IMG/VR virus record: IMGVR_UViG_3300027792_000041
Coordinates: 1-38,776 of that record
Direction: 5' to 3' (one strand)
From: a virus
Length of the DNA: 38,776 bases
The translations under genes were made by a program, and so were the position numbers. The notes beneath the pieces were generated by a model that worked only from the letters and a program-made list of their open reading frames with translations, had not been told where the DNA came from and did not search any database. Below, in pieces: positions 1-38,776 of the stretch. Numbering within the stretch: position 1 is the first letter of the stretch; the number at the start of each line of letters is the position of its first letter.

Positions 1-2
1 CC

Positions 3-92
3 AATAAAAAACTGACGCAGGACGAACTACGCCGCTATGAATGGATCACGGCGAACCAAGAATTTTTTATAAGTCACAGGTACGGGTGGTAA
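3..92 (+). CDS. small hypothetical protein, 3' part (5' end lies at the other contig end)
   Basis: This is the tail of a 34-residue basic peptide whose complete copy is at 38564-38668. Here the first four codons are cut off by the contig edge, and the stop is the TAA at 90-92. It is the first gene of the rightward early operon once the ends are joined. No family is recognised. The sequence is charged and polar, with no membrane segment or cysteines. Confidence 0.6.
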   Translation, partial: NKKLTQDELRRYEWITANQEFFISHRYGW

Positions 93-97
93 GAACA

Positions 98-190
98 ATG
101 ACTGATTCTATTTATGAGTTTGAACAAGCGAAACTGCGGGCACAACACAACCCCACCATGTTCTATTTCAACGAATATATGGAGGACTAA
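98..190 (+). CDS. 30-aa hypothetical protein (left allele)
   Basis: The ATG at 98 follows a GGTGGT Shine-Dalgarno at 84-89 (8 nt spacing) and opens a 30-codon frame rich in acidic and aromatic residues. Support that it is real comes from the second copy at 38674-38766. Seven nucleotide differences alter six codons: three changes are silent and three replace residues (Thr to Ala, Met to Thr, Glu to Asp). The frame stays open with no indel, which fits coding constraint. Function unknown. Confidence 0.65.
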   Translation: MTDSIYEFEQAKLRAQHNPTMFYFNEYMED

Positions 191-198
191 GAAAAACC

Positions 199-357
199 AT
201 GACCTACTACGATTTCATAATCAAAGGCAAAATCAACACCTACAGCGAGGACGATGCGATAGACATAGCGAACTCCGCACTTGAGGATGCTGGTTTCGAT
301 GTGAACACAATACATACGGACAACATCGTTGAAACACAGAAGAAGGTGCATAAATGA
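199..357 (+). CDS. 52-aa hypothetical acidic protein
   Basis: The ATG at 199 follows GGAGG at 181-185, and the stop overlaps the next start in an ATGA (354-357). The 52-residue product begins MTYYDFIIKGKI and continues with an acidic helix-like stretch (SEDDAIDIANSALEDAGFDV). It resembles small ferredoxin-fold-like phage early proteins in overall pattern, but no family can be named. Translational coupling to the next gene indicates one operon. Confidence 0.65.
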   Translation: MTYYDFIIKGKINTYSEDDAIDIANSALEDAGFDVNTIHTDNIVETQKKVHK

Positions 358-611
358 AACAGAACAGTATCATACTTGAGATAGGTCGTGTACATCACAG
401 CCCAGCGCAGCCCTGGAAGACACAGTTCATGATAACAGTACATAACAGTATTGATGATATTAAGTCTTATCCAAATAACAACAGCGAAGAACAGCCGGAC
501 TACAAAGAGGCGGAGGAACTAGAAGTGATACTGGAGAACATACGGACTTACCTGTTGACACGACAACCGCATAAAGATGTATCTGTTGATATAATCAAGG
601 AGTCAGAGTAA
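354..611 (+). CDS. 85-aa hypothetical early protein
   Basis: It starts in an ATGA overlap with the previous gene. The 85-residue protein has a beta-type N-terminal half (NSIILEIGRV, WKTQFMITVHN) and an acidic helical C-terminal half (residues 45-70). It has no cysteines and no membrane segment. Function is not recognised. The start is fixed by the overlap. Confidence 0.7.
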   Translation: MKQNSIILEIGRVHHSPAQPWKTQFMITVHNSIDDIKSYPNNNSEEQPDYKEAEELEVILENIRTYLLTRQPHKDVSVDIIKESE

Positions 612-612
612 C

Positions 613-885
613 ATGTTACAGAACAAACAATGGGGGGTGCGGGCTTCAACAAAACATTTTGATTCACATCCAGTGTTTTTTTTCCGCACCTCCACAAATT
701 TTTTTTCACGCTTATTTTGTAATCCCATCGGGCAGGGGAAAAAAAAGGGCATCCATCGTATTTTTGGTCATATACCTCCCAAACCCCTGCCTTTTTCTCA
801 TTATGTTAACTGTAACCGTTTTGTTAAATGGGCGCGGAGACAGGGTCTTCGTGTCTGTTTTGTAAAAATAGGTGGTGAAAAATAA
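613..885 (+). CDS. doubtful 90-aa ORF overlying two GC-rich hairpins
   Basis: An ATG at 613, one base after the previous stop, opens 90 codons that end three bases before the next gene's start. The C-terminal part (NRFVKWARRQGLRVCFVKIGG) looks protein-like. The first 60 codons run over 8-base T and A tracts and two long inverted repeats (633-693 and 731-791), giving an odd mixture of Phe, Lys and Pro. Either this is a real small basic protein, or the region is mainly a structured RNA or terminator and the frame is open by chance. Confidence 0.3.
   Translation: MLQNKQWGVRASTKHFDSHPVFFFRTSTNFFSRLFCNPIGQGKKKGIHRIFGHIPPKPLPFSHYVNCNRFVKWARRQGLRVCFVKIGGEK
633..693 (+). other. GC-rich long-loop hairpin A followed by a T8 tract
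   Basis: GGGGGTGCGG at 633-642 can pair with CCGCACCTCC at 684-693: 10 bp including one G-U pair. The loop is 41 nt, and ACAAATTTTTTTT follows at once. A stem this GC-rich stands out in an AT-rich virus. It could be a transcription terminator or attenuator inside the early operon, or the 3' end of a small RNA. It overlaps the doubtful ORF at 613-885. Confidence 0.55.
731..791 (+). other. GC-rich long-loop hairpin B followed by TTTTT
   Basis: GGCAGGGG at 731-738 is the exact reverse complement of CCCCTGCC at 784-791, with a 45-nt loop that itself holds a GGG/CCC pair. TTTTTCTC follows directly. The architecture repeats hairpin A 98 bp upstream: G-rich arm, 40-45 nt loop, C-rich arm, T tract. 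This suggests a tandem pair of RNA elements. Confidence 0.5.
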
Positions 886-888
886 TTT

Positions 889-1302
889 ATGCAACGAGAA
901 CTTGATAATGAATTTTGGGAAAAAAAAGACGTGAGAATAGCACGACAAAGCAGCTGGAAAAACAGCTGTGAACTAGTCGCAGCATTCACAAACGCTGGTT
1001 TCTACAAAGACAAAGCAGAGGCGATGGAAGACGCCTACGGCATAAAGAACATGATAATGGACGACATATACAAGAACATGGACGCGTCAGGAACGCCGGG
1101 AATGCCCCGCCAAGGCACGAAGTCCAAAGAAACGGGCTCGGCGACAGACCGGCAAAAGAAAGCGGTGTTTGCAATCATTTGGGGCAATAACGGTAATGAA
1201 GAATTAGCTGATAAACTCACTGTCACACGGCAAACATTAGATGATTTGACATTTGAGGAGGCATCCAGTTTCATAGAATCATATGGTATGAAAAAACAAT
1301 AA
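889..1302 (+). CDS. putative ssDNA-annealing/binding accessory protein with C-terminal DUF3072-like motif
   Basis: The start at 889 follows GGTGGTG at 872-878. The 137-residue protein has three parts. An N-terminal helical segment (RIARQSSWKNSCELVAAFTNAG, about 17-38) resembles the RQ-x-AL-x-x-A-x-x helix often found beside viral and archaeal single-strand-binding or RecT-type proteins. A Gly/Pro/Ser linker covers about 66-84. The C-terminal module (ATDRQKKAVFAIIWGNN ... LTFEEASSFIESY) matches the ATEKQ-x-x-A ... LSK-EAS-x-LI pattern of DUF3072-like tails. No OB fold is evident. A role in recombination or replication is inferred from the motif pattern alone. Confidence 0.6.
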   Translation: MQRELDNEFWEKKDVRIARQSSWKNSCELVAAFTNAGFYKDKAEAMEDAYGIKNMIMDDIYKNMDASGTPGMPRQGTKSKETGSATDRQKKAVFAIIWGNNGNEELADKLTVTRQTLDDLTFEEASSFIESYGMKKQ

Positions 1303-1321
1303 GAAAAGGAGAAGAAAAAAC

Positions 1322-1486
1322 ATGAATAAAAAAATGTATGCATTAATAGCTTTTTTTGCAGGTTGTATGAATATACCGATGATAATAATAAATTTTTATG
1401 CCGATAGTCTAGGGGGAATGTGTATATCCATTGGTTTTATGTTGATAAGTTGGGGGATAGCTGGATTAATTTCAAATAAAAAATAG
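1322..1486 (+). CDS. 54-aa small membrane protein
   Basis: The ATG at 1322 follows AAAAGGAGAAG at 1305-1315. The 54-residue product has two hydrophobic segments: about residues 5-27 (YALIAFFAGCMNIPMIII) and 31-50 (GGMCISIGFMLISWGIAGLI), with a short loop and a Lys tail, so it is a two-pass membrane peptide. Its stop abuts the extended frame of the next gene. Function is unknown. Holin-like toxicity, host-membrane modification or superinfection exclusion are possible. Confidence 0.65.
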   Translation: MNKKMYALIAFFAGCMNIPMIIINFYADSLGGMCISIGFMLISWGIAGLISNKK

Positions 1487-1528
1487 TTGGTTGGTCTCAC
1501 ACTGTGGAGGGTGAAGGGGACGATAAAC

Positions 1529-1783
1529 ATGATGTCAGAGGAGATGATGAGGCGGTATAACGAGTTCAAAGACTACTGCACAAAAAATGATATAGATGGT
1601 TTTCGGACTCGTTATTTCCATCTTAAGACAAACAACAACGACCATCTGCAGCGGAACAAGTTCAACACAGACCGTTGGTCTTCGTATAATATCAGGGATT
1701 TCTGCCGCATTGGTGTGGGGTTGGGTGACTTGTTTATTGCGCATAGGAACAACCGGGCTTTTTATTATCGTTGGAGGGAATGA
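1529..1783 (+). CDS. 84-aa hypothetical basic protein
   Basis: I place the start at the ATG at 1529, preceded by GGAGGGTGAAGGGG at 1506-1519. The frame is open further upstream to a TTG, but the Shine-Dalgarno favours 1529. The product starts MMSEEMMRRYNEFKDYC, is rich in Arg, Asn and aromatics, and ends in a basic tail (NNRAFYYRWRE). It may bind nucleic acid; no family is recognised. Confidence 0.6.
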   Translation: MMSEEMMRRYNEFKDYCTKNDIDGFRTRYFHLKTNNNDHLQRNKFNTDRWSSYNIRDFCRIGVGLGDLFIAHRNNRAFYYRWRE

Positions 1784-1787
1784 TTAT

Positions 1788-1928
1788 ATGACTAAGAAAG
1801 GAGCTGATTTTAAGACGGATCGTTGTTTGTTGTGTGGTAGTCCGTGTACTGGTACGTATTGTCGTAGTTGTTTTAGTGGTGATCGTTATCGTTGGACTAG
1901 GCGTTATAATAAGAAGGTTGTAAGGTAA
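1788..1928 (+). CDS. 46-aa mini zinc-ribbon protein
   Basis: The ATG at 1788 follows TTGGAGGGA at 1771-1779. The 46 residues contain CLLCGSPCTGTYCRSC, a compact cluster of five cysteines including two Cys-x2-Cys knuckles, followed by an Arg/Lys-rich tail (RYRWTRRYNKKVVR). A zinc-stabilised nucleic-acid or protein adaptor is likely. Codons are strongly T/G-ending, unlike the A/C-rich neighbours, which suggests a different recent origin. It is one of six such mini zinc proteins in this genome. Confidence 0.7.
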   Translation: MTKKGADFKTDRCLLCGSPCTGTYCRSCFSGDRYRWTRRYNKKVVR

Positions 1929-1941
1929 TGGTGAAAGTAAA

Positions 1942-2067
1942 ATGAAACATATTGAAGTTACATTAACGAAAAATGAATATGATTTGCTTATAGATATTCT
2001 TGAACATGCAAACTGCGAGAAGGAAGAAGGAACAACATTACATTCTCTTATAGTACAGTTAAGGTAA
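1942..2067 (+). CDS. 41-aa hypothetical protein
   Basis: The ATG at 1942 follows AATGGTGAAAG at 1927-1937, a weak ribosome-binding site. The 41-residue product has a short beta-strand start (MKHIEVTLTKNEYD) then a helix (LLIDILEHANCEK). This is the common layout of short phage early peptides of the type 'beta strand, then E-x-x-x-L-x-x-x-L helix'. No function is recognised. Confidence 0.55.
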   Translation: MKHIEVTLTKNEYDLLIDILEHANCEKEEGTTLHSLIVQLR

Positions 2068-2344
2068 AACATAAAGGAAAAAATCATGACTAAGTTACAG
2101 CAAGAGAAAACAACAACGGAAACATTCCACCAAAATGCGAGTTATTTATATACAGTTTGCATAAAAACGGAAAAACATTTAACATTTAAACAAAACAAAA
2201 GGAAAAAATATATAAGACATCTCATCTATGTGTACATGACACATGTCAAATATATATCTGTTAACAATTTATCTCGCCTTTATTATATAATTTTAGTCAT
2301 GTACATGAGCAAACTCATGTATACACAACGGGAGTGTGACCCTT
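2068..2344 (+). promoter_or_regulatory. intergenic control region with TATA boxes and CATG palindromes
   Basis: This 277-bp AT-rich stretch has TATA-like boxes at 2206-2218 and 2281-2290. It also has ACATG-ACA-CATGT at 2234-2246 (perfect inverted repeat), TCATGTACATGA at 2297-2308 (perfect palindrome) and a half site TCATGTA at 2315-2321. The second TATA box is about 55-60 bp before the GTG at 2345, leaving room for a short leader with GGGAGTGTGA. I read it as the promoter and operator of the methyltransferase operon. A frame open across it (2086-2355) has an implausible composition and is not called. Confidence 0.5.
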
Positions 2345-2491
2345 GTGAAACTTAATTTTTTTGAGGATCATATCCGAGTTGACCTTGAAAAAAAGGATTT
2401 TTTAGAAATCGCAGACGAGTTCATAAAAGAAAACAAAACACAATACAAAAATTTTTGTGGAGGAAACTATGGAAAAAATAGGAGTACGTAA
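2345..2491 (+). CDS. 48-aa hypothetical protein, GTG start
   Basis: The GTG at 2345 is preceded by GGGAGTGTGA at 2330-2339. The product is 48 residues and begins VKLNFFEDHIRVDLEKKDFLE, an amphipathic beta/helix pattern with an acidic and basic mix. The following gene starts inside it (2469) from GGAGG at 2459-2463, so the two are translationally linked. First gene after the control region; function unknown. Confidence 0.55.
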   Translation: MKLNFFEDHIRVDLEKKDFLEIADEFIKENKTQYKNFCGGNYGKNRST

Positions 2492-2603
2492 CGCAGAACA
2501 ACTATTCCCCATGTGTGGAATAAGTTTGGAGGACAAAGACTGGGATGGAATAGACCATTGGATGAGGATGCAACATGAGCGAGATATACTGCCCAAGATG
2601 TAA
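2469..2603 (+). CDS. 44-aa hypothetical protein
   Basis: The ATG at 2469 has a strong Shine-Dalgarno (GTGGAGGA, 2457-2464). The 44-residue product is acidic and contains a Trp/Asp-rich middle (LEDKDWDGIDHWM). It overlaps the previous gene by 23 nt and the next by 29 nt in different frames, so start and stop are constrained by neighbours. No family is recognised. Confidence 0.5.
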   Translation: MEKIGVRNAEQLFPMCGISLEDKDWDGIDHWMRMQHERDILPKM

Positions 2604-2763
2604 AACAAGTTTTGTGCCGACAGAGCCGGATACACACCACTTCTACATGTGCCCACACTGCGGATACATAATAGAAAACACAGGCTTCAACAGGTTCAGC
2701 CACAGAAAAACCACAGGGTACAGGCAGACACATACGGGCAAGCGTTCGGTGGAGGGGTTGTAG
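2575..2763 (+). CDS. 62-aa zinc-ribbon protein
   Basis: The product begins MSEIYCPRCKTSFVPTEP and continues with YMCPHCGYII: two Cys-Pro-x-Cys knuckles about 22 residues apart, a classic C4 zinc ribbon, followed by a basic Gly/Thr/Arg tail. The GTG of the methyltransferase overlaps its TAG stop by one base (TAGTG). It may be an accessory or targeting factor for the enzyme or a general nucleic-acid binder; that link rests only on adjacency. Confidence 0.75.
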   Translation: MSEIYCPRCKTSFVPTEPDTHHFYMCPHCGYIIENTGFNRFSHRKTTGYRQTHTGKRSVEGL

Positions 2764-4034
2764 TGCTTGAACTCGATAAAATCTATTGTATGGATTGCCT
2801 GGAGGGGATAAAACAGATTGAAGAAAACAGTGTTGATGCTGTTGTCACTGACCCTCCGTATGAGCTTGGGTTCATGGGTAAGAAATGGGATGCGACAGGA
2901 ATCTCCTATAATGTCGGATTGTGGGTTGGGGTTTTGCGTGTCCTGAAACCAGGCGGTCACTTGCTTAGTTTTGGTGGCTCTAGGACATATCATAGAATGG
3001 CGTGTGCTATCGAGGACGCGGGGTTCGAGATACGGGATATGATTAACTGGATATACGGGTCAGGGTTTCCGAAAAGCCTCAACATAGGAAAAGCGATTGA
3101 TAAGTTACAAGGGAATGAGAGAGAGGTTATTGGAGAACTTAGGGCAGGCTCAACGGCTATGGGACAAAACTCTGGGTGGAATGAACACAAAAATAAAACA
3201 GTGATGGATTTAACCAAAGGCACTTCCGATTGGGAGGGTTGGGGTACTGCTCTTAAGCCCGCGCATGAGCCAGTTGTGTTGGCTCGTAAGCCGTTGTCTG
3301 AAGGGACGGTAGCGGAGAATGTTTTGCGGTGGGGTGTTGGTGGGTTGAATATCGATGGATGCAGAATAACAACAAAAGAGAATCTGAATGGTGGTGCATA
3401 TTCAAAAGGGGATTACAACACAGACGGAAAAGTTTTGGAACTTGGACTTAAAAGGCAAGAGGGGAAATATCAACAACCTCTTGGTCGTTTTCCTGCGAAC
3501 CTCATACACGATGGAAGCCCAGAGGTTGTAGAGTTATTCCCAGAAACAGGACAACCTTGTGGAAGTATTAAAAAAACAACACATAGAGACGGAATGTTTC
3601 ATATTGGTCAACCTGGAAAAATCTATACAGAAGAAGATGGAAATAATCATTCTGCCTCACGGTTTTTTTATTGTGCGAAAAGCTCAAAGAGTGAACGTGA
3701 CATGGGATGCGACACAAACGATGGAAGATACATGGATGAAAGTCGTATAGTTGGTTCCCCTGGGGGAACCAACCCTCGTAATCGTGGTGCAGAAAACAAA
3801 AGAAACAATTTCCATCCCACTGTCAAACCTCTTACCCTCATGGAATACCTCATAAAACTCGTTACAAAAGAAAATCAGGTTGTTCTTGACCCGTTCATCG
3901 GAAGCGGGACGACAGCGTTATCTTGCAAGAGGATGAATCGTCATTATATTGGTTTTGAGTTGAACCCTGAGTATTGTAAGATAGCGAACAAACGCCTTAC
4001 GAACGTACCGCAACGACTGGAGGTCTTTGGATGA
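2763..4034 (+). CDS. beta-class DNA methyltransferase (N6-adenine or N4-cytosine)
   Basis: I set the start at the GTG at 2763 (product VLELDKIYCMDCLEGI), preceded by GGTGGAGGGG at 2748-2757; an earlier in-frame ATG would overlap the zinc-ribbon gene. The 423-residue enzyme has the catalytic TDPPY motif at about 29-33. Its AdoMet-binding motif (DPFIGSGTT, about 376-384) is near the C terminus, followed by HYIGFELNPEYCKIA. The order motif IV then motif I defines the beta class. The long middle part (FLNWIYGSGFPKS-type region, PAHEPVVLARKP) is typical of phage and archaeal solitary methylases. No restriction endonuclease gene is adjacent, so it probably protects viral DNA or marks it. Confidence 0.92.
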   Translation: MLELDKIYCMDCLEGIKQIEENSVDAVVTDPPYELGFMGKKWDATGISYNVGLWVGVLRVLKPGGHLLSFGGSRTYHRMACAIEDAGFEIRDMINWIYGSGFPKSLNIGKAIDKLQGNEREVIGELRAGSTAMGQNSGWNEHKNKTVMDLTKGTSDWEGWGTALKPAHEPVVLARKPLSEGTVAENVLRWGVGGLNIDGCRITTKENLNGGAYSKGDYNTDGKVLELGLKRQEGKYQQPLGRFPANLIHDGSPEVVELFPETGQPCGSIKKTTHRDGMFHIGQPGKIYTEEDGNNHSASRFFYCAKSSKSERDMGCDTNDGRYMDESRIVGSPGGTNPRNRGAENKRNNFHPTVKPLTLMEYLIKLVTKENQVVLDPFIGSGTTALSCKRMNRHYIGFELNPEYCKIANKRLTNVPQRLEVFG

Positions 4035-4498
4035 AAAAAGAGTGTACTACTACTAATTGTAACACGTTACGTAACACGTTACATTATAACAATACAATAC
4101 AATACAATAACAATGATACAGTTGTTTTTTCTATACGTGTACCCCGTTATGTGCGGGATTACTTCAAGGAAAACGGGTTGAGTTTCAGCAAAATCTTGTT
4201 GGATTTTTATTATCATCAGCGTGAGAATCAGATCAGAAAGTTACAGGAGGAGATACAGGAGTTGGAGAATTGTGTTACAAATAAGCGTATAAAAGTAACA
4301 CAACTTATGTCACAAGTAACTCAAAACAACGATATTTGTAACACACTTTTAGACACTTTTAAACAACAGGGACGAGACATCAACAACCCGACACAGCAAG
4401 ACCGGTTCTGGATTAAAAGTCAACTGGAGAATAATAGTATCCAGAATATGAGTGTAACAAGTTTTATTGATTATTGTAAACAAAAAAAGGAGAAATAA
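4031..4498 (+). CDS. ribbon-helix-helix-like DNA-binding protein with coiled coil
   Basis: It starts in an ATGA overlap with the methyltransferase. The 155-residue product has three parts. Residues 1-28 form an odd Asn/Thr/Cys-rich leader with the repeated NTL[RH] peptide. An RHH/CopG-like segment (TVVFSIRVPRYVRDYFKENGLSFSKILLDFYYHQRE, about 30-65) follows: one beta strand and two helices. A coiled coil covers about 66-100 and a polar tail follows. RHH proteins usually bind short tandem palindromes as dimers of dimers, and two perfect tandem palindromes lie in this gene's own first codons, suggesting autoregulation or segregation (ParG-like). RHH assignment is by pattern only. Confidence 0.7.
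   Translation: MKKECTTTNCNTLRNTLHYNNTIQYNNNDTVVFSIRVPRYVRDYFKENGLSFSKILLDFYYHQRENQIRKLQEEIQELENCVTNKRIKVTQLMSQVTQNNDICNTLLDTFKQQGRDINNPTQQDRFWIKSQLENNSIQNMSVTSFIDYCKQKKEK
4059..4082 (+). promoter_or_regulatory. tandem 12-bp palindromes, putative RHH operator
   Basis: GTAACACGTTAC occurs twice back to back (4059-4070 and 4071-4082). Each copy has inverted arms GTAAC/GTTAC around a 2-bp centre. More copies of the arm sequence GTAACAC/GTGTTAC lie further into the same gene at 4272, 4295 and 4338, with one-mismatch copies at 4316 and 4454. The site encodes part of the regulator's N terminus. Confidence 0.55.
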
Positions 4499-4526
4499 AT
4501 ATGATTATCGAGGGTGGTGATGATAA

Positions 4527-4808
4527 ATGAAAGAAAAAATATTAGATATATTTAATGAACGTACGCCAGTAACTTTTCAAATTCCAACAACAGATAAAGA
4601 TACAATAAAAATAGAGTGGGAATTTGAAATAAAACAAGGCGAGGAATGGTTTCTCAAACATATGCGCCCGACATCCATGTGTTGGTCAGCAACTAAAGGA
4701 GGACCCATACAAGTCACTGCGAATTTTGAACAATATAAACCAACCACGTGGGAATTATTCAAGGATTGGTTGCACTCCAAAATATTCAGACATGAACGAT
4801 ATTGGTGA
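4527..4808 (+). CDS. 93-aa hypothetical protein
   Basis: The ATG at 4527 follows GGGTGGTGATGA at 4511-4522. The 93-residue protein has a beta-rich core (VTFQIPTTDKDTIKIEWEFEIKQGEEWFLKHM) with many Trp residues, including a late WELFKDWL helix. It has no membrane segment or cysteine cluster. Function is not recognised. A 9-codon frame (4501-4530) overlaps its start and is probably just the leader. Confidence 0.7.
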   Translation: MKEKILDIFNERTPVTFQIPTTDKDTIKIEWEFEIKQGEEWFLKHMRPTSMCWSATKGGPIQVTANFEQYKPTTWELFKDWLHSKIFRHERYW

Positions 4809-4814
4809 GATGAT

Positions 4815-4940
4815 ATGCAGATACAAACCAATGAATCCAAAACTGAAATCGATTTGAAGAATATCGAGAGCGAACAATTGTATTATATTTTTATGGAGGA
4901 GATACGGCAGATATACAGTCTGTGGAGGAATTTCGAGTGA
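4815..4940 (+). CDS. 41-aa hypothetical helical protein
   Basis: The ATG at 4815 follows TTGGTGAGATGAT. The 41 residues form an acidic helix-rich peptide (TEIDLKNIESEQLYYIFMEEIRQIYSLW). The downstream GTG of the next gene lies inside its stop (GAGTGA), so translation is coupled. Short and unrecognised, but the frame is compact and fits the operon. Confidence 0.5.
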   Translation: MQIQTNESKTEIDLKNIESEQLYYIFMEEIRQIYSLWRNFE

Positions 4941-5074
4941 ACTGTCCGAAGTGCAATAGTGAATGTGATGTTTTCCGTTCGACAGGCGGGTACAGGTGTT
5001 ATTGGTGTAAACGATGTATCCGCATGGTGCATGTTGAAAGAATAATAGATGGGGATGGTGAGAACAAAAAATGA
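4937..5074 (+). CDS. 45-aa zinc-ribbon protein, GTG start
   Basis: The GTG at 4937 is preceded by TGTGGAGGAA (4921-4930), an ideal Shine-Dalgarno. The 45-residue product has CPKCNSEC near the N terminus and CYWCKRC after a TGGYR turn: two knuckles of a compact C4 zinc ribbon. This resembles the minimal 'CPxC...CxxC' ribbon of transposase or TFIIB-like proteins. Its stop overlaps the next start (ATGA at 5071-5074). Confidence 0.7.
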   Translation: MNCPKCNSECDVFRSTGGYRCYWCKRCIRMVHVERIIDGDGENKK

Positions 5075-5274
5075 AGATGAAGATGAAGGCGACCAACGGG
5101 GATAACTATGACGTGTTTTTTTATGGTGTCCCTCATGAGGTTGCGTGTGAGCTGGTGGTTTTCAGGGATTATGTCCGGCGTTGGTCTGACAGCAGGGGTG
5201 AACATAAACAGAAAATAATGGTGGATAAGAGTACGTCTGATTTGATTGACCGGATTGTTATGATGGACCGGTGA
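5071..5274 (+). CDS. 67-aa hypothetical protein
   Basis: It begins in an ATGA overlap (MKMKMKATNGDNYDVFFYGVPHEV). The 67 residues suggest a beta hairpin followed by helices (ELVVFRDYVRRW, SDLIDRIVMM). It directly precedes the metallophosphoesterase gene with a 19-base gap. No family is recognised. Confidence 0.65.
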   Translation: MKMKMKATNGDNYDVFFYGVPHEVACELVVFRDYVRRWSDSRGEHKQKIMVDKSTSDLIDRIVMMDR

Positions 5275-5293
5275 AAAGGATGGGAGTAGATAA

Positions 5294-6100
5294 ATGAAGA
5301 CAGAATGGGTGAAGATACCGTATAAAAGCAGGTTGGATGAGTTCAGCATAGTACCCTTAGGCGATTCACATATCGGCAACAAGGGGTGTGAACGGCAGAA
5401 GTTAAAGGATATGGTGCAATGGATAAAGGATAAGCCGAATTGTTATTGGATAGGGATGGGTGATTATGTGGACTGCATAAATTATACGGATAAACGGTTT
5501 GACCCGGCTACGATTGAAACTAAGTATCTGCAGGATTTGAGTAATTGTGTGCCGATGCAGGTATATGATGCGATAAATATTCTAAGACCAATCAGAGACA
5601 AGTGTCTGGGGATGCACAGGGGTAATCATGAAGAAAAAATCCGGCTGAACTACCATTTTGATGTGATGCATGAGTTTGAGAAGGAGTTGGGTGTGAAACT
5701 CTTAGAAGACTCTGCGTTGATACGTCTTACGTTTGCCCGTGAGGGGAGCAACGAGAAGAACGCCTTTGACATATTTAGTATGCATGGTCGTGTAGGTGGA
5801 CGTAAAGGTGGCAATAAAATAAATTGGTTAGAGGATCTGATAGGGTATGTTAACGCCGATATTTATCTTATAGCACATGCGCACATCAAGGCATCTGAGA
5901 TTAAGACGCAGTTATATGGTGATAACAAGGTGCATATCAAACAGAAGAAGAAGGTGTTGGGTGTCACAGGTAGTTTTATGCGGGGTTACACGGAGGATAC
6001 TAGTTCGTATGTTGAGAAATGGATGCTCCCGCCGACTGATATTGGTGTGATTAAACTTGTGATAATCCCGAATCGTGGTGATGTTCATGTTTCATTATGA
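5294..6100 (+). CDS. calcineurin-like metallophosphoesterase
   Basis: The 268-residue protein carries the full two-metal signature: GDSHIG (Asp24, His26), GMGDYVD (Asp57), GNHE (Asn111, His112), MHGR (His164) and HAH (His195, His197). Phage and archaeal virus members of this family act as phosphodiesterases or phosphatases on nucleotides or nucleic-acid ends; the substrate here is unknown. The start follows AAAGGATGGGAG at 5275-5286. Its last residues (NRGDVHVSL) resemble the last residues of the next gene, the homing endonuclease (HRGVDYVSL). That could be a trace of an insertion event. Confidence 0.93.
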   Translation: MKTEWVKIPYKSRLDEFSIVPLGDSHIGNKGCERQKLKDMVQWIKDKPNCYWIGMGDYVDCINYTDKRFDPATIETKYLQDLSNCVPMQVYDAINILRPIRDKCLGMHRGNHEEKIRLNYHFDVMHEFEKELGVKLLEDSALIRLTFAREGSNEKNAFDIFSMHGRVGGRKGGNKINWLEDLIGYVNADIYLIAHAHIKASEIKTQLYGDNKVHIKQKKKVLGVTGSFMRGYTEDTSSYVEKWMLPPTDIGVIKLVIIPNRGDVHVSL

Positions 6101-6552
6101 GGTATTTTATGAATGAATTAGAATGGAGTTATTTAGCGGGTTATATTGATGCGGATGGCTGTATTAGTTTAACTAAAAGCAAAGACGGGCATCATAATAT
6201 TTCTTTAGGAGTAAGTAGTATAAATAAAGGAATATTAGATTGGATTCTCGAATGTACGGGCTATGGAAAAATTACTGAAGTAAAATTTAATGGCAATATA
6301 TTTCATAAAACCCGTAAAAAAAAGCAATGGCTTTGGCGAACACATCATAATGGAATGAGATATGTTTTACCTAAAATATTACCTCATCTTAAAAATAAAA
6401 AAAGACAAGCAGAATTAACTATGGAATTTTTAGAGATATGCAATAAAACATCTGGTCGTTGGACATCTGAAATTGATAAAAAACGCAAACAAGAAATAGA
6501 ACGAGAAATGAAAATTTTAAATCACAGGGGAGTTGATTATGTCAGTTTGTAG
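6097..6552 (+). CDS. LAGLIDADG homing endonuclease (free-standing)
   Basis: The 151-residue protein has one LAGLIDADG helix near its start (WSYLAGYIDADGCISL, about 10-25), so it would act as a homodimer on a near-palindromic site. A beta-rich DNA-contact region follows (GYGKITEVKFNGN, KKKQWLWRTHH), then a helical tail. It starts in an ATGA overlap with the metallophosphoesterase; a second in-frame ATG is at 6109. The gene is more AT-rich than its neighbours, which fits recent arrival. No intron or intein signature is visible around it. Single-motif LAGLIDADG enzymes of 150-170 residues are the usual size. Confidence 0.9.
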   Translation: MRYFMNELEWSYLAGYIDADGCISLTKSKDGHHNISLGVSSINKGILDWILECTGYGKITEVKFNGNIFHKTRKKKQWLWRTHHNGMRYVLPKILPHLKNKKRQAELTMEFLEICNKTSGRWTSEIDKKRKQEIEREMKILNHRGVDYVSL

Positions 6553-6643
6553 TGATTTGTTGGTCATATCTGGTTTTATTCTGGGGTGTTGTCTGATGTG
6601 GTTTTGGATTTGGGTTGTTGCTCGGAGGGAGATGAAACGATGA
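6539..6643 (+). CDS. 34-aa single-pass membrane peptide
   Basis: The ATG at 6539 lies within the end of the endonuclease gene, preceded by AGGGGAGTTGAT. The 34-residue product is one hydrophobic helix (LLVISGFILGCCLMWFWIWVV) with a basic tail (ARREMKR), so an N-out/C-in orientation is expected. Its stop overlaps the next ATG (ATGA at 6640-6643). Function unknown. Confidence 0.55.
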   Translation: MSVCSDLLVISGFILGCCLMWFWIWVVARREMKR

Positions 6644-6903
6644 ACGACACGGAAGCATTGAAGATTTTTGAATCTTGTGTGAATGAGATGTACAAAAACA
6701 GTACGCCGCCGACTACCTGGGAGGATATCAAAGAGAGGTATGGTGGTACAGGGATGGCTTTTGTTAATAAGCATAGTCTCAGTGAACAAGACTATGATAG
6801 GATAAAGGATAAGTATGTTGTTAAATTAAATATTTTTTATCGTAGGCAGCTTAATTGGTTTTTGTTGGATTATGCGCCAAGTTTCAAAAAGGAGGAAAAA
6901 TAA
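6640..6903 (+). CDS. 87-aa hypothetical protein
   Basis: I choose the ATG at 6640 because GGAGGGA at 6624-6630 precedes it; the frame is open further upstream but without a ribosome site. The product (MNDTEALKIFESCVNEMYKNS ...) is helical, with a Tyr/Arg-rich C terminus (IFYRRQLNWFLLDYAPSF). No family is recognised. Confidence 0.65.
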   Translation: MNDTEALKIFESCVNEMYKNSTPPTTWEDIKERYGGTGMAFVNKHSLSEQDYDRIKDKYVVKLNIFYRRQLNWFLLDYAPSFKKEEK

Positions 6904-6905
6904 GG

Positions 6906-7094
6906 ATGATTAAGAAGAAATGTAAGACGTGCAATGGTTTTGGGTTGTGGGCTGTTGGTGAGCATGTGCCGATGGGCGAGATGGATGCTAGGGATGGTAT
7001 GCCTACGGTTGCGTGTCCTTGTTGTGGTGCTAATCCGAATAGTTATGATTTTCTTAGACCTAAAAAGAAAACAAAAAAGAAGGTGATTAAATAA
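6906..7094 (+). CDS. 62-aa DnaJ-type zinc-finger protein
   Basis: The ATG at 6906 follows AAGGAGGAAAAATAAGG, a very strong site. The product has CKTCNGFGLW and CPCCGANP, resembling the CxxCxGxG knuckles of the DnaJ central domain, and ends in a Lys-rich tail (RPKKKTKKKVIK). Small proteins of this kind are common in phage early regions; the partner is unknown. Its stop shares a base with the next start (TAATG). Confidence 0.75.
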   Translation: MIKKKCKTCNGFGLWAVGEHVPMGEMDARDGMPTVACPCCGANPNSYDFLRPKKKTKKKVIK

Positions 7095-7495
7095 TGTATA
7101 CGCTTGAATACATAACTTATCCGCTAATATTTCTGTTCCTATGGATAACAGGTTTCCTGTGGCATGAGCTATGGCATATAATGGGCTCAGGCACACTATA
7201 TGGGCAGATAAACATACATGGGTTGAGTATGAGCGCCAGCCCCGCTAACCTGCTCGCAGGTGGTCTGGGATCAGGGCTTACATTCTTGTTGTTTGCGTTG
7301 TTGATTTACCCCTACACTTTGTTAAGTTTGGTGTATATGGTTGTGATTGTGGGGGTAGTGAACATAGTGTACTCTTTTTTTGAGAACAAGTATCTGCCTC
7401 GTTGGGGGAACGACAGGCGGTATACGTTGGGGCGGTACGGCATATATGTGGGTGTTGTTACTGTTATGGTAGTTATATATTGGGTGGTGTTCTGA
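7094..7495 (+). CDS. integral membrane protein with HExxH motif (S2P/M50-like metalloprotease candidate)
   Basis: The 133-residue protein has about four membrane segments: residues 7-30, 52-72, 76-95 and 115-132. The first carries FLWHELWHIMGSG, with HELWH at 24-28, the HExxH zinc motif embedded in a transmembrane helix as in site-2 proteases. After the third helix comes LPRWGNDRRY (Asp107), a possible third zinc ligand in place of the usual LDG motif. The protein is shorter than typical M50 enzymes, so it may be a minimal core or a non-proteolytic relative. It could process host or viral membrane proteins; the virus encodes several exported ones. The start is fixed by a TAATG overlap. Confidence 0.65.
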   Translation: MYTLEYITYPLIFLFLWITGFLWHELWHIMGSGTLYGQINIHGLSMSASPANLLAGGLGSGLTFLLFALLIYPYTLLSLVYMVVIVGVVNIVYSFFENKYLPRWGNDRRYTLGRYGIYVGVVTVMVVIYWVVF

Positions 7496-7496
7496 T

Positions 7497-7811
7497 ATGG
7501 GCAAGGTAAATAAATTGAAGACATTGAAAGATATTTATGACACATCAAAAATGTCATATATATCTGATGAGGCATCGGAAGTGGTTGACGATTTGCGTGA
7601 TGCTGCGAGGGAATGGATAAATCTTTTTCAAAAAGATTTAGCAAAACAAATAGAAGATATGACTAATTATTGTTGTTCTAATTCAAAGGAAGAATTATAT
7701 GATTGGTGTAAACGGGATATCAAAGATTTACGACATGAAAATGCTATTTTTAAGATATATGGTAAAATTGAATTATTAAAACACTTCTTTAATTTGGAGG
7801 ATGAGAAATGA
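7497..7811 (+). CDS. 104-aa helical hypothetical protein
   Basis: Almost all helix by pattern, rich in Lys, Glu and Asp, with one CC pair (NYCCSNSKEELYDWC). It starts one base after the previous stop and overlaps the next gene by ATGA. No domain is recognised. A soluble early protein, possibly binding host factors. Confidence 0.65.
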   Translation: MGKVNKLKTLKDIYDTSKMSYISDEASEVVDDLRDAAREWINLFQKDLAKQIEDMTNYCCSNSKEELYDWCKRDIKDLRHENAIFKIYGKIELLKHFFNLEDEK

Positions 7812-8176
7812 CCTCAGACGATTGGAGTTTAAAAGGCAAATTATTAGAACCAAATGCGACAACAGATATTGGACACGACCCAGATATTGAATGGAATATC
7901 GTTCCTGTTGTTGGTATGACCACTAAAGGACTATATGATGAAAAACCACGAGTATTGACCCAGAAGGATATACATGACGGAACTTATTATAAAGATTGCA
8001 TGACGACTGTTGATATTGATTATGGTACAAAGGTCTATTTAGAATCTGACATCGAAACCCTCAGACAAAAAATAATCAAAGATTTAGAGGAACTAGATGA
8101 AAGAACACATGATAGGGAATATAATTGGCTATATGATGTAACAGAGATTATAGACCAGAGATTTGGGGTGGAATAA
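7808..8176 (+). CDS. 122-aa hypothetical protein
   Basis: It starts in an ATGA overlap after GGAGGATGAG (7796-7805). The N-terminal half is strand-rich and aromatic (DDWSLKGKLLEPNATTDIGHD); the C-terminal half is a charged helix (ESDIETLRQKIIKDLEELDERTHDREYNWL in pieces). No motif gives a function. Confidence 0.65.
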   Translation: MTSDDWSLKGKLLEPNATTDIGHDPDIEWNIVPVVGMTTKGLYDEKPRVLTQKDIHDGTYYKDCMTTVDIDYGTKVYLESDIETLRQKIIKDLEELDERTHDREYNWLYDVTEIIDQRFGVE

Positions 8177-8179
8177 ATT

Positions 8180-8485
8180 ATGAACAGACCAAAACCACAA
8201 TATGATGAGATACATCTTGAGTTCTACGACAAACAGGAGATGGACGACTACCTACAGTATCTGGAAAACAAACACCATGAGATGATACTAAGAGATGTTA
8301 AGACAAACAAAGAATGGCGTCTAAACTTCATATTCGTAGCATTCCCAGGACTACAACATAGTGGTTATCGTGTCGAAGGATTCCATCAGACAGGCAAAAC
8401 CAGAGACGGATACAACGAAGGTGAACTTCATGAGTTCGGTACGTGGATCATTGAAGACAAAAAGATGAAACTGATACAATGGTAA
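8180..8485 (+). CDS. 101-aa hypothetical protein, last gene of the early operon
   Basis: The 101-residue product mixes strands and helices (IHLEFYDKQEMDDYLQYLE, WRLNFIFVAFPG, TWIIEDKKMKLIQW). Codons shift here to A/C-ending, matching the late genes rather than the T/G-rich genes upstream. It ends about 30 bp before a TATA box, so it closes the early operon. Function unknown. Confidence 0.65.
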   Translation: MNRPKPQYDEIHLEFYDKQEMDDYLQYLENKHHEMILRDVKTNKEWRLNFIFVAFPGLQHSGYRVEGFHQTGKTRDGYNEGELHEFGTWIIEDKKMKLIQW

Positions 8486-8511
8486 ACTATCTAAAGGGTT
8501 ATTTATAGTTT

Positions 8512-8521
8512 ACTTATAAAA
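8512..8521 (+). promoter_or_regulatory. TATA-box promoter before the zinc-finger gene
   Basis: CTTATAAAAC at 8512-8521 is a good archaeal TATA box. A start site 25-30 bp downstream would fall at about 8541-8547, exactly where the next coding frame opens, so the mRNA may be nearly leaderless. Confidence 0.5.
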
Positions 8522-8543
8522 CATATAAGGGGGATGGATACAT

Positions 8544-8759
8544 ATTAGAAGATGCAACAGATGTAAAACAAAAATAAAAAAAGGATGCTATTGCGAAGAC
8601 TGTCTATGGATAATAAAAAGAAAAGAAGACAAAAACCAGCTAGGCACAACAGACTTCGAAGAACACATGAAAAGATACGCAGACGGCAGACCAAACTGGA
8701 AACAAGAAAAATACGAGATAAAGAAAGAAATCCAAAAACTGCAGTTAAAAAAACAATAA
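8544..8759 (+). CDS. 71-aa zinc-finger protein with apparent non-standard (ATT) start
   Basis: The frame from 8544 to the TAA at 8757 encodes CNRCKTKIKKGCYCEDC near the start (four zinc-type cysteines), then TDFEEHMKRYADGRPNW and a Lys/Glu helix. That composition is far more protein-like than the overlapping Arg/Lys frame at 8585-8812. Between the upstream in-frame stop (8526-8528) and the first cysteine there is no ATG, GTG or TTG. The best placed candidate is ATT at 8544, six bases after GGGGGATGG. The alternative is a base error in the contig. Start uncertain, coding nature likely. Confidence 0.55.
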   Translation: MRRCNRCKTKIKKGCYCEDCLWIIKRKEDKNQLGTTDFEEHMKRYADGRPNWKQEKYEIKKEIQKLQLKKQ

Positions 8760-8773
8760 CTATTGGTAGTATA

Positions 8774-8791
8774 TTGGAAACATTTAAATAC
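8774..8791 (+). promoter_or_regulatory. TATA-box promoter with BRE-like element
   Basis: GGAAACATTTAAATACC at 8776-8792 combines a purine-rich BRE-like GGAAAC with the TATA box ATTTAAATA. Transcription would begin near 8810-8818, giving a leader of about 60-85 nt. That leader contains a CTCG/CGAG hairpin (about 8853-8867) before the small gene at 8898. Confidence 0.55.
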
Positions 8792-8897
8792 CATCAGTTA
8801 GTATATTATTAATGAGGACAAGTTCTCAGAATATAGATTAAACTAAAGGCGACTCGAGCAAACGAGGGGGATGGATGGTGGGCACATTACAATCATT

Positions 8898-9038
8898 ATG
8901 ACAGAAGACAACATAACACATGACGATAAAATAAGACATAACACCGAACTACTAAACAAAAAACTAGACCATATCAGCATAAAACACATAAAAGAACTAG
9001 GTGAACGAATACGCCGTGTTGATATGCCGAAACCGTGA
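8898..9038 (+). CDS. 46-aa charged hypothetical protein
   Basis: The frame from ATG 8898 gives an Asp/Lys/Arg/His-rich helical peptide (TELLNKKLDHISIKHIKELGERIRR). An in-frame ATG at 8871 would add nine residues. Neither start has ideal spacing to the GAGGGGGATGGATGGTGGG purine block at 8864-8882, so the start is uncertain. The extreme A/C richness of the coding strand matches the terminase genes. It may be a small DNA-binding or regulatory protein at the early/late junction; function is not known. Confidence 0.5.
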   Translation: MTEDNITHDDKIRHNTELLNKKLDHISIKHIKELGERIRRVDMPKP

Positions 9039-9063
9039 TTAAACTTTTTCAATCCAATACGAT

Positions 9064-9091
9064 ACAAGTCCTATATAGGCAGATCACTTGT
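9064..9091. other. nested inverted repeats upstream of terminase (possible pac or regulatory site)
   Basis: ACAAGT (9064-9069) and ACTTGT (9086-9091) flank the perfect palindrome CCTATATAGG (9070-9079). The element sits in a 159-bp non-coding gap just before the late promoter and the terminase genes. Headful viruses often keep the packaging start in or near TerS, so this is a candidate pac site. It might equally be a regulator site or part of a transcript end. Confidence 0.35.
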
Positions 9092-9094
9092 TAT

Positions 9095-9128
9095 GTTGAT
9101 TCACGGCGGCATCATATCAACCCTTTTT
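9095..9128 (+). terminator. hairpin plus T tract, probable terminator
   Basis: GTTGAT (9095-9100) pairs with ATCAAC (9116-9121) around a 15-nt loop and is followed by CCCTTTTTAA. It would end transcripts from the 8.78-kb promoter before the late promoter at 9163. Confidence 0.45.
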
Positions 9129-9154
9129 AACTAAAAGCGTTGACGGAAACTAAA

Positions 9155-9172
9155 TGTTGAAACATATATAAA
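9155..9172 (+). promoter_or_regulatory. late promoter (strong TATA box)
   Basis: AAACATATATAAAACC at 9160-9175 is the best TATA box in the window, with a purine-rich GTTGAAAC stretch just upstream. The expected start site, about 9192-9198, coincides with the ATG at 9198, so the first late mRNA is probably leaderless. GGTTACATATTATG overlapping that start resembles the TTACATAATA operator motif near 38.5 kb, a weak hint of shared control. Confidence 0.65.
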
Positions 9173-9197
9173 ACCTTCAACAAAAAGGTTACATATT

Positions 9198-9308
9198 ATG
9201 AAAAAACAACCTTCTGAATACGACATCGAACAAAAGTTCTATGACTGGTACTACGGCTACGGACGGCTACAAAAACATAAAGACCTGATAATGAACGGTA
9301 GTGTATAA
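9198..9308 (+). CDS. 36-aa hypothetical protein, leaderless start of the late operon
   Basis: The ATG at 9198 sits about 31 bp after the centre of the late TATA box and has no Shine-Dalgarno, the usual layout of a leaderless archaeal gene. The 36 residues are Tyr-rich (EQKFYDWYYGYGRLQKHKD). It precedes TerS by three bases. Function unknown; it may act in translation coupling or packaging. Confidence 0.55.
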   Translation: MKKQPSEYDIEQKFYDWYYGYGRLQKHKDLIMNGSV

Positions 9309-9311
9309 AAA

Positions 9312-9734
9312 ATGGCAGACTGTAAACTAACACCCGAAATAGCAAAAGTCATATACAAAAACCTCAAAAACGGGGCGACATTCGAAACAGCAGCACAAGC
9401 AGTAGGAATCAGCAGACAAACACTCCACAACTGGATGCAAAGAGGAGAAAAAGGAGAACCAGATTTTTTACTTTTTTTACAGACAATCAAAGAACTACGA
9501 GCCGAAGTAGAACTAGAATTAAACAATGTTTTATGGGATGCATCAAAAAAGAACCCAGAGATAGCTAAATGGTTACTCGCACATATGAACAGAGACGCAT
9601 GGGGTGACAGGCAAGAGATAAAAATGGAACACACCGGCAACATAGACAATAAAATAGAGTTCGTGTTAATAGATGACACAAGTAAAAGTAACAAACCTAA
9701 TAAAATGGCTGAACCAGACAAACAAGAGAATTAA
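9312..9734 (+). CDS. terS: terminase small subunit
   Basis: The 140-residue protein begins with a helix-turn-helix (ATFETAAQAVGISRQTLHNWMQ, about 22-43), the DNA-recognition domain of TerS. An oligomerisation helix (ELRAEVELELNNVLWDA) and the segment NPEIAKWLLAHMNRDAWGDRQEI follow; the latter is shared by many Terminase_2/phBC6A51-like small subunits. Its 3' end overlaps TerL by 62 nt in another frame. TerS forms a ring that recognises the packaging site and stimulates TerL. Confidence 0.88.
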   Translation: MADCKLTPEIAKVIYKNLKNGATFETAAQAVGISRQTLHNWMQRGEKGEPDFLLFLQTIKELRAEVELELNNVLWDASKKNPEIAKWLLAHMNRDAWGDRQEIKMEHTGNIDNKIEFVLIDDTSKSNKPNKMAEPDKQEN

Positions 9735-10839
9735 CCTACTGGTAGGCGGAGCGGGTAGCAGCAAGAGCTACAGCACAGCACAATGGATACTGAGCAAGGC
9801 GTACAACGAACCAAATAAACGCTTTCTCATAACAAGAAAAACCCTGCCTAGCTTGAGGATAACCGCTTTCAAACTAATAACTGATTTGCTACGGGAATAC
9901 AACCTACCACATAACCTGAACAAATCAGAGCTGATAATAACACTACAGAACGGTACGGAACTATTATTCAAAAGCCTGGATGAGCCAGAGAAAATAAAAA
10001 GCGCTGAGTTCAACTACATATGGATTGAGGAAGCTACGGAGATAAACATCGATGACTTCCGACAACTGAATCTCAGGCTCAGACGCACCAACACAGTCAT
10101 CAACCAGATGTTTCTCACATGCAACCCGATAAGTAAACTAAACTGGATATACACGGAACTAATAGAGGGAAAACGGGAGGACATAGCATATCACCAAAGC
10201 ACATACAAAGACAACCCTTTTCTCACAAAAGAATACATCGACCAACTAGAAGACTTAATACATCAGGATCAAAATTATTATAAGATTTATTGTCTCGGCG
10301 AATGGGGTGTACTGACCAACATCATATACAGCAACTACAAACATGTTGACAACACACCAGACAACCTAGATGAAACATTCTACGGGCTGGATTTTGGTTT
10401 TAACAACCCGTCAGCGCTCATAGAAATAAACATGAAAGACACCGTACCCTATGTACGTGAGTTGCTCTACGAATCCAAACTAACGAACCAAGACCTCATA
10501 AACAGGCTTAAACACCTAATACCACCAGGCAGCCTCATCTACGCTGACAGTGCAGAACCAGCACGCATAGAGGAGATATGCAACGCAGGCTATGTCTGCA
10601 TGCCGTCAGATAAAGAGGTTACAGACGGGATAGACTTCGTGAAACGACACCCACTACATATCACACGTGATAGTATCAACACCCTCAAAGAGATAGGTGG
10701 ATACAAATACAAAGAGGACAAGGACGGGCATGTACTCGATGAACCAGTGAAGTTCAACGACCATGCTATGGACGCCCTGCGTTACGCCCTGTACACACAT
10801 CTAGGCAAACGACAGGATACATACTTCAAAATAGGATGA
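9673..10839 (+). CDS. terL: terminase large subunit (Terminase_3/PBSX type)
   Basis: The 388-residue motor-nuclease contains Walker A GGAGSSKS (25-32), Walker B YIWIEE (115-120) and the coupling motif FLTCNP (147-152). The C-terminal RNase H-like nuclease has acidic residues in YGLDFG (Asp240), YADSAEP (Asp292) and NDHAMDALRYAL (Asp363/Asp367). It cuts and translocates DNA into the prohead through the portal. The start at 9673 lies inside terS, and the overlap fits translational coupling. Length is close to the PBSX/SPP1-like norm. Confidence 0.95.
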   Translation: MTQVKVTNLIKWLNQTNKRINLLVGGAGSSKSYSTAQWILSKAYNEPNKRFLITRKTLPSLRITAFKLITDLLREYNLPHNLNKSELIITLQNGTELLFKSLDEPEKIKSAEFNYIWIEEATEINIDDFRQLNLRLRRTNTVINQMFLTCNPISKLNWIYTELIEGKREDIAYHQSTYKDNPFLTKEYIDQLEDLIHQDQNYYKIYCLGEWGVLTNIIYSNYKHVDNTPDNLDETFYGLDFGFNNPSALIEINMKDTVPYVRELLYESKLTNQDLINRLKHLIPPGSLIYADSAEPARIEEICNAGYVCMPSDKEVTDGIDFVKRHPLHITRDSINTLKEIGGYKYKEDKDGHVLDEPVKFNDHAMDALRYALYTHLGKRQDTYFKIG

Positions 10840-10843
10840 GACT

Positions 10844-11059
10844 ATGGATGACGAGCCGATATGGGACTACGAACATGGCAGATGGCTCTGCGCCAACACC
10901 AGCATAGCCTACACTTGTATGAAACAACATGAGGGAGACACAATCTACACATACGAACGAGACCACAACGGACACATGATAAACCTACGTTTATTTTATT
11001 CCACATACGTACCGGAGAAACAAAAATGGACAACTATACGGAACGGGCGATTACACTAA
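10844..11059 (+). CDS. 71-aa hypothetical protein between terminase and portal
   Basis: It starts five bases after the terL stop (MDDEPIWDYEHGRWLCANTS). Trp- and Tyr-rich, probably a small beta fold (YTYERDHNGHMINLRLFYSTYVPEKQKW). No family is recognised. The A/C-rich coding strand matches its neighbours. It overlaps the next candidate gene by 34 nt. Confidence 0.6.
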   Translation: MDDEPIWDYEHGRWLCANTSIAYTCMKQHEGDTIYTYERDHNGHMINLRLFYSTYVPEKQKWTTIRNGRLH

Positions 11060-11211
11060 AAAACCTCATGGATAAATTCAGTGGCATCATCATGGAGAAC
11101 AAAAACATGAAGATATGTACAGCAATCGGCAACTGCTTCGGCACAACAAGCGTACCATACGAACGACACGTACATACAATAAATATATTCCAAGAAAAAA
11201 TATTGAACTAA
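11026..11211 (+). CDS. 61-aa hypothetical protein
   Basis: The ATG at 11026 opens 61 codons (MDNYTERAITLKNLMDKF...). In-frame ATGs at 11071, 11092 and 11107 are alternative starts; GGAGAACAAAAAC lies before the last of them. The tail (KICTAIGNCFGTTSVPYERH) has two cysteines. An A6T8 tract follows the stop. No function is recognised, and the true start may be further in. Confidence 0.45.
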   Translation: MDNYTERAITLKNLMDKFSGIIMENKNMKICTAIGNCFGTTSVPYERHVHTINIFQEKILN

Positions 11212-11224
11212 AAAATTTTTTTTT
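11211..11224 (+). terminator. A6T8 tract, possible U-tract terminator
   Basis: AAAAAATTTTTTTT follows the stop of the preceding gene and precedes the portal gene's Shine-Dalgarno. Archaeal RNA polymerase can terminate on U tracts without a hairpin, so this may reduce read-through and set portal levels. It may also be a bent-DNA spacer. Confidence 0.35.
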
Positions 11225-11241
11225 AAGAAGGGATAAAGGGG

Positions 11242-12633
11242 ATGGAAATACCAAAGTTTCTCAGACGCAACAAAACCATAGAACAAAAAGAGACTGTACG
11301 CAGCAGCGCAGATATCATGCGTGGCATAACATGGAATCAGACAAGCTGGTTGTGGGGACTTACATTTCAAGAAAACCTCACAGCAGAGGATAAGAAACGT
11401 GCGTACTATGGTAACGAAATCATATTCAAAGGCGTGAACAAACGATCACGTGACCTAATATACAACTGGTTTGAGATAGACAGTCCCATCGATGGAGAGA
11501 CCATACCAGAAAATATCACAAATCAATTAAACGATTTCATAACCCGGAACCAGGTTAAACGCAAACTCACACAAGCCGTAAAAGACGCTTTGATTTATGG
11601 TAATGGATGGATAGAATACATCTGCGCCGGCAGCAAAGAACCACAACAGCCACTAAACGGTAAACTAATAGATATACGATGCATAGACCCAACGCAGATA
11701 ATCGGCTACCAACTAAACAAAAACAAGACAGAGGTTGAATACTGGAAATACAAAAACGGTATACAGACCATAATGATACACAGCAGCAGGATAGGACACA
11801 TAGGCTTCTACTATGATGGCGACAACCCGTTCAGCATAAGTCCACTCGAGGTAGCATGTAAAAGCATCAAAGCAGACAACGATGCCACCACAAGCCTAAA
11901 CGACAACCTAGTCATGTTTGGACATCCATTCCCAACGATAAACACATCAGATAACGTCAACCAGAAAAAGGTTGATGACGCATTCAAAGTCCTAGAACAA
12001 ATCAAGAAAAGGGAGCTTAAAGTTGGTTTCGCTGGTTTCAAAGACACATTATTCCAGCTGCTCAACCCCGCTAGTCCCAGCCCACATGATGCACTATATC
12101 ATTTCTACATACATCTTTCAGCGGCTATGGACATGCCTATGATGTTCCTTATAGGAGAGAAAGCAGGGCAGCTCACAGGCAACGAAATAGAACTAGGGGA
12201 TTACTACAAAAGCATTGAGGCGCAACAAAACATTTTTATCAGTCCATTAATAAATCAGATGTTTAACCTGCTCATAGGCGAAAGCATCTGGCGTTATGAG
12301 GTATACTGGAACCCACTGTTTGTAGATGAGAAAACAGAGATAGCCAACAAGACGCTTCTTATGAACACTATCGGGCAGCTCTATAGTCTTTATGGTTTAG
12401 TGGATGTCATGGAGGCGCGTCAGATGCTCCGTGAATACGACATTAACATACCGGAGGACGGCATGTTAGATGAGCCTGAACCCATCGAACCTGAGCCTGA
12501 GCCTGAACCCACACCTGATGAAATAGAACCAAACGAGGTTACAACAAGGAAACCGACTAGACAAGAGATGGCTATAGCAAGGAAACAACGGGCGTTAGGG
12601 GAACGACTGATAAAAGAAGGCGCAGCGAAATAA
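11242..12633 (+). CDS. portal protein (SPP1/DUF1073-like)
   Basis: The 463-residue protein sits directly between terminase and the MuF-like gene, the standard portal position. Recognisable stretches include FKGVNKRSRDLIYNWFE near the N terminus and VKDALIYGNGWIEYI (about 113-127). The segment MFLIGEKAGQLTGNEIELGDYYKSIE ... FISPLINQMFNLLI resembles the conserved core of DUF1073-type portals. The C terminus has an acidic EPEPEPEP tract and a basic helix (RKPTRQEMAIARKQRALGERL). It forms the dodecameric DNA channel at one capsid vertex. The start follows AGGGATAAAGGGG. Confidence 0.87.
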   Translation: MEIPKFLRRNKTIEQKETVRSSADIMRGITWNQTSWLWGLTFQENLTAEDKKRAYYGNEIIFKGVNKRSRDLIYNWFEIDSPIDGETIPENITNQLNDFITRNQVKRKLTQAVKDALIYGNGWIEYICAGSKEPQQPLNGKLIDIRCIDPTQIIGYQLNKNKTEVEYWKYKNGIQTIMIHSSRIGHIGFYYDGDNPFSISPLEVACKSIKADNDATTSLNDNLVMFGHPFPTINTSDNVNQKKVDDAFKVLEQIKKRELKVGFAGFKDTLFQLLNPASPSPHDALYHFYIHLSAAMDMPMMFLIGEKAGQLTGNEIELGDYYKSIEAQQNIFISPLINQMFNLLIGESIWRYEVYWNPLFVDEKTEIANKTLLMNTIGQLYSLYGLVDVMEARQMLREYDINIPEDGMLDEPEPIEPEPEPEPTPDEIEPNEVTTRKPTRQEMAIARKQRALGERLIKEGAAK

Positions 12634-12644
12634 AAAGGTTTTCT

Positions 12645-13409
12645 ATGCAGATAGACCCGACAAGGACTATGATGCTCAGACGGCAATATGAGAAACAACT
12701 AATGACACTATACAAGAAATTCGGAGAAAAAACAGTGCCACCACTACTAGACCTTGTCCGTCAGCATGAGCCACAACACCGGGTTATACAACAGCAGGAT
12801 AAAAAAACGATGGGTATAATAGACGACATCAGCCGATGGCTACGGGTGGAGATAGACCAACAGGTGACAAACCCGGCAAGGTCTGTCGTGGATCGTAACA
12901 TGACACAGGCGTATAAGAAGGGTATTAAGAAGGCTAATCGTGACATGAAAATCGACCATGTAATACCAGGGCATGATATGATGCCACTTGATTATGAGGC
13001 GCTTGTGAACATCCAAGAGATTAACATGAACCGCATCAAAGACTGCAATACTAGTATGCATGATGCCATCACATATAGTTGCAGCAAAGGGATAACACAA
13101 GGATGGGGCGTAGACAGGATAGCCTATGAGATACGGCGTAACATAGAGGGCAACCAGAACATGGGAATCGTACGAGCCCGTACGATAGCACGTACGGAGA
13201 TAATAGACGCATATAACACCGCTACAGACAACAGGTACAAGGCGATGGGTCTCAAGGATAAGGATATTGTTTGGATAACAGCTTTCGATGAGCGCACATG
13301 TGAGGAATGCGTGGACAACGATGGCAAGAATATTGAGGAGATAGGAGAAAGACCACCGATTCATCCTAATTGTCGTTGCAGCATAACAGGTGTACCACCA
13401 GAGGAATGA
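12645..13409 (+). CDS. MuF/SPP1 gp7-like head morphogenesis protein
   Basis: The 254-residue protein ends with the hallmark of the family: RARTIARTEIIDAYNTATDNRY, then FDERTCEECVDNDG and PPIHPNCRC, a cysteine/histidine metal-binding-type motif. MuF-like proteins associate with the portal and are packaged in small numbers; some carry toxins at their C terminus, but this one has the plain domain only. The N-terminal half is helical and basic. Confidence 0.9.
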   Translation: MQIDPTRTMMLRRQYEKQLMTLYKKFGEKTVPPLLDLVRQHEPQHRVIQQQDKKTMGIIDDISRWLRVEIDQQVTNPARSVVDRNMTQAYKKGIKKANRDMKIDHVIPGHDMMPLDYEALVNIQEINMNRIKDCNTSMHDAITYSCSKGITQGWGVDRIAYEIRRNIEGNQNMGIVRARTIARTEIIDAYNTATDNRYKAMGLKDKDIVWITAFDERTCEECVDNDGKNIEEIGERPPIHPNCRCSITGVPPEE

Positions 13410-13428
13410 TAATTTTCCGAGATAAATT

Positions 13429-13860
13429 ATGTCACACGAAAAAAACATGATAATGAAAGGACTCAAAACAGAAATTGAGTTAGACCTGGAAAAAAGCAAA
13501 AAAATGGATGAACTAGAAAAAAAGGTTATCACACTCAAAAACGAGCGTATACGTGAGAACCAGCTCACAGAACAGATAATCACACAAGAAAACGCACTTA
13601 AGAACATCCGTGAGATGATAAACATCTGCAACCAGAACCCGGATGCATCACCCTATCGTTTCTACCCTGGCAACTGGGCTTTCCAGTACCCACGTGTTGA
13701 GGGTATGAACCGTCTGAGCGCAGATCAGAAAAGGGTGGAACAGGAACAATCAGTCCTTAAAACACAGCGTAAACTAGCACGTGAACGGCAACTGGAGATA
13801 ATCAACAGCATAAAATCGTTTATAATGGATTTGCCGTCATTGGAATGTTTCAAGATATGA
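13429..13860 (+). CDS. 143-aa coiled-coil protein of the head module
   Basis: It has long coiled-coil helices (DLEKSKKMDELEKKVITLKN... and VEQEQSVLKTQRKLARERQLEII in pieces) around a Pro/aromatic middle (NPDASPYRFYPGNWAFQYPRVEG). Position after the MuF-like gene suggests a head or neck accessory protein. A scaffold role is less likely because a protease-scaffold fusion lies downstream. No family is recognised. Confidence 0.7.
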   Translation: MSHEKNMIMKGLKTEIELDLEKSKKMDELEKKVITLKNERIRENQLTEQIITQENALKNIREMINICNQNPDASPYRFYPGNWAFQYPRVEGMNRLSADQKRVEQEQSVLKTQRKLARERQLEIINSIKSFIMDLPSLECFKI

Positions 13861-13875
13861 GAGGGTGATGGGGGA

Positions 13876-14094
13876 TTGGCACGACCTTATTGGATGGAAC
13901 ACGGGCGTATAAGCCCCGGTGGCGTACCTGAACACCTGGCAGAGGGGCATAACAAGGTCACAAGAGGGGACAGGCTGCGTCATGCCCGAAAGATGGGTGA
14001 ACGCCGGGATGTACAGGAATGGCTGCAAAAATACCATAGACGTGGACAACTCACACCCTGGCAACAAAAAGCGGGTGCAAGGAAGATAATATGA
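13876..14094 (+). CDS. 72-aa basic hypothetical protein, probable TTG start
   Basis: A TTG at 13876 follows GAGGGTGATGGGGGA; the first in-frame ATG is six codons later (13894). The product (ARPYWMEHGRISPGGVPEHLAEGHN...) is rich in Arg, His and Gly with a Trp-rich tail (VQEWLQKYHRRGQLTPWQQKAGARK). The stop overlaps the next ATG (ATGA). Possibly a DNA- or capsid-binding small protein; unrecognised. Confidence 0.6.
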   Translation: MARPYWMEHGRISPGGVPEHLAEGHNKVTRGDRLRHARKMGERRDVQEWLQKYHRRGQLTPWQQKAGARKII

Positions 14095-14258
14095 TATGCC
14101 GCATCTGTCACACAAGATGTGGTATCGAAGGAAAGGATTATTGGTCTATCCAATACAGCCTATGTGAAAACTGTCTGACAAAAAACAACATGACGGGGTT
14201 GAACACAAAAAATGGCAGGAATACTAACAATCAACATAAAAGGCGTAAACCCGCTTAA
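14091..14258 (+). CDS. 55-aa zinc-ribbon protein
   Basis: It starts in ATGA overlap (MICRICHTRCGIEGKDYW) and carries two cysteine knuckles, CRICHTRC and CENC, separated by about 17 residues. A basic tail (HKRRKPA) overlaps the next gene's first 47 nt in another frame. Cysteine-knuckle proteins in head operons are uncommon; it may be an HNH-like remnant or a small adaptor. The overlap makes the last third less certain. Confidence 0.55.
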   Translation: MICRICHTRCGIEGKDYWSIQYSLCENCLTKNNMTGLNTKNGRNTNNQHKRRKPA

Positions 14259-14565
14259 ACAACGATTAGACCAGATGATACCAGCGGAACAAGTAGAGGA
14301 GACACTTGATAAAGGCGCCCTGTGGATAGAACACGATGCCAAACGACTCGTACGTGTAGACACCGGATTACTACGAGCAAGCATCAACACAGTATCAAAA
14401 CCCATGTCACGATACATAGGCAGCAGCAAAAACTATGCAGCGGCACAAGAGTTCGGACGACCCGACCTAAACAAATACGGGTACACACCATATCTGAGAC
14501 CAGCTGCGCGTCTTAACAGACAGCGTATAATAAACGCTTTTAAAGAATTATTGGAGAAAAAATGA
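14212..14565 (+). CDS. HK97 gp10-like head-tail/tail completion protein
   Basis: The 117-residue protein shows the family signature: ALWIEHDAKRLVRVDTGLLRASI then YAAAQEFGRPDLNKYGYTPYLRPA, near the C-terminal helix. HK97 gp10-like proteins act at the neck or tail end during head-tail joining. It usually lies after the capsid gene; here it lies before the protease, an unusual order. The start is preceded by GACGGGGTTG only weakly. Confidence 0.85.
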   Translation: MAGILTINIKGVNPLKQRLDQMIPAEQVEETLDKGALWIEHDAKRLVRVDTGLLRASINTVSKPMSRYIGSSKNYAAAQEFGRPDLNKYGYTPYLRPAARLNRQRIINAFKELLEKK

Positions 14566-15143
14566 ACATAGATAACCTTAACCCTATAAAAAGAAAAGTA
14601 GTATGGATGCTCCGACTGTTCAACACCCTGCATAAAAAACAACATGCGAAGACCCTGCGGGAGACACTTGAGAACACAGAAAACCCGCTCATAAAAACAC
14701 TACATAACATAACAAAAGAGACAGCCGACCACATATCACCATATGTTTTTCAGGGTGACGGCGCAGCGTTATCACATCAGGTACATGAGCGATACAAAGA
14801 CATGATACTAGTACCGATGGAGTTTTTCCTGAGCATACCCTATATCGACACCGCATACATAGACCCTTTCACCTACGCAGCATATCGCTTCGGTAAGGAA
14901 TGCAGGGAAAACCCTGTGCTATGGGATTACCTGGAAAAAAACGTGAAACAGCCTAGTATGTGGTATAAGAACGCATGGGAAGACTTCAAAAAAGAGACAC
15001 ACGACCAGACAGTAGCAGGTGAGCTGATAGAGGGGCAGAAAAGCGAGGGGGAGAGCCTGCTTGTGGACGAGTTCAACCATAAACGCCTGCAGGATTTCGC
15101 AGACAGGCAACAGCAACATCAAAAAAGATTTAGACACTGGTAA
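14562..15143 (+). CDS. 193-aa head-module hypothetical protein
   Basis: It starts in an ATGA overlap. Largely helical (VVWMLRLFNTLHKKQHAKTL, KETADHISPYVF, MEFFLSIPYIDTAYIDPFTYAAYRFGKE) with an acidic then Gln/His-rich C terminus (FADRQQQHQKRFRHW). No homologous family is recognised. The location before the protease suggests a head assembly role. Confidence 0.7.
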   Translation: MNIDNLNPIKRKVVWMLRLFNTLHKKQHAKTLRETLENTENPLIKTLHNITKETADHISPYVFQGDGAALSHQVHERYKDMILVPMEFFLSIPYIDTAYIDPFTYAAYRFGKECRENPVLWDYLEKNVKQPSMWYKNAWEDFKKETHDQTVAGELIEGQKSEGESLLVDEFNHKRLQDFADRQQQHQKRFRHW

Positions 15144-15160
15144 AAACAAAAAGGGAGGTA

Positions 15161-16168
15161 ATGATGAGAAACGACAACAAAGTCATGAAACATCTTAATG
15201 CTAGTTTCGTGACCACTGAAAAAGGCAACATAAAGAACCTTAAGGCTACAAATGATGATAAACATCCTATGGTGCTAGTCACGGGCAACCGTTTCATGAA
15301 CGGCGAGTTCGTACCAGCATCAGAGCTTGAAAAAGTATACAAGCAATGGGATGGGACGTACCATAACCTCAACCACGGACGTAACTTCGACGGGCGGGTG
15401 ATGGTACAAGAGATCGTTGGCATACACACTGATACGCAGATGAAAGACAACGATGTGGTGACCAACGTGATAGAAGGCGAGAAAACAGCGTTGTATGATG
15501 CATGGAAGGGTTTTTTGGCGCTTAACCAGAAAGCAGGGAAACCTACAAATGTGAGCATGGAAGTATGGGCGAATGCGAAACCAATGAGATACAGCGAGAT
15601 AAAACACCTAGTGAGCAAAGACGACCGTTACCTCAGTAAACGTGAGATAAAAGACGATGATGAAGTGACTGTACTGGTGGATTTCGAACCAGCAGGTGGG
15701 GCTACAGTGGATGTAGGCGCAGGCGGCGATGAATGCAGCTACATAGGCAAAGAAGACACCATACCGATAACAACTGAAAACAAAGAACCTGTTGTTGACA
15801 CTAACGAGGCATCGATAACAGTGAACGTAATCATACCGGATAGTATGACACAAACCGAAACAAAAAAAGAGATAATAGTTGAGGATAAACAACCATTAAT
15901 GGAAACAAAAAAAATAGAGGAGAAAAAAGCTATGGCTGAAGAACAAAAACCAACTGAACCAAAAGAAACAGTTGCAATAAAAACAGAGCAACCAAACGAA
16001 GAGATGGTTGCATTAAAGAAGCAGATAGACGAACTAAAAAAGTCTCTCACAGAGATGCAAACCAGACCGGTAACAACCATGTCAGATGGAGAGAATGGCG
16101 GGGAATGGTTTGGTTTAACGGCAGTGAAAAAACTAAAAGAAAACATAAACAAACAGAGGAAAGAATAA
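15161..16168 (+). CDS. prohead protease fused to scaffold
   Basis: The 335-residue protein has an N-terminal protease-like domain with YHNLNHG (His68/His72), a conserved VGIHTD strand, and NVSMEVWA carrying the probable nucleophile Ser132. These match the His...Ser layout of Mu I/S78-like prohead proteases. From about residue 185 it turns into a low-complexity, acidic, Lys/Glu/Thr-rich region with a coiled coil (NEEMVALKKQIDELKKSLTEMQ) and a basic tail, typical of a scaffold. The protease would cut scaffold and capsid delta-domains. The start follows GGGAGGTA. It directly precedes the major capsid gene by two bases. Confidence 0.8.
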   Translation: MMRNDNKVMKHLNASFVTTEKGNIKNLKATNDDKHPMVLVTGNRFMNGEFVPASELEKVYKQWDGTYHNLNHGRNFDGRVMVQEIVGIHTDTQMKDNDVVTNVIEGEKTALYDAWKGFLALNQKAGKPTNVSMEVWANAKPMRYSEIKHLVSKDDRYLSKREIKDDDEVTVLVDFEPAGGATVDVGAGGDECSYIGKEDTIPITTENKEPVVDTNEASITVNVIIPDSMTQTETKKEIIVEDKQPLMETKKIEEKKAMAEEQKPTEPKETVAIKTEQPNEEMVALKKQIDELKKSLTEMQTRPVTTMSDGENGGEWFGLTAVKKLKENINKQRKE

Positions 16169-16170
16169 AC

Positions 16171-17178
16171 ATGTCAGAAGTAAAATACGTACCAAAAACG
16201 ATTCATTCTTTTGCAGATTATGATAGCAACCATATCATAACTAAGGATATGAAGACGATGAGTTTCGGTGGCAGCCTTCAGACAAACTGGACTGACACCG
16301 CGACACTTGATCCTATCAGCGCATGGGCTAACGAGATACTCGCAGAAGGTCTTTATTACAGCCCGGTAACAGCTGTTGTAGAGAAAGGTGGGCAACTCAG
16401 AAGGTCTAACAAGAGGCAGTTGTTCTGGGTGTCAAAAGCATCCACTAGTAACGCTTCAACAATGTGGGCGACAGGCGTCACAGATGTTCACACTGGGGAA
16501 TATGAACATGACCTGGACATGGAGACCATGTATATCGACCCTGTGGAATACAGGACAGCTACACCAATCGCATATGAGACTCTCGAGGAAGTCGATAATG
16601 TACCACTTGAGGCGCATATACGTAAGACATTAGCCTATTATGCACAGAGATATTTCACATATCAACTATACCGTGCTACTGATAACAAACCCATTGATGC
16701 TGGTTACACTTTCACATCAGCGGGTAACTCACTAGAGTATTGTGATGGCAATACCGTTGACTGGGGTACACAACTCACTACAGATATGATAAAAACAGGT
16801 ATAGAATATATTGTATCTGATTTGTATACACCAACTGATTGTCTGCTTCCACCTGCGTTAATCAGCGACCTGTTCTTAGAGTCACAGTTCGTCAACGCAG
16901 CCCAATATGGTAGTCAGAACTCAGCTATACTAGAGGGTAAGATACCCAGGTTCATGGGTGTAGACTTCCATCTAGATACCGACATACCTAACGACAGATC
17001 AGGTAATGATGTCGGTTTCATGGTTGACAGAAACAACTGGATGGGTATGGTAGTCGCTAACGAAGGCGGCATCAAGGTATACGACCGATGGAACACAGGC
17101 GAATATGATTTCTGCATCAGGATGAAACTCGGTGCGAAAGTCATACAAGAGAACGCCGGTTGTGTATTCTACACATAA
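16171..17178 (+). CDS. HK97-fold major capsid protein
   Basis: I choose the ATG at 16171 (MSEVKYVPKTIHSFADYDSN), after CAGAGGAAAGA; an upstream in-frame GTG overlaps the protease gene. The 335-residue protein shows capsid-type features: LDPISAWANEILAEGLYYSPV, the E-loop region (ATGVTDVHTGEYEHDLDMETMYIDPVEYRTATPI in pieces), a long spine helix (LEAHIRKTLAYYAQRYFTYQLYRA), and the A-domain (PPALISDLFLESQFVNAAQYGSQN ... VDRNNWMGMVV). A long T tract follows. No obvious cleavable delta-domain precedes it, which fits a separate scaffold. Confidence 0.9.
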   Translation: MSEVKYVPKTIHSFADYDSNHIITKDMKTMSFGGSLQTNWTDTATLDPISAWANEILAEGLYYSPVTAVVEKGGQLRRSNKRQLFWVSKASTSNASTMWATGVTDVHTGEYEHDLDMETMYIDPVEYRTATPIAYETLEEVDNVPLEAHIRKTLAYYAQRYFTYQLYRATDNKPIDAGYTFTSAGNSLEYCDGNTVDWGTQLTTDMIKTGIEYIVSDLYTPTDCLLPPALISDLFLESQFVNAAQYGSQNSAILEGKIPRFMGVDFHLDTDIPNDRSGNDVGFMVDRNNWMGMVVANEGGIKVYDRWNTGEYDFCIRMKLGAKVIQENAGCVFYT

Positions 17179-17187
17179 AGAGGGATA

Positions 17188-17228
17188 TTTTTTTCTCTCT
17201 TTTTTTTTCTCTTTTTTTTATAAAAAAA
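17188..17228 (+). terminator. T-rich transcription terminator after the capsid gene
   Basis: Three T tracts of 7-9 bases, interrupted by CTCTC and CTC, occupy 17188-17219, followed by AAAAAAAA GGGGG. Archaeal termination works on such U tracts, so a fraction of late transcripts would end just past the capsid gene, raising its relative abundance. Confidence 0.6.
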
Positions 17229-17270
17229 AGGGGGTTGAACGGATAACGAATAGGATGGGGTTGATTAAGT

Positions 17271-17381
17271 ATGTTGTTTAAACAGAAATACACAGGCACG
17301 TTATTTGAAACAGATGACCCTGAACTGATACAACATTACAGGCAGGATAAAAACTGGAAATCATTTAAGGTGATGAGCTAG
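17271..17381 (+). CDS. 36-aa small head protein
   Basis: The ATG at 17271 follows GGATGGGGTTGAT. The 36-residue product (LFKQKYTGTLFETDDPELIQHYRQDKNW) has the pattern of small proteins often found just after phage capsid genes: a short strand pair followed by E/D-x-x-x-I-x-x-x-R helix and a Trp/Phe. It ends one base before the connector gene. Function is not established for this class. Confidence 0.6.
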   Translation: MLFKQKYTGTLFETDDPELIQHYRQDKNWKSFKVMS

Positions 17382-17382
17382 T

Positions 17383-18000
17383 ATGTGGGCGACACCACGA
17401 CTTGTACGTGACGTACTAGGGCTTGACGACGAGGCTTCGATAAACGACCGTGAGATGGAATCAATCATCAGGATAGCACAGGAACACGTGAAAGAAGAAC
17501 TATATCATTATGTCGAGGAGACAGTAAACCCTAACCCGGATACTGGTGACAGCTGGGATGGTACTAACAAGACTTTTCAGACAAGCTACTATCCTATAGT
17601 GGATAGTGACTATGATTTCGTGGTGGACAGCAACGATGTAACCGCTCAGTGGATAAGTGCATCATATGTGGCAAAAAACTGTGTTGTGACAGTCAGCAGC
17701 TCGACATATGGTATACTCACATTGACACAATCAAATACTAGTGCTATACCGGAGAGTGCAGAGGATGTCATAGTACGGTACTATGCATGTCATAGGAATA
17801 TCACAAAGAAACAGTTGGAGAACCTCACAGCATACATGGCAGCGCATCTAGTATACATGAGGCTTAAAAGCGGTACAAGTATCAGTCAGGTAGACCTGAC
17901 GAATAACTGGCGTCTTATACTCAAATCACCGACAACATATCTGGATAACTATTATCTTCTTCTAGGTCAACTTCAAAACAGTACAATTAAAGGAGTGTGA
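17383..18000 (+). CDS. head-tail connector (gp6/gp15-like)
   Basis: The 205-residue protein starts WATPRLVRDVLGLDDEASINDREMESIIRIAQEHVKEEL, the helical start of connector proteins (D-x-x-I-x-x-x-I-x-x-A). A beta-sandwich insert follows (residues 65-125; VDSDYDFVVDSNDVTAQW, VVTVSSSTYGILTLTQ). A C-terminal helix (ENLTAYMAAHLVYMRL) completes the fold. It attaches below the portal to close the capsid. The insert is larger than in the usual 100-130-residue connectors. Confidence 0.8.
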   Translation: MWATPRLVRDVLGLDDEASINDREMESIIRIAQEHVKEELYHYVEETVNPNPDTGDSWDGTNKTFQTSYYPIVDSDYDFVVDSNDVTAQWISASYVAKNCVVTVSSSTYGILTLTQSNTSAIPESAEDVIVRYYACHRNITKKQLENLTAYMAAHLVYMRLKSGTSISQVDLTNNWRLILKSPTTYLDNYYLLLGQLQNSTIKGV

Positions 18001-18009
18001 AAATAAAAC

Positions 18010-18201
18010 ATGGCAGTTAGTATATCATCCACAGCATGGAATAGCGGGTATTTAGTATCAGCTAGTGGCACGATAGCAGAGGTCAACACAGAGATGGCAG
18101 CAGGAGCAGCTAGTAAATGTGCATTAAGATGCAGAGAATATCTCCTGGGCTATGGCGGTACAACCGCTGGTAACTGTGTGGCAGTCTGGTATAAAAAATA
18201 A
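18010..18201 (+). CDS. 63-aa small virion-type protein
   Basis: Small Ala/Ser/Gly-rich beta protein (MAVSISSTAWNSGYLVSASGT ... NCVAVWYKK) with three cysteines. It sits between connector and tail terminator genes. The style resembles small capsid decoration or tail proteins, and also the 72-aa protein at 18802. No family is recognised. Confidence 0.6.
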   Translation: MAVSISSTAWNSGYLVSASGTIAEVNTEMAAGAASKCALRCREYLLGYGGTTAGNCVAVWYKK

Positions 18202-18216
18202 AAGAGTTAAAAAACT

Positions 18217-18681
18217 ATGTTTGATCCACGTGACGACCTTATAGGGCTTTTCACCAACAGCAGGATAGGCGCAGCCAGCAGGTACAGTACGACAACAGCG
18301 TACGTAAAACTACTCAGCTATGAGGGCAACGAAGAGAAAGAACCAAACGACTACGGCGATAAATACGTGGGCATCATGTGGTTTAAGCCACCCCGCAGCT
18401 ACCTCGCGACAATGGACATTGGTTTCAGCACTACTGAACATGAGGTTGTAGTGGACTGCGACCTGATAATACCAGTGAACGACAAATGGCTAAAAGGCAT
18501 ACATTCGACATACATAAACAATATTCTACATACCTTTGAGACTACGATACGGACAAATGCGAGTGCAAGCGGGAAAACATGGGATACAGCCGAGGTACAT
18601 GCTATTCCAGTGAGCCTGGATGCAGAAAACCCGAATGTTTACAGACGGGTAGTTGAAGTAGTCTGTAAGAAAGCGAACTAA
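18217..18681 (+). CDS. tail completion/terminator-like protein
   Basis: The 154-residue protein has an alternating strand pattern (TTTAYVKLLSYEGN, YVGIMWFKPPRSYLATMDIGFSTTEHEVVVDCDLII) and a helix (GIHSTYINNILHTFETTIRTNA), like tail terminator proteins that cap the tail tube. The gene order connector - this gene - tail tube supports the assignment. Sequence similarity to a named family cannot be confirmed by eye. Confidence 0.6.
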   Translation: MFDPRDDLIGLFTNSRIGAASRYSTTTAYVKLLSYEGNEEKEPNDYGDKYVGIMWFKPPRSYLATMDIGFSTTEHEVVVDCDLIIPVNDKWLKGIHSTYINNILHTFETTIRTNASASGKTWDTAEVHAIPVSLDAENPNVYRRVVEVVCKKAN

Positions 18682-18693
18682 AAAAATTTTAGG

Positions 18694-18773
18694 GTTCATT
18701 AGTTTTTTTATGTTCGAGGATAAACAACCATGAACGTAGCCACAAGATGGTTACATGAGTTGTTTTAATGAAC
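18694..18773 (+). ncRNA. structured leader RNA element before the tail genes
   Basis: GTTCATTA (18694-18701) pairs with TAATGAAC (18766-18773). Nested inside are AACAAC/GTTGTT (18723-18728 / 18759-18764), CATG/CATG (18729-18732 / 18754-18757) and TAGCCA/TGGTTA (18737-18742 / 18748-18753) with loop CAAGA. In total about 24 bp of nested pairing sits in a 120-nt gap otherwise empty of long genes. Two tiny frames lie inside (18710-18733 and 18730-18768, overlapping as ATGA), the latter preceded by GAGGA. The stem ends just before the GGAGGA of the gene at 18802, so it may control its translation or attenuate transcription. Confidence 0.5.
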
Positions 18774-18801
18774 TAAAAAACATAGGAGGAAAAAGAAATT
18801 T

Positions 18802-19020
18802 ATGAGTTTACCAGGGACAGATTTGTATTATACACATATTAAAACAAAGTATGTGAGTGGAGTTGTTAAATCAACGGCGACCAGTACGGGAACAGTAGTA
18901 GGCAACAAAAAAGTTTTAACAGCAGCTAACACCCGTCTTAATTGTAACGCGGTGCTTGAGACAGCGGATAGCGCAGGTACGACATATTACATACCTTTGT
19001 TTACAAAAATATGGAATTAA
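18802..19020 (+). CDS. 72-aa hypothetical tail-module protein
   Basis: The start follows ATAGGAGGAAAAAG, a strong Shine-Dalgarno. Thr/Val/Ala-rich beta protein (GVVKSTATSTGTVVGNKKVLTAANTRLNCNAVLETADSAGTTYYIPL in pieces). It lies directly before the tail tube gene and after the structured leader. Possibly a small structural or decoration protein made at high level. Confidence 0.6.
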   Translation: MSLPGTDLYYTHIKTKYVSGVVKSTATSTGTVVGNKKVLTAANTRLNCNAVLETADSAGTTYYIPLFTKIWN

Positions 19021-19042
19021 TCTTAGGGTGATGTGATATAAG

Positions 19043-19975
19043 ATGACGATAACAACAAAAAACACGGGAATGAAACTAGAGTATATAGCGGAATCGACAC
19101 GTGGTACTCCAGTCAGCAGCGGTACTCTTCAGACACCCAGTGATGCAGTAAGCAACGTGAACCTCTCAGGTAGTAACAACGCCGGCATAGTCTATACCAT
19201 TGGCGACTACGATGGACAGGATACGACATATGGTCTCAAGGACTATAAACTGAGTTTCGAGTATGATATCCAGCGCATAGAAAACACCAGCCCAAAAAAG
19301 TGCAATACTCTCACAAAGAGTATGCAGTATTATGCTCTTACGAGATCAAGCGGACTATTAACACCATTGACTTTCTACGTACATACTAAGAGCGATGCCA
19401 CATATGTCTGCAAAGGATGTGTCGTTGACAGCTGGAATCTCAGTGTGACACCAGGCGGACGACTTCACGCAACAGTTAATGTCAGCGTAGCGAGTGTAGC
19501 ATGCGAGATAGGAAATTATCCCAGTCTCACAGACAGCACAGCATGGGGCAACACCTTCGAGACATTCCAAGGTGCATCCATTACACGTGCCGGTGGTTTC
19601 GATGAGGGTGTAAGCGGTTTCACAATAACCATAAACAACAACCCAACTGGCGTACCAAACATAGGTCTCTCAAGGTATCATAGTTACTATGAGGGATTAC
19701 AGAATCTCAGCGGCACGGTAAATGTCATACTCAGCAGCGGTGGTAAAACCGACTGGGAGGAGATGACAGGCGCAGGTGAGGATGCATCGCCGACAGAAGC
19801 ATCTATAGTGTTCAACACAGGCACAAGTACGACAAGCGGCAACAAGAGTATGAAGTTCACATTCGCTAACGCAGCATATACTAATCTACCAGTGAATTTC
19901 AATGCTGAAGACGGATATGTTACTAGTGGAGTTGGTTGGATAGCTGAGAGTGTAACACTAGCAGAGTATAGTTGA
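19043..19975 (+). CDS. tail tube protein
   Basis: The 310-residue protein is beta-rich with the style of siphovirus-type tube proteins: MKLEYIAESTRGTPVSSGTLQTPSD at the start, then a mid segment (DSWNLSVTPGGRLHATVNVSVASV) and a late strand set (GVSGFTITINNNPTGVPNIG, YYEGLQNLSGTVNVIL). Proteins beginning with 'Y-x-x-E-x-x-x-G-x-x-P' are typical tail tube monomers. It stacks as hexamers forming the tail tube. No sheath gene follows, arguing for a non-contractile tail. Confidence 0.78.
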   Translation: MTITTKNTGMKLEYIAESTRGTPVSSGTLQTPSDAVSNVNLSGSNNAGIVYTIGDYDGQDTTYGLKDYKLSFEYDIQRIENTSPKKCNTLTKSMQYYALTRSSGLLTPLTFYVHTKSDATYVCKGCVVDSWNLSVTPGGRLHATVNVSVASVACEIGNYPSLTDSTAWGNTFETFQGASITRAGGFDEGVSGFTITINNNPTGVPNIGLSRYHSYYEGLQNLSGTVNVILSSGGKTDWEEMTGAGEDASPTEASIVFNTGTSTTSGNKSMKFTFANAAYTNLPVNFNAEDGYVTSGVGWIAESVTLAEYS

Positions 19976-19984
19976 GGTTAAATC

Positions 19985-20560
19985 ATGGCAGCAGCAACAG
20001 TAGTAGTAAAAGAACTCAACGGAGCAGCAGGTAGTCAAACATATACTACCTGTGGTAGTACAGCGACAAGCTACTTTAGAGTCAGTGACGCACATGGTAA
20101 CAGTACACCAAGCTATAAGATACCTATACCAGCAGCGGGTGTGAATTATAGTTACTGGAAGACATATTGCGCAGAGGTCACAGCGAACGCATCAGCTAAC
20201 ACACTTGACAACTGGAAGTTCTACTTAGCTAGTTATGCCGGATGGGTCACTAAACTCGGTAGCAGCGGAGCAGTGAAAGCAGGGAAAAGCGGTACAACCT
20301 ATGGACTCAAGATAGCGGATTATGAACAGTCACTTGGACAAACCGATAGCAACGGATGGGCAGGACAGGAACTAAACGCAGGACATACAGGCATAGATAG
20401 CGTAGCAAATGCGCCGACAACAGCAACACAATACGATAACCACCCGATAACCAGTACGGGCAGCACAAACTTTTTCACACTGCAGATACATGTTGACACA
20501 GATGCTACTTTCGGGGCACTTGGTGCTTTAACCGCATATATTCAGTATGACGAAAGCTAA
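19985..20560 (+). CDS. 191-aa beta-rich virion protein
   Basis: Ala/Thr/Gly-rich (MAAATVVVKELNGAAGSQTYTT...) with a C-terminal strand pair (TNFFTLQIHVDTDATFGALG ... AYIQYDES). The composition is typical of virion surface proteins. It sits right after the tail tube gene and overlaps the next gene by 14 nt. It may be a second tail or head decoration protein; no family is recognised. Confidence 0.65.
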   Translation: MAAATVVVKELNGAAGSQTYTTCGSTATSYFRVSDAHGNSTPSYKIPIPAAGVNYSYWKTYCAEVTANASANTLDNWKFYLASYAGWVTKLGSSGAVKAGKSGTTYGLKIADYEQSLGQTDSNGWAGQELNAGHTGIDSVANAPTTATQYDNHPITSTGSTNFFTLQIHVDTDATFGALGALTAYIQYDES

Positions 20561-20984
20561 AATAAATATGGGTGAGGAGGGCAACACTCCTCATCATTGT
20601 TATTTTTGGATTGCCACACTAGTTGATGGTAGTGTCATCCCTGAGTATGATTTCGATAACCTGAAACATAACCATGTCAGGGATTTACCAGTTGAGTTTG
20701 TCACTAAATTCAGTTGGTATCCAGTGAGTCTCACAATGATAGAACGTGTACAAGACATGTTCAACGAAATATTAGTCTTACCGTTTTCACAGCAGATACA
20801 CACAATAAACATATCATTGGTTGAAGGGGAGCGATTAAGGATACACCCCGTCTGGCGTAACACAGCATCTTTCATAGGACATGACGGGATGGAAGTCAAA
20901 TATGCTCTTTTTAAAAACCTGAAAAACAACAACGTGGAAGGTTTCTGGGTTAAAGAAGATGGGAGTATAACGCAGGAAGAATAA
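20547..20984 (+). CDS. 145-aa hypothetical protein (host-interface or tail-linked)
   Basis: Starts inside the previous gene. Contains YFWIATLVDGSVIPEYDFDNLKHNHVRDLPVEFVTKFSWYPVSL (in pieces), a pattern 'W-x-A-x-L-x-DG-x-x-I-P-E-x-D' seen in small phage and archaeal virus proteins of unknown role. A later INISLVEGERLRIHPVWR strand follows. It is immediately upstream of the glycosyltransferase gene, so it could belong to that module. Confidence 0.6.
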   Translation: MTKAKINMGEEGNTPHHCYFWIATLVDGSVIPEYDFDNLKHNHVRDLPVEFVTKFSWYPVSLTMIERVQDMFNEILVLPFSQQIHTINISLVEGERLRIHPVWRNTASFIGHDGMEVKYALFKNLKNNNVEGFWVKEDGSITQEE

Positions 20985-20989
20985 AAAAA

Positions 20990-21937
20990 ATGACATATTA
21001 TTTTCTGGATGGGGGTGGGGGTTGGCGGTACATCATACCACATATTAGAAAAGGTGATACCATCATAGGCAGTAACAACTCCATAAACGATTTTTTTGAG
21101 AACTTCTCAGAAGCAAACGTGATACGCCTAAAAACAAGACCGAGCATGTACGACAAACACGGTTTCCTGAGAAACATTTTATCGGCTAAAAAAGAATACA
21201 AAAAATATTTCAGACACATAAAAAACGACAACATAGTTTTATTCGGTGGTCTGACAACAATAACATTTTTTTATTACATGAAGAAACTGGCTAGACATAA
21301 CAAGATACAATTAGCAGTACCAAACAAGGATTTTAAGTTTTTCAGGTCGAAACCACGTTTCACAAAATACTACATACCACTCAAAATAATAGGATACCTA
21401 CTGGGCATAGACGCTGGCGTCACAATACTACTAGGCAGACCAATGTGGTATCTGAAAGAGAAGACAATAAAAAAATATGATTACATGATATATAAGCAGA
21501 AAGAACCAAAGATAAGGATGCCGGATAAATACAAGGAGTTGCTCAAAGGCAAAAAAAACCTTGTGCTATTGAACGATTTTTCTACACTCTGCGAAAACCA
21601 GACAGAGATATTTGATTATATCAACAAGCTTTTCAGACCAGAGGATACAATCCTGAAGGATCATACGCGCAACCCTAACCTGAATTGTAACCCACGTTTC
21701 AAATGTTTCCCATCATATATACCATCTGAGATTCTTATCAACTCATATGACTGGGATAATGTTGTTTCTATTTATATCACAAAATCTTTGTTGTTAGATA
21801 CTGAGAAAAAGAAGATATCTTTGTATAATTTTTTTAAGTGGAAGTTTCCTGTCAGCGACGACTGGATTCAGAAGTATAATGACTGTCATGTTTTTCTGCC
21901 TGAGGATGAGGCGGAGCTTAAAGTGTTTTTGAAATAG
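20990..21937 (+). CDS. sialyltransferase-like glycosyltransferase (GT52/polysialyltransferase pattern)
   Basis: The 315-residue protein lacks a signal peptide and looks like a GT-B fold. Its C-terminal half carries the ordered motifs of capsule/LOS sialyltransferase-like families: KDH-x-R (223-227, in place of KPHPR), PSYIPSEILI (241-250, like the IPxE box) and VVSIYITKSLL (258-268, like the 'S-x-SSAL' box). The N-terminal part has FGGLTTITFFYYMKKLARHNKI. Such enzymes use CMP-sugars. Its place between tail genes and sequon-rich exported proteins suggests that it modifies virion or cell-surface glycans. Several signature residues are replaced, so donor and activity are uncertain. Confidence 0.65.
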   Translation: MTYYFLDGGGGWRYIIPHIRKGDTIIGSNNSINDFFENFSEANVIRLKTRPSMYDKHGFLRNILSAKKEYKKYFRHIKNDNIVLFGGLTTITFFYYMKKLARHNKIQLAVPNKDFKFFRSKPRFTKYYIPLKIIGYLLGIDAGVTILLGRPMWYLKEKTIKKYDYMIYKQKEPKIRMPDKYKELLKGKKNLVLLNDFSTLCENQTEIFDYINKLFRPEDTILKDHTRNPNLNCNPRFKCFPSYIPSEILINSYDWDNVVSIYITKSLLLDTEKKKISLYNFFKWKFPVSDDWIQKYNDCHVFLPEDEAELKVFLK

Positions 21938-21938
21938 G

Positions 21939-21954
21939 TTTTTTTTAAAAAAAA
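21939..21954 (+). terminator. T8A8 palindrome, possible terminator
   Basis: TTTTTTTTAAAAAAAA follows the glycosyltransferase stop. It may act as a U-tract terminator or as an intrinsically bent spacer before the GAGGAGAAGAGGGG ribosome site of the beta-helix gene. Confidence 0.4.
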
Positions 21955-21982
21955 TTTATGAGGAGAAGAGGGGAAGTAATAC

Positions 21983-24058
21983 ATGGTTGATGTTAGGACA
22001 CGGTTTAACGCTATTCTGGTTTTTTTCATATTGTTGTTTTCGTTAATCTTTGTCACACCATTGTTTGTTCAGCGTGTCAGGGCTGTTAACACTGTTTATT
22101 ATGTTTCTAATACTGGTAATGATGGTAATACGGGTCTTGCTGGTGATGATGCTCATGCTTGGAAGACCATTGGTAAAGTGACTACTGCTATGGGTGATGG
22201 TACTATACAGGTTGGTGATGACGTTCTTTTTAAGCGTGGTGATACTTGGACTGCTACTGATTGGCATTATTTGTATGTTAGGAAGGGAGGTACAGTTAGT
22301 AATTGGATGATTATTGGTGCGTATGGTAGTGGTGATGCTCCTGTTATTGATGGTGATAATGTCTCTTATTATGGTGTTAGCCTTGCTGTGGAGAAGGTTT
22401 CTTATGTTAGGATAGAGAACTTGGTTTTTATTTACCAGGCTGGTTATGGGATAAGGTGTGAGAACTTTAATAACTCTGATATTTATGTTTTTAATGTGAC
22501 TGTATCTTATAATGGTGATAATGGGATGTATTTTGACCAGTGTTCTAATATAACTGTTGAGAATTGTACTGTACATGATATACACACAGGGGGGATTGTT
22601 TTTTATGGTTCTGCTATTAATCCGATAAATAATGGCAGGATATTGAATTGCACGACATATAATTGTGGTCTTGTGACAACTTCAGATGGTATCATTATAC
22701 ATAGTGGTGATGGTGCAGGTACTCATTATGGTCAGAATTTCCTTGTTAAAGGTTGCCTTAGTTATGGTAATTCTGAGCAGGGATATGATTTTTATGGGGA
22801 AAGAGGAACAGCTGTACCTTCTGGGAATATATATATGAAAGATTGTGTGTCACATCATAACACTCTTGGTGGTGTTGATCTAGGTGGTTGTATCAGCAAT
22901 GTGACTATCGATGGTTTTTTATCATATAATGATAGTGGTAATTTTGGGATAGCACCTGGAGACGGAATAAATGAATTAATCATTAGAAATAGTGCTATAT
23001 ATAATACGTATAAATATTCCATACTAACATACTCAGATTATGGTTATTATGATGAGAATTTGAGTATTTATAATAATGATTTTGTTGCAGATGATTATAG
23101 CCTTGGTAATGCATTTATTTTCTTTTCAGCTTATAGTAAAAACATAGTGGTGAAAAATAATATTTTTCTTTCTCTTGATACAAGTGCTCCTAGTTCATTG
23201 ATTAGATATAGTGCTAGTAACCCTAATTCTCCTTCTGAGACAAACAGTGTATATGTTAATAATATGTATTGGGATAAGGCTGGTGCTGTTGGTAATCAGT
23301 GGTATTATGATGCTTCTAATAATAACTGGGCTGCCTGGGTTGCTCTTGCTGAAACCACGGGAGAGTTAAGGGATGACCCTGAGTTTGGAGATGCTGTTGG
23401 TCATGATTTTTCGTTGAATGATACCAGCCCTTGTATAGATGCTGGAGACTGGTTGACCTTTACTGTTGGTGGTGGTACAGGTACAACAATAACTCTTGAT
23501 GATGCTAGTTATTTTACAGATGGTTATGGGATGATAAGTGGTGACCTTATCTGTATTAACAATGATTATAATCTTATGATAACTGATGTTGATTATACTG
23601 CGAACACAATAACAGTAGATAGGAGTATAACCTGGGTTGATGGAGAAAATGTTAGTTTAACATATAATGGTATATCCCTCGATATTGGTGCAGAAGAGTA
23701 TATTAATGATTTTAATGATTTAGTTATCCCATCTGACAGTGATTTTGATTACGCACATGGGGTGAGATATGGTAGCGGTACGACTAGCGACCCGTATATG
23801 ATATGCAACTGGACTATACAAAATCTGACGGTTTACAGTACGACAAAGAATTTTACGATACAGAACTGCACAGTAGAATATCACATTAATATAACAAGTG
23901 TATCAAATGAGAGTTTAATTGAAATCAACGACGTGTCAATGGATGGTACTGATGCAGGTAAGCATAGTATGTGCTGGATTATAGTGAACAAGGCAGGGAC
24001 TATAACACTTCATAACAACTCGTTTGTAAACCTAGCGTATTCGTTTATAGGATGGTAA
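21983..24058 (+). CDS. exported right-handed beta-helix surface protein
   Basis: The 691-residue protein opens with a basic segment and a hydrophobic helix (ILVFFILLFSLIFVTPLFV, about 11-29) ending near VRAVNT, a signal peptide. Next comes VYYVSNTGNDGNTGLAGDDAHAWKTIGK, the start typical of pectate-lyase-like beta-helix proteins. Many coils of the form N-x-T/S-V-x-N-C follow (SNITVENCTVHD, NGRILNCTTYNCG, KNIVVKNNIF). About 18 N-x-S/T sequons suggest archaeal N-glycosylation. A polysaccharide-binding or -cleaving role is inferred from the fold. A signal peptide is unusual for a tail fibre, so it may sit on the infected cell's surface. Codons are strongly T-ending up to about 23.7 kb, then change. 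Confidence 0.8.
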   Translation: MVDVRTRFNAILVFFILLFSLIFVTPLFVQRVRAVNTVYYVSNTGNDGNTGLAGDDAHAWKTIGKVTTAMGDGTIQVGDDVLFKRGDTWTATDWHYLYVRKGGTVSNWMIIGAYGSGDAPVIDGDNVSYYGVSLAVEKVSYVRIENLVFIYQAGYGIRCENFNNSDIYVFNVTVSYNGDNGMYFDQCSNITVENCTVHDIHTGGIVFYGSAINPINNGRILNCTTYNCGLVTTSDGIIIHSGDGAGTHYGQNFLVKGCLSYGNSEQGYDFYGERGTAVPSGNIYMKDCVSHHNTLGGVDLGGCISNVTIDGFLSYNDSGNFGIAPGDGINELIIRNSAIYNTYKYSILTYSDYGYYDENLSIYNNDFVADDYSLGNAFIFFSAYSKNIVVKNNIFLSLDTSAPSSLIRYSASNPNSPSETNSVYVNNMYWDKAGAVGNQWYYDASNNNWAAWVALAETTGELRDDPEFGDAVGHDFSLNDTSPCIDAGDWLTFTVGGGTGTTITLDDASYFTDGYGMISGDLICINNDYNLMITDVDYTANTITVDRSITWVDGENVSLTYNGISLDIGAEEYINDFNDLVIPSDSDFDYAHGVRYGSGTTSDPYMICNWTIQNLTVYSTTKNFTIQNCTVEYHINITSVSNESLIEINDVSMDGTDAGKHSMCWIIVNKAGTITLHNNSFVNLAYSFIGW

Positions 24059-24064
24059 AAACAG

Positions 24065-27000
24065 ATGGATATGATAATTTCTGTGGCATTGGCAATAATT
24101 TTCTTTGTTGTGCTCACAGTATTGTTTTTTTTCCGTGACCGGCTCATGAATTGGGTTAGGCGAAACAAAAAGAAGGCAATTGGAATCGGTGTTTCAATAC
24201 TACTGGCATCAGCGGGCACAGGATATATCCTTAGTCTAGGTGATGAACAACCACCATTTATTGACCCTGCTGCATTCATATGGCATCTAGGAAACAGCTA
24301 TGGTGGTATGCCGCATTGGGAGATAAACAAGACATATGCTAAACAGTTTCTTAAGGACAATATGAAATGGCGACTACAGGCAAGTCCGAATAATAATACG
24401 TGGTATGATGCAAATGAGTTGTTAAAAATCGGTTTGGATTGGAACGATATTGATTGTAGTTATAAGGTCACGCTCACGTTGAACACCACGGGTGCACCGC
24501 AGGCTTTGTATTATCGTTTTGACCTGGCATGTGATAAATCATTGAAGCAGTATGCTGAGATAAATGGTTATGTGTGGACCCTCACTATACCTGCTAATAA
24601 TACGATGGATTATACTATATTGTTCAACTGGTCAGATATTAAACCGCTTATACAATCAGGCAAGGTTTGGTATGACAGGGGTGTTACAAACAACTTTTTC
24701 TGGTTCAGGATACAAAGTGTGAATAAGATAGGTGTCGGCAAGGAGTTTGTTGTTGACCCTGTTTATGGTGTGATTCCCGCTGCTGTTATTGAAACATGGG
24801 AATGGGACCAATCTGAGGGTAGGACAGTTGGTTTAAAGGGTTTGGTTCGTGTTAATAACAGTGAATATTATCTTACTGTTGCATCTGGTGATGGTGATGG
24901 TACAGGTGGTGGTGATGGTGATGGTTGGGCTACTGTCATTCAGGTTGACAGCGATAATGGTAATATTATTAATGCAGGGGTTATAAGTAGATATGAATAT
25001 GATGGCTCTGATGGTTCTAATGCTTGTGTTCTTCATATTCCTGGTACTGATAAATATGTGGTTTATTATTATGATACAGGTAGTGCTAAAACAACTTTGG
25101 TTACTTTGCAGGTGTGGGATAATAATGGTACTATAAAACAGGGTGTTATTGATAGTCAGCAGTGTACATATGATATTATATGTAGTTATTTTGCTGAGAT
25201 AGATTTTATAGCTGTCACTGATAATGTTTATATGGTTGCTTATTCGCAGACAACCACGAATGATGGTTATATTGAGACCTGGTGGATTGATTATGATGGT
25301 ATGATTAATAACACTCGGTTGGATATTGAGGAGTTTGATGAGACCTATGGTAATTATCCTCGTCTTTGTATGGTTGATAGTAACACTGTTGCCATAAATT
25401 ATCTTAGTGCTAGTTCAACTGGCAGTTATGCTGTTATAACTCATAATGTCACTTCTTCTGGGATTATCAGCAATACTCCTGCTGATAGTTGGGCTTATGA
25501 GACAGAAGTATCAAGGGCTGGCGGTGGTAGTGGTAATACACTGGCGTTTAATAAAGTCGGTAGTAATGTTTTTGCTACTACATATGTTGCTACGAATTTC
25601 AGTATTTATTGCAAAACCATTGGTATTTCTGATAAGGGTATGATGACGAACTCTTTTATTGATAAATTGTTAGTGACTACTACTACTGGTGCTAATTGTT
25701 TGATAACTTTTATTGTACATAATCCGTTGGTTGCTAGTGATGGTAATGGTATTATGGGTTGTACATATATTGTTGATAACACGTTATATGATGGTTATGT
25801 GAGAACATGGAATATTTCGAGTGCTGGTGTTATTGGTAATGCTATTATTGATTATTTGCTTTTTGCTGGTACATTGACATATAATGCCTGGGTTGTGTAT
25901 GTCAATCAATCATTTTATTTCAGTGTTTTTACTGGTGCTAGTAATGATGGTTTTTGTACGTCATATAGTATTGCTACTAATTGGGCTAGTCCTGTTTTCA
26001 GCAGTCCGTCACCAACCAACAGTTCTGTGGATGTGAGTCTTACGCCGAGATGTAATATCACAGTGAACGACAAGAATGGTGATACTATGAGAGTCACCTT
26101 TGCGGAGAACAGCACAGGCAGCTGGGTCAACCGACAGACAAACGGCAGCGTAGCAAACGGTACGTATAGATGGGATTATACACAGGCATCAAGTTACAGC
26201 AAGAAATATTGGTGGAAAGTCTACTGTAACGACGGTCAGCATAATGTGAGCAAATGGTATTGTTTCACCACAGGAGAAGAGCCTAATTCACCGCCTACGA
26301 ACACTTATGTCGGCGCATGGGATTTATTAAAAAACATTGAATGGGAGTTCAACACAACACAGGTGAAAGCACCACCCTGGACGTTAAACATCTCAATCAG
26401 CGATCCCGATGGCGACCGTATGAACTGGACTATCTACCATAATGATGGTGGTACGTGGAAGGTTGTCGCATCTGGTACTAACAGTCCTAACGGAACTAAT
26501 ACTACGACTAACACGACATGGATAGATGAATACGGCGTACAATATGATATAAGTGTTAACATCACAGATGGCACAGTATGGCTCAATAACAGCAGACATT
26601 TCACGACAAACAACCCGCCGGATATATCAGATTATTCCCCTGCTAACGAGGCGACAGGGGTTGAGCTTACACCACGGTGTTCCATTACGATAGATGATGA
26701 CGACGGTGATACGATGGATGTACTCTGGGAGGAGTACCAGGTGCCAGTGTATGCTGATGTGCAGACAAACAATACAGTGGGCAACGGCACCTATACATAT
26801 GATTATGTTAATGCAACGAATTTTATGACTAATTATGGCTGGCGTGTAAGCGTCGATGACGGCATTGATATAACTGAGCTTACATTGTCGTTTACAACAC
26901 GTGCGCAATACGCCACTAGTGTATCGTTAAGTGGTCTTACAAGTGATTGGAATGTCACGTGGAATGGTACTACGCCGACTGGTAGCACAAATGTCCATAC

Positions 27001-28768
27001 TGTTTTCATCAACAACAGCGGTGACAGATATGAGACTGTAGAAATAAATATTGTTGTTAATGATACAATGTTGGTCGATAACATCTATTTCTGGGCTATG
27101 TGGCTTAACGACACTGTTAACAACACACAGATTTATACAGACAACATAACAGTATGGGTATCAGACGATAACGTCACATGGGGTGTACTGCAGCATGATA
27201 TAGGGAACGGCATGGGACGTTTCCCACATACTATGGGTTATCTACATTGGAATTGGACTACTGAGCCTGATGGTGTCGAGGCATTCCCATATACACCGAT
27301 AAAAGGTTATGTTATATCGAGTAACACCACATTGTATGCTCGTTATCAACTCAACATAACAGACACAGCCGTTGAAGGCATATATTATAATCTTACAGCA
27401 TGGGAGATAAGTGTTGTCAATGAAAGCAGCGGTGATGGCATCGGTGTAATCAATAGCGCTAGTCATACATGCAAAGCAAAAGTGGAACAAGGATGGATTA
27501 ACACAGCACCGGTACAAAGCAACCCAGCCCCCGCTAACAACAGTTATGATAACACACGAACAATAATGTTGAATATAACCGTTGGTGACATCGATGATGC
27601 GACACAGGATATGAGTATCACATGGCAGACGAACAGCAGCGGAAGCTGGGTGACATTCGGCACTAACAACACTGTGAACAACGGCACATACAGACAACCG
27701 ATGGAAAACTTCACGATACCAGGCACTAAATATTGGTGGAGAATCATACTCACTGATAACGAGGGTGGATGGGATAACGACACATATTGTTTAACAATGA
27801 ATAACGACACAGTCTGGTATAAAAGCAGCGGTTACAACTGTTACCTCGAGATAGATAGTCTGAGTTTCGACCCGATAATTGTGAGTAACAGTTACGTTAT
27901 GTTCAACACAACTGATTTCAAAGTCACATCAACCAACAGGACTAACATCAGCATAATTTTTATTAACACAAGTATAACAGATGCGACAGCTGGTGATTTG
28001 CTCGTTGATTTCTGTGCGCATAACACCGGTGGTATCGTATGGTTCAACATAAGCGGTTTCACTTACACAGTAAATTATAGTGTTTATAAGAACAGTGTAT
28101 TGTTAGGATATGATGTCGCAGATGTCAACGGTGACATAAGTTTTTCGGATACAATCAACGGTTACACGCCACGTTACCAAATATATTTCAACATAGTGGG
28201 ATCAGTTTCATATAATACTACGATACGGAACACGGGTATCGATTATTTTGTATGGCTGGGTGGTAACACAACAGCTGTTAACGTAGCATCTATTATCACA
28301 GGTTTCAATGAAGCAGCTGAGTATATAGCGATATGGAATGAAAGTCAGGCGGCATGGGATAACACAAACGGTCTCTGGGCAAAATATTATGGTGATGGTA
28401 GCGGCGACAACTTCGACATTCAGACATTTGATGTCGTAAGATGTTATCTCACGGACAGTGGTACACAGAACTTCGATATGACTTCTAACCCTGATATGAA
28501 CTACACAAAAAGCTATAACATAACATTGAGTAATCTTACAAGAAACAAGGGTTTTAATTACACTGGATACAACAGGGTGTCTTCTACGACACTTGACACT
28601 ATCAACAGCAGCATAGGTATCCCGGAGGGTTATTATGTTGGTAGATGGAATGAGACGACATATACATGGGATTTTTGGATAAGTGGTTTCAGCACAGTGG
28701 ATTATACTGTTGAGAGATGGGCTGTTGTTATGACAAAAGTTGATGGTACAAGGTGGTGGAATACATAG
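24065..28768 (+). CDS. giant membrane-anchored, sequon-rich Ig-like surface protein
   Basis: The 1567-residue protein has two N-terminal membrane helices (about 3-23 and 38-56). Next come a beta-rich domain (about 75-240) and a repeated-strand region that reads like a beta-propeller (about 245-635, with recurring D-x-D-G-x-I/M-x-N motifs). At least three Ig/FnIII-like repeats follow, each opening with an [SN]P-x(2)-[NE]-x(3)-V-x-L-TPRC-type motif (PTNSSVDVSLTPRCNITVND, ANEATGVELTPRCSITIDDD). The C terminus has more beta domains and many Trp/Asn. I count about 65 N-x-S/T sequons. The style matches Thermoplasmatota surface proteins. Codon usage changes near 25.99 kb, exactly where the Ig repeats start, suggesting a mosaic. 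Confidence 0.8.
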   Translation: MDMIISVALAIIFFVVLTVLFFFRDRLMNWVRRNKKKAIGIGVSILLASAGTGYILSLGDEQPPFIDPAAFIWHLGNSYGGMPHWEINKTYAKQFLKDNMKWRLQASPNNNTWYDANELLKIGLDWNDIDCSYKVTLTLNTTGAPQALYYRFDLACDKSLKQYAEINGYVWTLTIPANNTMDYTILFNWSDIKPLIQSGKVWYDRGVTNNFFWFRIQSVNKIGVGKEFVVDPVYGVIPAAVIETWEWDQSEGRTVGLKGLVRVNNSEYYLTVASGDGDGTGGGDGDGWATVIQVDSDNGNIINAGVISRYEYDGSDGSNACVLHIPGTDKYVVYYYDTGSAKTTLVTLQVWDNNGTIKQGVIDSQQCTYDIICSYFAEIDFIAVTDNVYMVAYSQTTTNDGYIETWWIDYDGMINNTRLDIEEFDETYGNYPRLCMVDSNTVAINYLSASSTGSYAVITHNVTSSGIISNTPADSWAYETEVSRAGGGSGNTLAFNKVGSNVFATTYVATNFSIYCKTIGISDKGMMTNSFIDKLLVTTTTGANCLITFIVHNPLVASDGNGIMGCTYIVDNTLYDGYVRTWNISSAGVIGNAIIDYLLFAGTLTYNAWVVYVNQSFYFSVFTGASNDGFCTSYSIATNWASPVFSSPSPTNSSVDVSLTPRCNITVNDKNGDTMRVTFAENSTGSWVNRQTNGSVANGTYRWDYTQASSYSKKYWWKVYCNDGQHNVSKWYCFTTGEEPNSPPTNTYVGAWDLLKNIEWEFNTTQVKAPPWTLNISISDPDGDRMNWTIYHNDGGTWKVVASGTNSPNGTNTTTNTTWIDEYGVQYDISVNITDGTVWLNNSRHFTTNNPPDISDYSPANEATGVELTPRCSITIDDDDGDTMDVLWEEYQVPVYADVQTNNTVGNGTYTYDYVNATNFMTNYGWRVSVDDGIDITELTLSFTTRAQYATSVSLSGLTSDWNVTWNGTTPTGSTNVHTVFINNSGDRYETVEINIVVNDTMLVDNIYFWAMWLNDTVNNTQIYTDNITVWVSDDNVTWGVLQHDIGNGMGRFPHTMGYLHWNWTTEPDGVEAFPYTPIKGYVISSNTTLYARYQLNITDTAVEGIYYNLTAWEISVVNESSGDGIGVINSASHTCKAKVEQGWINTAPVQSNPAPANNSYDNTRTIMLNITVGDIDDATQDMSITWQTNSSGSWVTFGTNNTVNNGTYRQPMENFTIPGTKYWWRIILTDNEGGWDNDTYCLTMNNDTVWYKSSGYNCYLEIDSLSFDPIIVSNSYVMFNTTDFKVTSTNRTNISIIFINTSITDATAGDLLVDFCAHNTGGIVWFNISGFTYTVNYSVYKNSVLLGYDVADVNGDISFSDTINGYTPRYQIYFNIVGSVSYNTTIRNTGIDYFVWLGGNTTAVNVASIITGFNEAAEYIAIWNESQAAWDNTNGLWAKYYGDGSGDNFDIQTFDVVRCYLTDSGTQNFDMTSNPDMNYTKSYNITLSNLTRNKGFNYTGYNRVSSTTLDTINSSIGIPEGYYVGRWNETTYTWDFWISGFSTVDYTVERWAVVMTKVDGTRWWNT

Positions 28769-29832
28769 CGTTACCAGTACAATATCTAGTATATGGTTAC
28801 ATCTACGATAGTGGCAGCAGTCCTGTTAACGGTGCGACAGTCAATATAACTGATACTAGCAACCCGCAGGGCACGGCAACGGGTACGACAAACGCCGCTG
28901 GTAAATATCAGATTAACATAGAAAACTATGCTACTGATGGGGATACGATACGTGTACGCTGTGGTGTTGACAACGAGTTCAAAGACAGTACATTCACATT
29001 GGATATAAGCCATGCTGCGAAACGAGTTGACCTAACACTTGTGGATACAACTAAGGATTTCAGCCTCAACTCACAACTCTACAAACGCAACCTTTTAAGC
29101 TATAACATCAACGGTTATTTAAACAAACTTCAATCAAAGGAATATAAACTAGATGGTTGTCTCAGGAAGATAACATCAAAGGATTTTGTTTTAGACAGCT
29201 GGTTAAAAAAAGTGTTATCGAAAGACTACAACCTGAATGGTTATCTAGGCAGTTTCAACTCGTTGGCATACACATTAAACGCAGATTTGTATGCAAAAAA
29301 AACAGGGCAATATTCCTTAGATGGTATGATAAATCAGTTGATATCAAAAGATTTCCATGTGGACGGGTATCTCAAAAAAACAGCATCTGAGGATTTCTTG
29401 TTAAACGCAGGTCTTTTAAAAGTACAATCAATCAACATGGTTTTAGACGGTCATCTCAAAAAACAGAACACATCTAGTTATAATCTCGATGGTACGTTGA
29501 AACAGATAGAAAGCAAAGAAAATAGTTTAGATGCATGGTTATACAGTCAGGTGAACAGCGAATACATACTGGATGTTTATCTTAAAAAGATACAGCAACA
29601 AAACTATAATCTAAATGCAAGTCTGTTAAAAATAAGATTGGTGAACAGCCATCTCGATGGTTACATCGGGGTAAGCAAGATTCTAAATTTTGGTTTTAAC
29701 GGCGAACTAGAATACATCCATCGAAAATATGTTGAAGCATCTGCGCCGGATACGACAATCAGAGGATACACGCCATCTATAAACAGCATGCAGAATAAAA
29801 CACCTGATACAACATACAAAGGATTCATATAA
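28753..29832 (+). CDS. carboxypeptidase-regulatory-like domain plus 16 x 14-residue repeats
   Basis: The 359-residue protein begins at GTG 28753 (or 28756), overlapping the previous stop. Residues about 8-95 form a CarboxypepD_reg-like domain (VYGYIYDSGSSPVNGATVNITDT ... GTTNAAGKYQINI). From about 103 to 326 come sixteen uninterrupted 14-residue repeats of the pattern [YF]-x-L-[DN]-[GA]-x-L-x-[KQ]-x-x-x-[KQS]-[DE]. A short tail ends in PDTTIRGYTPSI and PDTTYKGFI, itself a small repeat. The regular repeat suggests a solenoid or fibrous stalk. No signal peptide is seen, so it may join the fibre or surface module to the virion. Confidence 0.75.
   Translation: MVEYIALPVQYLVYGYIYDSGSSPVNGATVNITDTSNPQGTATGTTNAAGKYQINIENYATDGDTIRVRCGVDNEFKDSTFTLDISHAAKRVDLTLVDTTKDFSLNSQLYKRNLLSYNINGYLNKLQSKEYKLDGCLRKITSKDFVLDSWLKKVLSKDYNLNGYLGSFNSLAYTLNADLYAKKTGQYSLDGMINQLISKDFHVDGYLKKTASEDFLLNAGLLKVQSINMVLDGHLKKQNTSSYNLDGTLKQIESKENSLDAWLYSQVNSEYILDVYLKKIQQQNYNLNASLLKIRLVNSHLDGYIGVSKILNFGFNGELEYIHRKYVEASAPDTTIRGYTPSINSMQNKTPDTTYKGFI
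29059..29730 (+). repeat. 16 tandem 42-bp coding repeats
   Basis: The repeat tract codes for sixteen 14-residue units in perfect register (first unit at 29059, last at 29689-29730) with no insertion or deletion. The nucleotide copies are diverged, so this is an old duplication kept by selection on length and period rather than a fresh microsatellite. Confidence 0.85.
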
Positions 29833-29853
29833 AAAAAATGGAGAAAAATATTT

Positions 29854-30189
29854 ATGACGCAATGTATAGAACTCAGTGAAGGGGATTACGGCTGGGCTGT
29901 GACAGTATCGTTATACAAAAGCGATGATGACGTAACAGTCGAAAGTCTGACATCAGCATCAAAAGTAAGCCTGGATATAACACGACTTGATGAGACACCG
30001 CTTGTACAAGATGCTGTTGTGACAGTAACCAATGCGACAACCGGCACAGTAACATTCACACCATTAAGCACATGGTTCACAAGTGCAAAACTAGGCGACC
30101 GCAGCGACTACTTGGCGATATTCAAAATATATTATTCATCGGGTAAGAAACACAGCTTCAAAATACCCATGTACATCCACCTGCATTAA
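29854..30189 (+). CDS. BppU-like beta-sandwich tail protein
   Basis: The 111-residue protein has the pattern of the N-terminal domain of baseplate upper proteins: EGDYGWAVTVSLYKSDDDVTVESLTSASKVSLDITR, then TVTNATTGTVTFTPLSTWFT and a closing strand (DYLAIFKIYYSSGKKHSFKIPMYIHL). Similar modules attach fibres to siphovirus baseplates. The start follows ATGGAGAAAAATA. It is the last gene of the inserted surface module before the tail chaperone. Confidence 0.65.
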   Translation: MTQCIELSEGDYGWAVTVSLYKSDDDVTVESLTSASKVSLDITRLDETPLVQDAVVTVTNATTGTVTFTPLSTWFTSAKLGDRSDYLAIFKIYYSSGKKHSFKIPMYIHLH

Positions 30190-30231
30190 CGCTCAATATA
30201 AATCATATATTGATGAGGAAAAAAAGATATT

Positions 30232-30633
30232 ATGGACAGGAAAATAAAAATCGTTGGTATCAACAACGATGAACCATTTGAAGTACCAAAAAGGAAACCG
30301 AAACACCGTATATTATTATACGAGAAGATGGCGGAACTGGCAAAACAAAACCCGGAGTTGTTCAAAAACCGTGAATACAGGATACAGATGGAATCCGCTT
30401 ACCTGGCACTATACATAATACAGGAGAAGTTCCCTAAAATAACAATAGACCACATACTGAACATATCAGATGACATGGAAGATTATGACAACATACTGAG
30501 GTTATCATGCATAGTATATGGGACGGATTATGATTCTCTAAAAAAGAACCTGTTACCAGCAAAAGAAAAAAATGCTGATGATGAACCAAATTTTCAGAAA
30601 CAGAACCCGAAGATTATTACACCCAACAACTAG
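30232..30633 (+). CDS. tail assembly chaperone, short product (gpG-like)
   Basis: The 133-residue soluble helical protein (MAELAKQNPELFKNREYRIQME..., FPKITIDHILNISDDMEDYDNILRLSC) immediately precedes the frameshift extension and the tape measure gene, the universal chaperone position. It contains the slippery heptamer A AAT TTT at 30588-30594, 13 codons before its stop. In phages the short product is made in excess and the -1 product in minority; both coat the tape measure during tail assembly. Confidence 0.8.
   Translation: MDRKIKIVGINNDEPFEVPKRKPKHRILLYEKMAELAKQNPELFKNREYRIQMESAYLALYIIQEKFPKITIDHILNISDDMEDYDNILRLSCIVYGTDYDSLKKNLLPAKEKNADDEPNFQKQNPKIITPNN
30588..30594 (+). other. programmed -1 frameshift site (A AAT TTT)
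   Basis: In the chaperone frame the codons read CCA AAT TTT CAG, so the heptamer A-AAT-TTT fits X-XXY-YYZ exactly. The -1 frame becomes open just before it (the last in-frame TGA is about three codons upstream) and stays open for 83 residues. This is the conserved gpG/gpGT arrangement. Confidence 0.85.
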
Positions 30634-30845
30634 ACGCCCTTAACAAACTGAGATATGATCTGGCTGCTGCGACAAACACGCCGTTGCAGTTCATTGATGA
30701 TTACACTGACGAGGATTTCATAGGGCTGAGGAATTTCATGATTGAGACATCACATAAAAGCAGCGGGATGCCGTTTCAGCGACAGCCTAGTAATGCTGAG
30801 ATTATGATAAAGAACAATATCGAGATGCAGAGGAAGAAGAAGTGA
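30594..30845 (+). CDS. -1 frameshift extension of the tail assembly chaperone (gpGT T part)
   Basis: After slippage the -1 frame reads SETEPEDYYTQQLDALNKL... to KNNIEMQRKKK and the TGA at 30843-30845, adding 83 residues for a 204-residue fusion. The segment is helical, acidic at the joint and basic at its end, like phage T extensions that bind the tape measure. There is no ribosome site or suitable start codon at its 5' end, which supports expression only by frameshifting. Confidence 0.82.
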   Translation, partial: SETEPEDYYTQQLDALNKLRYDLAAATNTPLQFIDDYTDEDFIGLRNFMIETSHKSSGMPFQRQPSNAEIMIKNNIEMQRKKK

Positions 30846-30858
30846 GAGGCTTATTTTT

Positions 30859-32853
30859 ATGGCTGATGAAGTACATAAGATAGATGTCGTGCTTGAAGCG
30901 ATTGACAAGGCTAGCGCACCGCTTAAACAGATTACCGGCGGGTTTAACATTCTTACCAAGCAGGGTCTGTTGGCTGGTGCAAGTTTTGCTATTGTCAACA
31001 AAGGTCTTGAGCTTGTGATGGATGCCCTGAATGGTTTTGTTGAGTACCTGCAGAAAGGTATTGAGATGAACCGTCAGTTTGAGCTTGAGATGGTACGTCT
31101 CACTAACAGTTTCACTAGTTTTGCTAACATGGGTGTCGATAGTCTCAAGGATAGTGTTAAGAGTTTCAGTGTGATGTTCGCCACAGACATTAACACAGTC
31201 ATACAGGGGTTAAGGGATTTCACAAGTGAGGGATACAGTGCCAGTGAATCAATTAGTATGCTATTCAAAGCTCAGCAACTCGCTAGTGCCACAGGTGAGA
31301 ACCTCGGTGATGTCACAAATACTATTACTACCGCTCTTGGGGTTTTCGGGTTGAGTAGTAAATCAACAGGTAATATAACTGAATGGCTCAATAAGATAAT
31401 GGGTATCACAGGTATGACTGCGGCAGATATCAACCGGATACTTGGTGGTGCTGCCGATGCCATAAATGATACAGGTATTAGTTATGCGGAGATGGGTGAT
31501 ATTCTTGTCGACCTTGATGAAAAAGAGTATAGTACAAAGACTATGCTCACGGAGATAAAAACACTTCTTGATGATTACCCGTCATCTATTGATGCTGTTG
31601 TTGGTAGTTTTGCTGAGCTAACGGGTGGTGTTGAGGATGTTGGTACTAAATTCGAGAAGATAACAGGGACAACCCAGTTCACAGCAGATATGCGTAAACA
31701 GCTTGCATCTATCAGCCAAATGGATTTAGCTGGTGGCATGGATGTAGATAAAATATTCGGTGAACAACGGGTTAAAGAAGCAAGAGAATATTTTAATTTA
31801 ATTAATAAAGATGGTATAACTACTCTTGAACAATTCAATAGTGAGATGGGGCAAACTGCTTTAAAAAGTAAAAATCCTGATTTTGGATGGATTGGTTTAG
31901 ATTCACAGTTAGTTCAACTTATTAGAAGTATGTATGCATATAATGATGCAATTGAGGAACAAAACCGTCTCACAGATGAAGCAAAAATAGAGGAACAAAA
32001 CACACGAGTAGCAACTTTGACACAAAACCTTGTCGACCTTGACAACAGCATGATTGCAAATATAAGTAATATAGACCAGTGGAACGCCGAGATAAACAAA
32101 GCTAAAGACATTCATCTTCTCAACGAAGACGTACGGTATATGAGCATGGGTCTTAAAGACGCCAGTTATGCTATGAAGATACATAACAGCGAGACACGCA
32201 ATCTGGTGGACAGCATACGAAATTATAGGGATGAGATAGAGGAGCTTAACCGTGCGAACCAAATGCTCACAATACAGGAGAATAAGAACAACATCGAATC
32301 CATGAAGATACAACTCAACGCTATGGACCACAGGGGTCGTATGACACGTAACGAAAAAAACAAACTCAAGGACATAGAAAGAGCTAACCTTGAGTTGCGT
32401 ATTAATTTAGCTGAGAATCAGAACGAGATAGATGAGAAAACCCTTGATTTGTCACCGCTTGAGGAACGTTTTGAACTCATGAGCATGTGGTACGATGAAG
32501 AGCTCTATCTGATAAAAAACACGTATGCGGAAGAAGTTGCTGCGTTGCAGAAAAAGATAGATGATGAAAGGGCGCTTTATAATCAGAGTCTGCGGGATAA
32601 AGCGGATTATATGTTAAAACTTAATTCTCTAACAGGTACATCAAACGTACCTGTTATTTATGGTCCTCCTGCTCCATCATCTGGTAGGATACCTCTCTCA
32701 GGGACGGCGAGTAGCAATAACGTGAATGCCAGCATCAAGGTGAATGCAACTATACATAACTACACAGATACAGAAGCCCTAGTAGAAAAAATATCACAGG
32801 GCATAGCAGGTGGTCTACTAGGCAATGTGACAAGCAAATATAGGATAGGATGA
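30859..32853 (+). CDS. tape measure protein
   Basis: The 664-residue protein has the usual features. A start with DKASAPLKQITGGFN is followed by a hydrophobic segment (GLLAGASFAIVNKGLELVMDAL) and the conserved TMP-like block (FELEMVRLTNSFTSFANMGVDSLKDSVKSFSVMFATDINTVIQGLRDFTSEG in pieces). A long coiled coil follows (about 370-570). The start lies after TGAGAGGCTTATTTTT. At 664 residues it predicts a tail of about 100 nm using the general 1.5 angstrom per residue rule. It is A/T-rich and unduplicated. Confidence 0.92.
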   Translation: MADEVHKIDVVLEAIDKASAPLKQITGGFNILTKQGLLAGASFAIVNKGLELVMDALNGFVEYLQKGIEMNRQFELEMVRLTNSFTSFANMGVDSLKDSVKSFSVMFATDINTVIQGLRDFTSEGYSASESISMLFKAQQLASATGENLGDVTNTITTALGVFGLSSKSTGNITEWLNKIMGITGMTAADINRILGGAADAINDTGISYAEMGDILVDLDEKEYSTKTMLTEIKTLLDDYPSSIDAVVGSFAELTGGVEDVGTKFEKITGTTQFTADMRKQLASISQMDLAGGMDVDKIFGEQRVKEAREYFNLINKDGITTLEQFNSEMGQTALKSKNPDFGWIGLDSQLVQLIRSMYAYNDAIEEQNRLTDEAKIEEQNTRVATLTQNLVDLDNSMIANISNIDQWNAEINKAKDIHLLNEDVRYMSMGLKDASYAMKIHNSETRNLVDSIRNYRDEIEELNRANQMLTIQENKNNIESMKIQLNAMDHRGRMTRNEKNKLKDIERANLELRINLAENQNEIDEKTLDLSPLEERFELMSMWYDEELYLIKNTYAEEVAALQKKIDDERALYNQSLRDKADYMLKLNSLTGTSNVPVIYGPPAPSSGRIPLSGTASSNNVNASIKVNATIHNYTDTEALVEKISQGIAGGLLGNVTSKYRIG

Positions 32854-32857
32854 TGAT

Positions 32858-33403
32858 ATGGGTATAACAAGGCAGTTTCAGACATACTACGCAATCTCAC
32901 TGGTGCATCATGTTGAAAGCTGGGGTGGTGTGGACTATAACGAGATATTATCCACAGATTACATGGATACCGACTTGATTTCAACTGTATCAACGGCTGC
33001 GAGTACACTCGATTTCATCTACCCATCTATCTATAAAAACAAATATTATCTGGATGGTATAGCCACAGGGCATTTCACACTTTATAACAATAATCATAGT
33101 ACATCCACTGCGACTGTGTCGAGTTATACCATCAGTCTGCTTAAGACCGAGGACGTACCTTTAGCCACTACGGTTCTTGGTAGTGTGACAGAGACATTAA
33201 GCTCAGATAACACCATACCGCCAGAAAATTATCTTACACTACCTATTTTCATGATACTTGACAAAGCACTTGTTGAGGCGGGGGAGAAACTGATATTACG
33301 TATAGAATATACCAGTACAGGTGGGGATATGTGTATAATGCACGATAACGACTCGACAGAAGAGGATACAATGATTGAACTCCCGTATTATCAAGGGGGA
33401 TAA
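32858..33403 (+). CDS. 181-aa tail or baseplate protein
   Basis: Beta-rich protein (FTLYNNNHSTSTATVSSYTISLL, EAGEKLILRIEYTSTGG) with an acidic end, located right after the tape measure gene. This is a position used for distal tail proteins. The style is that of a jelly-roll-like virion protein, but no family is recognised. Confidence 0.6.
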   Translation: MGITRQFQTYYAISLVHHVESWGGVDYNEILSTDYMDTDLISTVSTAASTLDFIYPSIYKNKYYLDGIATGHFTLYNNNHSTSTATVSSYTISLLKTEDVPLATTVLGSVTETLSSDNTIPPENYLTLPIFMILDKALVEAGEKLILRIEYTSTGGDMCIMHDNDSTEEDTMIELPYYQGG

Positions 33404-33412
33404 AGATAAAAC

Positions 33413-34747
33413 ATGAGTTTCACGATAAGCCAGTCACCAGAAGCAACCAATCTTTATCTATACCCGTCTGGTGATAGTAGTTGTAGTTTTACACCGGTTG
33501 GTGAAGCAGATAACTATGATTGTGTGGATGACATATGGTATACACCCAATGATGAAACTGATTATGTCGAGTCAACCTCAACTGATGCTGTGGAATATGA
33601 TTTATATGATGCAATAAATCATACGACTGAGACAGGCACTATCAACTATGTCAAGCTCATAAGCAGGGCTAAAAGCTACAATGCTGCTCAAAGTAGCAAT
33701 GGGACGTACATAAATTTCTGTTCAGTGGGGACATTGGAACTGAATGGTGTTAATGAAGCGCCTATCACATCTTCTTATCATGATTATTACTCTGTTTTTT
33801 ATACAAACCCGTCTAGTGTGACTTGGACTTGGAGTGATATAGATAATCTGAAGTTTGGTGTGAAATGCCAAGCACCGATGGTAACAGGCACATATTCAGA
33901 GCTGTTTTATCCAGATGATGACGGTGATGTGATAGAATGTACACCGTTCGGCGCTGCGGAGAACTGGGATTGTGTCGATGAAACAGGGGCGGGTGACGGC
34001 GACACGACATATGTTTACAGAGTCGGTGGGAACAGATATGATTTGTATACAATAAATGATTACAATGCTGTTTATTCCGGTGGTTCGATAAGTGAAGTGA
34101 AGGTTTATACTAGAGTCAGAAAAGTATTGAATAATGCGAATGTGGATATCTTTTTGAAGACAGGCGGTACGTTATATAACAGTGGAAATAAAGCAGTCAC
34201 TAGTACATCTTATTCACTAAAAAGCCATTCATGGGATCATAACCCTAAATCCGGTGTTACATGGACTTGGAACGATATAAACAATCTGCAGATAGGGATG
34301 CAACTAAAGGATAACAACATACATTGTACACAGTGTTTCTGTGAAGTGTTTTACACAGAACAAACGTCACCAGTCAGGATAACACAGGATTATGCTGTTG
34401 TGAACTACACACCAGCGACTAGTACAGTCACGCTCAACACACCAGAGACATTAAGCGTATCACATAGCAGAAATATAGAACGATACACTTTCCCAGATGG
34501 TGAATACGATGTATATGATAGTGGACGCAGTGGTAAAACCCTTAGTATAACCGGACAGGAGATTAGCAGCGCAACGACAAGCATGGATGCTTTGAAGACA
34601 ATGTGCCATTACGGGCAACAGGTCACAATCGCTGGTCTGCCCGACATCAACCTCAACACAGATTACATGATAAAGAATTTCAGTTTCAACCAGAACCCCG
34701 GTGAAATGAACCGTTACCACTGGTCTCTTGAACTAGAAGAGGTATAA
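33413..34747 (+). CDS. 444-aa tail protein with internal duplication and baseplate-type C-terminal domain
   Basis: Residues about 12-168 and 170-320 are an internal duplication: YPSGDSSCSFTPVGEADNYDCVDD with VTWTWSDIDNLKFGV against YPDDDGDVIECTPFGAAENWDCVDE with VTWTWNDINNLQIGM. The last 120 residues (SVSHSRNIERY ... TLSITGQEI ... LNTDYMIKNFSFNQNPGEMNRYHWSLELEEV) form a domain repeated as the whole next gene. The Trp-Thr-Trp motif and paired cysteines suggest a stabilised beta fold. Probably tail tip or baseplate protein; the carbohydrate-binding idea is speculative. Confidence 0.7.
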   Translation: MSFTISQSPEATNLYLYPSGDSSCSFTPVGEADNYDCVDDIWYTPNDETDYVESTSTDAVEYDLYDAINHTTETGTINYVKLISRAKSYNAAQSSNGTYINFCSVGTLELNGVNEAPITSSYHDYYSVFYTNPSSVTWTWSDIDNLKFGVKCQAPMVTGTYSELFYPDDDGDVIECTPFGAAENWDCVDETGAGDGDTTYVYRVGGNRYDLYTINDYNAVYSGGSISEVKVYTRVRKVLNNANVDIFLKTGGTLYNSGNKAVTSTSYSLKSHSWDHNPKSGVTWTWNDINNLQIGMQLKDNNIHCTQCFCEVFYTEQTSPVRITQDYAVVNYTPATSTVTLNTPETLSVSHSRNIERYTFPDGEYDVYDSGRSGKTLSITGQEISSATTSMDALKTMCHYGQQVTIAGLPDINLNTDYMIKNFSFNQNPGEMNRYHWSLELEEV

Positions 34748-35115
34748 TGTCAGACATAACTTTGACGGCGAGCAGCGCATCGGTATCATTGAACATGCCT
34801 ACAACATTTATTCACACTGTAACTAAGAACGTGGACAACATCGTCTTCAATGACGGCACAGATAAGCAGGTGGATATGGGTTATACCACTTTTACTCTGA
34901 CTATCAACGGCATGGAATACAGCAACGCTGATGATAAGATGCAGACAATAAACAACATAATGGACAACCAAGAAGAGATACTGGTATCAGGGTTCGATGA
35001 CACATCGTTGAACACATATTACCTCATAAATGATTTTAGTTTCACACGTGAAAGCGGCATGGTGGACAGATATAATTATAGTCTCACAATAGAAAGAATA
35101 AATGATGGGGTGTAA
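34747..35115 (+). CDS. 122-aa paralogue of the preceding protein's C-terminal domain
   Basis: It starts in a TAATG overlap. The product matches the C-terminal domain of its neighbour in order and spacing: SLNMPTTFIHTVTKNVDNIVF, FTLTINGMEY, LNTYYLINDFSFTRESGMVDRYNYSLTIERI. The two domains look like duplicated small baseplate modules, here standing alone. It probably assembles with the partner at the tail tip. Confidence 0.72.
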   Translation: MSDITLTASSASVSLNMPTTFIHTVTKNVDNIVFNDGTDKQVDMGYTTFTLTINGMEYSNADDKMQTINNIMDNQEEILVSGFDDTSLNTYYLINDFSFTRESGMVDRYNYSLTIERINDGV

Positions 35116-35118
35116 TCA

Positions 35119-35694
35119 ATGGCTGAATGGTATGAGACAAATCTAACACATCCTAAGATATATGATAAAAACAAAAAAAAATTTTTTTTTGATTTAGCAG
35201 GGTTATTCATAGCGTATAAGAACGGGGAACTCGGCGGGGAAGGCGGATATGGGACATTTAATCATGCGGAATTAAACAATCTTGGTTACTCGGCATCAGG
35301 TCACACGGGTTTTTCACCATCATCACATACACATACAGGTTATGCCCCTAGTGACCAGGGTGTGACAAACGGGAACAACCATGACCATAATGGCGGGGAT
35401 GGCTCACAGATAAATCATACCACTCTTTCAAACGTAGGTAATAATACACATGCGACTATCGACAGTCATCTGAGTGCTAGTGCGCCGCATAGTGGTCATG
35501 AGCAAACAGCAAACAAGAACACAGCTAACGGTTATGCACCGTTGGATTCCAACAGTAAAATACCAACGGTTAATCTCGGTGGAAGTGGTGCGGATAACAC
35601 AAAATATCTACGTGGTGACCAGACATGGCAGACTATAAGTGGCGGTAGCGGACTTAGTCATCCGCAGGTTTTAGCGAGGGGTTTAGGATGTTAA
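35119..35694 (+). CDS. tail fibre protein, His/Ser/Gly-rich
   Basis: The 191-residue protein has a globular N terminus (KKFFFDLAGLFIAYKNGEL). Fibre-type repeats follow (LNNLGYSASGHTGFSPSSHTHTGYAPS, TTLSNVGNNTHATIDSHLSASAPHSGHE), and GYAPLDSNSKIP leads to a YLRGDQTWQTI box seen in many tail fibres. The His-rich stretches resemble metal-binding collar repeats of trimeric fibres. The stop overlaps the next start by ATGTTAA. Confidence 0.85.
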   Translation: MAEWYETNLTHPKIYDKNKKKFFFDLAGLFIAYKNGELGGEGGYGTFNHAELNNLGYSASGHTGFSPSSHTHTGYAPSDQGVTNGNNHDHNGGDGSQINHTTLSNVGNNTHATIDSHLSASAPHSGHEQTANKNTANGYAPLDSNSKIPTVNLGGSGADNTKYLRGDQTWQTISGGSGLSHPQVLARGLGC

Positions 35695-36536
35695 TACTTA
35701 CAGAAACAACAGATAAGGTGCAAGTGGTCTTAGGCGGTACGGTGGCAACTAATCAACTTCAATGTATAAGCAGTTGGCGGGATATAACAACCACGGCATA
35801 CACACCAGGAAGAACAATTATTAATACGAACAATACAACAGATGTTGACTTTGTCGGCAGCCCTGCATCTAGTACACAACGTGTAGTTGATTTTCTCAGT
35901 ATCTACAATAAGGATACAGCGAATGCGACTGTGACAATAAAATTCGATGCTAACGGCACGGAATATATTTTATTTAAGACAACTATCTCATCAGGAGAAA
36001 AAATTGAGTACCAGGACGGACAAGGTTTCAGAGTGATTGCTAATAGCGGCGCAATCAAAAACTCGATAAATCAGGGGAACAATACTATAGGTACTAGTCT
36101 AACAGCTGTTGTTTTAGGTCAAGATGTAGTAAACAATAATGCTGTTGCGAATACAATGCAGGATGTCACCGGGTTGAGTTTCTCTGTAACGGCAAACCAC
36201 ACATATTATTTTCATTTCACTATATTCTATACAGCCGCAGCCACAACCACGGGTTCTCGGTGGAGTATCAACGGACCAGCTGGTGTTGCTACTTGGACGT
36301 CAGAGTATAGTCTGACTGGGACTACGACTACAAGGAACGCTAACGTTCTTACTTATGATCTTCCAGCTGCATGTAACGCCACAAGCGCAGCTGTGGATAA
36401 GAACCAGGCGGATATAATGGGAATAATAAAACCGACAGCAGACGGCACAGTCATAGCAAGATTCGCATCAGAGATATCAGCATCGGCGATAACAGCAAAA
36501 GCCGGTAGTGTAGTTTATTATCATCAGACTTTATGA
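35688..36536 (+). CDS. 282-aa distal fibre / receptor-binding candidate
   Basis: It starts inside the fibre gene's last codons and is beta-rich, with small-residue tracts (TTTAYTPGRTIINTNNTTD, TMQDVTGLSFSVTANHTYYFHFTIFY, YSLTGTTTTRNANVLTYDL). The FSVTANHTYYFHFTIFYTAA...TTGSRWSINGPA segment resembles C-terminal knob domains of phage fibres. Its place at the end of the tail module fits a receptor-binding protein. No chaperone gene is evident. Confidence 0.7.
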   Translation: MLILTETTDKVQVVLGGTVATNQLQCISSWRDITTTAYTPGRTIINTNNTTDVDFVGSPASSTQRVVDFLSIYNKDTANATVTIKFDANGTEYILFKTTISSGEKIEYQDGQGFRVIANSGAIKNSINQGNNTIGTSLTAVVLGQDVVNNNAVANTMQDVTGLSFSVTANHTYYFHFTIFYTAAATTTGSRWSINGPAGVATWTSEYSLTGTTTTRNANVLTYDLPAACNATSAAVDKNQADIMGIIKPTADGTVIARFASEISASAITAKAGSVVYYHQTL

Positions 36537-36567
36537 GATTAAATAATGTTGATAGGAGGGATAACAG

Positions 36568-36837
36568 ATAAATAACCTGAGAGCAGATAAGAACCATGAC
36601 AGGGCATCAGATGACCACGATGTGGCTAACGAGGATCATGACTCGTTGATAATCATCAGGACGCAAGTCGGACAGATAAAAGAGACAGTCGAACGATTAG
36701 ATAAACTACTTAACGGCAACGGCAAAGCAGGATTATGTGAAGTGATTACAAAACACAAAGTATATTTCACACTCATCGGCACAGCACTAATCATACTAGC
36801 AGGTGCTTTGATAGCAAAAATATGTGATAAGATTTAA
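36568..36837 (+). CDS. XhlA-like membrane protein (lysis/holin accessory), apparent ATA start
   Basis: The core (DSLIIIRTQVGQIKETVERLDKLLNG ... KVYFTLIGTALIILAGALIAKI) is an amphipathic helix followed by one membrane segment, the layout of XhlA/hemolysin-type proteins. The frame is open from 36565. GGAGGG at 36555-36560 is seven bases before an ATA at 36568, while the first standard start (GTG 36622) has no ribosome site. I give the longer form as candidate, with GTG 36622 as the alternative. Confidence 0.65.
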   Translation: MNNLRADKNHDRASDDHDVANEDHDSLIIIRTQVGQIKETVERLDKLLNGNGKAGLCEVITKHKVYFTLIGTALIILAGALIAKICDKI

Positions 36838-36853
36838 AATAGGAGGTAAAAAA

Positions 36854-37054
36854 ATGGGTAATATGGATTGGAAGATATGGGGAACGAAACTAGCAAAAGG
36901 GCTGGGTTTGACACTAGGCGCAACAGCATGTCTGTATGTCGCTGATTTCATCGTTGCAAACCCATTGCCACCTGAGTACACTTTTTATGGTGGGCTAGCA
37001 ATAATTATTTTGCAGCAGATCGGCAACTACGTGAAACACCAATATCTAGTATAG
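36854..37054 (+). CDS. 66-aa holin-like membrane protein
   Basis: The ATG at 36854 follows AGGAGGT (36841-36847), an ideal site. The product has two hydrophobic segments (LAKGLGLTLGATACLYVADFIV, and YGGLAIIILQQIGNYV), with a basic C terminus (KHQYLV). Size and position directly after an XhlA-like gene and before the late terminator fit a class II holin. No endolysin gene is found, as expected if the host lacks peptidoglycan or pseudomurein. Confidence 0.7.
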   Translation: MGNMDWKIWGTKLAKGLGLTLGATACLYVADFIVANPLPPEYTFYGGLAIIILQQIGNYVKHQYLV

Positions 37055-37065
37055 AAACTAAACAT

Positions 37066-37110
37066 CATGTAGGTTACTGTCTTTGATTACCTACATGCCT
37101 TCTTTTTTTT
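37066..37110 (+). terminator. late-operon terminator
   Basis: CATGTAGGT (37066-37074) pairs with ACCTACATG (37089-37097) around a 14-nt loop, followed by CCTTCTTTTTTTT. It ends the rightward late transcript 12 bases after the holin stop. Confidence 0.85.
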
Positions 37111-37351
37111 GTGTTTTCATGTTATTATCATATAAGTTAATAAGTTAATATGTTATGTTCACAAGGTTAAACATTTTTTAATGTTTTTGTTTTGAGTTGT
37201 GCCATATAGTTTTTGTTTATTTAATATTATATACTAGTTAGTTTGCATGACGTTTAACAGAAACTAGGCTAGAAACGATTATCTTTTTTTGTTCGTATAA
37301 GTACCCTTTTTTATTTGAATGTGTTTAAACACGGTTTACGGCAATCCTTTG
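37111..37351. other. dyad-rich non-coding zone between convergent transcripts
   Basis: I see no gene here. The stretch holds a hairpin AACATT-TTTT-AATGTT with T tract (37170-37188), the direct repeat AAGTTAAT-AAGTTAAT near 37135-37150, and an imperfect inverted repeat CTAG-T-TAGTTT / AAACTA-GG-CTAG (37234-37244 / 37261-37272). There is also a perfect palindrome GTGTTTAAACAC (37321-37332) and several T tracts. It could terminate both convergent transcripts. An origin of replication is possible but unproven. Confidence 0.5.
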
Positions 37352-37747
37352 TTATATTCTTCCGCTGCAGGTGGCGATCACATACTCGCCACAGGACTGC
37401 GAATGTTTTACACGTACGTCATCGAGATATATCTCCGCAATGATACAGGCATTATCGTTGACCTGTCCGCTGATATAAACAAAATCACCCTCACGCATAC
37501 CATATAGTTTGTATGTGAACGGCAAAGGTTCGTCCGTGTATTGACTTGTGCCCCCGTCCTGGTTTTCCATTGTTACATCAACGGTATGTCCTGGTGGTCC
37601 ATCTATCTTGTATGTCACCGTGTATGTCTTGAAATAATCATCCATGTATTCATAATCGTCTGTATCTGTGGATGTGCAACCAGATAGCATCATTGTTACT
37701 GTCAGCAGGATAATACAAAATATGGTTGTTTTTATTCTGTTTTTCAT
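37352..37747 (-). CDS. MmpS-like lipoprotein
   Basis: The 131-residue leftward product starts with a basic signal segment (KNRIKTTIFCIILLTVTMMLSGC) with lipobox LSGC at residues 20-23; after cleavage Cys23 would carry the lipid. An acidic linker follows. The mature domain then has the strand order of MmpS/DUF-type lipoproteins: VTYKIDGPPGHTVDVTMENQDGG, PLPFTYKLYGMREGDFVYISGQV, ACIIAEIYLDDVRVKHSQSCGEYVIATCSG. It lies apart from the structural genes with its own promoter, so it is likely expressed early or in a carrier state, perhaps altering the cell surface or blocking superinfection. Lipobox processing in archaea is established; its function here is inferred. Confidence 0.75.
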   Translation of the reverse strand: MKNRIKTTIFCIILLTVTMMLSGCTSTDTDDYEYMDDYFKTYTVTYKIDGPPGHTVDVTMENQDGGTSQYTDEPLPFTYKLYGMREGDFVYISGQVNDNACIIAEIYLDDVRVKHSQSCGEYVIATCSGRI

Positions 37748-37768
37748 GATACTTTATATTGCTGTTTG

Positions 37769-37782
37769 TATTATATAATTGT
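37769..37782 (-). promoter_or_regulatory. leftward TATA promoter of the lipoprotein gene
   Basis: Read leftward, AATTATATAATAC at 37769-37781 lies about 25-30 bp before the ATG at 37747, so the mRNA would be leaderless or nearly so. Confidence 0.5.
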
Positions 37783-37790
37783 TTTTAAAA

Positions 37791-37824
37791 ACATTTTTAT
37801 ATGAGCATTATATATTATGTAAAA
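37791..37824 (+). promoter_or_regulatory. promoter and operator of the winged-helix regulator gene
   Basis: Two TATA-like boxes (TTTTTATAT 37794-37802; TTATATATT 37808-37816) precede the regulator. TTATGTAAAA at 37815-37824 overlaps the second; its reverse complement TTTTACATAA is the core of the inverted repeats at 38488-38501. A repressor bound there would block the start site, consistent with autoregulation. Confidence 0.5.
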
Positions 37825-37877
37825 TGTAAACCCTAAAAAAAGCATCATAATTAAAATATGAGTGAGAGGATACGGCT

Positions 37878-38156
37878 TTGCGTCAAATGAAACGAGTTTG
37901 GGAATGGTCAGGTGCGCTTGATATAATCTTTTTATTAGACAAAATAGGTAGTGCAAACCTGACTACGATAATAAATGATCTTGATAAAAGCCCTCGTACG
38001 ATGATGGATACTCTGGATAAACTCATTGAAGCAGACATAATCAGTGAGACTATTAAGGAGTATAACGCCCGTATTTTTAGTCTCACAGGTAAAGGGAAAA
38101 GGGTTGCGCCGTGTGTCAAAGATTTTTTTTGTCTTTTAGCGGGTAACAAAAACTGA
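37878..38156 (+). CDS. winged helix-turn-helix transcription regulator
   Basis: The 92-residue protein has a compact winged-helix pattern: WSGALDIIFLLDKIGSANLTTIINDLDKSPRTMMDTLDKLIEADII (helices 1-3), then a wing (SETIKEYNARIFSLTGKGKRV). It resembles the MarR/HxlR-type small archaeal regulators. I take the TTG at 37878 because GAGAGGAT precedes it by about seven bases; the ATG at 37887 is the alternative. Single winged domain, no ligand domain. Sites matching TTTTACATAA occur at its own promoter and at the early control region, so it is the likely viral repressor or switch protein. Confidence 0.8.
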   Translation: MRQMKRVWEWSGALDIIFLLDKIGSANLTTIINDLDKSPRTMMDTLDKLIEADIISETIKEYNARIFSLTGKGKRVAPCVKDFFCLLAGNKN

Positions 38157-38364
38157 GGTAATCTTTTTTTAGGCGGTATAGTTCGTTTTCGAAATATTCA
38201 AGTGTTGTGTTTATTGTTTTTAACATTTTTTCTTTCGTGTTTTGTTGTATTTCTTTGTTTTCTTCTATATATTTTTTGAAGCATATAAAATCTGTTATTG
38301 CTGTGGTGATTTCTATTTTTCGTGTTATATAACAATATTTTTTTGGATCTAAACTTATTTCCAT
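38116..38364 (-). CDS. 82-aa helical hypothetical protein
   Basis: The leftward ATG at 38364 is preceded by GGAGGC; an in-frame TTG six codons upstream is the other option. The product (MEISLDPKKYCYITRKIEITTAITDFIC...) is mostly helical and charged (YIEENKEIQQNTKEKMLKTINTTLEYFENELYRL in pieces). Its 3' end overlaps the regulator gene's 3' end by 41 nt (convergent). It shares the divergent control region with the early operon. Possibly a small regulator or immunity protein; no family is recognised. Confidence 0.6.
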   Translation of the reverse strand: MEISLDPKKYCYITRKIEITTAITDFICFKKYIEENKEIQQNTKEKMLKTINTTLEYFENELYRLKKDYLSFCYPLKDKKNL

Positions 38365-38424
38365 CTTGCCTCCAGCGGACAACGTGTTTTGTTGTATATT
38401 AATTTGTTGTCTAGTATATTGAAT

Positions 38425-38537
38425 GTATTATGTATTATTTAATTTTTTATGTTTTTTTAAATTCTGTTTTACATATTGTATTATTATGTTTTACATAAAA
38501 CGAAACATTTATATATGTCTTTCGTATTACATAATAC
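38425..38537. promoter_or_regulatory. divergent control region with operator-like inverted repeats
   Basis: Between the leftward gene at 38364 and the rightward early gene at 38564 lie GTTTTACATATTGT (38466-38479), GTTTTA-CA-TAAAAC (38488-38501) and GTATTA-CA-TAATAC (38524-38537). The last two are perfect inverted repeats with a CA centre. GTATTATGTATTA at 38425-38437 is a partial site. The rightward TATA box (CATTTATATATG, 38506-38517) sits between sites two and three. The first two sites are 22 bp apart, two helical turns. Confidence 0.65.
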
Positions 38538-38563
38538 ATAATATGATATGGATGTGAAACAAA

Positions 38564-38668
38564 ATGGAAAATAAAACCAATAAAAAACTGACGCAGGACG
38601 AACTACGCCGCTATGAATGGATCACGGCGAACCAAGAATTTTTTATAAGTCACAGGTACGGGTGGTAA
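38564..38668 (+). CDS. 34-aa basic hypothetical protein, first early gene (complete copy)
   Basis: The ATG at 38564 follows ATGGATGTGAAAC, about 50 bp after the early TATA box. The product (ENKTNKKLTQDELRRYEWI ... ISHRYGW) is polar and helical. It continues identically at 3-92, showing how the contig ends join. Likely the first gene of the early operon; function unknown. Confidence 0.6.
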   Translation: MENKTNKKLTQDELRRYEWITANQEFFISHRYGW

Positions 38669-38776
38669 GAACAATGACTGATTCTATTTATGAGTTTGAA
38701 CAGGCGAAACTGCGGGCGCAACACAACCCCGCCACATTCTATTTCAATGATTATATGGAGGACTAAGAAAAACCAT
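38577..38776. repeat. terminal direct repeat, right copy (imperfect)
   Basis: Same 200-bp sequence as bases 1-200 with seven substitutions, all in the last 74 bases. It ends on the second base of the start codon of the 52-aa gene (199 in the left copy), so the genome closes in frame when the ends are merged. Confidence 0.95.
38674..38766 (+). CDS. 30-aa hypothetical protein (right allele)
   Basis: Second copy of the gene at 98-190. Six codons differ, three of them silently; the replacements are Ala for Thr, Thr for Met and Asp for Glu. Both alleles keep start, stop and ribosome site, supporting that this very short frame is translated. Confidence 0.65.
   Translation: MTDSIYEFEQAKLRAQHNPATFYFNDYMED

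Follow-up and report, generated by a model that had tools for sequence, protein, structure and literature searches.

Late-operon cargo genes and cell surfaces modified by viruses are each known kinds of viral trait. On the side of the cell, the S-layer glycoprotein is a receptor of tailed archaeal viruses (PMC10544981, PMC10384203), and in the case of HRTV-DL1, one of these viruses, a host surface protein, Hlac_3088, is proposed to conceal the S-layer receptor (PMC10544981). On the side of the virion, the mycobacteriophages Che8, Corndog and Myrna glycosylate their capsid and tail tube with enzymes of their own (PMC12363180, citing Freeman et al. 2023). What is new at the locus described here is the combination of late-operon cargo with a putatively virus-modified cell surface. 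Its largest product, a giant encoded at 24065-28768, is like Hlac_3088 a putative membrane-anchored surface protein, but Hlac_3088 is host-encoded and has a PGF-TERM sorting signal (PMC10544981), while the giant is virus-encoded and has N-terminal membrane segments. In the literature on virus-encoded archaeal surface proteins, no direct precedent was found.

The analyzed stretch (hereafter the window), a linear viral contig 38,776 b long, was assigned by Pfam profiles to a tailed virus (terminase PF04466, portal PF06381, MuF-like protein PF04233, tail tube PF18906, tape measure PF10145) whose host is probably archaeal. Close relatives of the capsid, tube, portal and tape measure proteins were absent from the collections searched, and IMG/VR queried with the giant, capsid, portal, repeat protein, Ig unit and tape measure returned an identical second contig or nothing. 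The terminase recovered 28 further viral contigs (33–62% identity), with G002 as the sole relative in which the capsid protein was detectably similar as well. A terminase/portal contig whose terminase is 62% identical (L052 1-3507, JAGGZI010000008.1) is binned as Aenigmatarchaeota while being viral by its own content, which either hints at the host or reflects an error in binning. Other genes of the window include a LAGLIDADG-type homing endonuclease-like gene at 6097-6552 (+; PF00961, E 2.5e-4, slightly under the cut-off) and, at 7094-7495 (+), a multi-spanning membrane protein with no Pfam match and an HELWH motif that resembles membrane metalloproteases.

The tail tube gene (19043-19975, PF18906 E 3.5e-7) and the tape measure gene (30859-32853, PF10145 E 7.4e-10) are separated by 10,883 b from stop to start, all genes of this region being on the + strand. 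In four viruses with related terminases used as comparators, the same distance is ~0.59 kb (G002), 0.55 kb (G006), 0.86 kb (G003, tube confirmed as PF06199) and 0.87 kb (G005, tube assigned by resemblance), and all four lack the extra block; in G002, one chaperone-sized gene alone lies between tube and tape measure. In the window, a presumed tail chaperone (30232-30633, 133 aa, assigned by position and size only) precedes the tape measure, and small genes hold the equivalent place in the relatives. The sequence-only reading, which held that some 10 kb had been inserted between genes that are normally adjacent, is thus borne out by synteny, while the limits it drew for the block (20990-29832) are too narrow: the small genes at 19985-20560 (191 aa), 20547-20984 (145 aa) and 29854-30189 (111 aa), none with a family match, have no counterparts in the compact relatives either, and 19985-30189 describes the insert better. 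Its genes follow each other head to tail in the same direction, overlapping by at most 16 b or separated by no more than 45 b, and are therefore probably co-transcribed with the tail genes. A phage-fibre-like gene, recognized by eye and by a weak match in the relative L049, is present at the customary downstream place (35119), so that the insert is not needed as a fibre.

The two largest products of the insert carry signal or membrane segments, as the sequence-only reading had proposed. The first (21983-24058, 691 aa) is a right-handed beta-helix protein (Beta_helix PF13229, 62.5 bits vs. a cut-off of 25.9, E 4.5e-17) with a single strong hydrophobic segment at its N-terminus, in agreement with the exported beta-helix protein claimed there, and it has 18 N-glycosylation sequons where 10.8 were expected (p 0.011). 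The second is the giant (1567 aa), which has two N-terminal membrane segments (approximately residues 4-22 and 38-56) and 65 sequons, the number previously estimated, vs. 28.5 expected and a maximum of 45 in 2000 shuffles; no other protein of the window reaches this degree of membrane segments and sequon excess. Because the loop between the segments is basic, the positive-inside rule places the C-terminal part of the giant, ~1500 residues, outside the cell as a prediction. Export or membrane anchoring together with sequon enrichment is shared with archaeal S-layer glycoproteins; S-layer membership was nevertheless rejected, as no S-layer family in Pfam or NCBIfam matched and a C-terminal membrane segment is absent. 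No whole-length homologue was found in anything searched, and for this reason no function can be transferred to the giant. A further candidate viral surface protein is encoded on the opposite strand (37352-37747, -), a small lipobox-containing lipoprotein that is weakly MmpS-like (PF05423, E 0.045, below the cut-off).

A 95-residue unit occurs three times in the giant (residues 645-739, 854-948, and 1151-1247), with a weak fourth copy at residues 773-849, and the stretch built from it spans 25997-27808. A three-row model of the unit (pLDDT 77) has six strands and was matched by Foldseek mainly to Ig/Fn3-type domains with high probability; an Ig/Fn3-like fold is likely rather than certain, because no match had an E below 0.001. 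The unit profile also matched 12 of the 156 Aenigmatarchaeota genomes, in frames of up to 5046 aa (best match 37% identity, E 4e-9), and two of the matched proteins are sequon-rich (120 vs. 50 and 102 vs. 37). As the search covered this one phylum, the unit may well be present in other archaea too. The Aenigmatarchaeota giants L063 and L064 resemble the viral giant in the unit (37% and 28% identity) and in their strong sequon enrichment; they differ in being cellular and larger and, in the parts read, in having neither a beta-helix partner nor tail genes nor the other domains of the viral giant. The claim that these products are odd as virion parts and fit display on the infected cell is favored by the sequon excess of the giant and by the homology of its Ig unit to the archaeal giants. 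A location of the products on the cell surface is hence supported, as judged from signal and membrane segments, sequons and an archaeal Ig unit.

When synonymous codon usage in the insert was compared with that of the virion genes, two blocks stood out by strongly T-ending codons (third position T roughly 50–77%, C 2–13%), one from 21983 to ~23700, which is the beta-helix domain, and the other at ~24785-25955, in the middle of the giant. The stretch that separates them is intermediate, and the Ig array, 20990 and 28753 have virus-like usage. These foreign or host-type blocks are confined to the two exported proteins and follow domain borders inside both genes; the right edge of the block in the giant coincides with the start of the Ig units, with the frame unbroken. 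The mosaic is best read as a domain-level acquisition from one type of donor. The same codon usage, along with the near absence of relatives, could be expected if host surface genes had been captured by chance or misassembled into the contig and had no function in the virus, a reading that we regard as very improbable. Both frames (691 and 1567 codons) are intact over the codon-usage edges, neighboring genes overlap or abut, and a second contig, IMGVR_UViG_3300027726_000013, is identical to the window across 608-25599, barring two gap openings near the end of that contig, which supports the left junction of the insert; the right-hand junction comes from the present window as its single source.

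The gene that follows the giant (28753-29832) encodes an N-terminal domain that is Ig-like by PF13620, beneath the cut-off of that family, and sixteen 14-residue units with the consensus S-K-D-Y/F-x-L-D/N-G-Y-L-K-K-I-x. At lag 14, the BLOSUM62 score averages +0.96 vs. -0.82 in shuffled sequences (shuffle maximum -0.33), in line with the repeat protein described from the letters. Also as described, this protein and that of 29854, the last two before the chaperone, have no predicted signal or membrane segment; BppU_N identity for 29854 was tried, and the profile test was negative. At 28740-28780, the genes of the giant and the repeat protein share 16 b, the latter starting with GTG in another frame ahead of the stop of the giant; this could reflect translational coupling or a fusion that was lost. 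A frameshift fusion of 24065 and 28753 was considered as well and was rejected, since nothing beyond the overlap was found in its support.

Upstream of the beta-helix gene, 20990-21937 encodes an orphan of 315 aa that had been called sialyltransferase-like, and this claim failed in every sequence test. The protein matched no Pfam or PHROGs family at E 1, the full-library Pfam scan thereby leaving GT42 without a match; NCBIfam and PDB gave no match of note, and nothing useful came from phages, plasmids, IMG/VR or GTDB genomes. The profiles PF07388 and PF07922 were empty even at E 10. Pairwise alignments remained near the level of shuffles, with p 0.07 against a KpsS-like archaeal protein and p 0.11–0.50 against the glycosyltransferases of the relatives, and together with the empty profiles they give no support to a GT52/polysialyltransferase identity. 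Weak matches in Aenigmatarchaeota (E 0.01–0.03) were judged to be due to chance, and a single-sequence structure model (pLDDT 34) was uninformative on a GT-B fold. The arrangement KDHTR ... PSEIL ... SIYITKSL is one that we take, by eye, to resemble GT-B enzymes. Of the proposed viral surface-glycoprotein set, the two largest products, which are of surface-glycoprotein type, are thus retained, while a sialyltransferase or proven glycosyltransferase at 20990 is not.

Recognizable sugar genes are present in the relatives, where cassettes of glycosyltransferases and methyltransferases lie in the neck/tail-tube module of G003, G005 and G006 (L040 4769-8639, L041 5874-8734, and L039 9912-11998). 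In G003, five genes separate the tail tube from the neck genes, and the cassette contains a GT2 (PF00535, E 3e-7), a methyltransferase (E 4e-12), PF13524 (E 9e-14), a GT4 (PF00534, E 1e-13), and a weak UDP-sugar dehydrogenase below the cut-off. The neck module of G005 has two GT2-containing proteins, one with an additional methyltransferase domain, and in G006 a GT2 (E 5e-25) adjoins a methyltransferase-like gene. This site recurrently takes glycan-related cargo, and virion glycosylation therefore remains a serious rival for 20990. The orphan could be a divergent glycosyltransferase that acts on the tail tube or other virion proteins, with 28753, 29854 and perhaps 21983 as virion appendages; signal-less Ig-like and repeat proteins are common in phage virions, as seen in the viral Foldseek matches. 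None of the relatives examined has a large, signal-bearing and sequon-enriched protein, and the occurrence of sugar genes at this place without such surface proteins counts against display; for a sugar enzyme located here, glycosylating the virion would be just as natural a role. The glycosylated capsid and tail tube of the mycobacteriophages give this rival a precedent, with the shared idea of a tailed virus that has its own sugar enzyme, located within the structural module in the relatives; the mycobacteriophage system includes no exported sequon-rich giant, and 20990 is unlike its enzymes in not being a recognizable glycosyltransferase. Such an enzyme, the mark of virion self-glycosylation in phages, was found in G003, G005 and G006 and not in the window. 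Since 20990 fits no glycosyltransferase family, and since signal and membrane segments, present in the two largest products, do not suit virions assembled in the cytoplasm, we consider decoration of the virion somewhat unlikely.

Our leading, though tentative, reading is that the insert is late-operon cargo through which a glycoprotein comes to be displayed on the infected cell, possibly in the service of receptor masking or exclusion. Late in infection, the beta-helix protein would be secreted and the giant inserted into the host membrane with ~1500 residues outside, where host N-glycosylation would decorate its exposed sequons. The displayed giant might then behave as a surface glycoprotein of the host does and cover or alter the outside of the infected cell, most likely hiding the receptor or competing with it, so that rival or returning virions would be excluded. 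Two of the domains involved would have come from a donor that favors T-ending codons, to be joined to virus-adapted parts. Exclusion or masking is a function that we infer because tailed archaeal viruses are known to use S-layers as receptors (PMC10544981, PMC10384203). In an extended form that we hold to be unlikely, the virus would build a glycoprotein coat of its own on the infected cell, composed of a membrane-anchored, sequon-rich mimic of host surface proteins and a secreted beta-helix protein, both produced late and alongside the virion proteins, with the glycan finished by a divergent sugar enzyme of the operon, and would thereby keep sibling or rival virions from binding. Export, sequons and Ig features would also fit if, instead of excluding virions, the surface proteins altered how persistently infected host cells adhere or contact each other, and adhesins typically contain beta-helix, Ig and repeat domains; the genes sit within the late virion operon, though, and the window proteins that were scanned included no integrase, which leaves a role in adhesion or conversion decidedly improbable.

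If display for receptor masking or exclusion is true, the tail operon of a tailed virus supplies a mask, or a substitute, for the surface of an archaeal cell. Receptor masking would then be directly testable in archaea, where tailed viruses are known to use the S-layer glycoprotein as a receptor (PMC10544981, PMC10384203). The recurring sugar cassettes in the neck/tail-tube module of the relatives point to an accessory-gene site that is tied to glycans.
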